Origin: Rhipicephalus microplus
Taxonomy: Eukaryota; Arthropoda; Arachnida; Ixodida; Ixodidae
Reading direction: 5' to 3'
NCBI RefSeq assembly: GCF_043290135.1
Contig: NC_134704.1
Coordinates: 21,705,001 to 21,769,000, forward strand
Length of the DNA: 64,000 nt
Part shown: positions 1-64,000 of the stretch, one piece after another
How the letters are laid out: each line of letters opens with the position of its first letter
How positions within the stretch are numbered: position 1 is the stretch's first letter
Position numbers and translations under genes: made by a program
The notes under the pieces: generated by a model
Databases searched by the model: none
What the model was told of the DNA's origin: nothing
Seen by the model: only the letters and a program-made list of their open reading frames with translations

Positions 1-2130
1 CGCTGGACACGATTGACTCCTCACTTCTTTTTTTTTTCCCTTTCGTGTTCGCTTCTCTATCACCCTCTGTTCATTTCGTTTGCAGTTCGCCGTATTTCTT
101 AACACACTGGTTGTCAATGGGGAGAGATTCTGTCAGTGAGAGCCTACAGGAAGGCAATTAGTCGAGGAAATCGGGAAGTGCTAGAGTGTTTGCAGCGTCT
201 CTGTTGCTGTTTGTTTTTTTGCTGACGACAGCCTGTTGATATGTTCACTGGACGCGATATCGAGTCGCTAGCTTTTCTCATTGAGAACAGAAGAACAAGA
301 AAAAAACGTATGGTACATCGGGAGCAGAAAACCAGTGGGATTAAATGAAAAGGACAAGGTAGGAAACTCGACTGGTGTTTACTCTTGCACAGTATGGTCA
401 GACGGCACATTGAAATTTGGCGCAACCTCAGTCGGAGCTCGGGCTTTCGAACTAGTCTCCCGAACAGGAAGTCACCGAACAAAGCGGGAGATGGTCAAAG
501 AGGGTGAGAGGGGGGGGGGGCAACGGTTTTAGTGAAGAGGCTTGCCCGTAGGCGTACATCTCAATCAAAAATGTTTAAAGTGTCTTCTTTTTTTCTTTTA
601 TGAAGTAAGGAAGGATTATGTGGTGGGTTAGCTGTGTGAAACCTCCAGTTTCAGCACCTACGAATTCGAGCGAAGCATGCAATCTCAAAGACGTGACACG
701 TCACCGGAAGCATTCACCGAGCAACTAGTTAAAAAAAGACACGAAGGAGGAGGAAATAAACGCTCTTTACTTGGCGCAATACTGCGAAGAGGAAAAATAA
801 AAAGGGTTCACGTTCCCGCGGCCATTCGACCATCGACGATCGCCAAATCCCGTTGCGACGATTACTCGGCAGCCTTTGGTTATATTGCACCGAGAATACC
901 CCTTCAGTTTTACTATGCCCTGGGGCGCTTTCCCTCAAGACGTGTGAGCATTGCGAGCGAGTGATACCCTAGTTCCCGATTCTCACATTTGCCGTTCTCA
1001 CTTCCATTTTTTTTTATTTTCTTCTTGCTTTACACAAAGTTGTCGTCCTCAAACAGTGAAGATGGAAAGGTAATAACTTCAAAGATTTTGGGGATGCTGA
1101 GAAACTTCTACCGAAGGTATTGCTGGAATAACGGTGAAAAATTGCTGAAGAAGGAGCCGAAGTATAGACAAGAGCCTCCGTCAAGCCGGAAGCTACCCTC
1201 CGTAAGAGCTTGTTTGTGAACGATGTTTTGTTGCTGTCGTCTAGAACAGCAGATAGGAATCAGAAAGTGGCGTTTCAAGCAGATTACTTTACCGTTTAGA
1301 TCCACGTTTGCGTCGCTCGTTTTAGCTAAGAAACATGGGCGCCTTGGTGAATTTGATCGCGGATTCTGACCCTTCTGCTCGGCCAAACATAATGTTTCAC
1401 GCAGTAACGACGATCCGCTAACTCCTAATGTGCGTGATACGGACCGGTGGTGACTAGTGGGACTTCTTCCATTTTGTGGCGCATGCCCGTTTATTACTTA
1501 ACCGTGACGACGACGTCACACGCCGAGACCCCGAGGCGCTTCGTCGCTCAAAAAAAAAAAAATCTGGTGCTAATCGCTGTCTTAGGCGTCTGACAACAGC
1601 ACTCGCACCTTGCACCGGGTTAAGTTTGTGTTTCGCACACTGCCTAAGCTAATGTTAGAGGACACGTTGATAGAAACACGTATTGGCGATCTGTTCCACC
1701 AGGTGCCGCAAAGCTATCAGATCAGACAAAATAACCCCTTCAGGCTTAGCGGCGGGATCTCTTCACTATATCGCTCATTACTTGTTTCATCGCCCTCTCC
1801 TTGCTGTCATGAGCAGCCAACAAAAGGCTGCTACACGTTACGATAACGTGAATTGAAGCAGTGACGAGAGTTTTGAACAAATGGACACTTGTGCGTTTAA
1901 GTATGTGCACACGAAGTGTGGACGCGCAAATGCATATACCTAGAAAGTCCTAGGTAACGTACTATATGTATTTATTCTATGCCTAGTATTCTTGGAGACA
2001 ATGCACAGCTGACGAAACACCACACATTTCTAAAACCGTATTTTAAACGAATGATCACTCGTATTTTTTTAGTAACCATTGTTGATGTTTTACATATCGA
2101 AGTCACAATATCATTTTGAGAAGTGCCGCA
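1..2130. other. Unannotated stretch
   Basis: I recognise no gene, repeat family or RNA gene here. All open frames are short (112 aa or less), overlap on both strands and show no family motifs. A host intron or intergenic sequence is the simplest reading. Confidence 0.4.
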
Positions 2131-2134
2131 ATAG

Positions 2135-2290
2135 AAGGTTCCGGCCAATTCGATCACCTGGGGTTCTTTAACGTACACCAATATCTAAATATACGGGCCT
2201 CTAACATTCCACCTCCGTCTAGAAGAGGCTGCTGAGGCCACGATTCGGTACCGCGACCTGATGGCCAGGAGTCGAGACCATAACGGCGGG
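2135..2290 (-). mobile_element. Decayed Ruka-like SINE fragment
   Basis: Read on the minus strand, the body contains a near-consensus GTACGTTAAAGAACCCCAGG followed by a GTGATCGAA-like stretch. This is the core of the ixodid-tick Ruka SINE body (CACGTTAAAGAACCCCAGGTGGTCGAA). Upstream on the same strand, GGAGG and GGCCCGT also match. The tRNA head is very diverged and I cannot fix the ends or a target duplication. Ruka SINEs are moved by LINE machinery, and this copy looks old. Confidence 0.6.
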
Positions 2291-2299
2291 AGCTCGTAT

Positions 2300-4515
2300 T
2301 TTCTGCTCATATTGTACACTGGGCGTGGAGGAGACGTACCTTAAAAGGGTAAACTTCAAACTGCATAGCTAATTATAAGACAACTTTTTCTTGAACTTAT
2401 GTTTTTTTTCTCATTATCGTTCCCACAGATCTAAGTTGTAATTATCATATACAAGCGTGTCCAACTTGCACGCCAACTCACGGGGTAAAATGTTAACTGC
2501 GTTAACGTCACTACTATTTGCGAGGATTTGCTGCCAATATTGTTTACCTTTTCTTGAATCTCCCTTTCGTGCTTTCTTTCATTTGCGAATGTTTTTCTAT
2601 AGTTTTTTTATTACTTAAGTCTTTCCACCCCCTCCCCTTTCTTATACTTCCATCTTTTGTTCTTTTCAATTCAAGGAAGAAAAAATTAAGAGCACGTCAA
2701 CATAATAGCATTCCAGTTGTGTAGCAGGAAAGCAAGCGTATAGCCCCACCTTCACCCCTTAACAAAAAGTTTTTGGACTTGGCACGTATATATTTAAGCA
2801 CGAAAACATACAAACTACGCACAAAGTAGCGTTGAGCACGCCCTCTCCCCGTTTCTGCTGCATTGACATTCAACAAAGAAAAAAGTAACGACTCCTTTTT
2901 GTGTTTATGAGTGCTGCCTTGGCAACTATATATGACTCTTTTTTAAATAGACACCTGAGCTCCCTTAGGAGACAATTGCACTCTCGTCAGAAAGCCACGG
3001 GACTCGAGAGTGTCTCTTTCAAAGAGTCATAAATGGGGCCAGTAAGGACTCATCCAATAGAGTAACGCATGCTTTTTTTTCTTCTTTTTTCTTCATAGAG
3101 CATGTGGTGCAATGAAACCGAGTCGCAGAGCTTCGTTGTTTTTTACAAAGTGTTTTGCAAAGTGCTACAGTAGACATGTCCCCGCGCGCCAGAGATGTTA
3201 TAGAAACTGCCGGCTTTTAAAGTAATCCCTCAATTACAATTTGCGCTTTTGTTAGTCATAAGAAAGTGAATGGAAAGCCGATGGTACTAGCACAATTACA
3301 CCCAGAAGACTCACGAGACGAAGCGTTACTGCTATTTAACTAATCGCTACGTTAAGTGCAAAAGGTCGGGCTTCCATTTGAGCGAGCTTAAGCGTCTCAC
3401 TATCGTTACCTAACTGCATGAAGGAACCGGCGAATTCGCCACTTAAGCGCGTATACCGGGGTGTCCTAAGGGCGCACCGCTTCGTCATGCTAATGAGCGT
3501 CCGTGCGGTTCCCTGCGAAAACGCTGTCGTGATGAGGTTACGCTAAAGTGAATCACAGATGACGCAATTTGTGCCCACCCGGCGGCACTCGGTGGTGCGA
3601 GGGTGTAGTAATTGTGGACGTTACGAACTTGAAGGTCGGCCGGAAAAGAAGAAGGTGAGGGGGGAGATGTGAGAGTGTTGTTAACGCTGTGACGCCCTTT
3701 CGTGCGTGGCTGCTTCGAATATAGAATCTTAAGAAGAGAACGTAATGATCTCTTCCTTAAGAAGAAAACTAAGTTTAATGTTCGTGTTTTCATGTTTTGA
3801 ACGTTTTACGTGAGAGGGAGCTGCGTTCTTAATTTTGAGACTTGTTTAGCGAACGTGCCTAAGTGAGCGCGATCATATCCCGGTGGTCTTGAACACGGAG
3901 ACAGGCTGGAAGCTTCTATACTGCGCAAGTCCCGCGATTTCAATACATTTTAAATTGCGCGTAGGGAAAAGCAAAAAAAAAAGGTTGAACTTCTTTCTCT
4001 TTTCATTGATAAGCGATATGTTCTGATGTGCGCAGCTTCTCATTTTTCTCTACGCTCTTAAGTAGGCCTACCATATTTATCATGAGACCGAAATAAATTT
4101 TTAAGCCTGGTGGTATCTAAATTGTGGGTATATTAAGAGCATGGGAGCTTGAGTATTTAAGAAGTGAGATGCTGAGGGCCAAATAAAAAGGGAGTACTGT
4201 GGGCACCGCTGCTAGTACGAGCGCAATAGAAGCAGAGCGATATGCTGCCCGACAAAACGGAGGAGCTGTGTAGGAGCAAACGACTGCCGCTGTTAATTAG
4301 CGCCTTATTAACACCGTTCCGTCAAGGTACCACAGCGCACCAACACGCTGTGGTGCGTACCACAACGCACCACAGCGTTTGGTGAAAGGTCGGTGGCGAT
4401 GATGGAATGAAATAGAAGGAACCCGCGATGAATGCGAAGAAAGAAAGAAAGAAAAAAAAAGCTCAGCCGCATCTCCTTATAGATATTGAGAGTCACATTT
4501 AATTAGCTCGGCGTG
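2300..4515. other. Unannotated stretch
   Basis: No convincing coding region. The longest frame is a 102-aa minus-strand ORF without motifs. A short CACCACAGCG/CACCACAACG-type local duplication lies near 4,325-4,380 and a purine-rich run near 4,435-4,460. Nothing else is recognised. Confidence 0.35.
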
Positions 4516-4519
4516 AAAG

Positions 4520-5054
4520 AAAGTATGCCGCATTAGTCACGTTGGACATCGCGAAAGCGTATGACAGCGTTGAGCATGTAATTAGTGAAGCAGCTGCCTC
4601 AACATGAACTTCCCAAAGTACATTCAGGAATGGATTGTGGAATCCTTGCGCAATATAATGTTCTATTGTTTCCATAAAATGGCCTTTCTTCGTCTACGTA
4701 CGCGCAATAAAGAGGCGTTCTGCAAGGAGCACTTCTCTATCCAGTTTTATTTACTATACTCATGAGTTCTATCAAACGACACCAGGATATACGCGCATAT
4801 GTTTATGCGGATGACATCGCTTTTCTTCTGCGGCTGACAATATTCACAGTATATACCAAGTACTACAGTCATACTTATAAGCTCTAGAAAGGTGGCTTGA
4901 TCAAATACATCTGCATATAAATGTCAGAAAATGCTCTCTACTTCCATTTCCTTTGAAAGACTTTATTCGTATATCGCTTTGTTATCATCTGTAGAATATT
5001 CCACAAGTAGAGCCGATGAAATGCATATTTATGTTTAAGACTGCTCTATGTCTT
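4520..5054 (+). pseudogene. LINE-A reverse transcriptase fragment (part 1)
   Basis: This is the RT domain of a non-LTR retrotransposon, broken by frameshifts and stops. Motif A reads LVTLDIAKAYDSVEH at about 4,540-4,585. The active-site motif C region reads YADDIAF in a shifted frame near 4,805-4,830. Further on, a LHINVRKCSLLPFPL stretch and an IPQVEPMK stretch match the end of the palm and the start of the thumb of tick LINEs of the RNase H-bearing I/R1/Jockey group. The coding text stops exactly where the (GGAA)n array begins and appears to resume 2.7 kb later at 7,746 on the same strand. It is not functional. Confidence 0.85.
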
Positions 5055-6254
5055 GGAAGGAAGGAAGGAAGGAAGGAAGGAAGGAAGGAAGGAAGGAAGG
5101 AAGGAAGGAAGGAAGGAAGGAAGGAAGGAAGGAAGGAAGGAAGGAAGGAAGGAAGGAAGGAAGGAAGGAAGGAAGGAAGGAAGGAAGGAAGGAAGGAAGG
5201 AAGGAAGGAAGGAAGGAAGGAAGGAAGGAAGGAAGGAAGGAAGGAAGGAAGGAAGGAAGGAAGGAAGGAAGGAAGGAAGGAAGGAAGGAAGGAAGGAAGG
5301 AAGGAAGGAAGGAAGGAAGGAAGGAAGGAAGGAAGGAAGGAAGGAAGGAAGGAAGGAAGGAAGGAAGGAAGGAAGGAAGGAAGGAAGGAAGGAAGGAAGG
5401 AAGGAAGGAAGGAAGGAAGGAAGGAAGGAAGGAAGGAAGGAAGGAAGGAAGGAAGGAAGGAAGGAAGGAAGGAAGGAAGGAAGGAAGGAAGGAAGGAAGG
5501 AAGGAAGGAAGGAAGGAAGGAAGGAAGGAAGGAAGGAAGGAAGGAAGGAAGGAAGGAAGGAAGGAAGGAAGGAAGGAAGGAAGGAAGGAAGGAAGGAAGG
5601 AAGGAAGGAAGGAAGGAAGGAAGGAAGGAAGGAAGGAAGGAAGGAAGGAAGGAAGGAAGGAAGGAAGGAAGGAAGGAAGGAAGGAAGGAAGGAAGGAAGG
5701 AAGGAAGGAAGGAAGGAAGGAAGGAAGGAAGGAAGGAAGGAAGGAAGGAAGGAAGGAAGGAAGGAAGGAAGGAAGGAAGGAAGGAAGGAAGGAAGGAAGG
5801 AAGGAAGGAAGGAAGGAAGGAAGGAAGGAAGGAAGGAAGGAAGGAAGGAAGGAAGGAAGGAAGGAAGGAAGGAAGGAAGGAAGGAAGGAAGGAAGGAAGG
5901 AAGGAAGGAAGGAAGGAAGGAAGGAAGGAAGGAAGGAAGGAAGGAAGGAAGGAAGGAAGGAAGGAAGGAAGGAAGGAAGGAAGGAAGGAAGGAAGGAAGG
6001 AAGGAAGGAAGGAAGGAAGGAAGGAAGGAAGGAAGGAAGGAAGGAAGGAAGGAAGGAAGGAAGGAAGGAAGGAAGGAAGGAAGGAAGGAAGGAAGGAAGG
6101 AAGGAAGGAAGGAAGGAAGGAAGGAAGGAAGGAAGGAAGGAAGGAAGGAAGGAAGGAAGGAAGGAAGGAAGGAAGGAAGGAAGGAAGGAAGGAAGGAAGG
6201 AAGGAAGGAAGGAAGGAAGGAAGGAAGGAAGGAAGGAAGGAAGGAAGGAAGGAA
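5055..6254. repeat. Perfect (GGAA)300 microsatellite
   Basis: A 1,200-bp tandem array of GGAA with no interruption visible in any row, equal to exactly 300 units. The open frames over it (KEGR and PSFL repeats) are artefacts of the repeat. The array lies at the left (3') side of the minus-strand LINE-B, and a second short GGAA run touches that LINE's 3' end at 6,858-6,930. The simplest origin is therefore expansion of a LINE tail of CCTT/TTCC type. The exact length depends on assembly quality. Confidence 0.97.
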
Positions 6255-6857
6255 GATGATGATGATGAAAAACATTTATTGTAAAAGAGAGAGGTACGGG
6301 GCCGAAGCATGACCCCGCTACATGGTCGGCGTCCTTAGTCCGGGACACCGCATGACGAAGGAAGGAAGGAAGGAAGGATGATGATGATGATGAAAAACAT
6401 TTATTGTAAAAGAGAGAGGTACGGGGCCGAAGCATGACCCCGCTACATGGTCGGCGTCCTTAGTCCGGGACACCGCATGACGAAGGAAGGAAGGAAGGAA
6501 GGATGATGATGATGATGAAAAACATTTATTGTAAAAGAGAGAGGTACGGGGCCGAAGCATGACCCCGCTACATGGTCGGCGTCCTTAGTCCGGGACACCG
6601 CATGACGAAGGAAGGAAGGAAGGAAGGATGATGATGATGATGAAAAACATTTATTGTAAAAGAGAGAGGTACGGGGCCGAAGCATGACCCCGCTACATGG
6701 TCGGCGTCCTTAGTCCGGGACACCGCATGACGAAGGAAGGAAGGAAGGAAGGATGATGATGATGATGAAAAACATTTATTGTAAAAGAGAGAGGTACGGG
6801 GCCGAAGCATGACCCCGCTACATGGTCGGCGTCCTTAGTCCGGGACACCGCATGACG
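6255..6857 (-). repeat. Five tandem 125-bp units made of a LINE 3' end
   Basis: Five head-to-tail units of 125 bp. Four look identical and the first differs only by a shorter ATG run. Each unit holds (GGAA)n, (GATGAT)n and about 85 bp of unique sequence. On the minus strand the unit ends with CAATAAATGTTTTTCATCAT, so it contains a polyadenylation signal (AATAAA) followed by a (TCA)n tail. This is the layout of a LINE 3' UTR and tail. The unit is not part of the adjacent LINE-B 3' UTR and probably comes from another LINE family. The 80-aa open frames here are by-products of the repeats. Confidence 0.9.
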
Positions 6858-6930
6858 AAGGAAGGAAGGAAGGAAGGAAGGAAGGAAGGAAGGAAGGAAG
6901 GAAGGAAGGAAGGAAGGAAGGAAGGAAGGA
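6858..6930. repeat. Short (GGAA)n tail array
   Basis: About 18 GGAA units directly joined to the 3' end of the minus-strand LINE-B. On the LINE's own strand it reads as a CCTT/TTCC tail. Confidence 0.9.
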
Positions 6931-7745
6931 AAATAGGAGAAAAAGAACGGCAGGGAGATTAACCAGCCTATAGGCAGCCGGTTTGCTACCCTGAGCAAAG
7001 GAGGGGGATGGGCGAGATGAAAGATCGAAAGCAGAGAAGGAAGAAAGATAAACACAGCACATTCGGCAGCACACGTGCGCACACTTTGTCATTGTATAGT
7101 ATTGTCTTTCGCGGTGTGTGACATTGCTGTTACAGCCGCTTGTTCAAGTCCATGTCGTGTAGAAATTTCAAGAGAGCTTTTGTCGCCTTCTGTTGCAATG
7201 TCTTCTATCGGGCACTTGACAGAATAGTGTCCACAGACATTTGGCTGTTGTCGATGCGCGCAAGGACGGACGCCAGTGACTGCCTCTGGATGTCATACAA
7301 CGGACAGTCGCACAGGATGTGGTGTAGCTTCTCTTCGCAATGACAGGCATCGCAGAGAGCGTTGTCGGCAATTCCTATGACAAAGGAATAAGATTTTGTA
7401 AATGCCACTCCTAGCCATAAGCGATGAAGAAGGGTGGCTTCTCTTCGGTCGAGACCAGTGGGCATGCGGAGAGCCATCATACAGGACAGATGTTGTTGAC
7501 GATTTGTCTCGTTGCTTGGTGGGCACCATAGTGGAAACGTGATTTCACGCGCAAATCGTCGAAGACCATTGGCTGCATCGGTCCGTGAAAGTGGTATGGC
7601 TTCTTCTCGTGCTTCTTCAAGAGCTGCCCACGCGGCAGTATCGGCATGTTCGTTTCCTATGACGCCGCAGTGACTTGGCAGCCACTGAAACGTCACATGA
7701 TGCCCTTTCTCGTGTGAAGTGTGGAGAAGGCATAGAATTTCATGC
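6931..7745 (-). pseudogene. LINE-B 3' part: RNase H C-terminus, zinc motif and 3' UTR
   Basis: On the minus strand, 7,750-7,205 encodes an open 181-residue stretch. It holds the end of an RNase H domain (VTFQWLPSHCGVIGNEHAD, around residues 19-37). A linker follows with RREATLLHRLWLGVAFTKSY, then a terminal zinc-binding CDACHCEEKLHHILCDC motif. This is the standard ORF2 C-terminus of RNase H-bearing tick LINEs. From about 7,200 down to 6,931 lies a 3' UTR (a CGGCTGCCTATAGGCTGG stretch, C/T-rich) that runs into the GGAA array. The 5' end near 7,745 abuts a plus-strand fragment of another LINE, so this could be a 5'-truncated insertion or half of a split copy. Confidence 0.88.
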
Positions 7746-8125
7746 ATCAAAGGGCGTTCGTGCGGCTGGATTGCTACGCAAGATTAGTCATAGCCGCTTT
7801 GGTGTGCGAAGGCAAATGCGTTTGTCAGTATACTGCATGTACATTTGGCCAGTCCTTGAATTTGGATGTATATTATACGCTGGGGCTACGGCTTATAAGC
7901 TTTGCCCTCTTGTAATCCCCGAGAGGCAAGCCTTGCGACTGTATTTAGGCATTCCGGAATTTGTAGCAACTAAAATCTTGTATCTAAAAACTAGACTTCC
8001 ATCACTTGTGTCACGTTTCAAATAATTGGCGGTACAATGATATATACAACTTTCTGAATCCCCAGTAAGGCGTTCCAAAACAGTCTCTGTCTCTCAGCCC
8101 GAGTTGCTGCCAGAGAGTGCTGCCA
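7746..8125 (+). pseudogene. LINE-A thumb-domain fragment (part 2)
   Basis: A plus-strand reading gives ASKGVRAAGLLRKISHSRFG, then PVLEFGCILYAG, then PERQALRLYLGIPEF and LPSLVSRFK. After a stop come decayed words resembling the usual continuation (LSESPVRRSKTV). This is the region just after the RT palm in tick LINEs. It continues almost directly from where part 1 breaks off at 5,054, with only about 10-12 residues missing, so the two fragments most likely belonged to one LINE. The fragment lies between two minus-strand LINE-B pieces. Confidence 0.82.
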
Positions 8126-8818
8126 CTCGATGCGAGTGCTGCCAGAGAGTCTGTAATTACCACCCATTTTCTAGGTGTCGTTGACAGTTTATTAAAGCTT
8201 ATGGCTAGCAAAATCACTACGAGCTCCGACGTTGTTGAAGAGAAGAGGTAACCCAACCGAAATGCATATTTTTCGTGTAATTCCGGAGTTATAAATGCTG
8301 ATGTCGCTGTCTCTCTGGTGACGGGTCCGTCAGTGTAGCGTGAGTGTATCCTTGGTACCTGTCAAACAGACGATGGGATGCCAACTGCTGTGCGGCAACG
8401 ATTGGCACTTCATGTTTGTTGCGAAGTCCTTCTATTGACTTTTCAATAGTTGGTAGCCCAAGCAGCCATGACGGGTAGTTTTTGTCTAGTGGTGAATGTG
8501 TCGACACAGGAAGCCGGGAAATGTAGTGTTGGTACACATAGCGTATTTGCACTCCGGCACGATTCACGATGTTGGATATGAGCGGATGTGAAAGGTGTTG
8601 CGTGACTAGTCTAAAAAGGTGCCGATTTGTCTCCACATTTCTAATTACTATAAAGTTGGGTTCTCGTGCATTTGCCGGTGTCAGGGAACTTGATTCTGCC
8701 TGTGGAACCCCCAGACATATGCGTAAGCTTCGTGCTTGTAACAGCTGAAGTCGGTGTAGAGACGTCTGAGAGATGTTGGGGAGAACTGGCGCAGAGTAGG
8801 CAATTTTCTGTCAGATTA
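8126..8818 (-). pseudogene. LINE-B upstream part: thumb to RNase H N-terminus
   Basis: On the minus strand the order is QTSLHRLQLLQARSLRICLG (thumb), ETNRHLFRLVTQHLSHPL, GYTHATLTD (the start of RNase H, usually YTDGS), TSELVVILLAI and VVITDSLAAL. Frameshifts separate the blocks. The text stops at the RNase H core. The next expected block, HEI...GHHVTFQWLPSHCG, is found 380 bp further left at 7,745, beyond the LINE-A fragment. The CTGCCAGAGAGT motif is duplicated near 8,110-8,150, right at the junction. Confidence 0.82.
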
Positions 8819-10380
8819 GTGCACTAAATATTGCATATAGATTCATGCAATACGTGTCCTGGTTTGACATTGTTTTGACCATATTAGTAATGACGCGCTT
8901 GCATCACACACCGTATGATCAAATTGAAGTGATAGACCCCAGCGGCTGTCTTCGCGTGTTGTCTAGCAAGTGACTCCCAGAACAACACTCATACACAATG
9001 ATAAGTTCACGCGAAACGTACATATAAAGGGACATTGGAGAGAGAGAGAGAAAAAAAATGGTATTTATTGTATAAGTAAATTAGCTTTTCAAGATACTAA
9101 AACGTCAACTCTTACTGTGAGCAGCCGCTTCATTTGGTAAGCGAAAAAACGTACGAAAAACAAATGCAGTGGTGATGCCATCTTGAAGTTTCCGCACCAA
9201 ATACCTTGGCGTAGAATAGTTCTATAACGTGGAATAGGTGTATACCCTCGCCGTCAATGGGTTTTTTGCGTACAATGCCGGCACAGTCGCGACCGAGACG
9301 TGTAACTCGCAACAAGCCTCGCTTGCGACGATCATGCTTATGAATGAAGGGGACTATCGGAATCAGCTTAAACCAGGAAACAGAGAAAAAAAAACATATC
9401 ATACTCTGCGTGTGATCGTGCCTGATATATGCATCCCTTTATTTACGTAAATAGAATACAAAAAGACTACAGACGACGGAAGGACATCAGACCACTAAGT
9501 GAAGTATGGCGATGGTGCCTAGAAAGACCGCGAAAGCAATCTTAGACGGGATAATCGAGGGCATCCAAGATGATTTGCCACGATAAGTCTACAGCCGCAC
9601 CGACAGTGCCTTCTTCCCCTGTGATTCTTTTCACCGCCTTCGCCGATTCCCTCTGCTCAGCGGGCTTTCTCTATGCGTCCTTTATTCTCCCACTGCCATC
9701 AGCGGGAAGAGACAACGACCTAATGACGTCACAGGCCTCCCGCACGCCCTGTCGGCCGATGAATATTTATCGGGGACGTGCAGGGGACAAATGCGTCGTC
9801 TGATCAAAAAGGACGGCGGCACTCCGCTCCTTCTCGCGCATCACTCTGGCCCAATCAGCCTATAGCATACGCGCGTTCTTCCTTTAGCTACAGATTTTTT
9901 TTTATTTCTATTGCACGCCCGTTCTGGGGCCTTCTGCATATGGCGGTCGTCTTTTCTTCTACCATCGTTACCCCGTCGTAGTCCTCGCCATGATGTTTCT
10001 TTTTTTTTTTTGTACGGGCGCTTAGTGTCGCTTCACTTACGTACTGCTACGTCCCGTTATTACTCCATGGGTTTTCCCTCGCATCTTCGCGTCTACCGGT
10101 GCCATTTTCGTTATTCCGTTCAGGCAGCTCTTGTTTTTTTTTTACACGCACACATGCTTGCTTATCTCGCGCATTGCTGCACTTTAAGAAAAAAATTCTT
10201 TTGACCTTTTCGAAGGAAGAATTCTGGCTTGCCTAATGAATGACTCTCTCTAAAGACACACGTCGATTCTCCGTGGGTGTCATTATACTCTCATCTGAGA
10301 GTCATGTGGCCAAGAAGAGGTTCAATGTGGCTCATCACATGGATAGTCAATACTACCCTAAAGGAGTCACACATATATTT
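8819..10380. other. Unannotated stretch
   Basis: A short (GA)n run occurs at 9,039-9,050 next to ATTTATTG, resembling a decayed LINE tail. Apart from that I recognise nothing. Open frames are 97 aa or less and carry no motifs. Confidence 0.35.
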
Positions 10381-10384
10381 TTTT

Positions 10385-10660
10385 GTTTCTTGAAGCTTGG
10401 TTTCTGCATGCCGTTTTCTTCATGCCATGGTTTATAGTTGCAAGTAATTGGAAGCTCTCGGTGGGTCTTTGCCATCACCGTCATTTTCCGTTTGTGTACA
10501 TTTACGCACATGTATATGAAAGCCACAAAGAAAATGATTGAGGAAAAATATTTGCTGAACCACGTGACCGGGATTCGAACCGGTGACCTCTCGCTCCACG
10601 GCGCGCCGTCAGTGCACTTCCTTCTGCAGACCAACGGTGAGCTACTTATACGCACCATTT
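10385..10660 (-). mobile_element. tRNA-headed SINE (not Ruka)
   Basis: On the minus strand a tRNA-like head begins near 10,655. It has TAAGTAGCTCACCGTTGGTC as an A-box region and GGTTCGAATCC as a perfect B box near 10,575. A CACGTGG-type acceptor end follows, then an AT-rich body running to about 10,385. The body does not match Ruka or the SINE at 60 kb. Internal RNA polymerase III promoter boxes are visible. The 3' end and target duplication are not resolved. A lone tRNA gene is unlikely, because the anticodon region is too long. Confidence 0.6.
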
Positions 10661-10685
10661 ACGACTGGTGGTATTGCGCCTCGGT

Positions 10686-10993
<308 letters not shown>

Positions 10994-10999
10994 TTATTA

Positions 11000-12017
<1,018 letters not shown>

Positions 12018-12720
12018 CACGCTTGCTCATCTTCGTACTTATATGCTTAAAAACCACAACTTACACACTTTGACCAAGCAACAAGCTTGCAGTGTAGTTC
12101 TCACTTGGCCCTGACGCAAGTTTAAGCAGCCCTTCCTATATACTCTTTCATGCACGCAATTGAAAAGCACGCCCGATTGAAATGCTTCAGATCGAATTGT
12201 AACACACCGTGCAGAACCAATCTTACGCACTTCCGAATTCAGGAAGACATTCTTTCCGGTCTCATTCAGACAGCTTGGTTCCGGCGCGAAGCAGTGAGTA
12301 ATTGAATAGTCGCTTCGGTGATTGCCATTGAACGGATCTGCGAACACTCGAAGCGGGAAAGATGCTCGGAATAGAAAGATTATAATGAGAATTTGAAGTA
12401 GAAGCGAGTACATCAAGTTACCGCGAGGCAAGCGAAAAAGAGAAACGAGCTTAAGCGGGCCCGTCAGAGGCAGCAATATGAAACGAAGAGTAGCTAACGC
12501 TACTGTTGATGGTAAAGTACGTTTGACAATATTTTATTGATTGGAATCAACGAAAAGGCTGAAAAAAAGCGTGGAAAACTGAAAGGAAGGGTTGCGCGTG
12601 TTTCCGAAGTTGAATTCCATAGTTTGTTTACTCAGAATTCACTCATGTGTTTCCCGCTTGTTGTGTTTGTTGCCTATTTGCTTCATCGTGTAATGAAATG
12701 CTTTTCAGTTCGTAGATACG
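12018..12720. other. Unannotated stretch
   Basis: A 145-aa minus-strand frame (12,039-12,476) covers most of this interval but carries no domain or motif I recognise. I do not call it a gene. Confidence 0.3.
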
Positions 12721-13216
12721 ATGTATGTATGTATGTATGTATGTATGTATGTATGTATGTATGTATGTATGTATGTATGTATGTATGTATGTATGTATGT
12801 ATGTATGTATGTATGTATGTATGTATGTATGTATGTATGTATGTATGTATGTATGTATGTATGTATGTATGTATGTATGTATGTATGTATGTATGTATGT
12901 ATGTATGTATGTATGTATGTATGTATGTATGTATGTATGTATGTATGTATGTATGTATGTATGTATGTATGTATGTATGTATGTATGTATGTATGTATGT
13001 ATGTATGTATGTATGTATGTATGTATGTATGTATGTATGTATGTATGTATGTATGTATGTATGTATGTATGTATGTATGTATGTATGTATGTATGTATGT
13101 ATGTATGTATGTATGTATGTATGTATGTATGTATGTATGTATGTATGTATGTATGTATGTATGTATGTATGTATGTATGTATGTATGTATGTATGTATGT
13201 ATGTATGTATGTATGT
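12721..13216. repeat. Perfect (ATGT)124 microsatellite
   Basis: A 496-bp uninterrupted ATGT array. The MYVC and IHTY open frames come from the repeat. Confidence 0.97.
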
Positions 13217-13544
13217 ACAACTGCTTTTTCTATCTCAAAAGTCCCCCAAAAGTTTCTTCAGGTGATTCTAAGGTGATTTTCGCAGATTAAGCAGAAAATG
13301 GCATACAGCAAGCACATAATGACGTAACACTATATGATATGACGACAAAGGAAACTTTGCGAGAATAAGGAGATATACGTAGCATCCCACGTAAGCAAAT
13401 GGTGACGTCTATTTCGGTACATGAACTACAGGTGAGTACGTAATTCCACATATTTTAAAGAACGCACGTTGTGCCATGTTCATTCAAAGGACACATCGGA
13501 ATCGTGTTTTTCAGTTGTGCCTGTAGAGATATATTTTCAAAGGT

Positions 13545-13660
13545 GTACAGTACAACACTTACAGTATTGTACTGTACAGTGTAGCGTACAATACTTACAC
13601 TACGTACAATACGACCAATATTGTTAGTACTGTACAGTGTACAGTACTGACAATATTTCA
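13545..13660. repeat. GTAC-rich palindromic cluster
   Basis: The core at 13,617-13,657 is an inverted repeat: AATATTGTTAGTACTGTACA, a single G, then its complement with one mismatch. Immediately upstream are several further partial copies of GTACAATAC/GTACAGTAC in both orientations. It can fold into one stable hairpin. It may be the remnant of a small palindromic transposon. No target duplication was found. Confidence 0.7.
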
Positions 13661-16140
13661 CGGTGGTTTCCAACAGCGCACATCACTAACGTGTGTGTGT
13701 GCCATAGTGTCCATTTCGGTTTGTCCACGGCGGTGATATTGCGGAACACGAGCCAACATTGCACCTTCTTTCGTCTCTTACACACGCACAGACGTACGCA
13801 CACGCTGATTTCGTCGGGCGCACTTCGGACGAGCCTACGAGTGACCTCGGCTAAACCTGACTTGACCGATGAGGACCGTACCGCTTGGCCGAGTTACAGC
13901 GCGTAGTGAGGCCAAGACCACGCCGACACACCGGCGCCTATAGTTATGGCTGCACCAAATGTATCGCACGATGGATATACCGTCATTGATGTTAGAGCAG
14001 GGAAGAAGAGAGGGGTGGAGGGGGCGGTGACAGTCTTCGATTCGAGATGGCGCCGTGACGGCTGCACTCTCTCCCCGGTTACACGGTCCGATTGGCGAGA
14101 CGCAGAGACGTTGCAATCGATCAGAACCAATCGATGTGCCGATAGGGAGGGCCCACCTCTTGCACCCCGTGCCGATTGAGCTATGTGTCTGTCTTTGCGT
14201 CCCAATAACATTCCGGTTTTGCTAAATTTATAGTTGGATCTCTTGCTTTGGTTAGTCACCGTATTTATTTCAGCGATATTATATAGACGACAAGAAAAGA
14301 AACAAAACATGGTCCTTTTTGGCGTCCTTCACAGTGGCGGTTTATTGCGACCAGCTGTTGCTCCGGTAAGCAGCCCATGTTTACGCGCGTGTGGAGCAAA
14401 TCGAATGCGCTCTGTGTCTGTGACGAGGATGTGCTGCGACGCTTTGACGACAGCTGCGACCTGCCAAGGTGTCGACACGAAAAATCAAAACTGGCAAGGG
14501 GAGTTGTCATAGCCGTTCGAGCTAGACGAAACGTTCTGGATGTAACTGCTGTTTTCAAAAGATCATTGCAAAAGCTGACACCTTCTCAAGACTAACATGT
14601 CACATATATGGGGCAAAAGAAAAACAAAATGTGAATTAGGTCGTCATATCTGGAACATCTCAACTATGCGTCTGCTGCTACGCTTTTTTTTGCTTTGTTT
14701 TGTTTTTTTCTTCCGGTATGTATTGACTGTCCAAATTCTCTGAATAAAACATGATGGCATTTCCTTGCGTGGACAGTTTGCAAAATGGAATGTTGAGTTG
14801 GCATCCAAGTTTAGGGGTCACTAGATCTGAAGTAAAGAAAAAATTCCCCAGCCATCGTCGCTGTATGTGGTCGAAGACTAGAGTGCGTGTTAGCACGCTT
14901 TAAAAATACGAATAATTCATAATTCAACGCTGTCTACCGAAACAGCCGGAAATGTCCATCTTTTCCTTCTGCCTCGTGGCCCTCAAGTTTTTAAGAGGAA
15001 ATGGAGAGCTAAGACGGCTTGAAATGCGATTTTTTAGTTTCCTTGGCACAATATACCAGCATTACTGACAAGTGCTTCCACGAAGTGGCGAGTTTTTATG
15101 AGCAGTGGAAAGCATTTGAAAATGGCCCCAAAACGCACCTGATCCTGTGACTTCATCGCTGCTACTCGACTTTTAAATGGCGTTTTCTCCAAACACTACT
15201 CTTTATCAGAAAAGGAACATTTTATCTGTAACCACCGAAGCTACCAAATGCAAACTTTTGTAACTTCTTTTCAGAATATCATGCGCTCTTTCCGAAAAGA
15301 AATAATGTTTTTGCCACGAGAATTGTGATATTTTACGAAAATTATTTATGAGAACGTCACTAACGCTCTAGTCATAAAACATCTATAATGTTAACCAAAT
15401 AATGCGCATGCCTACAATCATGATTTTGGTTCAGAAGCATACCGTTGGGACATATAATAACCAACAGAAATTTCGTCACTTTACATGCAAAGTCTTTTCC
15501 ACAAATGTTCCTTCAGAAAGAAAAGTCACATTTTTATTTTTTATTGTTTCTATAACGACAATGTAAATTTTGCCTGATTCACAGAACATGTAGTAAAATC
15601 TCAATTGAAGAAACTTGCAAAGTGTTTTTGAAAGTTAGCTTTAAAAATAACAGAGCTATGGGCAGTATAGTTGCGCACCTGTGTGTGCTATTCATCCCCT
15701 CTTAAGTGCGAAGCATTTTTATTTTGGCATACTGCAGCCACTTTTAGCGTCTATCTACCTATCTATCTATTTCTGACGCACTTCAGTGACAAGCCGTGTG
15801 CCAATTCTTCTGCGCATAGCATGAAAGGGCTCAGGTGCCTTCTCTGATCCCCTTTCAGCTGTTAGTTGGCAGAGTTCGCCAGCTTGCAAAAGTTGCTTAG
15901 CTTATCAGGAGCTGAAAAAATAATAAAACGCACTTTCGCGCCAGCCTGACGCGCTTTCTTTTTCAGCCCGTGCGACACGCTGCGCAGAAGCGCTTCCGCC
16001 TGAGTGTCCGCGTGCCTTTGTGTAGTCCGAGTTCGCAAGCGTTGCCCTTTTCAGATTGAATCTACGACCCACCTAAGAAAAAGTTCTATGAAAAATAGTA
16101 GTAGGAGTAATTTACTGAAATACCAAGGTACTGGCCGCTC
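13661..16140. other. Unannotated stretch
   Basis: No gene is recognised. AATCGATCAGAACCAATCGAT-like local symmetry occurs near 14,115. From about 14,990 to 15,710 the sequence is AT-rich, with weak TTTAAGAGG/CCTCTTAAG symmetry at its two ends. That symmetry is too short to call an element. A short (CTAT)n run occurs at 15,750-15,770. Confidence 0.3.
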
Positions 16141-16143
16141 TAA

Positions 16144-17678
16144 AGGTTGGTGCACACCGGCGATTAGCAGTGGTCGGCCGCGCGACCATTTGCGACTGGC
16201 GACCAAAAAGCGAATGATGTTCACACCGGCAGAGGATGCATTCGAGCGACCGGATGTCGCAAAACCTGATAGTCACGTCCGCATTTCGTTATGAGCGAGA
16301 ACTCTAGAGACCGGCGCCAATAAGCTGATCTCCGCCAGCTGAGTGAGCGGAGCAAACCGAGCGCACCACATTTATTGTTTTCGTCCATTCTCGCACAGCG
16401 TTCCCAGCAGCGTCAAGGAGTTCGATTCAAGCGATAAACAACGGATCGTCATGGCGCTGGTGCGCTATACCATGGCGTTAGCGGTGGCAGCACAGAAGCC
16501 TCCAAAAAAAAAAAGCGCGTGGCCGTGTGCGCCCGTCTCAGAGGTGATAAGGTGTAGAACGCGAGGCGACCGGCAGGTGCCACCACCATCTCGTCTTAGC
16601 AAAGCGTTGGAAACACTCCCCGTTCCGTGCAAGCGTTGCATGGTAAGCACAGCGTCATAAGCGCTACGGTCCTTAAAATTACTTATGTATGCGTTTTCCA
16701 GTAAGAGATGCATATGCAGAATATATGCGTGTTGTTATGGTGCCCCAGACATGCGCAATAATTGTTTCTTAATTGACAGTTGCACAAGCATGAACGCTCA
16801 GCCTTGAGCAACATTGGTGGTCGCTGCGGATGGGGTGAGCCGTTTCAAGTACCCGATGCCGGTAAGAGTGGACAAACAGACAAAAAGACAGACAGACAGG
16901 CAGACCAAAATTTTTGCGTCGAAGGTCCCCAAGAAAGACAATGGTCTTTAAAAAAGCCGGTTGTGGGTGTGACCGTCCCTTCGATCGTGAGAGTTGCCCG
17001 GCCATGAAAGCCACCTGCCTCCCGAGCTGCGCCAAGACGACGAGGAGTATTTCAGAGAGTGGCACGTGTTCAGAAATGATCCTTGAACTTAACTTGACTT
17101 GCCACAGCCTCCAATGCAGCACAAACGCGTCTCGAACGCGGTGTTTTTGGTCGGTGCCAAGGCATGAAACACATACACGTTCTCAACGCGCTGCATTGAA
17201 GGTGGTGGCAAGTCACGTTCAATACAAAAAAACGATTCTGAATGCGGGGGAAGATAGTGCACAATTCATTTTTTCCTCGTTTTGGCGGTGTTTAGCTTCT
17301 TGCGAATCCGCCACGTAAATTTGACACTTTGCTCGAGCTGCTGCGCCCCGCTATCTCCAAGCCAAGTACTCCATGGTGGCCATGGTGCCACAGACACAGA
17401 GGAACGCACTTGTTTGTATATGGCGACAGGAGGCCAGCGCAATGAAAAAAAAAACACAAAGAAGACATGAGCCTGCATACAAAGAAATGCTGGTGTCACT
17501 TCTCGGCATCGCTGATTGGTTCCAGTCGTTTTGCGACTGCAGTCGCGCGACTGAAAATCGAACAAAGAGCGACTAGCCAAAGCAGTCACTTTGCGACCGT
17601 TTGCGACCTTTCACGACTGCTCACGACAAGTCACAAATGATCATGCGACCGCTGCTAGTCGCCGGTGTGCACCAACCT
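16144..17678. mobile_element. PIF/Harbinger-like DNA transposon, degraded
   Basis: Terminal inverted repeats begin AGGTTGGTGCACACCGGCGA at both ends and match at 31 of the first 33 positions. The 1,535-bp unit is flanked by TAA on both sides (16,141-16,143 and 17,679-17,681), the 3-bp target duplication typical of PIF/Harbinger. Subterminal GCGAC-type motifs are repeated at both ends, possibly transposase-binding sites. Near 17,012-17,083 the plus strand reads LPPELRQDDEEYFREWH. This resembles the segment upstream of the PIF transposase helix-turn-helix but ends in stops. No catalytic DDE region is visible, so the copy is probably non-autonomous now. Confidence 0.82.
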
Positions 17679-17681
17679 TAA

Positions 17682-18730
17682 GTCGTGGCTATAGCGTTCA
17701 AAAAAGAGGAAGGTGCCCGTTTACCTATAATGAGATACTCATAAACGAGTGCAAGTAGCATGCGCATTCGGGAGTATGTTACGTTAAGTACGTCACCGGT
17801 TTGCTAAAGCATTTACGTATATCGCAAATGTAAATTAAGTGACGTAGAAAGCCGTCTTAGGCGGCTGCTTTAAGTCTTGATACGGTATTTAGGAAGTATG
17901 CGAAAAAGACTCAATATCTGAAGTGTCGAAAATTTGCTCCAGTTATACGACATGACACACACACACACAAAATGTGTAGTGACGTTCTTGGCTCTGGAGA
18001 AGCATGAGTTACCATTTTCAAGTCGATTCGGTATGCCACATTGAATGTTATCTATACCGCCGATGGTGAAAAACGTGATAGACACGTTCACGTACCAACA
18101 ATTAACTACTGGTCTCGACTGAACGTCGTAGGTTTAATTTATGGTACTGATAATAATGGTCATGAATTCAACTCATTCAGGTCCCGAGAACACCCAGGGG
18201 GAGATCTCGCGCTACCCGGCTTGTCCCTCCGTATGCACCGCCAAGCTTAATAAAAAATTACGTTTGGTATGACATATCCGTGCTTACATATTTGTTTGTG
18301 TGTTTATTGCTTACACAAACGCTCACCCCGGCGTGTGACAGGTCTTATAGTATAGGCATTTAAACAAATATGAACAACAGAAGGCGCTTCAGGAAAGAGT
18401 TCGATGTTATTACATACGACGGTCTAATTACGGATACGAGAAACGTTGCTAAAAGAACACTGAGAAGCGCCGCCACTTACAGGGCGACACCACTAGCCAC
18501 TCCCAGGTGATAAATATCAAAGCTTAAGTATTCTACGTTGAAATTCGAATGAATGAAGTGACAGTATTAGAACAGAATGACATGTGATGTCCAGTGTGAA
18601 AGCTGTCAGTGCACTTGTCAAAGGAAGCGTGAGTAGTGCCCAGGACATGTATGTACAATAGATGTATCGTTCAAGAAAGCGAAAGACCAAAGCAAACAAG
18701 GACAGAGTTTGAGTACTTTGAATTAAAAGA
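17682..18730. other. Unannotated stretch
   Basis: Apart from a short (CA)n run at about 17,955-17,970 I recognise nothing. Open frames are 73 aa or less. Confidence 0.35.
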
Positions 18731-18733
18731 TTG

Positions 18734-18970
18734 CCCCGCCGCGGTGCTCTAGTGGCTAATGCGCTCGGCTGCGGACCCGCAGGTCACGGGATCGTATCCC
18801 GGTTGCAACCACTGTATTTTGAATGGAGGCGAAAATACTGTAGGCCCGTGTGCTCAGATACGAGTGCACGTTGAAAAACCCCCAGGTGGTCGAAATTTAC
18901 GGTGCTCACAACTTCGGCGCATCTCGTAAACATATGGTGGTTTTGGGACGTTATACCCTACATATAAAAT
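18734..18970 (+). mobile_element. Full-length Ruka SINE
   Basis: The complete tRNA-like head has an A-box region CTAGTGGCTAATGCGCTCGG and a B box GGGATCGTATCCC. TGGAGGCGAAAATACTGTAG, GGCCCGTGTGCTCAGAT, GTGCACGTTGAAAAACC, CCAGGTGGTCGAAATTTACG and ATGGTGGTTTTGGGACGTTA follow in the standard order. The tail is short and AT-rich. The head gives internal polymerase III promoter elements, and mobilisation depends on LINE enzymes. This is the most complete copy in the window. Confidence 0.92.
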
Positions 18971-19618
18971 TATTATACTAACATAATAAAGCAAAAATTT
19001 ACAGCTAGAAAAACGAAAAACGAAGCGGCTTTCACTTATCACGCAGTCGAAAGGAAACAGTGACCTCCTTTTCCTTTCCGCGACAATATTTGCTTACATA
19101 TTGCTTCATCATGTACGCGCTGCCCTTAACGTAGATTTATCTCGTAATTTCTGTATTTAAGGTGGAATCTTCACATGCCCTATTGAAAACAATAAAATTG
19201 ACCGGCGTTCCACCTCGGCGACTTCAACCCGAGTGATTCGAAAGATCATCATATTATGTAGGCAGTGTCATGTGACGCCATCGTGACGTCACGTGACCTT
19301 GGTTCAATAATGAGTCGATCGAGGAGACAGTGCAAAACTAGGGTGAGGTGTCTTTGATCTTGGAGCCAATTCGAAATTCGCAAATTAGGCGCGGAAAGAT
19401 TCGCGAGGATTGTGGCACAGGGACAATAGATCCACTTAGAGGAAAAGGAAATTGGCTTCCGCTTTCCTGTAGTTTTAGGTGAATGTCTGAGAGACTCTGT
19501 GAGGTTCCCTTCTTGCATTACTTTTTTATATCTGTGTATGATTCCACCTTTTCCCCATTCCATGTGTAGGGCAACAACCAAGTCAAAGTTTGGTTAACCT
19601 ACCTGCCCTTTTTCTTCG
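18971..19618. other. Unannotated stretch
   Basis: No gene is recognised. A GTCATGTGACG/CGTGACGTCACGTGACC cluster of CACGTG and TGACGTCA palindromes lies at 19,265-19,300. Confidence 0.35.
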
Positions 19619-19978
<360 letters not shown>

Positions 19979-20750
19979 CCTTCTGCAAAGTATACATTGC
20001 AAAACGAACACGCCTTCGGCTGAATGCTGGGACGGCGTAACCACGCCACTCTCCCTTGGCCACGCGCGCACACCCATCTGCTCTTCGCTGACAACGCCCA
20101 CTCCCAAGACCAGAAACACCTCCATAGGATGAGTTTACGAGAAGCGAAAGGCCCGAAAAGTTAGCGGTTATCGCGCGGAGCGTTATTATTCTACCACGTT
20201 GATCATCCCCACCAAATTGGCGCGTCGGAGCTCAGGGTCAGAACGCCCCGTACATCTCGTCTAATTTGCCTGATAGACGGCGTTCGGGAGAAAAGCGATG
20301 TCGCGCGTGCGAAACGCCGACGTCGTATAGGACGCGCTCTATGCGTGCGTCGACGTCGTTGGTGGAAAGAAGATTAGCGGGTGGAGGCAGCCGGGATCGC
20401 GTTCTGTGCTAAACGAGAGAGCCGGAGGAAGATGCGCGCACGACGCTGTCGTGTCGTAAAAAGAAACAAGGTTTCACGGCCACCAGGGGAAATCTAATGG
20501 GTCCGCCCTTCACGGTGTACGGGCGGGGATATGCCGGTCTTCAACGAACGCTGACGAGACGCGAATGCGTCGTCGATTATGAAGGAAACGAAGCGGATTT
20601 GTGACACCGAGAGAGATGGCTGGGCATCTTTCGCACTGACCTCTTTTAAAAGGACAAAAATTTACGCATCTAATGCTAACAGCCGGGCTATTCTTTGGCC
20701 AAGTAATAAGAATAAAAAAATGTGTAAGCCACGTAGATGCACTCAAGCAG
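19979..20750. other. GC- and CpG-rich unannotated stretch
   Basis: From about 20,150 to 20,460 the sequence is rich in CG and in GACGTCG words, but no open frame has recognisable motifs. Confidence 0.3.
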
Positions 20751-20751
20751 A

Positions 20752-21005
20752 CTTTTATAGCAATAGAAATAACTGCATGCTGAGGCTTTACGGATCGAAT
20801 CGGAGATGTAACTATGAAACACGTCGTAGAGGAGTATCCGGATAAATTTCTGCCACCTGCGGGGTTCTTAAACGGGCACCCGAATGGGAACACATGGGTG
20901 TTTGCATTTTAGCTCCATCTGAATGTGGCCGCCATGGCCTGGAGTCGAACCCGCGTTCTCGAGATTAGCAGCGCGACACCTCAAGTGTTAAGCTACAGTT
21001 GCGCG
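20752..21005 (-). mobile_element. Diverged Ruka-like SINE
   Basis: On the minus strand there is a tRNA-like head near 21,000 (AGCTTAACACTTGAGG) with a GCGGGTTCGACTCC B box. GGCGGCCACATTCAGATGGA, GGGTGCCCGTTTAAGAACCC, GCAGGTGGCAGAAATTTATC and ACTCCTCTACGACGTG follow. Each block aligns with Ruka in order, but at clearly lower identity than the 18.7-kb copy. Confidence 0.72.
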
Positions 21006-22228
21006 TGGACTGTATAGCCATCAGCTATGAGTTATTATTAAAGCCTCTTGGGAGATTGAGGGCAACGCGAGACGTAACTTTGGGTGAATAGTTCGTTTCA
21101 TACTTTACACGTATATTCAAAGACAAAACTATTTACAAAATGGTCTTAGCCAGCAAGAAGAAAAAGCATCATCACAGTGGACGATTATATACTTCTCGTT
21201 CTACAAGCCGTCATGATCACGAATATCCTGAAACAGAGACACCAGCCCCGATCCCTTCCCCACTTCAAGCCCCACAAGCCCTTGCCCCTCGCCCAAGCCA
21301 TGATCCAACCCCCCTCTCTCCCTCCACCATGATACAGCACAGCGTTGCGTCTCCCAAGACATAATCCTGAAAACACCCATGGTTGAGATCGCCTTTCGCT
21401 CATAGCCTTTTTCGAAGGGCTACCTCGAAGGTGGAACGCAGAGTCCCACCTTTGAGATAGGCCATAGGAACAGTGGCTTACCCGTCGGTAGTACTCGCCG
21501 TGTTCTCGTTTTTCAGTCGCCGCGACACAATTCAGCGCGCAGCCCGGGAACACAAGAATCGCACGCTCCGTCAGTGCGCACCGTAGAAGTCGAGAACGTT
21601 TTGCGTACACGACGGCATTTGTGCCGAGAGAACGTGCACGCAGAGCTCGACCGGCGCGCCTTCGCGAATGCAAGGAACACCTGACGCAACTCGGCGATCC
21701 GCCCGCATCGGCGAAGCTCCGGCGCGATGCGGTCTGACGCGAGCAGCGCGCGCATACCTCGCTCGTGAACAACGACACGGGCACGCCTTCGAATGGCGCG
21801 GTTCGCGTGGCAGTCTAAAGGTTACGAACCTGGCGTAGAGGAACTCGCGCCGTGCTCAACAAAGGACACTTCCATCTTTCGGAGACAGGTGTAGGACGCC
21901 TCCTGTTCGCCGAAGGCGCCATCTGTGAGGCAAAAGGAGCGGCGGGCGTGTTGGTTTTCAGTGCGTGTACGCCACTTTTAAGCTGAATTTGTGGGCTCCG
22001 AGGGAGAGGAACTCGAGTGTTTTTTTACTGCCACATTCAGCATGAAACTTGAGCGGGCCACGACAAGATTCTAATAACGCCTGCATTCTCGTTCTCTCTT
22101 CTCCAGCTCCTGTTCAGTACTGAGTTCCACCTTTTGCACTTAAAATGAATCGTTACCAATTAGCAAGATATCAATCTTGCTACAATAGATCTTAATGATG
22201 CTATATGAGGTATGAGGTGAGGTGACCG

Positions 22229-22230
<2 letters not shown>
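21006..22230. other. Unannotated stretch with a 199-aa minus-strand frame
   Basis: The longest frame (21,185-21,784, minus) encodes an arginine- and cysteine-rich sequence with no recognisable domain. It lies in CpG-rich DNA, where long frames arise easily. I do not call a gene. A TTTTTCGAAGGGCTACCTCG segment near 21,410 shows weak local symmetry. Confidence 0.3.

Positions 22231-22289
<59 letters not shown>
22231..22289. repeat. (AT)n array 1
   Basis: A 59-bp AT dinucleotide run at the 3' (left) end of the minus-strand SINE body that follows. It is probably that SINE's simple-sequence tail. Confidence 0.95.
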
Positions 22290-22292
<3 letters not shown>

Positions 22293-22404
22293 ATGAGATC
22301 TAACAGACAATAATGCCAAGGAAGGTATAGGGGAAGTTAATAGGCCAATTGTAATGTAAATGAGAAGAAAGACAAGTGGGTGAAAAAATAACTTGCCATG
22401 GGCA

Positions 22405-22406
<2 letters not shown>
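22290..22406 (-). mobile_element. tRNA-SINE body, copy 1 (head lost)
   Basis: This is nearly identical to 59,900-60,010. Shared blocks include AGATCTAACAGACAATAATG, CCAAGGAAGGTATAGGGGAA and TGAGAAGAAAGACAAGTGGG. At 22,406 the match stops inside the T-arm of the tRNA head (GGGCAGGAT), where an (AT)n array takes over. The RNA polymerase III B box is therefore gone, and the copy should be transcriptionally dead. Confidence 0.9.

Positions 22407-22468
<62 letters not shown>
22407..22468. repeat. (AT)n array 2
   Basis: A 62-bp AT run starting inside the SINE head. Confidence 0.95.
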
Positions 22469-22720
<252 letters not shown>

Positions 22721-23120
22721 TTACGTTACTTATACATGCCAAAACATGCATGACAATCTTCTTCATGCGGGTGCTAATAGATTTGTGGGCAAACTCAGTG
22801 CCGCTGTATTAGAACTACAGCTTTCCCCTTTCTTATTTCGTCAAATCGTTGTCAATGGAAAAATAGAAGCTATCTGAGTTTGTGCGAACTGCGCATTATT
22901 TCCATTACTGCAATGAACGCTTCTACAGTCTGGCGCAACTGGCACTGAAATAACGATATTCGGAGCCACTAAACTCGTGCTAAGAATTTTTACCAACTAA
23001 TTTGACGTGGTGTTACCGTGAAACGGATACTTTGTTTAAGGTGACGCAACTTTATCGTATTACCGGCGATAAGTCCTTTTTTTTAATGACTCATATGAGA
23101 ATAACGGCTATAATGAGAGT
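22721..23120. other. Unannotated stretch
   Basis: AT-rich. Nothing is recognised. Confidence 0.35.
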
Positions 23121-23122
23121 AA

Positions 23123-24131
23123 TAAAAAATGGCAGCATATCCACAGAGTAAATGATGGAGAGTGGGGCGAAGAATTCGTCCGTCCATTCATTCTTGCTTC
23201 CGTCCGTCCATGCGTCCGTCAGTGTAACCGTCCATGCGTCCGTCAGCCCGTCCGTGCGTGCGTCTGTTCGTGCGTCCGTCCCTGCGTTCGTCCATGCAGC
23301 CACCCCTGCGTCCGTTCATGCGTCCATCCATGCATCTGTCTACGTGCCCGTTCGTCCATCTATTCAACACTCCAAGTACCACCATCTCGCATCTTTTCAT
23401 CATATATTCCCCATATAGAAGCACCGCCATCCAGCGGACATTCCAAGGACTAAACGAGAGGTGGCACACGCACACTTTCTTACGGCTTGCGCTTCGGGTC
23501 CACTTCACACCTTTAACCACCTCGAGTTCATGGTATATACTAGTTCACTGTATTCATGGCACTGCGGCCGAACGCTCGCTAAACCTTTCGAAAACCAAGG
23601 AGGTTACGCCCAGCTAGTATGACGTAGCAACTTTTTCAGTCAGATAGTGCTCAATGTACATGCCAATGGCTGCTAATGGGAAATGAGAGGCGGAGAATTC
23701 GGCTTTTACTTTCTTACGGCTTGCGCTTCGTATCTACTTCCCATTTTTAACCACCTGGAGTTCATTCATGGTATATACAAGTTCATTGTATTCATGGCAC
23801 TGCGGCTCAACGCTCGCTAAACCTTTCTAAAGCTAAGGAGGTTACACCCAGCGAGTATAACGTAGCAACTTTTTCTTGTCAGATAGTGCTCAATGTACAT
23901 GCCAATGGCTGCTAATAGTGATCGCAGCCTGCGCGTTAACTAAAAGCCGAATGCTCCTGTCCCTCATTCCCCATTAGCAGCCATTGACATGTACATTGAG
24001 CACTATTTTTTATTGTTCAACAACGCACAGAAGAATTCTCTCACCGGCACCACCTTGGAGGTCAAAATGTTATACTTGTTACATACTACGGGGGATTAAC
24101 GGGTGCCGCTATAAGAAGCTTCGCCCCTAAA
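23123..24131 (+). mobile_element. GGGGCGAAGC-ended element, copy 1
   Basis: This is one of at least five copies in the window of the same unrecognised non-coding element. It starts with an A-run, ATGGCAGCATATCCAC and GTGGGGCGAAG. A minisatellite of CGTCCGTCCATG-like units (23,175-23,365) follows, then a body (TCTCGCATCTTTTCATCATA, then TTCTTACGGCTTGCGCTTCG). It ends GCTTCGCCCC at 24,118-24,127. In this copy about 210 bp of the body are duplicated in tandem (23,480-23,690 and 23,710-23,920). A 30-odd-bp inverted repeat (ATAGTGCTCAATGTACATGC and its complement) lies in the second half. No protein is encoded. Confidence 0.8.
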
Positions 24132-24134
24132 AGG

Positions 24135-26050
24135 GTTTCCCTCGTTATCATATCTCTCCGGTACGAATCTCTCGAAAATTTTGTGCTTTTCTCGCATATT
24201 ACGGTACGCAGCAATGTTAGGGCGCGCGCGCGTTGTGTGGGGTGTTCATTCATATTTTGCTCGTGTTCGAGCAAAAGCGAAAGAGGGCTCCAGTGAGGCA
24301 ACACAATTAACTGGCAACGGCGCGTCTTCTCCGAGCGAGGCGCTGCCTGCCACGGCAGCGCCTAGCCGGAACAAAGTGGAATTGATAGCCGGCCCCCGCA
24401 GCAACGGCAAGACATAATGCCGCCATGGCCACGACGCATAAGGCCCCACCAGGTTCGGCGGAGGTTAACACGACTGCGTAGTCAGCTCGTAAATCGGCAT
24501 CCTCGTCGACGGGCCCGCTTCACCGCTATTTGGAAGCCGAATGGATCAGTGATCGAGGGAGAGGAGGCAAGAGACGCTGATGGTTAGGAAGAAGGGGAGA
24601 GGCGTGACGGAGAAGCGAGAAAATCTGCGCATCAGCACCTCATTTCCATAGCCAGCTGCCGCACTGATGCTTCGCCTGGCGGTTGTGTTTATCGTTTGCG
24701 GTGGGATGCTCTTGACGTGAAAGAGAGCGTCACTCACCGCAGCGATCTGCGCGGCCTATTGATCCGCACGTTGCTGCTCCGCGATGAAGTATTGCTCATA
24801 GCCACCGGGCCACTTCGGAAACGCAGCAAAAACGTGTACTACTTGTGTATCTTTCGTTGGAGCGCGTATTTTGATGGCGTATAATCGAAAAAGAGAAAAT
24901 AATTGGGGTTGGCTGATTCATACCCATACGTTTATAAAGTGCACACTCTTCTTCTTGTCTGTGGTGTCTTGGGGAAATACGGAAATCCGTGTCGAGTGGA
25001 CAACGCCAGCACCACATCGTGACAGTGACTGCAAGCAGGACATGACACTGCTTGTTGAATGTCAGCCCCTGATTCTTCAATGCGACACAGAGCAGGAGTG
25101 TTCAATTCAGTGCAGTCGAGAGGCGCAGTACTTGGTTGCGTATAGTTGTATTGTGGGCTGAGTGGGGGACATTATTTTTTCTCTGCTACTGATTCCTTAT
25201 TGGCTGACTCGATACTAGGTTTGACTGCACTGTGTCGATTCAGGTAAGTAGCGTGCACTAAGGAGGATGAACATGGGCTTCCCCTCGCAATTATTTACCT
25301 ATTGTTATTATTATTTGCTTTTAATTTAGAGGTTGGAAGACAGAAAGGCCATGGCTTTAGGACTACATTCAGTCATTGTGTAATACCACCATCCACGCAA
25401 AAGAGGCCCTCATTCGTATCTGTCACACTATAAGTGTTTCTTTCCCACAAAATATGCCATATCTAATGAGTACAGTGTTTACAAAATGTGGACGCACGCC
25501 AGGAGAACAGAGAATGCCAGTCGGGTCTGCGTAAACCAAAAGTTTACGTAAACCGAAACATGCACGCTTTCTATTGGATGGTTTTTGCATCTAATTAAAA
25601 AGAGAAAAGAAAAGCAACACCGACTCAGCGCCGCCGGCGACATAGGCACTCTGACGTCACATGCGGGGCGGGGAGAGGCAGTCACGTTACGTTCCGACTC
25701 AGACGTCAGGTGCTTTTTTTTTATGGTGCCAATATGCTATACGGCATCAGTTAAACGAAGAAAAGTACTGACGTCAGGTGCAGAACGTAACATCAAAAGC
25801 GGAGTTGGGAGACCTCTCATCATCATGTATACACCCGGTCGTGTCACGAATTCCGGCGAACGGTTACGAGTGATAAGGCGAGATTCATTCTAGAATGGAA
25901 AAGAAAATCTGATTTCGCTGGAGGGTCGCGCGATATATGAAGCCAGCTGTATGCGCTCGAACACATGTTAAGAACGCGCGACCCGTCAGCAGAGTTTTGC
26001 TTTGCGGCCATATGTCGTTCTTAAATGGTCCACACAAAGAATACACGTGT
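24135..26050. other. Unannotated stretch
   Basis: CpG-rich at 24,210-24,860, AT-richer after that. Frames of 102 aa or less have no motifs. GACGTCA words recur at 25,650-25,780. Confidence 0.3.
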
Positions 26051-26051
26051 T

Positions 26052-26478
26052 TTTTTTTTTTAGGGGCGAAGCTTCTTAAGCCGTGGGTCGTGCCTCCCCA
26101 ATATATGTAGTAGTAGGAGTGGTCATAGTGGTAGGTAGCAACCTCTCGTTTAGTTCTCGGAATGTCCACTGGATGGCTTTACTTGTATATGATGAGTATA
26201 TGATGAAAAGATGCGAGGTGGTGGTACTTTGAGTGTTCACTAGATGGACAGACGGACGGATGGACAGACAGCCGCACGGATGCACGCGCGGACGGACGCA
26301 CGGGTGGAACAACAGACAAGCAGACGGATGCATGGATGCTATGACGGACGGTCGCATGGACAGATGCATAGACGGGCGGAAGCAAGAACGAACAGATGGA
26401 CGGAAGAATGGACGGACTGGTAGACGCTTCACCGCACTCATCATAATTCACTCCGGGGATATGCTGTGATTTTTTTAG
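26052..26478 (-). mobile_element. GGGGCGAAGC-ended element, copy 2 (internally deleted)
   Basis: It begins TTTTAGGGGCGAAGCTTC, then jumps to the AACCTCTCGTTTAGTTCTCG block. The (GGACGGAC)-type minisatellite follows on this strand, and it ends GCTTCACCGCACTCATC plus GGATATGCTG and a T-run. Compared with the 54-kb copy, about 350 bp of the body are missing. The open frames are minisatellite artefacts. Confidence 0.75.
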
Positions 26479-27095
26479 ATCCCCAGGTTATCGAATATGT
26501 ATGAGGTACATATAGTATCAGCCGTTAGTTATCATGCGTAATGCCTTAGGCAGGTATTCACAAACTTTATACTTATTTCTCGGTTTGTTTAACGCTTTTT
26601 GTTCTCTTTATGCACTTCACAACCAAATACCAACACGCCCAAGCAAAAACTGTAGCTGCAAATACGAAGGCAACATTCATTAACCAACCAAGGCCCTGCT
26701 GACTGTTTTCATGAACTTTATACGTACTGAAGACACAAGAACGATAAAGAAAATTGAGAAGGCTGATTTGTGAATACGAACCATACACTTGGGCATAAGC
26801 GGCTTGATGTGGGCAAGTTGATCTAGCGTACTGGTAGGTAAAACGTTGCGCAAAAAACACGCGGATTAGAAGGAACATTTACAACAGACATGCGCAAACT
26901 ACCAACTGTAGTTTATTTCAGGAAAATGAACACATGTATATGTAAAAACAAACATCACCTTACTCTTTGACAGTTTCTGCGGTATGGACAAGGAAGGGAC
27001 TGAGGCAAAGTGCGTGCGAGTTTTTTTGAGGCCTTCCGAAACAAAAGAACCGCATCTCTCAGTGAAGGATGACCAGTGGGTGAAGCAAGGTCTTA
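26479..27095. other. Unannotated stretch
   Basis: AT-rich. The 101-aa minus-strand frame has no recognisable domain. Confidence 0.35.
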
Positions 27096-27099
27096 AGGT

Positions 27100-27445
27100 C
27101 CATAGTGTGTACGTTCAAGTTCCCGACTAGAATGAAGGGTGGGCGGATGAACGGAAAGATATACAGAAGCGCGGATGGATGAACAGATGGATGGTGATGG
27201 ATTGTTGGTAGATCGTTGGTGGGCCATGGATGAAGCAGAGTGGCTGGCGCGTCGAACACGCTTGCGCTCGGCTTCCTTGGCTCGCGTCTCGTCGGTGTTA
27301 CCCGCGCGCCATCTGCACTGTCGAACGCGATCAGACGCATGGACGCATGCACGGACGAACGGACACATGGACAGATGGACGGATGGACGCTTCGTTCCAC
27401 TCATCATCATTCACTCCGTGGATATGCTGTGATATTTTTGGTTGG
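27100..27445 (-). mobile_element. GGGGCGAAGC-ended element, copy 3 (partial)
   Basis: Only the minisatellite half and the right end survive (GGATGGACGCTTCG, then CATTCACTCCGTGGATATGC). A CpG-rich segment of about 110 bp (27,235-27,335) lies inside the minisatellite and matches no other copy, so it may be an insertion. Confidence 0.65.
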
Positions 27446-27885
27446 AGTGCCCCTGAAAATGCTATGGCAACATGATATATATGGCGCCAAGTATTATGGT
27501 TTATTCCTTGATTTTCAAATAATAAGTGCGAAAAAAAACGTTCAGCTTCCAATGGCGTAAACATATAGCTGCTGTCCTTTGCGTGCTGTTTAATCACGAT
27601 TTTATTAATGACATTCACATTTGCCACTTCGTTATCTATGATGTGCTGTTTGTGTTTTGCGAAAGTACATCAAGAGCATTTTGCATTAGGTACCACAAAT
27701 AGGCAAATATTATTGACTAAAAGCAATAAGACTTGGCTCCTAAGTAGATATACATCTTTCCTACGACCTTTTGAGTGGAATGAGGCATCACAGCTCAGTA
27801 CACGTAGAAATGTGATGGTTGGAAGGATGAACCTTGTTTGGTCCTTTGTAGCGTGCTTTAGCACGTTGCAGGCCGCTCCCGCGTC
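27446..27885. other. Unannotated stretch
   Basis: Nothing is recognised. It forms the 3' flank of the LINE fragment that follows and may contain its decayed 3' UTR. Confidence 0.3.
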
Positions 27886-27889
27886 GGAA

Positions 27890-28130
27890 CAGAAAGACCA
27901 AGTCTTTGCTGCGTCGCGGGCCTGTTGAACTGCCCATGACTGTTGTTCGAGTCCAGAGCTTGTAATAGCGCCCTCCCATTTGGACGGTGTGATGAAGACA
28001 CAGCATAACGCAAGGAATTGCCAGAGCATATGTTTCAAGTTAGCCATATCATCGCAGAAAGAGCATGTTAGGGCTGGCTGTATTCCGGGATAAGTTTTGT
28101 TCAACATTGCAGAAATCTGATTCAATAAAA
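27890..28130 (-). pseudogene. LINE ORF2 C-terminal fragment
   Basis: Inside an open 210-aa minus-strand frame (27,670-28,302), about residues 59-135 read LLNQISAMLNKTYPG, then LTCSFCDDMANLKHMLW, then SKWEGAITSS and QQARDAAKTW. This order (zinc-like CxxC...H, a W-x-x-A-L-like helix, Q-x-A-R-x-A-A) is the extreme C-terminus of a LINE ORF2 family common in ticks. It differs from LINE-A and LINE-B. The expected final cysteine after HMLW is replaced (WQF), which fits decay. Confidence 0.6.
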
Positions 28131-29165
28131 AAAGAGAGACTCGTACACAAAGTAGAACGAAGTACCAAGACAGTAGATTCTGACAGTCCAGCGTCTTTTT
28201 AAGTGGTGCCCACAGTTCTTGCTCGCAGGTGTGAGAGTAGCAAATACACGAGTGGGTAGTGCCTGAGGTAAAGTTATTGCAAGAAGGGGATGTCAAGACC
28301 AAGTAAGGGTAACATCAGCGCACTCTGCACGGTACTACAATACCGCGTTTCCCAACACTGCAAGGATGCGGACTTCATGAAACTGCAGAGACAACGAAAT
28401 ACGCGATAACGAACGCATTCCTACAGTCGCACCCTGCAAGAAACATTGCCCTAGCTCGGAAGACGGTGCTTGAGGCAAAGCAGGTCCCGGCACACGTTAA
28501 CTAGTGAAGCGTCGTTGGCACGCGGGATCGTTAGGGTGCAACCGGAGATGGCGAGTAAGAGGGGAGGAAACGGGAGCCACGGAAGCAATGAAGCAAAAGG
28601 AAAAGGGTGCAACGACGGCCGCGGCCCCGGTGAAGGTCTCCGGGATGGATGTCGCCTGTTAGCGTCGACGACAACGAGAAAAAAAGGCGGGTGCTTGAAA
28701 AATGGCTGACGTCCCACTGGAAGGGCGTGAAAGAGGCTCGCTGAGCATCTCACAGTGTAGGGCGAGGTGCAGCGTTGAAGATCCCAGAGCTCTTCTCGGG
28801 CTTTCTTTGTGAGCGCAACTGCGGCGCGCCGAGACTGCAGGCACACTATCCTCGGGATTACGTTCTGCGTGACGCACGCCGTCACTCACCTCTGTGCCGG
28901 TGGTGTGCGTTTGTCTGCGTGTCTCTCTGTCTGTCTTTGTTCGTCTGGGAATTCTCACGGTGCTCCTCCGGGGCCACGTCGTCGCCCCGTACGCTTGACG
29001 TGCGCTAATTAGGCACGTTGCACCATTTTTCTTCCTAAGCGAGGAAAAAAGTGTATGATTACGCTCCTGCGTTCTTTTCGACACCGGGAATCGGGACTGT
29101 ATCCGACGGCGGTAGCCGATGGAGAAGATGATGACTAGAAGATAGCCGTACCTGTCACGGTTGTC
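28131..29165. other. Unannotated, partly CpG-rich stretch
   Basis: 28,500-29,000 is CpG-rich, and overlapping frames up to 170 aa run on the minus strand without motifs. A promoter-proximal region is possible but unsupported. Confidence 0.3.
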
Positions 29166-29167
29166 TA

Positions 29168-29392
29168 TCATTATGGATGCTGCTCCACTGCTGACCCGAA
29201 GGTTGCGGGATCGAATCCTGACCGTGGTGGCTGCGTTTTCGATGGAGGCGGAAATGCTTGAGGTCCTTGCACATAGATTTAGGTGTAAGTTAAAAACCTT
29301 AGGTGGTCGAAATCTTCGAAGCCCTCCTCTACAGCGTTCCTCCCAATTATATCGTGATTTTGAAACGTTAAACCTGAGCCATTATTTAAGGA
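29168..29392 (+). mobile_element. Ruka-like SINE
   Basis: The head lacks the 5' part. It begins near GCTGACCCGAAGGTTGCGGG, with the B box GGGATCGAATCC. GATGGAGGCGGAAATGCTTG, then GTGTAAGTTAAAAACC, AGGTGGTCGAAATCTTCG and TTTTGAAACGTTAAACC follow. It is a moderately diverged copy. Confidence 0.82.
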
Positions 29393-29475
29393 TAGCGGCA
29401 CACATGAATTTCGGAAAGGTTTTTTTTTCTTTTGCGGAAGATTGCGAACCTGTGTTGCGTCGCGGCTGGTGGAGG

Positions 29476-30229
29476 GAAAAAATGGCAGCATATACACGGA
29501 GTGAATGATGGATAGTGGGGGAAGCATCCGTCCATCCATTCGTTCTTGCTTCCGTTCATCCATGCGTGCGTCTGTGTGGCCGCCCGTGCGTCCATCCGCC
29601 CGTCTGTGCGTGCTTCTGTTCGTGCGTGCGTCCCTGCTTTAGTCCATGCGTTTGCTCCTGCGTCCGTCCATGAATCTGTCTGTGTGTCCGTTCGTCCACC
29701 TATTCAACACTCCAAGTACCACCATCTCGCATCTTTTCATCATATATTCCTCATATAGGAGCACCGCCATCCAGCGGACATTCCAAGGACTGAACGAGAG
29801 GAGGCACACACACACTTTCTTACGGCTTGCGCTTCGTGTCTACTTCCCACCCTTAACCACCTCGAGTTCGTGGTATGTACCAGTTCACTGTATTCATGGC
29901 ACTGCGACCCAACGCTCGCTAAAACTTTCTAAAACCTAGAAGGTTACGCCCTGCGAGTATAACGTAGCGACCCTTTCTTGTCTTCTGTGCGTTGTTGAAC
30001 AATAAAAAATTCGCAGCGTGCGTGTTAACTAAAAGCCGAGTTTTCCTGTCTCTCATTCCCTCTTAGCAGCCATTCGCATGTACATTGAGCACTATCTTTT
30101 TTGTTCAACAACGCACAGAAGAACTCTCTCACCAGCACCACCTTGGAGGTCAAAGTGTTATACTTGTTACACACTACTACAATGGCTACGAGGGACAAAC
30201 AAGTACCGCTATAAGAAGCTCCGCCCTAA
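29476..30229 (+). mobile_element. GGGGCGAAGC-ended element, copy 4
   Basis: It starts AAAAAATGGCAGCATATACA with GTGGGGGAAGCATCC. Minisatellite, body and internal inverted repeat are all present, without the tandem duplication of copy 1. The end GCTCCGCCCTAA is interrupted by a MITE: the TAA at 30,227-30,229 is duplicated at 30,911-30,913, where the element's terminal AAG continues. Confidence 0.8.
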
Positions 30230-30910
30230 GGCCGCGTTCACACTGAGCATTCCGGCCGCCGAAAGTGCTCCGAATCCGGTTCGGCGGAGGCGAGTTCCGC
30301 CGAAAGGGCCCTTTCCGCGTCGATCACTCTCGGACCGATTTTTGCGGCGTCTGCCGCCGAATCGGTCACCGCGGACCAATAGGAGCGCTAGTCAAGGAAT
30401 TTTGAAAAATGGCGGCCAAGCTTTATTCACTTGTTATGCCGTAGTGCACGTAACTGAATGTTGAAACCAACGGGAGTTTAACCCACTCTGTGCCTACTTC
30501 GCCTCCGTATTTCGTGAAAGAGGTGACAGAGCTTGCTGTTGGCGTGACCGAGCTTGTTGCGGTCTTGCGGAGCAAAACAAACCCACCAACGCCGCTGGCG
30601 TCGGTGGTTTTTCTGCTCTTCGTGCATTACAAGACAGCCACTTGCCAGCAAAGTAAGCACTACTGTCTTTCTTTGCTTCTTGCGTACGATAATCGTCGAA
30701 GTATACACCACCGTATAGCGTAGTGGCGTTTGCAAGCCGCGACAACAACCGGGTGACAGCGCATCCATCCCGCGTTCGCCCCGTAGTAGATGGCATATTC
30801 GGCGGCGCGGGGGGGGGGGGGGGGGGCATTCAGTGCGAACGACGCTGCGTTTCGGCGGCAGGGGAACTTCGGTCGCTGTAGAAAGCGGATGTTTCAGTGT
30901 GAACTAGGCA
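30230..30910. mobile_element. Harbinger-like MITE nested in copy 4
   Basis: A 681-bp unit flanked by TAA (30,227-30,229 and 30,911-30,913). Its imperfect terminal inverted repeats share a GTTCACACTGA core: GGCCGCGTTCACACTGAGCA at the left, and TGCCTAGTTCACACTGAAAC on the reverse strand at the right. It is CpG-rich and contains a homopolymer of about 17-18 G at 30,810-30,827. No transposase is recognised. The nested position is supported by the host element's end motif (CCCTAAAAG) being restored when the insert is removed. Confidence 0.72.
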
Positions 30911-30913
30911 TAA

Positions 30914-31118
30914 AAGTGCTGGTGTAGATTGTGCAGGAGCAAGTGCTGGTGTAGCTTGAGGTGTGCAGGTGCCCATTTGGCAGGCTCCTGCAGACGCCCA
31001 TGGCTTCACTTGTGAGGCAGAGTGTCTGGTCGCACACGCTCGCGCTTTCTTTGAAAAGGTATTATGGACGTATTACAGCTGCATATGAAAGCGAGTAGCA
31101 TGGCGATTTGCTAACTTT
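30914..31118. other. Unannotated short stretch
   Basis: GTGCTGGTGTAG is repeated twice about 35 bp apart. Nothing else is seen. Confidence 0.35.
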
Positions 31119-31173
31119 TGTGTGTGTGTGTGTGTGTATTTTTGTTTTTGTGCGTGCGTGCGTGCATGTGTGA

Positions 31174-31247
<74 letters not shown>

Positions 31248-31256
31248 TGTGTGTGT

Positions 31257-31288
<32 letters not shown>
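31119..31288. repeat. (TG)n compound microsatellite
   Basis: TG repeats with a GCGTGCGTGCGTGCATG interruption and a few T/G irregularities. The VCVC frames are artefacts. Confidence 0.95.
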
Positions 31289-31291
<3 letters not shown>

Positions 31292-32009
31292 GAGCAACGT
31301 TATTTATAGTATACATATACACAAACACGCTTTCAACGTTTTTCGTTGGCAACTGCCTGTCGCAGTGACATGTGAGATGAGGAGATCGAGTTTGATCTTC
31401 GACACTGATATTTAGTTTTTGTTGCACTCAATGCAACTAAAGCACATTTGAACTTTCCGAGAAACACATAGTCTTTTGCGGCAACTTCGCGCATTTTTTT
31501 GTTCTCATTTGCCGTAGTTTTATTCTTCATCACTTGAGCAAAACATGCATGGTACGCCGCTAGGGAAACCTCTTTAGCGCTTTCTCCCGCTTTCTCTTCA
31601 TTAGCTTTACAGCGCGCAGTGAGAGTGAATGGATTCTTGTTTAAGTGTGGTTTAATGCGCAAGTAAATAAGGCACTATAGCGCTTGCTGTGGTCTTGAAG
31701 TGTATTGTTGAGGGTGCATGGACGATAGTTAAGACGTCGAGATGCGCTTACTCTCGTCACATAGTGGCGCGTATAATATGTGTGGAAGCACGCCCGCATT
31801 GCCATTTCGCGTCTCAAGGGCCTTCGCGCTATCGGCGGAGTGAATGTTTTGAGAGAAGTGGCATATTCTTGTTTCACACGGCAGCAAACAGGCTACGATG
31901 CGTGCCGCTAATGTGGGACATTGTCATATAAAACAACGTGTTCATTGCGCTTTAACTGTTCACTATACGGGTGTCAAGACGAGGGTGCAATCTAGTCCGT
32001 GTTCTGTAT
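31289..32009. other. Unannotated left flank of the inverted-LTR element
   Basis: No gene is recognised. The 109-aa minus-strand frame (31,333-31,662) is lysine-rich and carries no motif. Confidence 0.35.
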
Positions 32010-32014
32010 ATGTG
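32010..32014. repeat. Left target-site duplication ATGTG
   Basis: This ATGTG immediately precedes the first base of the left LTR-like repeat. The same five bases immediately follow the last base of the inverted right repeat at 37,166-37,170. Confidence 0.8.
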
Positions 32015-33070
32015 TGTGATGTGTGGTGCGCGTTCAAAGTGCGCGCCTTCGAAAAGTGCGCGTCACGGAAAAAAAAACAAAAGGAGAAATACCAGAGTGC
32101 ACGTGCGGTGATGCTTAAACAAGAATGACGACGTTAAAGAGCGTCAAGCACGAGGATGCGTGGCAGGACGTGAAGTAAACAAAAGGTAAAACATCCAATG
32201 GGCAGCGAACACGGAGATTTCAAGGCCCAATGGCTTGACACCACGAAACAGTAGTATCTCCGATGAGAACGAGACAAGTGGGCCAGAGCTGAAGCAGGAG
32301 CCTGGGGAGACGAGAGCAAGGGGAATTCGAGGCAGGCAGTGCAAGCGGAAGGTCGTCACCGGACCGGGCGCTGAAGATGGGCCGTTGGGTTCCGGACCCG
32401 AGCCTACAGGACTTCCACCGGCCGGGGCCTCCTGCTGTCGGGTTCCCGCTCCAAAGGACCGTGGCCATCCGGTCCTGAACTCCTTTCCAGAGCCTGCGGA
32501 CTTCGGTTCCGGCAGGCGAGCTACAGCCGTCGGGCTCCGGGCCCGAGCTGTGCGCCCAGCTGCTTGACTAGGTCGACCCTAGTTCCCGGACGCGTCGCCA
32601 CCAGCCTGCGTTCTCCCGTCTCCGACGTGTCCACGCTCCTCAAGCCGAAACCATCACGATTTGGTAGGGCTTTTCGACGTGTCGCCAGCAGCCAGCGTTC
32701 CCTCGTCCTCGTCCAGCCCACGCATTGACGCAGGAGTCACGGCGTTCCGGTTTCTCATCACCGCCGAAAACCAACTTGTGGGTGAGACTGCACCGATACT
32801 CTTGCGCTACTCCCATCACTCAGCCCCTTTCGAACGTTAGGTTTAGTTACTGACTTTGAACGTTCTTGTTGGGTGTTTACAGATGTGTTTCGTCATGTCC
32901 AGTCAACTGTTTATTAAGTGTTTTGTTTTGTGAGGAGTCTTTGCCTTTTTACTTTTCAATTAAACTTTTTGTGTGTTTCTTGGAAACCGAACGGCTTTGT
33001 CCTTATTAACAAAACTCTCTGAGGCTCAGCCCGGGAGAAAAACAAATCAGCAACAAGAAACCGCATCACA
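32015..33070 (+). repeat. Left LTR, full length (1,056 bp)
   Basis: It begins TGTGATG and ends CATCACA, so the LTR itself has 7-bp inverted ends with the canonical TG...CA. The PBS-like sequence follows three bases later. An ATTAAA polyadenylation-type signal lies at 32,959-32,964, suggesting R near that point. The first 431 bp (to 32,445) are repeated without visible mismatch, inverted, at 36,735-37,165. Confidence 0.85.
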
Positions 33071-33073
33071 AAT

Positions 33074-33090
33074 TGGCGTCCGCGACAGGA
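33074..33090 (+). promoter_or_regulatory. Primer-binding-site-like sequence, left arm
   Basis: TGGCGTCCGCGACAGGA starts three bases after the LTR. Its TGGCGnCCGnGACA pattern resembles the tRNA-Arg-type PBS described for 412/mdg1-like Ty3/gypsy elements. The identity of the tRNA is inferred only. Confidence 0.65.
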
Positions 33091-33136
33091 CAAAGTCGTT
33101 TGTTTTTCCAGTAGATTTTTTGACGCGGTTAACACG

Positions 33137-34576
33137 ATGACGAACACGTGGGAGTTAATTGAGTTGGCGGATAAAATGGGACTGACGGGAGCGGAGTTTA
33201 GAGTATGGTACGAGGAGCGGATGGAGAGGGAGCGTGAGCAACGGGCTGCAGAACGAAAGGCGGCGAAGGAAAAGCTTGAATTGGTGCTTAGAGCTAAGAA
33301 GGAGGAGCTAGAGCGCGTAACGCGTGAAAATAAAGTGTTGCTAGAGCGTCAGACACGCATACTGAAGCAGCAGCTCCAATTAGAGAGGGTGGACTTCGAG
33401 CGGCGACTCGAGCTTGCGATGGCGAAAAGGGGGCAGCTGGCGATGCAGAAGGTCGAGCAAGCGGTGAATGTTTGCTCCGATAGCAGCGTTTGCTGGAGGG
33501 AAGTCGATTCCTGCAAGGTTGGCCTCGAGCCTCGCGACAGCCTTACTTCGGAGCGAGAAGCTCAGATAGAGGAGGGCAGAGAGGTGGACAGCCAAGAAGG
33601 CAGGAGTCATGAGGAGTTTGTTGAAGCGACGGAAAGCTTCTCTGGCTGGGAACATATTACTTCCGTTAGCTGCTTGGGGACCTCTGAGAGGCCGAGCACC
33701 TATGAAGAAGAGCGCCTGGATATGGGCGACCTAGAAGCTGTGGAAAATGTTGTGGAGCAAAGCTTCGATAGCAGGGAACGAAGAAGCTCCATTCAGAATG
33801 AGGTGTGTATCAGAACGTCTCAGAGGCCGAGCACATTTCGGGAAGGGGTAGGGCTACCTCTCAATAGCTCCATGGAAGGAGCGCTAGAACGTCATTGGGA
33901 AGATGGCAGCGAATGCCATGAAGGCTCTGATATAGTGGCCACTGATTGTTTTGTACCGACAGAGGTAGCAGCAGGCGCCACGTCAATGGTCCTAGACCAT
34001 ACATATATCTCACTCAGAGAGAGAGGGGATTCTAGTTCACAGGATAGCGTAACTGCTATTTGTCCGAGAAAACACGATGGGAGTGCTGAAGCACTCTTCA
34101 AAATAAACAGTATCGAATCGGAGGTGGGCTCGACAGTAGGTATGGAGAATGCCAGACAGGGTCTTGAACCTGAGAACGTGATTGGTTTTGAACCTATAAT
34201 TAAGTCCACTCAAGATGAGCTGTATAATGACCGAGCACAACGGCATCCCTTCTCAAGAATCCAGGAACCTCACACGCTTGTCGGAGCGTTTGGGCTTGCT
34301 GAGGGCACCCCGAGCTTGTGTTCATTAGATGGTGAATTAAAAGAAAGCATTTGTGTGAGAGATTGTGGCATTTGGACATTCGTGTCTCAGTGCGTTTCGT
34401 GTCGACGCCGACGGCTCGAGACCGCGCCCTGTTCCTCTGTGACCGGTAAGCGTTCATGTGGCCGGCGGGGGCGCAGACACGCGTTTCAGCGAAAGTGCAT
34501 AAAAGCATGTTTGCCACAGTTACTTTCGAAACGCGCGAGAAGGGCAGTGCGTCTGGTTTGGGACGCGATAACCTGA
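33137..34576 (+). CDS. Gag-like coiled-coil protein, left arm (479 aa)
   Basis: An intact open frame starting 66 nt after the LTR, downstream of the PBS-like site. This is the position of gag in LTR elements. Residues 1-30 form a short helical domain (LADKMGLTGAEFRVWYEE). Residues about 30-110 are a strongly charged coiled coil rich in E, K and R. The middle is acidic and serine-rich, with GVGLPLNSS near residue 237 followed by ECHEGSDIVATDCF. The C-terminus is basic and cysteine/arginine-rich and ends RLVWDAIT. There is no CCHC zinc knuckle, protease or polymerase. The helix-plus-coiled-coil N-terminus resembles Gag proteins of tick Ty3/gypsy-type elements (from memory), but the assignment is inference. 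The start is supported because the right-arm paralogue starts at the equivalent place. Confidence 0.78.
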   Translation: MTNTWELIELADKMGLTGAEFRVWYEERMEREREQRAAERKAAKEKLELVLRAKKEELERVTRENKVLLERQTRILKQQLQLERVDFERRLELAMAKRGQLAMQKVEQAVNVCSDSSVCWREVDSCKVGLEPRDSLTSEREAQIEEGREVDSQEGRSHEEFVEATESFSGWEHITSVSCLGTSERPSTYEEERLDMGDLEAVENVVEQSFDSRERRSSIQNEVCIRTSQRPSTFREGVGLPLNSSMEGALERHWEDGSECHEGSDIVATDCFVPTEVAAGATSMVLDHTYISLRERGDSSSQDSVTAICPRKHDGSAEALFKINSIESEVGSTVGMENARQGLEPENVIGFEPIIKSTQDELYNDRAQRHPFSRIQEPHTLVGAFGLAEGTPSLCSLDGELKESICVRDCGIWTFVSQCVSCRRRRLETAPCSSVTGKRSCGRRGRRHAFQRKCIKACLPQLLSKRARRAVRLVWDAIT

Positions 34577-34864
34577 GTGTAGGGTTAGAAAACCGGTAGC
34601 TCTTTCTGGACTTCGACTTTTAGATGCGGACACAAGTAGCTTTGTCCATAGTCGATTTTGTAGTAAAAAGGTTTATTCCGGGTTTCAGAACTTTTAAATG
34701 CAATTGGGTGAATCTAAAGTTTAAGTGTGGACATTTGGACGATGTAGCGAACTGTAGCCCGGTGATGTGTTGAACTGCGTGGTGCAAATATGTGGTTTAA
34801 TTGTGACGTAGTGCAGAACGCGCACTCATCGGCAGTTTTTTTTTTCTAAAAAAAAAACTTGAAT
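34577..34864 (+). other. 3' UTR of the left arm
   Basis: A non-coding tail between the stop and the central purine tract. From about 34,728 on it is recognisably the inverted counterpart of 34,907-35,010 (GTGGACnTTTGGnCnATG, then GAACTG, then GCACTCAnCGGCAG plus a T-run). The two arms therefore stay homologous right up to the centre. Confidence 0.7.
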
Positions 34865-34945
34865 AAAAGGGGGGCGTATCTCCTTTTGTTTTTTTTTTTT
34901 CCGAGAAGAAAAAAAAAACTGCCGTTGAGTGCACGTTTCGCACTG
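34811..34945. repeat. Central palindrome with two back-to-back purine tracts
   Basis: The arms are 34,811-34,847 and 34,910-34,945 (GCACTCAnCGGCAGTTTTTT and its complement). Between them, AAAAGGGGGG on the plus strand (34,865-34,874) and AACAAAAGGAG on the minus strand (34,880-34,890) point towards each other, five bases apart. In an LTR element a polypurine tract of this type lies just upstream of the 3' LTR and primes plus-strand DNA synthesis. Here each tract meets the other instead of an LTR. Confidence 0.7.
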
Positions 34946-35249
34946 CACCACAATTTACCCACATATGTCCGCCACACAGTTCACTGCATTGCCCAAAGGT
35001 CCACATTCACTAACCTCAAAATACGCAAGAAGTGAGAAAAAGTATGGACACATCTAGCGGATTGTGAAAATCCCCAAATTAGAAGTACACCACCCCTTTT
35101 TTTTTATCATATATACCCTATCATCTCAAAAACTATACATCATGTTAATGTTACATTGCATGTAACTTCTTCAAATATTTACAAGCAACACCCTTCCATG
35201 GTCCGCAAGCAAGATCCAAAAGAAACCAGCGGGAAATCGAATTTGACGC

Positions 35250-36674
35250 TTAAGTTATAGCGTCCCATACAAGACGTTTAACTGCTCTAACCATTTGACA
35301 AGAGTAAGGAATCGGAAGCCAGTGGAAGAATTCTCGACCGTAAGCTCGTATGAACCTAAAGCTGTGTATCACCAGGTTCCCAACCTCGAAATCACAAGCA
35401 TACACGCTGGAATGTCTGTATGCCAGTCGGAGGCGTTGCCTCCAGGCGCACCAGTACAACCACGCCTGAATCATTTCATCCTTCCCACGAACGCCTTGCT
35501 TGAGCTCGTAAGCCGCTAATCGTTGAGACATCTTAACAGAAGCGACCTCTTCAACCGAAGATGCCAAAGAGCACCAGTCGGCGTCCTTCCTCGTACAATA
35601 ACCTGCTGGACCATTACTGCCTTCTGGTTCACTTTCCATCCCTTCAGCTTTCTGTATTGCTTGTTCATCAATACTTTCAACCCTTCTGCCTGGGTCATCG
35701 TGATTACCCTCATTGTCACATATAGCTGACCTACATTGCAACTCTACTCTCTGTTCTTCAACAAGTGTTTTTGCATTTTGCTCCAATATTCTTCTAAAAG
35801 CATCATCTACAATTTCCCGAGAACACAAGCCATCTCTCTGTATGGGCAAGTTATAATCATGGTGAAAAACCATGTCCGTAGCGTCTGTTGCTATCTCCAG
35901 TGGCCCAAAACAATAGGTAGCTGCTACATCAGAGCTTTCATTATGGCATTCGCCGGCATTACCTAGGAGACCTTTTATTGCTCCTTCAGCGGAGCTATTC
36001 AGAGGCAATCCTACCTCTGAATAAAGTGCGCTTGACCTCTCACAGGTTTCAAAATACCCTTTACTCTGAATGGAACGTTCTTGTTCCATGCTCACGAAGC
36101 ATTCCTGCGCTTCAATAAGCTTATCGAGTCTCCTAGTCTTTTGACTGTTTACCTCCCTGTCATACTCCTTCAGAGTTTCTTTCTCTAGCGAAAGGTCATG
36201 ACGAGGTACAGGGTCAGTCTCACGTAAATTCAAATCGCTCCCGATGTAACTGCTTTCAGAGCACACCTCATCCACTGGTTGACTACTCTGGCTCTCAGAC
36301 CACGTATATTCAGCGTTTTCCCTCTCAAGCCACTGCTGCAAATCCGCATATTCTAGTTCCAACAGTCTCTTCTTTTCGCGCATCTCAATCTCGAGCAGCC
36401 TTTTCTTTTCACGCATTTCTAGCTCAAGCTGCTCCTTCTTAGCGCGTGTCTCTCGCTCGAGCTTCTCTCTCCTAGCCCGTGTTTCTCGCTCGAACTCCTC
36501 TCTCTTAGCGTGTGTTTGCAATGCAATCTGCTGCTTTTTAGCGTCACATATCGCAGCCCGTTCCTCTTGCGCTTGCGCCATTTGCTTGTCGTACCACTCC
36601 TTGAACTCCGCTCCCTTGAGACTTATACTCTCCGCCAGATCTAATAATTCCGAAGTGCTTTTCATGGCTTTCAT
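35250..36674 (-). CDS. Gag-like coiled-coil protein, right arm (474 aa)
   Basis: The diverged paralogue of the left-arm protein, on the opposite strand. The open frame reaches back into the LTR (to 36,803), but I choose the ATG at 36,674. The leader between PBS and start aligns with the left arm there, and the following residues align (LAESISLKGAEF against LADKMGLTGAEF). Residues about 25-110 are a near-perfect coiled coil with internal repeats (RREKLERETRAKKEQLE, then two EMREKKRLLE units). EVGLPLNSS lies near residue 220, followed by ECHNESSDVAATYCF. The C-terminus again ends KRLVWDAIT. No zinc knuckle or enzyme domain is present. The frame is intact, which is notable in a region where every LINE is broken. 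Confidence 0.78.
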   Translation of the reverse strand: MKAMKSTSELLDLAESISLKGAEFKEWYDKQMAQAQEERAAICDAKKQQIALQTHAKREEFERETRARREKLERETRAKKEQLELEMREKKRLLEIEMREKKRLLELEYADLQQWLERENAEYTWSESQSSQPVDEVCSESSYIGSDLNLRETDPVPRHDLSLEKETLKEYDREVNSQKTRRLDKLIEAQECFVSMEQERSIQSKGYFETCERSSALYSEVGLPLNSSAEGAIKGLLGNAGECHNESSDVAATYCFGPLEIATDATDMVFHHDYNLPIQRDGLCSREIVDDAFRRILEQNAKTLVEEQRVELQCRSAICDNEGNHDDPGRRVESIDEQAIQKAEGMESEPEGSNGPAGYCTRKDADWCSLASSVEEVASVKMSQRLAAYELKQGVRGKDEMIQAWLYWCAWRQRLRLAYRHSSVYACDFEVGNLVIHSFRFIRAYGREFFHWLPIPYSCQMVRAVKRLVWDAIT

Positions 36675-36711
36675 CGCGTCGAAAAATCTACATGAAAAAC
36701 AAACGACTTTG

Positions 36712-36728
36712 TCCTGTCGCGGACGCCA
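36712..36728 (-). promoter_or_regulatory. Primer-binding-site-like sequence, right arm
   Basis: The minus strand reads TGGCGTCCGCGACAGGA, identical to the left-arm PBS. It is preceded by AAT and the LTR end, and followed by a leader that matches the left leader at most positions up to the ATG. Confidence 0.65.
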
Positions 36729-36731
36729 ATT

Positions 36732-37165
36732 TGTGAACCCGACAGCAGGAGGCCCCGGCCGGTGGAAGTCCTGTAGGCTCGGGTCCGGAACCCAACGGCC
36801 CATCTTCAGCGCCCGGTCCGGTGACGACCTTCCGCTTGCACTGCCTGCCTCGAATTCCCCTTGCTCTCGTCTCCCCAGGCTCCTGCTTCAGCTCTGGCCC
36901 ACTTGTCTCGTTCTCATCGGAGATACTACTGTTTCGTGGTGTCAAGCCATTGGGCCTTGAAATCTCCGTGTTCGCTGCCCATTGGATGTTTTACCTTTTG
37001 TTTACTTCACGTCCTGCCACGCATCCTCGTGCTTGACGCTCTTTAACGTCGTCATTCTTGTTTAAGCATCACCGCACGTGCACTCTGGTATTTCTCCTTT
37101 TGTTTTTTTTTCCGTGACGCGCACTTTTCGAAGGCGCGCACTTTGAACGCGCACCACACATCACA
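36732..37165 (-). repeat. Right LTR, inverted, internally deleted (434 bp)
   Basis: Read on the minus strand it equals left-LTR positions 32,015-32,445 plus the terminal ACA, followed by the PBS. A segment corresponding to 32,446-33,067 (622 bp) is absent, with TC microhomology at the breakpoint. The deleted part carries the ATTAAA signal and the presumptive R/U5, so this LTR keeps only U3-like sequence and the last bases. Confidence 0.85.
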
Positions 37166-37170
37166 ATGTG
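37166..37170. repeat. Right target-site duplication ATGTG
   Basis: It directly follows the terminal TCACA of the element and matches 32,010-32,014. Inverted-arm homology stops exactly at this boundary. Confidence 0.8.
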
Positions 37171-37417
37171 TTAATTAGCATACCGTGCCTTGCGTGTTTC
37201 TTGTGCATGAAGTGCGTATGTGCCACCGTTAATAGCGGAACAAAAACAAGCTTTTGTGATGGGTTGGAGCATTGAACGACCCACCCATTACACAATTCGC
37301 ATTGTATGACAACTGCTTGTTCTTTGGCCGTTTTAAAACGCTTTATTAGTCGTATTAACCTGATATCTCTCCCGACATCAAGCCTGTCTAGGGCAAGTCC
37401 ACCAAGAAGTTCCAAAC

Positions 37418-37605
37418 ACCGGCGTGGCTCAGTGGTAGAATACTGGGCCCAGCGGGCCCGGTTTCGAGCCCCACTGTGTCATTGGAACAAGTTTTTTTTT
37501 TCTGATTTTGCGCGATGTGGTTACGGACACCGGCGGTGGCGGACAACTACAGCGCTGCGCGAGACTCGAGTTGTGATCTCATAACATCTATCGCTGTAAA
37601 TAAAA
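37418..37605 (+). mobile_element. tRNA-Gly-like SINE
   Basis: The head GCGTGGCTCAGTGGTAGAAT resembles the 5' part of tRNA-Gly (A box). GGTTTCGAGCCCC is a good B box. The head is followed by CACTGTGTCATTGGAACAAG, a T-run, and a body with GTTACGGACACCGGCGGTGG and GAGTTGTGATCTCATAAC ending in CGCTGTAA. I see only one copy in this window. It is unrelated to Ruka in its body. Confidence 0.6.
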
Positions 37606-40600
37606 AAAAGAACACAAGGGCATCGCGCTCACGTTCCATTTCTGCAACCGATGTAAAAAGGGTCATAATCCTATTGCCGAGGGCAGGGGATGTTTCTCGA
37701 AGAGTGCCGAGTTGTTGCAACAGGCGAGTGGGAAGCAAGGAGCGGGAAGCATAAAGACAAAACCATCCGTGACACTTGGATGGATGCGATACGGCGACCC
37801 GGAAAGAAGCGCTGCCATCAAAGTGATTTCACTTTGGCCGTCTCCGATATGTAGTCAGTCGTTTGAATTTTTTTTTTACAATTTCGCTTCTTCTTTTGCT
37901 AATAGGAAGCGTTTCAAAGACTGTGAGAGCGGCAGCATGTAGGTCGGTTAAGGATCCCGATAAGATGTTTCGTACTTGTCACAGAGAGGACAGGAAAAGT
38001 GAGGGCACACTCGAACGAAGAAATACGATCATGAGTGGAAGTTGCAACGGCGGCTAAAAGCACGGAGCTCAAAGGCGGGAATGTAACTCGAAATATTAGA
38101 CTGAAGAAAGACCGCGTCAGCACAAACAAGCTTAGTTTTTCGGGGCTAGAGACATAAACATACAGAAATACATGGAAATAGAACGCTAAGGGCAGAAGCC
38201 ATTACTCGGGTACTGCTGCCACTTACACCACGTATCGTTGTAAAAAAAATTGCTGCTACAACGAAACAATACTTTGTCCACTTTAATACATAGTAGAGAT
38301 TTCAACAGCAGCGACGATGAAGAACGCTGGGGCTGTATTATAACATAGCCGCTTTGATTTCGTTCAGGTTGTGTTATAGTGTGCTGAGATAAGCTTATTC
38401 TGGCAAGGAAGGTCGTGCCGTTAGTGCTACGTCAAGTTAGCCTTCGAAGCTCGCAAATCACATTTCAGTCATTTACTCCAGACTCTAGTTTCTAATAATT
38501 CGCGTACGGCATATTAGTTCGTATAGGTCAACGTCTGTCGTTTAATGAAGGTTAGGTACGGTTGAATAAGTAAATGTTCTTTGTTCGCAGTGGCCCCGCG
38601 GACATTGGCACTTTTGCAGGTGAGATATTACAGTCATGAGGGCAAGCTTCTTTTGGCGTACGTGGCCCGCAAAATAATCTTCGCCGTAGGAGCAGAGAAC
38701 TTTCAGAGCGCAGATCTTAGACGGCCGTTTCTGCGGTGCGTCGGTGTGCCTTGTCCCTTGCCGTGACCGGGCAACTGGGCACCGCGAAAGGCGACTATAC
38801 CTTGCGCCATCATGTGTACGTCCCCCAAAGGGAGCTCAGCGCACAGTCTCGTGGCGTAGCATTCTATCACCTTCCGACACTGTACCAGGTGGCCCTTTCA
38901 TCCGCGCCTTTCAGCGGAACACTATTCCAGTGAAAAGATCCTTTGGTGAAAAGATGTACCAGTACAGCTGCTAGCGCATGTTCTTCCATGGTGGCCGCTT
39001 TTAGGTTGTCGCTGCATTTTGTTCAAAGTGCATCGGAAAGCAATATTATTTAAGATTTCACTACACTCATTCGCGTGAACTTGTTTCCGTGATGACCATC
39101 AAAGACCGGCAGAGGGGTGTTTTTTGAAGAAAGAGCATGTGTAAACACCACAGGTACTTGTCTGTATCTGTCCATATCCCTCTCAATGCTTTTTTTATTT
39201 CAATATACTGTCAACTGGAACGAGGCGTATACAGAGCAGATCTTGGGTTTCACAAGTGCCGTAATGGCCGGTAGTTTCTGGTTCGTGCATACTCTTCGCC
39301 ATTAGGCAGCTTCGTTCCCTCATGTTACGTCTATCGTAAATATCGGCTGACAACTCTTACACATTCGCCCGCCCGCCCATCCGTCCATACGTTCGTCCGT
39401 TTATCCATCCGTCCATCCGTCCACAACTTTTTTTTTTTCTTTGCCGATACGAAGGCCAATTGTGACTCGTGTTTTAGCGCGTCTCAAAACTTGGTAATAT
39501 TAGTTTATAACATATACTACTCAGCCACGTGGTCTTTAGAAACGATGCGTCAGAGCACCGCCTCCTTTTGTAACAGGCGTCACAAATATATCACGCCCGA
39601 CGTACACCAGGCACTAGCCTGACTGGGACGCTCAGCGTTCCTCTTATGGATGGGCGGCTTTTTTAATTAAACCGGCAGCCCATCCGTATATATTGCGTTT
39701 TATCACTAACATTTTTCTAGAAACATTCTCTGCGCCCTCATATGAGAATTATTATTTTTTTTCCTCTGTGTGCGTCGTCCAGCGAGAAAGGAAGCTTAGC
39801 TTAATAGAAAGGCGTGGTATGCGGCTGTGACGACACAACGGATTGATATATGTCCTTCTATCTACTGCAGACACTCTGCGCACCACTAAAAGAGATAGAG
39901 CACTTAAATATTCAGCGATCAGTTTCACACTGCCCCCGCCTCTGTCCGTCTTAATTTGATTTCAGTTTTATTTTTGCTGTTTACGTATTCTCCTTGTTTG
40001 ATTTCTAGCTTTGTCGACACACATCCGGGGAGAGCGATCGAACCAATCAGGTCAGCGCGGCCGGCACTTCACTTAATCCGAACCCCTGGAGTTATGAGAA
40101 CGTAATTTCCTGCGTTCCTCGAATGACGTCTATTGTGCACGTGCTCAGTGAAGCAACGGCTTATAAAACCGAGGGCGCGGTCTATTCTACGTTGGGTAAA
40201 AAATAAAAAAACTCGCACTGGTAAAAGGAATATAAAAAAATTGTTGCGAGTGCAGGAGGACATAAAGTTGGCGCTAGCATGACATCTGGCCTTGTTCTTC
40301 ATTTATCTTCTCTGGCCACCCCACAAAAAAAATAATTAAAATAAACAAGGGAAGCTTATAACTCGACAATGATGTCGGAAGAAAGCGAGATTAGAATATG
40401 TCCTGCTTGTCTTTTAAGGGAAGGAACAATGGTTAACTGAGGTAATCAGCGAAGTCGTGGCGTCGTTTGACTTATAATAAAAAACTTTACCAACGGATAC
40501 ACCTCGAATTGTCACCGATATTACAAAGTCAGAGTTGTACTTGACATCGACCGAGCTCACAGTCTCTCTCCCAAGCGACATTAGGCGATTGAGGTGTAAA

Positions 40601-41885
40601 GCGATCTGTGTCGCAAATTGCAGATGATGCTATCACACTAAATCTTCTCGAGACAAAATATAAAGCGCTAAAGCACTTGTCATTACCGACACACACAAAA
40701 GAAGATGACAGATTCCCTGCACATACAAATTACAGACTGGAAGGTTAAGAGAAGAAAATTTTTTAGCCCTCATTTCTTTGTTTCTCAGAACCTTTAAAAT
40801 CCCAACAGTTCCCTGCACTTCCCCCAGCTTCATTCTCTTCTAATTTTTAATAAAATATAATGTTAGTATAATATTAAATCAAACACAATTACTTTGTGCG
40901 CATCTGTAAAGCACAATTTTTAAAACTAAGTGAACATGGGCCTAACAGCGCCAAAAGCGAATCTAATCGAATATTGAAACATTTTTATCATTATTCCTTC
41001 GAATATTAGAAAGCTGTTTTCAGTCATGATATTTAACGGTGTTAAATTTTAGTATTATCATTTTTAACAACCCCTCATCTGCAGACTGCTCTTCAAGAAG
41101 TATTACTTACTAAAAGGGCAAATGGAACATTAGGAACAAATACTTTGGTGATGTACTAAGCTTATGTCGAAACGTTCAAACAATTGTAATTTTACTGTCA
41201 TAGCTTTGTTTTATGAGACACGTAGAGTAAGTGTGCAATGATAAATGAACGATGCTACGATGACAATGTGAAAAGATTGCAACAGGTCACGTGAAGCGTC
41301 TACAATACGACGCAACCATGCCAGAATGCACTGTTCATGTATTTTATAATTAAATTGAAGTATGTTGCATGGACCCCATTTCGATGTAATCATTTCAGGT
41401 GATAATAAATCATGAACACCGCATATATCTTTTTTTCCCTGGTTTGTCGAACGAAGGCGCAAAAGTATCAGGAGATTAAGAGAGAGAGAGAGCTAGACCT
41501 AAGTGTGAGACCAGTCTTGAGCTCAAAGGTGGTTGACCTTGTTAGTGCAGGTAAACAAGGCTCGCTAAAATAAATATTTAGTTTACGAGTCTTTGTGTCA
41601 TATATTAGCAGTTTTTTGTGGAAAAATATTTCCATGCTCTTCTGCATTGATAGATTGCGATAATTCTCAAGCTCCCGATGGACATAAATAAAGGTCTTTC
41701 CATACCATACCATATAGAAACGATATGCATGACAACCGTGACAGCAGCGTTGTCTTGTGATAGCTTTAACAGTAAAGATAAGCAGTTTTATTTTTATTTT
41801 CTAACTGGACCTGTTCAAGCTTTTCACTGCACTGGGTGGCCAGAACAGGAATAATCATCATCATGGATCGGCATGCTCTTTGTCC
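37606..41885. other. Unannotated stretch
   Basis: A 4.3-kb interval without recognisable genes. Frames are 83 aa or less. 39,362-39,423 holds CCGTCCATCCGTCC-type units, the same minisatellite motif as the GGGGCGAAGC family. AT-rich from about 40,190 on. Confidence 0.35.
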
Positions 41886-41886
41886 T

Positions 41887-42050
41887 CTTTTTCATCGTCT
41901 GTAGGCCCGTGTACTCAGATTTGGGTGCACGTTAAAGAACCCCAGGCGGTCGAAATTTCCGGAGCCCTCCACTAGGGCGTCTCTCATAATCATATGGTGG
42001 TTTTGAGACGTTAAACCCCACAAATCAATCAATCATCTTTTTCACCGTCT
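41887..42050 (+). mobile_element. 5'-truncated Ruka SINE with target duplication
   Basis: The copy (about 41,901-42,036) starts inside the body at GTAGGCCCGTGTACTCAGAT. It runs through TGCACGTTAAAGAACCCC, AGGCGGTCGAAATTTCCGGA and GGTGGTTTTGAGACGTTAAA to the CAATCAATC tail. CTTTTTCATCGTCT at 41,887-41,900 is repeated with one change at 42,037-42,050. This is a target-site duplication and proves LINE-type insertion. Confidence 0.9.
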
Positions 42051-42089
42051 GCTTAGGTCCCTCAACTCATACGCCAATTTGCCGGTGTG

Positions 42090-42344
42090 GCGAGTCTGTT
42101 CCAAGAGTCACGAAACATACTATAACAACACTCAAGCCGCTGAACTTCCCATGACGTCACGCAACATTTAGTCCCGTGGCTAAAATTGCGTAACATCCCG
42201 TATCAAGTATAGATACACGACTGAAATCGTGCAACATCGCGTAACAACTATTGTCACGTGACATATTACACACAAAAAAAGAAAAACCACGTATCAGCTA
42301 GTCGAGTGACTAAAATCGCGTGGCGTGTACGCATGTGACTGGAA
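42090..42344. repeat. CACGTG-rich degenerate minisatellite, left part
   Basis: Diverged units of about 35-40 bp with the theme GTGACTGAAATCACGTAAC, ATCGCGTAACAGCTAGTC. Many copies contain CACGTGAC. The repeat continues after the LINE insertion at 43,249. Confidence 0.75.
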
Positions 42345-42354
42345 TCACGTAATT

Positions 42355-43248
42355 TGGTTTGTGCCAAATATGGCGTAAAGCATAACGTGAAGTTCTGTGA
42401 CAGCTCGACATCTCAGTGCCCTAACTGTAACGGCGAGCACTTGGCAACAGACAAAGAATGTCCCACCCTGAAGAAAAAAAATGAAAGGTTTTGAAAAAAA
42501 GAGCCAAAGGTAAAGCATCGAAAGAGAAGACTCCCGACCGCAGTACGCGTCTACCCGCTGCAGAAGTCAAAACTGATGTACCTGCACTTTTGAAGTATAG
42601 TATGCTAAAAGCGTACCTCAGAGGAAAGAGCAGAAGCGGAACTTCTCCCTCTCGGCAACATCGTGGCCGGCGCTTCCACAGAAAATGTCCGAGCCAGTCT
42701 CTGAAAAGATCGCTTCTCGCAAAGCGTCGGAAGCAGCTTCTACTAAGGCCCCGCCTACAGTGGAAAAAGATTGCAAGCGAAAGACGGACTCTGTCGAAGA
42801 CGATGGCCAGCTCATCAACCTACTTAAGATGCTGATCAATCTCATTAGATCACTGATTTCTGGTCGTCAGACACCAGGAGCACTTGCCGCAGAACAGCTT
42901 TTTGAGGCGCCTGTCCCAGTTCTCGACGACCTGCACTAAAAACAGTATGAACAGTCGAAAGCCCCGCCCCTTCGTGCTGCAGTGGAATGTCCGGTCATTA
43001 CCTTTATAGACGTTTTTCATGTGACTATTTAATTATTTTTCGCATGTGCGTGTTCCCTCCTTCCTTTTTTTAAAAGCTTTCCTCTTCTTTCTCTTTTTTT
43101 CTTCCCTTTTTCGTCTATGCCTCCCCTTCCAGAAGGAGCAGGCAGGCTTTGTGCCCCTATAGGTGGCAGTTGTCAGCCTGTTCCCTCCCTATTTCCTCTG
43201 TCTTCGTGTTCTCTATATACGCAAACCAAATAAATAATAATAAATAAG
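42355..43248 (+). pseudogene. Internally deleted LINE (ORF1 end, ORF2 start, 3' UTR)
   Basis: It opens inside ORF1 at zinc knuckles: VCAKYGVKHNVKFC (first knuckle, second cysteine changed to Y) and CPNCNGEHLATDKEC (second knuckle). After a stop and frame changes the ORF1 C-terminus reads LINLLKMLINLIRSLI and then PVPVLDDLH (to 42,939). A start codon follows at 42,949, and the first ORF2 residues RPFVLQWNVRSL are the entry to the endonuclease domain. Then the coding text stops, and a C/T-rich 3' UTR with an AATAAATAATAATAAATAAG tail begins. Essentially all of ORF2 is missing. TCACGTAATT (42,345-42,354) and TCACCTAATT (43,249-43,258) may be the target duplication, but both resemble the surrounding minisatellite. 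Confidence 0.82.
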
Positions 43249-43695
43249 TCACCTAATTGAAATCGCGTAACGTCACGTAACAGCTATAGTAACGTGATTG
43301 AAATCATGTGACATCACGTAACATGTATTCACGTGACATTTTATCGGCGCAAAACACGTAACAGCTCATCACGGGACTAAACTCAGAAGATCGCGTAACA
43401 GCTAGTAACAATTAGTCATGTCACCAAAATCACGTAACCTCACGTAGCAACTACTGAAATCTCGTAACCTTACCAACAAGTCAAGTTACACTTTCCCGCT
43501 AAAACGACCTAACAGCTAGATCACGTGACACGTTCTCGCCATAAACCACGTAGAAGCTACTGACGCGACTGAAATCACGTAACATCGCGTAACGCTAGTC
43601 ACGTGACAAAAATCACTTAATATTACATAACTAGTGACTTTACATCCTCCCGCCGGAACCACGTGACACGTGCGTAGTAAGCGGAACCGACGTAA
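43249..43695. repeat. CACGTG-rich degenerate minisatellite, right part
   Basis: Continuation of the 42.1-kb array. At least ten partial units alternate ACTGAAATCACGTAACATCG with ACGTAACAGCTAGTCACGTG. No protein is encoded. Confidence 0.75.
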
Positions 43696-43948
43696 AGTGG
43701 AGAATAGCTGTACAGCTCGCAAAAACTTGGCGTTTCTAGCTAAAGCTTGGCATTATCTTAGGAAAACTTAGCTGGGTCGAACTCTAGCTGCACTGTTGTT
43801 TTTAGCCTTGCGCCAGCACATGCAGGCTGCGCACACTTGATTTTTCGATCGATTATGTGAAACATGGTGAACAAATTCTTTCCACACGCATACAGTCGCA
43901 GTCATATTTTACTTTACGATGATGTGTCACTACTTCTATACCACTTCC
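43696..43948. other. Short unannotated stretch
   Basis: Nothing is recognised. AGCTTGGC and AACTTGGC words recur, possibly a decayed simple repeat. Confidence 0.3.
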
Positions 43949-43963
43949 CAAGTCCTGAGTACC

Positions 43964-44161
43964 CCCGCAGGTCGCGGGATCAAATCCCGGCTGCGGCGGC
44001 TGCATTTCCGATGGAGGCGGAAATGTTGTAGGCCCGTGTGCTCAGGTTTGGTTGCACGTTAAAGAACCCCAGGTGGTCAACATTTCCTGAACCCTCCCCT
44101 ACGGCGTCTCTCATAATCATATGGTGGTTTTGGGACGTTAAACCCCACAAATCAATCAATC
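43964..44161 (+). mobile_element. Ruka SINE with 15-bp target duplication
   Basis: It starts in the 3' half of the tRNA head (CCCGCAGGTCGCGGGATC, with B box GGGATCAAATCCC). It then follows the Ruka consensus closely (GATGGAGGCGGAAATG, GCACGTTAAAGAACCCCAGG, GGTGGTTTTGGGACG) to a CAATCAATC tail. CAAGTCCTGAGTACC flanks it on both sides (43,949-43,963 and 44,161-44,175, sharing one base with the tail). The perfect duplication and near-consensus body suggest a young insertion. Confidence 0.94.
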
Positions 44162-44175
44162 AAGTCCTGAGTACC

Positions 44176-47100
44176 GAAAACAAAGCGCTTTAGCTGATCT
44201 ATGGTTGAAAGCTCCGGCTAGCAAATGGGAGTCACAGCATTTCAAAAACATGTTTCTCTCTTGTTCGCATATTCATTGTGCTTTGATTTCAACACAAGCC
44301 AGCTCGTCCACTGCGTTTCTGTACATTTATTTCTTGCTTTTTACAAAAAAAAAATGGCATCCGCTCTAGTACCGATTCTATCAGTCCAAACTTCACACCT
44401 TTCAATATTGTGCGCATTCCGTGTACAGACAGGCCGCTCCTCCATTTCTGTCCTTGCTTCTTTCTTTCCACCTCGCATTCTCCCGCTGTAACTGAACTGT
44501 TTGCGTTCTATATTTGACACTTTCCCGACGTTCTGCGGTGCCCCGAGCTTAGTTGGGAAAGGGAGTAAGTGAAGAGGGAGCGGCGGTAGGTGTGGTGCAA
44601 CGCTATCTTTATTTTTTCCCTCACCAATTGATCGACCTGGCCGCGAAAACTAAGAGGGGGGGGGGGGGGGGTGTCGTAAAGACGAAATTAATAAACGGCG
44701 CGGCACGCACGGATGTAGTATAAGATAACAAAAAACAAGAAAAAAAGGAAAAAGCTACGAAAGGACGGAACGAAGCGAAAAAGGCACATATCGCGATAGA
44801 AAGCTCGGTATACGTTGGCGAAGTGAGAGGAGGAGGAAAGCGCCAGAAGAGGGGCATAGTGATTATATTGGGAGAGCCGCCAAAAAGCAATCGATACGCG
44901 CTCTACATTTGGGTCCCCTCGCTCGGTTTAGCGGCGAGACCCCTCGTGTACGACGAAACAAAAGAAAGAAATGGAGGTGCGCCGCTGCAGAGGTCCGTCG
45001 CAGTCGTCCGGACGCCGTTTGGTATACGACCTGGGCCTCCCGATTCCACCAATGAGTCAAACAGTGCCAACCGCGGGGTTCCGTGATGTCCGCAACAGAT
45101 GCTCGCATTCGAATGTGATAGCGTTTGTTTGTGCCACTGTAGTCTTGGTGTTGTTAGTGCACAAATAAAGACTCGCAGATGGAGCTCACCACCGGTCACT
45201 GAAGGCTGGTGTGATTAGCATTCATTGGCTCATAGTACAGACATCATTATCACTAAGCGCAATAAGGAACGGGTACAAAACAGTACTTATGCAATAAGTT
45301 CCATGCATGTAACATCGTGTCTTACAATACTTCAATTGTCCTATCACAAATGTTTTTTTTTTGTCTCACTCTACGCTTTTTTCTTCTCTTGTTTTCATTG
45401 AACTGTGTTCATAAAATATCTGCTTTGTTCACACAATCTGTTAATGCAATTGCACATTGGTTTCGTCCCACTATTAGACAACGGCTAGGAGTATGGCCAG
45501 TGTTCCGTAATGATGATGATGATGTAGATGACGGAAAGACTGGGGAACTTCGCATGCACAAGGGTTTAATTTCAAGCGTAGGTTAGATATACAGCACAAC
45601 ATACAGTCACGTTGCCTACACGTGCGCGGACAATTCCTGTTTCCCAGTTATACATGGCAATTGTGTTTTAAACGTTCGCCGCTGCAACATCCCCGCGTTC
45701 GACATTTCACCCAAGAAGACCTTATCTGCTCAGCTACAATGAAGAGGTACGCGTTTAAATCGCTCCTTCTCAGCTTTCTTTTAGTTTCGTCTTACCCTCT
45801 TTTTTTTTTCGTCCTCTTCGCTGTCTCGCCGTCTTCGATGCACCCGACTAAGAGCGCACCACCCGTACTCCTCGCTCGAGGTTCACTCGTACGGCCCCAT
45901 CGTCCGCTCGCAATTCTATTGCCTCCGGCGTCATTCAGCGTGGAAATAAGCACTGTGAGGTGAATAAATATCCCTGCTTTCGTATTTTTTTTTTTTCAAA
46001 GTCGTCCTCTCAAAAGAACGGAAATCCTCATTCATTTTCGTGAGCGGAGAAGAGCCCGGTCTGCATAGCTTCGCTCTGCTTGTCTCTTTGCCTCCCAGTT
46101 CCTCATAAATCCACCGCTCCTTTCCCTCTTTGGATCATTCCCTTTTTTTATCGTAGTTCCGAAGAATCGAACATCTTGACTCGTGCGGATTGTTCTTTTC
46201 TTGAGATGTCAATTGAGTACTGCACGCCAACTTAAGCGCGGGGCCTCACTTGAAAGCCGTGGAGCGCGAGTTGAGTTTAGCTCACTAGAGTTCTATGTTT
46301 TTCTTGCTTTTATTTTGCTTTTTTTTCTGGGTTTCTTGGCTTGTGCTCTCTTTTTTTGTTATATATTAGGATCTCGGAGATGTACAATTTTTAGCTCGAG
46401 CTTTGCAAACGCATATAACTTTTAGTTAGTAAGGCAGTTATTGAACTCGTAGTATTTGAGTATATCTTTTTTTCTTCGTTATTGTGCTCTACAGACAATA
46501 AAAAACAAGAAATGAACTAATACGGCCGTTTGTAAAGGTAGGACCCTGTTTTGCTGAACAAGCTTAAATATTGTGTGCCAGAGCGCCTGTAGAGAAACAG
46601 CTCACTACAAGACAGTAATTTATGCGATATGTATTGCCAAGGCAGCAAGAACGCTCCATTGTTTCCACTGTGCTTCTGGGTGTTCTTGATGTCATGGGAT
46701 CATAAGGGTCATGATACGGCTGATGTTTCTGTTCATAGAGCTCACTGCCTTATAATAAATGCTTCAATCATTCTGCAAAGACTTCCAGTAGACGGATTTA
46801 TTATTTATTTCTTTTTTTTACAAAACCTGATTGCTCCCCAGTTTCTCGATGATAGTATTCGCACCAACCTCTTCGTTGATTTACCTAGATATTCTGGAAT
46901 TCGCATTGCAATATTGTTGTGCAAAGAGAGCAGCTCTGCTATTTTTTTATTGTTTATACGCGTATTTATCTCACGGGCATTGTGCTATTCCATTGAGTGT
47001 AATTTAGACTTGTTGAGGACTTTGAAACAAAGCATACCAGTCTTGAGAAAGCTAACACGTTTTCGAGGATGCCTACCTTTTGTTTTCATGCGTACTGTTT

Positions 47101-48835
47101 TCTTTATATATTTATCCTATTAAAAAGTTACCTTTTTATTTATGTTTTTCTCTTCATATTTCAGGGTAAACGTGTAGCTCTTGTTGTCAGCGAATGAAGG
47201 TAACTACAATCTTCTTTTGTTTTGTTTTGTAAAAAAATAAGACGCATTCTTTTCCAGACATCTATAGATCCAGCGAATTCGAGGTACAATATTGATCTCA
47301 GAAGTATTGAAACCGTGAAATGTGGTAGTGTTGTTCGGACTCTCCGAAGTCTCTTGGACCGTACTTCGCAACGACAAGGCTAAGCATGCAAAATGCTCAT
47401 TCCGTTTGCAGTTGGCGTTTCAAGAACCAAATGTTGGCTAACCATCAACACTACAGGAGTATTCGCTTTCTCGCTCTTTTTACTTTTTTTCCTTTTCGAA
47501 ACTACTCAGACAGACCTTCGACTGTCTGAGTAGCTGAGCGAAGACACCCGGAGCTACTTTCAGCACAGCGTTGCACCCTGCCGCATCGCGAACGTGTCGG
47601 CCTGATGAAGCGATTCGCACAGAATTTCATCACCGGCAACCACCGCAGTTGTGGTTCCACGCGCTTGCAGACTGACGCAGTCTCGACAGCGATGCCGCGA
47701 AACCACTCGCACCTACGCTTTGCTTGGCCGTGTCCTTGTAGAACTTTGTCGTGACGGGCAAAGGTGAACTGTGTAACATAAAATTACTGCTTTGTGTGTG
47801 TGTGTGTGTGGGCGTCCTTTCATTTGTGTTGCTGCTAACTTGCAAGTTACGCTGTCAATCCACTACAACCAGTGTCCAAAAAGATGTGTTGAATGGTGCA
47901 AAAAGACGAGTTCGGGAAAAGGAAGTTACACGTAATAGGGGCTACTCTTGTCTTTGCTGTTTTGCACTATTCAACAAATCAACATGCCGCTTTACCATTC
48001 AGACAAACTCGTCGACTTCGTGAGCTTAAAGGAGACGCTGGGGAATAACCCTACACGACAGTATCGGGCATTTCAAACGTGTCCGAAAGTATTTGAAACA
48101 AAAAAGTTTCCCTTTCCCTCGCGACATCTTGATTTGCAATACTGAGCTCACTAAAATGATTCAACACTACTGCGACTACATAAGCACTTACAGGTAGGAA
48201 GGCAATATTTGTAGCATTTATTTCTGCCGCTTTACCTTCACTTTCAGTTAGATTTTTAAAAGTTTTGTCGGGTATGATCCGTCTACCTATCCCAAATCAG
48301 GACACATTGAAAGTTCTCGCCTGGTTCTATCAACAATGAACTTATCCGTTTCTCACAGGCAAACTTAACGTCTGTTCATGGCAAAAGAAAAAGTTAACGT
48401 GAATAGTAATGAGCCGTCCAAAATGCCTGAAATGGAAAGTGAGACTTGTTCCGAAATCACGTTCAGTAGTGCTGCAAAGATACATTAGCTGAAAGAAAAG
48501 TAGATTGCGAAATATCGCATCGAGAAAGAACACGGGGCGACTCTTAGGGTGGCCCTTGTCTGCACATATGCGACTGCAACGCTGACCCTCGGTAACAACC
48601 GTTATAAGTAGGACAGGTAACGTTTCTTCCAGATTTGCACTCCAAAGCTTTTCGTGATCAGAATGATCAGACATTAGTGCGTAATGAACAGTCAGTCGTA
48701 TTACTTGACCTTGTACGTGAACTCTTGCGCAACTGTCTGTTGATCTACACTCGTCATCTTGCTGTCGTTCTGCGTGAACACTGAAAAAGCAGGTGTGTTG
48801 TCTCCCTTTCTAGCATCGGTTGTACACGTCATCAC
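44176..48835. other. Unannotated stretch
   Basis: No gene is recognised. It contains a run of about 18 G at 44,655-44,672, a short GATGATGATGATG run near 45,510, T-rich stretches at 45,350-46,340, and a short (TG)n at 47,795-47,810. A 164-aa plus-strand frame (46,629-47,123) is hydrophobic and has no recognised domain. Confidence 0.35.
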
Positions 48836-48837
48836 AG

Positions 48838-49035
48838 CTTAGACGACTAAGATGTGAGGCTGCTAAGCTCAACGACGTGGGTTCGATTTCAACCAATGGT
48901 GACCAAATTTCTATGGAGGCGAAATGAGAGATAATTCGTAAAACAGTTTAATCTGAACGTTGACGAACCTCAACTGACCAAAACTAGGGCGACCTTTCTC
49001 AATACGGTATGACTCGTAATCGTATCGTAGTGTTG
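48838..49035 (+). mobile_element. Strongly diverged Ruka-like SINE
   Basis: The head AGGCTGCTAAGCTCAACGAC with B box GTGGGTTCGATTTC is followed by TTTCTATGGAGGCGAAATG. GAACGTTGACGAACCTCAAC and ACTAGGGCGACCTTTCTC then line up with Ruka landmarks, as does GACTCGTAATCGTAT. An old copy. Confidence 0.6.
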
Positions 49036-51740
49036 TCACTTAATTTTACCCTGGAATGTAATCTTAACACATATTGCGCCAGTTGTATTTAGTATAACAT
49101 GCCTCGTCACCGATGCAAAACCAACTAACTCAACTAATATTTTTTTCTTCAGTATTTGCAAACGCGTCCTAGTTACAGCTTCACATTTGAGATAGTGGAA
49201 ATCGACGTGTTGAGAACGCCAGACTGTGCGATACCAGCATGCGAGAGTCTACTGTGCTCTCCGTAAAAGCTCGAAGTGACGTTACTTTAGCAGAAACGTC
49301 AATTGTGGCGTGCTTGATAGAGACTCAACTCACTGCCGTCTCTGGCTCTGGTTATAGCGTTGCCGGCGAACCAGTGAGTAGAGCATAGCTGCACGGCATT
49401 TAGTTATTCTCCCCCAACCCCTTCCTCCGTACGCCCAGTAACACGAGCGAACGAAGAAATAGCCACGCCTTCACATGTAAGAACAACGCAACAGAAACGC
49501 GAAGAACACAAACAACGCTTGTGTGTCAGTGGCGTGACCAGAGGCGGGGGAGGGGGTTAGTTTGCTGCCCGAAAATGTTCTTTTTTGCATGCGTATATAC
49601 ATGTATACCCACACACACGTGATGTAACACGTGACGTCTGCGCTGGGATTACGTGATCCGGTACTGTTGAGTCCCAAATATTTGCCGACTTCGACTAATC
49701 GCGCCAGGGTGCACCGGAGAGCACAAGTATTACGACGATTGGACAATACAGCGCTCAAAAGTTCCCGCCAGTGCAATTCGTTGAAGATGCCAATAGACTC
49801 GCCTCTACCAGCGTCGTTTGAGTACAGAGCGTTCCTTTCAAAGGCTCAGCCGTAAACGATTCGGCTCCGTTCAAGAGTTTATTCCTGCCAAAGCCAGCAA
49901 CGTTGTGGTTGGGGGAGCGCACACAGTATAGGCTTCGAAGCACGCGTTCGCGCTGGTCGCTTGGAGGCCACCGCCGAGCGTTCGATACACCATTCGGGCG
50001 CGGAAATGCGGTGCCCGTGTGCAGCGATCGATGCGAAATGTCACGTACAGCAGCAAAACCTTCCCCCATCCTCCTCTTTTCAACCCTCCCCACCGCCTTC
50101 CGTCGATCGAGAACAGGCGAAGAACAAAAGAAGCGAAACGAACAACGGCGTCGTTGCAAGGACGCCGCCGATGACACTCGCCCGTATAGTGTGCGTTGCC
50201 CTTGTTTTCTCCCCCGTTGCGCACTGTGTGTTCTTTGTATTCTCCTTCTTATTCTGCTTTCCTTACCGAGACACGGTTCGCGGGGTACGTAGGAAATAGG
50301 GCGTGTGTGTGGAAGAACGGAGGGGAGGGCTTGGAAGACGGACACCTCGCGGGACGCTTTATCGCCGGCTCTTATAAGACACAAAGGCTTGATGCTTGGG
50401 ACATGGAGCTCGTTTAGAGAGTGCTTCCGTCGATCGCGTCTGCGCGTAGCTCCGAAACGATTGCGCCTCACTCGGCGCGACATGACAGCGCCCCTTCTAT
50501 GGCGTGTCTCGAAATTCCGGCGAACGACGAGTAAGCTTCCGCTACGTAAATACCGACTGCAATATAACGGTGCTCGAATGAGTAACCTAGTGCCTGTATA
50601 CCGATAGGCCTGTTCGCCAACCCTCTTTCACTTTCGTCGAAAATTGTTAGCACGTTACACTCTGTAACACTACAGCGAAACACTGCTGCAGGTAATGCCT
50701 CAAATTGTATAGTCGGGGACTAGACTTCTTATAAGCCATAATGAGCCACAGTGTGAGCGACGCTCGTCACGTGTTCTCGACGTTCTAAGTCAGTTCCGAC
50801 GTTCCTCGCCACTTCACTGAAGCTTTTCAGCAGTTCAGGGGTTATGCATTGCCTCTGAGATCGACCGACCTCCGATTAAGCAACAGTAATGCGGTGACGT
50901 CGTCACGGGACTTCTCGTGATGGCGTCATGCGGTGGCTTGGTGACGTAATTATTGCATCGTAAATTTTTGAAGTTGGTCACGTCAGTTTTTGTACCACTT
51001 GATTTGCTTGCTATGTTTCGCTCATGGACTGCTCAGAGAGGCGCATAATTAAGACTTGCTCCTGAAATTAATCCGCCAAACATCGTCTGAAATGTTCTTA
51101 TCTGTGCATTGGCCGTATCGTCATCATCAAGGTGATCTTCCCAAGGCTATTGTCCTTTTTATTTTTAATTTGATAAGGCTTTCTTAAGTTTGTTGTGATT
51201 GAAGATAATCCGTCATAATTCCTTCACCTTCACAACACGAGCATCATTTCTTTACCTCTCTTGCTGTCGTATCTCCTTACAACGTTGAGAAGCTTGAAAG
51301 AAATTAGGGTTAACGTCTACCTCAATAAAATTCTAACTTATATCCCCCTCCCCCATCTCTATCTGTTTTATTTCGTTCTTGCATGTATGTAGTCTGTAGA
51401 CCTGTTACCAAAAGAAAAAAAAACTGCTGATTCACTAGTACAGATCATGCGCATTGTTATAAGCAGAGTTTCCCAAAGAAATGCAGTTTTCCGAAGGAGT
51501 CTTCGGTTAAGGCGCTCCACGATGTTACGTCGCTACTCTTAATTAAACACTCTCTGTGAAGCTTGGTGGCGTTAGTACAGCCGCTGAAATTCCTAATAGC
51601 AAAGTATATCATGACAGTGGTGCGACTGTGGGAACGCGCAAGCCATATGTTGGGCTAACCTGATTTCTGTGACTCATAGGCGTTTACGATTATCAAAGCT
51701 TTCCGACATTACCACCTCTTCCAAAACTGGGCCGGGAATT
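49036..51740. other. Unannotated stretch with a CpG-rich block
   Basis: 49,860-50,620 is CpG-rich. Overlapping frames occur here on both strands, the longest 242 aa on the minus strand (49,755-50,483), arginine-rich and without motifs. Such frames arise easily in CpG-rich DNA, so I do not call a gene. A promoter-associated region is possible. Confidence 0.3.
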
Positions 51741-51912
51741 ATGATGGGGATGATAATGATGCTGATGACGACGACGACGACGATGATGATGATCATCACC
51801 ATCATCATGATGATAATGATGATATGGTGATGATGATAATGATGATGATAGTTGTGGTGGTGATGATTATGATGATGATGATGATTATGATGATGATGAT
51901 GATGATGATGAC
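51741..51912. repeat. Imperfect (GAT/ATG)n microsatellite
   Basis: GATGAT, GACGAC and GATAAT variants over 170 bp. Confidence 0.93.
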
Positions 51913-53365
51913 CTATATGTATGGCTCACACCCACTTGGGCGGATTGGTCAAGAAACGAAGAATTATCAGAACACGTCTTTCTTTCTCTTGGGGCGACTA
52001 CTCAGGGGTACAGCCCCAGGGGTGATTTCTTCGCCGTTCAGGTTTATATCGCTGCGACTAAAATTATATCTTGCTAAATTCTGTGCGCATGGCATATTTC
52101 ATTATTGCCAATTGACACTTAGGGTCAACAATTAATTAACTAGCGGTTCTAGGAAATACAGAACACAGAAAATATGCGAAGAGTTCCCATTCTACTCGGC
52201 CGATTCCCTCCAATGGGTGTGTGTCCAGTGCGGAGGTCAAGAAAAAAAAAAGACAGAGTGCGCTTATTTACACATTTATTAGCCTAGCTGTTGCCTTCAT
52301 GTTTAGAGGACCACTGTTGTGTAGTGGGATTTACCTTGTGGCAAATACCAGTTTATGATGCCCACAAAAACTCGGCAAAGAACAGCTTCGCCTTTAGAAA
52401 CACACGAGGTGGTTATGCCACTGGAAATATCTATGCCGCAGTCCAGCGCGGAGCATCAACTAATCTTTCGGTCGAGACATAAGCAGCCGCAAAATTAAGC
52501 ACCCATAATTACGGTACCGTGAATCAATGTGCTTCTGACTACCATTGTATCCTACGTAAAAGCGAGTGGCCTAGCGGCATCTACGTCCGTGTTCATATCC
52601 ACGAAATGTAATAGACGCCGAAAGCAAGGCGTCTTGCACATCGTCACGACGCATTTCGCTTACGTCATTCCGTGGAGGCGCACCCAAGTTCGGGCGAGGA
52701 AGGGCTCCAGTGGCGAGAATGCAGAGAAAGCTAAGACAACCGTACGATAACAACGTTGGAAGTAGAGGGGATGTTTTGTATTTTCTGGTCATGACTCTTT
52801 GCCAAAGAAAGAATAAGGGAAATACATTAAAAGAGAGCGAGTTACGGAGAAGAGAGCTGCTATTCTTTACTCGAATTTAATAAGAACGGAAAGGCAGGAG
52901 CCGCTATCTGTAGAGTGCCGGGCGTGCCCGACGGCGAAGGCGAAGTCATGGAAAGTGAGCCCGACAGCGGAGAGCACCGCACGCACCAGCGCGCCACCAC
53001 CACCCCTTCTCTCTCTCTATATATATATATTTCTTTTCCTTTTCGTTCTTGCTCACAGGCGCCATAGAAACGGCGCGCTATACCAAACCATCGCTTCGCC
53101 CCAGAGGAAAGGAGAAATGAAAGCGCCTAGTAAACACGCCAGCTCCAAAAAACGGCGTGACGCCGCCTCTGCGACCGCGACGCCACGCAATGCCCTGGCT
53201 GGTGTCTGGGTGCATGACGAAAAAGTAAAAAAAAAACGAAAAAAGAAACGAAACCAGGAAAGCGAGTACGTACGTACATGCAAGAATGCACGTGTTTTGT
53301 ACCGGCTTGTGCGTGTACTTTGTAGATATGTCGGGGCGCATGATTAAAAGGTGCGTGTTTTTACG
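51913..53365. other. Unannotated stretch
   Basis: Nothing is recognised beyond a short (CT)n(TA)n run at 53,010-53,032. Frames are 130 aa or less, without motifs. Confidence 0.35.
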
Positions 53366-53369
53366 TATT

Positions 53370-53602
53370 TAGATAACATGTGGAATTCTACGTCCCTAAG
53401 CCAGATATGATTATGAGTGGCGCCGTAGCGCAGGGCTCCGCGAATTTCGACCAGTTGGCGTTCACTAACCTGCATTCACATCATGCTGTGCGCGGGCTTC
53501 TACTATTTCACTGCCACCGAAATGCCACGGCCGGTATCGAACCCGCGACCTTCGGGTCAGCACCCCAGCACCATATACACACTGATCCACCGTGGCAGAC
53601 AG
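53370..53602 (-). mobile_element. Ruka-type SINE, variant subfamily
   Basis: On the minus strand the head starts TGCCACGGTGGATCAGTGTG and has GGTCGCGGGTTCGATACC as B box. ATGCCACGGC's complement and GCATTTCGGTGGCAGTGAAA replace the usual GGAGGCGAAA block. GAACGCCAACTGGTCGAAAT, GCGGAGCCCTGCGCTACGGC and CTCATAATCATATCTGGCTT then match the Ruka body in order. The altered middle suggests a subfamily. The head touches the (TATG)n array on its right. Confidence 0.82.
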
Positions 53603-53973
53603 TATGTATGTATGTATGTATGTATGTATGTATGTATGTATGTATGTATGTATGCATGTGTGTATGTATGTATGTGTGTTGTGTATGTATGTATGTATGT
53701 ATGTATGTATGTATGTATGTATGTATGTATGTATGAATGTATGTATGTATGTATGTATGTATGTATGTATGTATGTATGTATGTATGTATGTATGTATGT
53801 ATGTATGCATATATGTATGTGTATGTGTATGTATGTATAAATGTATGTGTGTTGTGTATGTATGTATGTATGTATGTATGTATGTGTGTTGTGTATGTAT
53901 GTATGTATGTATGTATGTATGTATGTATGTATGTATGTATGTATGTATGTATGTATGTATGTATGTATGTATG
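53602..53973. repeat. (TATG)n array with GTGT interruptions
   Basis: About 370 bp of ATGT units broken by TGTGTGTTGTG variants that recur three times, so local duplication of larger blocks has occurred. The open frames are artefacts. Confidence 0.95.
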
Positions 53974-54084
53974 TAGAATGTCTTTTGTCAAGTGGATCTT
54001 CATGCATGCGTGCATCAACTTGACTTTGTGTTGTATTCGTGCTCACGTTTACGCATGTGAGTGCTTAGGTGTGTCCATCGGTGC

Positions 54085-54884
54085 TTGCGTTTTTAGGGGC
54101 GAAGCTCCTTAAACCGGCACCCATTCGTCCCTCGTAGTAGTAGTAGTGGTCGTAGTGTGTAACCAGTCTTAGATTTTGACCTCAAAGGTGGTGCCGGTGG
54201 GAGATTTCTTCTGTGCGTTGTTGAACAATAAAAAAAATCGCAGCGTGCGCGTTAACTAAAAGCCGAATTCTCCTGTCTCTCATTACCTCTTAGCCGCCAT
54301 TGGCATGTACATTGAGCACTATCTGACAAAAAAGGGTTGCTACGTTATACTCGCTGGGTGTAACCTCCTTGGTTTTAGAAAGTTTTAGCGAGCGTTGGGC
54401 CGCTGTGCCATGAAAACAGTGAACTAGTATATACCATGAACTCGAGGTGGTTAAAGGTGGGAAGAAGACACGAAGTGCAAGCCGTAAGAAAGTGTGCGTG
54501 TGCCTCCTCTCGTTCAGTCCTTGGAATGTCCGCTGGATGACGGTGCTTCTATATGAGGAATATGTTATGAAAAGGTGCGAGATGGTAGTACTTGGAGTGT
54601 TGAATAGGTGGACGAACGGACACACAGACAGATGCATAGACGGACGCACGGATGGCTGCACGGATGGATGGACGCATGGACGGAAGCAGGAGCGGATGCA
54701 TGGACGGACGCACAGATGGACGTGCGGACGCACGAACAGACGCGCGCACGGAGGGGCGTATGGACGCACGGGTGGCCACACAGACGCACGCATGGACGGA
54801 TGGAAGCAAGAACGAATGGACGGACGGATGCTTCGCCCCACTATCCATCATTCACTCCGTGGATATGCTGCCATTTTTTTTTTG
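54085..54884 (-). mobile_element. GGGGCGAAGC-ended element, copy 5
   Basis: The most complete single-body copy. It begins TTTTTAGGGGCGAAGCTCC at 54,090, has the internal inverted repeat around 54,250-54,330 and the body. The GGACGGAC-type minisatellite lies at 54,605-54,830. It ends GCTTCGCCCC (54,831-54,840), CATTCACTCCGTGGATATGC and a T-run. A (GTA)n/(TAG)n stretch near 54,137-54,148 replaces single units in other copies. Confidence 0.8.
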
Positions 54885-57535
54885 CATCTCTTTATGATTT
54901 CGAGTTAAATGTACAGTTTGTCGTTTGAAATGGCTCTCACTGACGTCATTACTATGGTATATATAAAAGGGTAATGTTTTATGCGATGTCACTGTTTAGT
55001 GAGATCGCATAACGCTCCGCACGCTGTGGCACTCGATTTGAATCCGCAATGGCCTGCTACTTAATCATCAATTAATGTCTCTTCCCACGCTCATTTTATA
55101 CCCTTGTATTTCTACCGCTCCGCGCGTTAATGATGTTCCCTCTGGCAAAATTCACAATCCCACCCTCCTTATTGATGACTGCGGAGTGAGCCCGCTATTT
55201 GGTGGCCCATTTTCTCGTCAGTATAGTGCCTTACTGTATCGCAAAACAGTGACGTAGGCAGAAATTTTCATGTGGAGTTTCAGTAACACTTTACGTATGT
55301 TCATGCGCGTGTATATACACAAAGCAAAAATGAAATATCAGGGAGGGGGAGGGTTAATGTGACCCCTCCCCCCCTTACTCCCGACGGCAAGCCTGCCTTG
55401 AAATGTGGAAAAAAATTGAGAGTAATGATACAGACCCGGTTCACCGTAAATTGTTCTCCCTGTGATTCCCTGGCTAGATTTCTAATCCTAGAACTGAACG
55501 AGATCTTAGTGTCACGCGTGGCGGACGTGGATAACCAAATAATAAAGGTAAAGCTCAATTTATAAAATGGTGTTGCTACTCCCATGACAGTACGGTAAAA
55601 GCAACGCCAACGGGGAATCGTTGTGATCACCGGCACGTCTGTTACGCGCATCTTTTTGGAAAGCATGCAACAATGATTATAACAATTCCACTCTCAAACA
55701 TTGCATTCGTTTACGTTCCTTGCCATCTGTTTCAAGACTTGACCCATTTTTTTGTTTTTTTAATTAGCGGATAAACAAGACTAAGTGGTAAACAAACTTG
55801 GAACAGCGCTTCTTCGGGAAATTGTCCAAACGTACTTTTTAGGGGGCGTTTACCACTTGTGACGAAAAAAAAGTCTGCCTCCAGCACCTCCTTGTATGTC
55901 TTATCAGCTAAGCATGCTGGATTTTCGCTCAATAGCCCTATATCGTCACACGTTTAAATTTTCTTGAAAATGTTTATAGGGAATTTCACTCTTACGATCA
56001 TTCTCCAAAATTGATTGACACATGACTGATCAGCGCATAACATAGCATTTTCATTTCGAAACTAACGTAACCTATATGGTAACACTGGTGTATGAAGGTG
56101 ACTGATCAGTACTACACAATTTCAGTACCTATTAAGCAGGCGTGCTGCGCTGTACCACCGACAACGCTCACAGCAACCAACTCATTCATAACATTGCAAT
56201 CAGATAGCAGGACGTTCAATCCGCTACGCAGTACTGCGAATGTTCAATTAATCCACTTTGATGAGAAAGTGCACAATAGTGCACTCACATACGTCCAACA
56301 CTGCCAAAGCTTTGACAGTGTATCCTGAGTTGTCTGACGCTTGACGCAATCAAGTGTTGGCCAAAGTTAGCCCATTACGCATGGGATGTTTGTGTAACAA
56401 TAATCAATCGAGCGGAAGATGAACATGCAATGAATTATTGATTAATCGATTGATTGCTCTGGCGATGAAAAAATTGCTGCATGGTTATTTCTTTTTTCAT
56501 TCATTGCTTCAATCTGGCATTCTGTTTGGTCATATGTTTCATATAATTTTCGGAATCCTTCGACGCTTTTCTTTTCGCTTCTTGAAAAAGCTCGGACATG
56601 CACATCGCCCGTTTAATTCATCTTGAGAAGAATAACTATGCCCAAATGTGATTTGTATAGCATCAGTAATCAATAGCAAGTTACGTGTGAAGATTTTGTA
56701 GAGTGCTTCTTTTTAAGCCTGCCGGAAGCCACACCTAGGTTTACTTAGGCCGTGTTGATACACTTTCTGACTTTGCATCACAAATTTTCGGAGAAAAAAA
56801 TCATGTGCCATGTTCACTTTCCATTAGCAAAGGCTAAACGTCCAGTCAGATAAAATACTATCATACTTCACTACTCGATTTACATTTACCGGCATTTTGA
56901 CTATACTCGACTGATCGAAGGACAAAGCGAAAATTCGTTGTTGGTAGCTGTAACATGTTTTTTAGGTCGTTTCAAGCATTATTCATTTTAGTCTCCAGCG
57001 CACTGGTGTCCTCTAAATATCTTCGTAGACTCACGTTCACGTGCGATCTCCATGATATAAATTCTCGTTGTTAGGGTTTCCCTTAAATCAAGCTGACAAG
57101 TAGCTTACACAAACGCTAGGAAGGATAGCAGTTAACGCTCCCCCGCAACATTGAGGTCATGTTGTTCACTAAAAAGCGTGACGCTGTCAAACCGTGTGTG
57201 GCAAAAGGAATAGAAGAGCCCAGCGCGGACGGCCGCTAGCGACAGTCGATTGTCTGTTTTGTCGTTCTACACTTTTACATAAATCATATCGGATTACTAA
57301 CGCGTCTATTGGCGTGTTAGTGAAACATCGTTGCCAAGAGAAATTGCACCGAGGCAGCCTTCTAGAAAATTTTCAAAGAAATATGTATTCCTTTTTTGTT
57401 TACTTTTACTGCTCTTAAAATGAGTTTCGCGTGTATACGATTGAGTAACACGAGTGATTTATCGCGAGAGAAGACAGTATTCTGCGAAGCTCGGCTGGGC
57501 CGCTTGCGAAATCAATGAAACGCGAGGCGTGTGAC
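54885..57535. other. Unannotated stretch
   Basis: AT-rich. Frames are 121 aa or less with no motifs. Confidence 0.35.
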
Positions 57536-57539
57536 TCAC

Positions 57540-58340
57540 CTGCAGGTCATCACTGGCACTGCAGCGTTGCCACACGGGACACACAGTGGTGGCAGCCAGA
57601 AGCAGCAGCAGCTTCGTAGGCGCTAGCGACGTCACGTCGTCTCCGTGGCCGAAGTCTTGTTGTTCGTGGCCGCGTCTCGCCGAACCTCGGCACGACGCTC
57701 TTCATAGCCCCGCCGTCCTAAACACTGGCACGTCACCAATAGCGCAACGAGAAAACGCACCGTGTATGAACGTGGGCGAAACAAAAAAAACGATGCGATA
57801 ATACGTGCGGTATCACTCGGTCGGAAGGCAGAGGTCGCACCGACTGCTACAGCGGCTGCCAGAAATGGGCCACTACTACACCGGCGGCGGTGGCTGTCGT
57901 TCCGTTGGCTTCGCCGCCGTTCCCTCGTGACGTGCGCCCGCGGCAACGCCGCCACGGCACGACGGGCAGCTCTGAGGCCGAACAATCCTCGTCGCGGAGA
58001 GGCTCCAGCTTCTTCTCTTGCTTCCCGCTTGGAGTGAAGGCCGTGCTATCTTTTTCCCGACGCTTCGGCGCGCTCACATTTCGCACCTCACGCGCTGGCC
58101 TGGCTGGCTCAACAAAAGTCGCGTGGCGTCCACGACGTTGGAAGCAATCGGGGCCTGGGACACCCTCCTCCTTCTTTCCCCTTTCTCTCTATTTTTTTTT
58201 TTCCGGGGGTGCGAAAAGGCGAAGCGGCGTGGCGCGGGCGGGCGGCCTTTCCTGCGGCTCTCCTCACTGTGGTGCCATGCGGGACGAGCCGGCGAGGGTG
58301 CGCCCTCTGGAAGAGAGCGGCGCAGTTAAATTGATCTGAT
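57540..58340 (-). promoter_or_regulatory. CpG-rich block with a candidate first-exon splice donor
   Basis: 57,600-58,330 is one of the most CpG-rich parts of the window. On the minus strand the sequence CTGCAG|GTGAGT at 57,540/57,539 is a consensus splice donor. Just upstream an open reading of about 30 residues contains KLLLLLAATTVC, like a signal-peptide core, but I find no in-frame ATG before the next stop. It could be a non-coding or partially coding first exon of a minus-strand gene whose remainder lies outside recognition. This is tentative. Confidence 0.3.
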
Positions 58341-59814
58341 TTTTTTTTCCTCCGTGACTACCACGCAAAAAGCCAGGGGCAAGGGAAATAAGGAAGGTTA
58401 GGGAGAGTCACGCCCTACACCCTCGGCCACACTACCGTTGGCGGCAACGTGCCCCCACGGAGGAGCAGCACACTCCCGAAAGGGAGTACTGCGAAGTTGG
58501 TATGGGTCATCTTGCTAGTCTAAGCCCCGCTTTTACGCGACTTTCCCCGCATCCACCACCGAGCACTTTCTGACTTCGAGCGAACGAAAGTGTGAACGTT
58601 GGGCGACCGAAATCGCGGAAACCTAACTGCCTCACAGCCGGCTGCCGAGGAGTCCGCGAGGGGTTTCTGAAAATCGTTCATTAACTCGTGAGCGCGTTTT
58701 TCTCCCAAGTTCGCCCGCCCTACATTGTATTTGATGGCCCCGAGATGTTACATAGCCACGACATGAGGCTTTTATTTTCACCTTGTACAAGATTGCGCAG
58801 CTTCGCGTTATCCCGTAGGAAAAGCATGATAGCACTAATTGATGATCTTGATAGGATACCAGTCTTTAGCAGCAAGTGAAGAAAGAAAGAAAAAAAGGAG
58901 AGATAAATAAAATTACACAAATAAATAAATAAATAATAAATAAATAGGAAAAAAGGCGGGAGGGCTTGTCACGACATCGTGAGGTCGTAAGTTCACCTGA
59001 TCATTTGATTACAACTTTGTATGTAGCATTGCTGCATGTGAACACGACACACGTAAAGGACACATGGCACTCTCAGTGTCTTATCAGAAGGACGTTTTTC
59101 TTCTCCATCACTTCATTTATCCATTTATTTTTTTAGGAGACGTCAACTATTGGCCTGCGCCCCTTCCTTTCTTTTCGTCCCTTGTGCAGTGTATAACAAA
59201 CGAACACTCCCAAATGAAATTAAGATTCCGGCTTTACATTTATTCTTACGGGCACGTGTGTTCCTTCACTGTCGTGAATCCACCCACTTCACGCGCGTGC
59301 TTTAGCCAGGGTCATTCGAAATGTGCTAGCCAACAACATCCCAGTTAGATCGGGTAATGCTGATACCGTTTCACTGAAGCTATTCAATAAGCGTTCATGC
59401 GAGCAATTACTCTGAACACAAAATTGAAGAATAGGTCAGGTCTCGTGTAAAGGTCTACGAAAACCCCAAAAGTTACCGGACGTGAAATCAAAAAGGGATC
59501 AAGATATAAAAGTCTTGCTATTGTTATGTCTTCTATGCCATTGCGCGGGCCATCCACCAATTTTTAATGGTGCAGTATTGTTTGCATTTCTTCTTGTTTT
59601 TAAAACAATTCTGAAGGAAATAAGTTTGTTGAATTTTTGGAAAGAACTTTTTTTCTTCTAATGCTAGTATTAGTTCACTCAAAACAAGCAGTGTTCCTCA
59701 GTACTCGTGATGCAGGCTTCTTTGCAGTGTGAGGTAGCTTGCAACAAAGCCAGATTTACAAAGCTTGTCTTACATATCTTCAATATTTATTTTTTTTTGT
59801 GCATGCACGACCAG

Positions 59815-59815
<1 letters not shown>
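58341..59815. other. Unannotated stretch
   Basis: A short (AAAT)n run at 58,915-58,947. No gene is recognised. Confidence 0.35.

Positions 59816-59847
<32 letters not shown>
59816..59847. repeat. (AT)n array
   Basis: 32 bp of AT, about 50 bp left of the SINE tail end. Confidence 0.93.
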
Positions 59848-59850
<3 letters not shown>

Positions 59851-59898
59851 GAAACAAGTGTATACGTAAGGGCTCGTTTTTCGTGTTTTACACAATAT

Positions 59899-60073
59899 TA
59901 ATAAGATCTAACAGACAATAATGCCAAGGAAGGTATAGGGGAAGTTATTAGGCCAATTGTAATGTAAATGAGAAGAAAGACAAGTGGGTGAAAAGATAAC
60001 TTGCCGTGGGCAGGATCCGAACCTGCGACCTTCGAATAACGTGTTCGATGCCCTACCACTGAGCTACCACGAC
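59899..60073 (-). mobile_element. tRNA-SINE, copy 2, with intact cloverleaf head
   Basis: The head (60,003-60,073, minus) folds as a tRNA. The acceptor stem GTCGTGG pairs with CCACGGC (one wobble). The D arm reads TAGCTCAGTGGTAGGGC, the anticodon stem TCGAA/TTCGA is perfect, and the T arm is GCAGG-TTCGGAT-CCTGC. Position 33 of the anticodon loop is A instead of T, and an AT-rich body follows directly, so it is a SINE head and not a tRNA gene. The body is nearly identical to 22,290-22,406, which defines a second SINE family distinct from Ruka. Confidence 0.88.
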
Positions 60074-60254
60074 AGCTATCCCCCCAGCCACTTTATTGGG
60101 TATATATGTCAATTTAAACGTGGGAGTGTCAGTCAGCGCCACTAGTAGCCATGGCGGCGAGTGGGGTACACTTTATGAGCCTGTTTAGCGTCACGTAGCA
60201 CGTGAACTTATTACTAACTGGCAGCTGACCAATAGTCTCCCGTATACAACCCTA

Positions 60255-60257
<3 letters not shown>

Positions 60258-60348
<91 letters not shown>
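60258..60348. repeat. (AT)n array
   Basis: 91 bp of AT dinucleotides directly left of the copy-6 fragment. Confidence 0.95.
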
Positions 60349-60351
<3 letters not shown>

Positions 60352-60354
60352 TAG

Positions 60355-60430
60355 CGGAGTGCGCCACGGACGGATGGTTGGACGGATGGACGCTTCGCCC
60401 CACTCATCATCATTCACACCGTAGATATGC
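60355..60430 (-). mobile_element. GGGGCGAAGC-ended element, copy 6 (end fragment)
   Basis: Only the last minisatellite units, GGATGGACGCTTCGCCCC and CATTCACACCGTAGATATGC, remain. Confidence 0.65.
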
Positions 60431-63400
60431 GGAGAATGTTTTTAACAGATGAAATGTTTTAGCTGGAGATTTGGCCTGTTGGTTGGTCAAACCTTATTCA
60501 TCGTCCTGAGAGACGTTATACTATAGCACGTGGTGAACTCCTCCCGCATTCGGACGGACAGTTTAAGCCTGACCTCGTGAGCTCTCCGGACGGCCCAAGC
60601 TGATTCACATCGTTGGGGCTTCAGATGACGGAACACCACTTAGCTTGGCTAGTTGATGACTGCCCAGTAACAAGAGAGCTTATAAGAGCATGTGCTCTGA
60701 CTTAGCTACCTCACTACAACGGGGGCACAAGTTGCTAGTCTAATTGTACTGACATCGTTCTCGAGATAGTAGACAGATGACTTCATGGGTTTTCTGCCTA
60801 CGAGCCAAGCACAACACAGAAAGAGAATGAGAGAAATAGGATAAAAAAAGAGAAATAATCAAAGGAAGAGGAAGAAAGGGAGAGTGAAATATAGATAGCA
60901 AGAGGAAGCGAGGCATATCAAGAAAGAAGAAAAAACACCGAGCAAAAAATATATATAAAAAAGTAAAAATATAAACATAGACAAGAAACACCTACGCAAA
61001 AAGAGAGAGAATAGAGAAAAGGAATAACGAAGGAAGTTTTCAAAAAAATGAGCAAGTTTTCAAAACTAAGGAACACAGCAACAGCGAGGACTACCCCGAC
61101 ACACATCGGCTCTGCTGACTTCTTAGCACTGCCCCTGCAGTGCAAGCTTCGACAATTAGTGTTTCTTGTTCTTCTTAGCGCGCCAAGAGAGAGAAACTAA
61201 AAGATGACACTGATGGGAAGTATGTTGGCCCGTTTCCGCAAGGACGTCTTACGCTAAAACTTTTGCATAAGAGAATATTTCAGATAATAACAATGGGCAC
61301 ATTTCATAAGCAAAACCAGCTGATCAATGGGCAAACGCACAAACGCAGAAGACTATTCATTAATTCAACCCGTTTCTATTTATTCTTGTCTCGAATTGCG
61401 ATTAAGTGGAACTTGAAACGTAGACAGATTTATTCGTCCAGATTTTAATGACCGTAAGCTACACGATAGACATTTCCGTCAACATACTTTCACGTGTGCA
61501 CAGAAAATTCCCCCTTTCTTTTTTTCAATATACGCTGTCATTTAAAACAAGCTGAAAACAAAAAAGAAAAAGGCGGTGGCTCAGCTTCCTTCCCATTAGC
61601 GTAAGCCTCCTGCTTCCCAACTAGATCACTTCCTTTGTTTTTGCTGATAAAATTAGAAACCGCTACAAAGCGTAGTAAACGATGGAAAAAAGTAGGCAAC
61701 AAGGAAAGACACAAACTCGTTCTGCTAGGAATTATACACGCCTAGGCTCAGTCGTACAGGATGGAGAAGTGACCATTTAGAGGCAAACAGGGTGCCTATT
61801 TTCCTGCTTTGCTACAAAACTCCTCCACTGAGCTGGGCCGTAAACGATCTGGGGGAGGGGGGAGGATAAATTTCATCTCATCATGATAACTGTGCCTCAT
61901 CAGCGGTTAGAAGAATAGAAGAATATTTCTTCTCTCAAATTGCAGGAACAGCTGCAGAAGCTATGAGCATGACAAATGCAGCAGCCGCTTATCTCGCAAT
62001 CAGCGTTTAATTATAGTATATCCTAGTCACTGTAACTTCATGCTCTGAGCACCTCTGGCGTGAATCGCCCTTGTTCGTTAGCAGTGAAATACCGCGAATG
62101 CTGCATTCAGAGTTACCATTAGGTGGACTTTAAAAGGCGCCACAATTCATGTCAGAACTAGCCAAAGTGGCCACGTCATTTAATGCCATCGCCTAATTTC
62201 TAGCCAAATATAACACGAGTAGAATGAGCCTTTAATGTTGATGAATAAATAAATTCATCTTGGATACGTAAAATGAGAAATTTAATGGTAGCCAGAAAAT
62301 TGCCACGACACCAACTAGAAGTTTTAGTCACCAAGTGGGTAGAAAAGTAGCCAATTATGCGCATAGTAGCAACCAATAGCCACCCTGGCTGGAGCTATGA
62401 GCGTCGAGCAGCAAAAAGCAACAAACAGGTAGAAAGAGAACTTCAAGATATGCGTGCACTAGGCTGAGGGGCATACGCAGCGTGTAGATCTTCCGCTTTC
62501 ACGAATAGTAAACAAAGGGAACCTATATATAGCTTAGACCGAACCCCCTGTCACCCCCTCCCCTTCCCCAAAAAAGTTAGAGAAAAAAGAAACCTGCAGG
62601 CTTCTTGATGCACGTCGACTCGAAGTGGAAAGGCATCATTTTTGTTCCCTCCCCCTTCTAATGATTTACGCAGCTAACGCAGTTTTTCGCCCTGCCTCTG
62701 TGATTGGCCCACCTTTGACCAAGCGATGGCGTCATGTGATGACGTCACCACGTGATGCCAAAGTAGGTGACGTCATCATCTGGTTCACAGTTTGGCGATA
62801 CGAGACGGCGTATGATGACACAATTACGGGGTTTTTTTTTTTTCTTTCTTTGCTCAAGCTGACAGGAAGGCCGACGAAGCTGGCTGTCAACTTTCGTGTA
62901 AGATGAGGCACCGAAGGCTCTTACCTTTAAAAGACAATAAAAACATTCCTTTTTTCTGTACGTCTTGTTTAAAATAGCTTGATATCATTCATTGCTGCAC
63001 GCAACTGCAACGGCCCTTACTATCGCGCGATAATTGGGTCGCAGGTGAGTCGTGAGATGCGCCAGTAATCGCAACGGGAGTTCACACCTGCACGCAGCAC
63101 TATTTTTTTGAAGCCGAAATCTCTATGCTCCGGAGAACTTCTGATGAGCCCATATCGAGCGCCGGAGCAAAGAACTGCAACGAGGCATAGTTATTTCCAG
63201 GAGTTTCCTCCGCAATAGTCTCGTGCGGTGAGCTGCAGATTCAGCGAGGCCCATCTAGTGCCTGGATTTTACCTAGATACGCTTCGGCGAAGTTCTTGCT
63301 ATATCGTAATCCTCGCAAACTGATATCTTTATAAAGATTTTCGTCATCACATCTCCGATGTTTCGCCATTCGGCTAATGTATTATAGATTAAGAAGCCAC

Positions 63401-63585
63401 AATGCGTTCCTCGCGCGCCCTTATACAAAGTCTATCACCACAACGGTGAAGTATACTCTTGGGAAAGTTGTGCCAAACGCGTCGACGATTCCTGACATCG
63501 CATTAGAAGAAATTATTCAAGAAATATGAGAACCAGGTATGTAGCTTTACCTGTGCTTCTTTTTTTTTCTTTAGATAACTGAGTG
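60431..63585. other. Unannotated stretch
   Basis: Purine-rich at 60,820-61,060. A cluster of TGATGACGTCA/GACGTCATCATC palindromes lies at 62,728-62,785. Frames are 93 aa or less with no motifs. No gene is recognised. Confidence 0.35.
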
Positions 63586-63589
63586 CTGA

Positions 63590-64000
63590 AAGGTTCATTA
63601 TGGGTGCCAGGAAACAGAGGGAAAGCAATGAAAGATAATTCATATCCGTATTTCATAATAAGTCATGTTCTTATTTCATTAGCAAGTTATTTCATTAGGT
63701 CATATCCTTTTTTATTGAAAAGCACTGCACAAAAGCACTTGATGTGTCTCAGCCTTCGAATTACTCCAGAGCTTCACTGAGGTGACGCTACCCTTCCATG
63801 CAGATTATGTTCGGGGGTCGCATCTTGCTGTGAGTACGCGTTCCGCATATAAATGGCCGACGACAGTGGCCGACACCACAGCCTGCGACCACTGCGGCAT
63901 TGCTGGAACGATTAAGCATGTTCTGTGTGACCATCCAAAGTGTTGTTTATAGGGGCAGTCACCTTGCAACGCGCGCGATAAGTTGGACGAATAAATCATT
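63590..64000 (+). pseudogene. LINE RNase H C-terminal fragment at the window edge
   Basis: The plus strand has LWVPGNRGKAM (from the RNase H motif WxPGHxGxxGNE), then a GDATLPCRL stretch corresponding to RGDATLLHRLWLG. ACDHCGIAGTIKHVLCD at about 63,885-63,935 is the zinc motif. The same architecture as LINE-B is visible but with stops and frameshifts. The fragment continues past position 64,000. Confidence 0.75.

Follow-up and report, generated by a model that had tools for sequence, protein, structure and literature searches.

Positions 32015-37165 of the analysed DNA—a stretch of 64,000 nucleotides from Rhipicephalus microplus contig NC_134704.1, hereafter called the window—hold a 5,151-bp retroelement unit made of two mirrored halves. 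On balance, we favour the view that this unit is a tail-to-tail cDNA dimer of two diverged relatives, which would have integrated once via its two U3 ends with integrase supplied in trans. The anatomy and the counts on which this account is built were measured, and from them we infer all of its further steps. The LTR arms of the two halves show no difference in 431 positions and lie beside bodies with dS above 1, which suggests that the arms are recent copies of one template.

Anatomy of the inverted unit

Inspection of the sequence placed the boundaries of the unit at two copies of ATGTG, forming a left (32010-32014) and a right (37166-37170) target-site duplication, with TGTGATG...CATCACA as the outer ends. 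A 5-bp flank match of this kind is expected by chance at about 1/985 from base composition and at about 1/746 from the 5-mers of the window itself. Each half consists of an LTR, a primer-binding site (PBS), a single intact ORF and a purine tract, and this order is mirrored in the second half; both U3 ends point outward, and a 3' LTR is absent from either half. The sequence-only reading had already described the ATGTG flanks, the termini and the mirrored order around a central palindrome, and had treated the whole as one inverted unit with a single target-site duplication and two outward U3 ends. The anatomy supports that description, with inverted 431-nt arms, a PBS that occurs twice, two convergent open ORFs and, as the central palindrome, an imperfect inverted repeat (34771-34847 / 34907-34983, 83%). 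Among the hallmarks of LTR retroelements, TG...CA LTR ends, a PBS-like site, a purine tract and a target-site duplication within the 4-6 bp range were all found by sequence and position, and the arms are inverted instead of forming direct repeats. Since the unit thus lacks direct LTRs and no pol was found in it, we class it as a derivative of LTR retroelements and not as an autonomous member.

The left LTR (32015-33070, + strand) is 1056 bp long, runs from TGTGATG to CATCACA and was taken as complete; it is followed by AAT and then by the PBS-like TGGCGTCCGCGACAGGAC. The right LTR (36732-37165, - strand) measures 434 bp, the first 431 bp matching the left LTR without a difference and the last three being ACA. 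Accordingly, the inverted arms at 32015-32445 and 36735-37165 are 100% complementary over 431 nt, with 0 differences and a 95% upper bound of 0.7%. The right LTR is shorter because 622 bp have been deleted from its interior, with a TC overlap of 2 bases at the jump—a feature absent from the earlier description. Beyond the jump, the right half reads ACA, AAT and the PBS, and 41 further bases are identical before the halves diverge. The lost 622 bp contain an ATTAAA poly(A)-like signal, located at 32959 and the only one found in the left LTR, together with the 5' side of a predicted U5-leader stem (32988-33003, + strand), so that the right LTR is presumed to be without its R and U5. This stem, which was obtained by fold prediction, would pair with 33087-33102 and enclose the PBS; the prediction is modest, with a z-score of -1.52 and 15 of 200 shuffles folding at least as well.

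The left PBS (33074-33091, + strand) was recognised as PBS-like by its sequence and position, and the same 18 bases recur at the inner edge of the right LTR (36711-36728, - strand). Both the PBS and the bases right after it are identical between halves. The primer might be a tRNA-Arg, which is a guess; the only tRNA gene called in the window by Rfam and ARAGORN was a tRNA-Thr (CGT) at 60001-60074 (- strand). Just right of the unit, positions 37417-37490 hold what we take to resemble a tRNA-derived SINE, which was not called by Rfam or ARAGORN.

At the centre of the unit, the left purine tract AAAAGGGGGG (34865-34874, + strand) and the right purine tract AAAAGGAGA (34879-34887, - strand) are separated by the 4-bp joint CGTA (34875-34878). 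The run-ups to these tracts form the imperfect inverted repeat given above, with a local alignment score of 114 against a shuffle maximum of 38 (n=1000). Their 83% likeness indicates that the purine tract is an equivalent end point for the two halves, and we take the two tracts to be the putative PPT/U3 borders. No second copy of the centre was found within the window, and viral_contigs, which is not a tick collection, gave 0 exact matches. In addition, a 19-bp purine-rich tract within U3 (32069-32087, + strand; LTR positions 55-73, 54 bp from the LTR end) has the same sequence as a portion of the central purine tract in the right half. With this tract included, the first 100 bp of the LTR matched the right centre at a level that 0 of 1000 shuffles reached, and did not match the left centre (497 of 1000 shuffles were as good). 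The outer 54 bp of the LTR matched neither the right nor the left centre, with 434/1000 and 220/1000 shuffles as good, respectively. We rejected a centre made of two truncated 3' LTRs, given that these outer 54 bp are unlike the centre and only the 19-bp tract matches; the tract could be a trace of an earlier displacement of the LTR border.

Several other repeats were observed elsewhere in the window. At 5055-6878, a (GGAA)300 array, perfect over 1.2 kb, passes directly into 5.2 copies of a 125-bp satellite whose unit itself contains GGAA repeats. Long tetranucleotide arrays of ATGT (12721-13217), TATC (19619-19978) and GTAT (53602-53975) were also present, the first two being perfect over 497 and 360 bp, and an interspersed repeat occurs in three copies (23121-23711, 29477-30226 and 54254-54882) that are 78-86% alike, one of them inverted.

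Coding content and relatives of the two halves

The left ORF (33137-34576, + strand) is open over 479 aa and has a coiled-coil-like N terminus, and the right ORF (35250-36665, - strand) is open over 471 aa. The two proteins share 150 of 424 aligned residues (35%), and their nucleotide identity is 0.56 over the 424 codons; both terminate in RLVWDAIT. Over the whole alignment, three methods gave dS values of 1.07-1.30 and dN/dS values of 0.41-0.56, with dS for the last 159 codons estimated by only one of the three. The pairing of identical LTR arms with such far-diverged bodies had escaped the sequence-only reading, which had also termed both ORFs gag-like. That label is a guess: the left ORF matched no Pfam family at E<=1, the right ORF matched two that both scored far under their cut-offs, and a motif scan found no CCHC, protease or YxDD-like motif in either ORF. 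In the structure model of the right ORF, which has a mean pLDDT of 45.3, only an N-terminal helix and an extended coiled coil (residues 5-128) were predicted with confidence—a capsid fold could escape such a model. A search of solved structures by sequence yielded 0 matches.

The longest other frame in the unit, 225 aa from stop to stop (36283-36960), lies antisense to the right ORF; this frame and five further, shorter ones matched 0 Pfam families at E<=0.1. Consequently, no pol component (protease, RT, RNase H or integrase) was found, there being no long extra frame, no Pfam match and no YxDD-like motif in the ORFs. The two ORFs and the six shorter frames likewise gave no Pfam match to a tyrosine recombinase, nor to a transposase or its remnant.

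Among 6170 candidates, two protein relatives of left ORF residues 1-330 were recovered, P0001 and P0002. P0001 is a full-length open frame of 479 aa from a 2922-base contig and is identical to the left ORF at 465 of 479 residues (97%), which tells us no more than that further copies or alleles of the left subfamily exist. P0002 is a gene model of Rhipicephalus microplus, the first 32 residues of which equal those of the left ORF, and its residues 34-122 correspond to the LTR on the same strand, with 86.5% identity over 89 aa to positions 32208-32474. A GTGAGC donor-like site lies one base past the 32nd codon of the left ORF (33234-33239), an AG stands two bases ahead of the LTR match (32204-32205), and the split codon formed at this junction gives P, which is residue 33 of P0002. 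On these sequence grounds, P0002 seems to join the ORF by splicing to an LTR that follows it in direct order. Such an order is likely that of an ordinary direct-LTR element, whereas the downstream LTR of the window unit is inverted; as one automatic gene prediction, P0002 could also reflect a splice that joins two neighbouring elements. The LTR match of P0002 also extends beyond 32445, the point at which the right LTR breaks off, which makes the long LTR the likely parent form. Moreover, the LTR in P0002 differs from that of the window, so the family LTR is not frozen and family-wide constancy does not explain the identical arms. As a tick gene model, P0002 likewise points to a tick as the likely host.

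The right ORF had no protein relatives at E<=0.01 among the best 7994 candidates by shared words, nor among a further set of 1546 candidates. In viral_contigs, 0 relatives of the right ORF and of alignment A1 were found among 39 and 106 pattern matches, respectively, and genome_contigs gave 0 relatives of alignment A1 among 49. The PBS pattern was found in neither genome_contigs nor viral_contigs, the U3 pattern was missing from viral_contigs, and the left body from plasmids; these three collections are viral or prokaryotic, and absence from them says little.

Origin of the tail-to-tail arrangement

In the dimer account, two related RNAs would have been reverse transcribed together, and plus-strand strong-stop DNA carrying the left LTR would have paired with the PBS on each of the two minus strands. 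The halves have this PBS and the bases right after it in common, and through such annealing both molecules would have received the same LTR—one copy with the 622-bp jump. Plus-strand synthesis would have halted at the purine tract on both molecules, with neither 3' LTR becoming double-stranded; the single-stranded tail would then have been lost, and the ends would have remained right at the PPT/U3 border. End joining of the two tails would produce a linear molecule with two outward U3 ends, which integrase, recognising U3 ends, would insert like normal cDNA, and one insertion would leave a single 5-bp duplication. The product would probably be unable to repeat the cycle, as it has no 3' R and its right LTR is without the presumed R and U5. 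The 622-bp deletion needs an extra step in this model, and the 19-bp U3 copy of the right tract is left unexplained by it.

Transfer of plus-strand strong-stop DNA to the PBS of the other genome has been proposed for asymmetric LTRs in HIV (PMC9278108). Similarly, PMC3579926 describes concerted integration by RSV integrase in vitro, the donors each bearing one U3 LTR end with a gain-of-function U3. In the tick family itself, U3-U3 integration is a hypothetical step.

A rather unlikely origin, in our judgment, is the separate insertion of two ordinary elements, tail to tail and nearby, followed by a deletion that removed both 3' LTRs and the intervening DNA; the equal flanks would then be coincidental, and the arms would be equal by gene conversion or youth. 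In favour of this history, P0002 points to the likely existence of ordinary direct-order copies, the right LTR is an example at this locus of a deletion with a 2-base overlap, and inverted repeats can convert each other, which could equalise the arms. However, this history requires a target-site coincidence of about 1/985 to 1/746, a deletion that ended at both purine tracts, and either recent conversion or two young copies with one LTR despite a dS of about 1.1 between the bodies.

We regard as improbable a stable palindromic family, in which the outward U3 ends act as TIRs for integrase from another element and strong-stop transfer between the halves keeps the arms identical in each round. 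Such a family would accord with two intact ORFs at a dN/dS of 0.41-0.56, with identical arms and one target-site duplication, and with the second full-length left ORF represented by P0001; the purifying selection, however, may equally stem from the parent subfamilies. The ordinary reverse transcription pathway needs a first-strand landing site in the 3' R, and without a 3' R, and with a right LTR that has lost the poly(A)-like signal and the presumed U5, ordinary reverse transcription of this unit would have no such site. Furthermore, P0002, the one relative with a named host, has the direct order, and neither the window nor viral_contigs—neither of them a tick collection—held a second centre. 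The sequence-only reading had set a stable, TIR-like palindromic family beside an aberrant inverted dimer integrated once; of the two the dimer fits best, and the direct order of P0002 speaks against the stable family.

An assembly artefact, with two elements misjoined via a shared LTR or the purine tracts, seems to us no less improbable than the stable family. Long identical arms and A/T runs are known assembly trouble spots, and the unit has long identical arms as well as A/T runs at its centre. Against this, a fold-back read or false palindrome would have made the arms identical throughout, whereas the bodies differ, and a misjoin would give matching 5-bp outer flanks only by chance; given matching flanks and arms that diverge further in, we consider an artefact unlikely. 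Finally, self-primed fold-back of one cDNA was rejected on the differing bodies, a DIRS-like element on the lack of a Pfam recombinase match in the two ORFs and six shorter frames, the presence of a target-site duplication and a centre that is not a copy of the outer termini, and a TIR DNA transposon on the lack of a Pfam transposase match in the same frames and the presence of a PBS-like site.

Relation to known elements and significance

The TR-GAG, LARD and TRIM-like groups are non-autonomous LTR retrotransposons that have at most one ORF, of a non-enzymatic kind. The tick unit resembles them in having a TG...CA LTR, a PBS, a purine tract and a single ORF per half, with no pol found, and differs from them in its inverted LTRs, its two tail-to-tail halves and its lack of capsid or zinc-knuckle evidence. 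Retroviral autointegration, which proceeds via integrase and cDNA, yields inversion circles with an inverted LTR order; the unit shares this order, but its bodies come from two different subfamilies and it lies in the genome as a linear insertion whose two U3 ends face outward. DIRS-like elements are not known to carry a target-site duplication.

In PMC5633606 and PMC2685390, DIRS-1-like elements are described as having inverted terminal repeats around coding DNA, which the former calls inverted LTRs, and the tick unit has the same arrangement. Unlike DIRS-1, however, it has a 5-bp target-site duplication, a PBS and purine tracts, with no recombinase or RT found, and the outer 54 bp have no copy at its centre; only the 19-bp tract further in matches the right centre. 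HIV-1 proviruses with asymmetric LTRs are similar in that one LTR is complete and the other deleted; as described in PMC9278108, they nevertheless carry one LTR at each end, 5' and 3', the 3' LTR being the one most often deleted, and are not tail-to-tail pairs. PMC4748124 reports 4-bp duplications for Ty3/gypsy lineages of Ixodes scapularis, compared with 5 bp here, and in view of this difference and of the missing pol, Ty3/gypsy is no more than a candidate superfamily for the unit. No comparable natural unit was found among the titles and abstract openings listed from the open-access literature, a scope outside which most subscription papers lie; the one paper there on 'inverted LTRs' concerns Dictyostelium retrotransposons, DIRS-1 among them.

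A PPT-to-PPT centre, outward U3 ends and a single target-site duplication together give a search image for large repeat-rich genomes. If a stable palindromic family were the true explanation, the unit would link LTR elements to TIR- or DIRS-like architectures in a naturally occurring form. If the dimer account that we favour is true, the unit would be a natural record of strong-stop DNA common to two different templates, of cDNA end joining at the purine-tract border and of full integration via two U3 ends.
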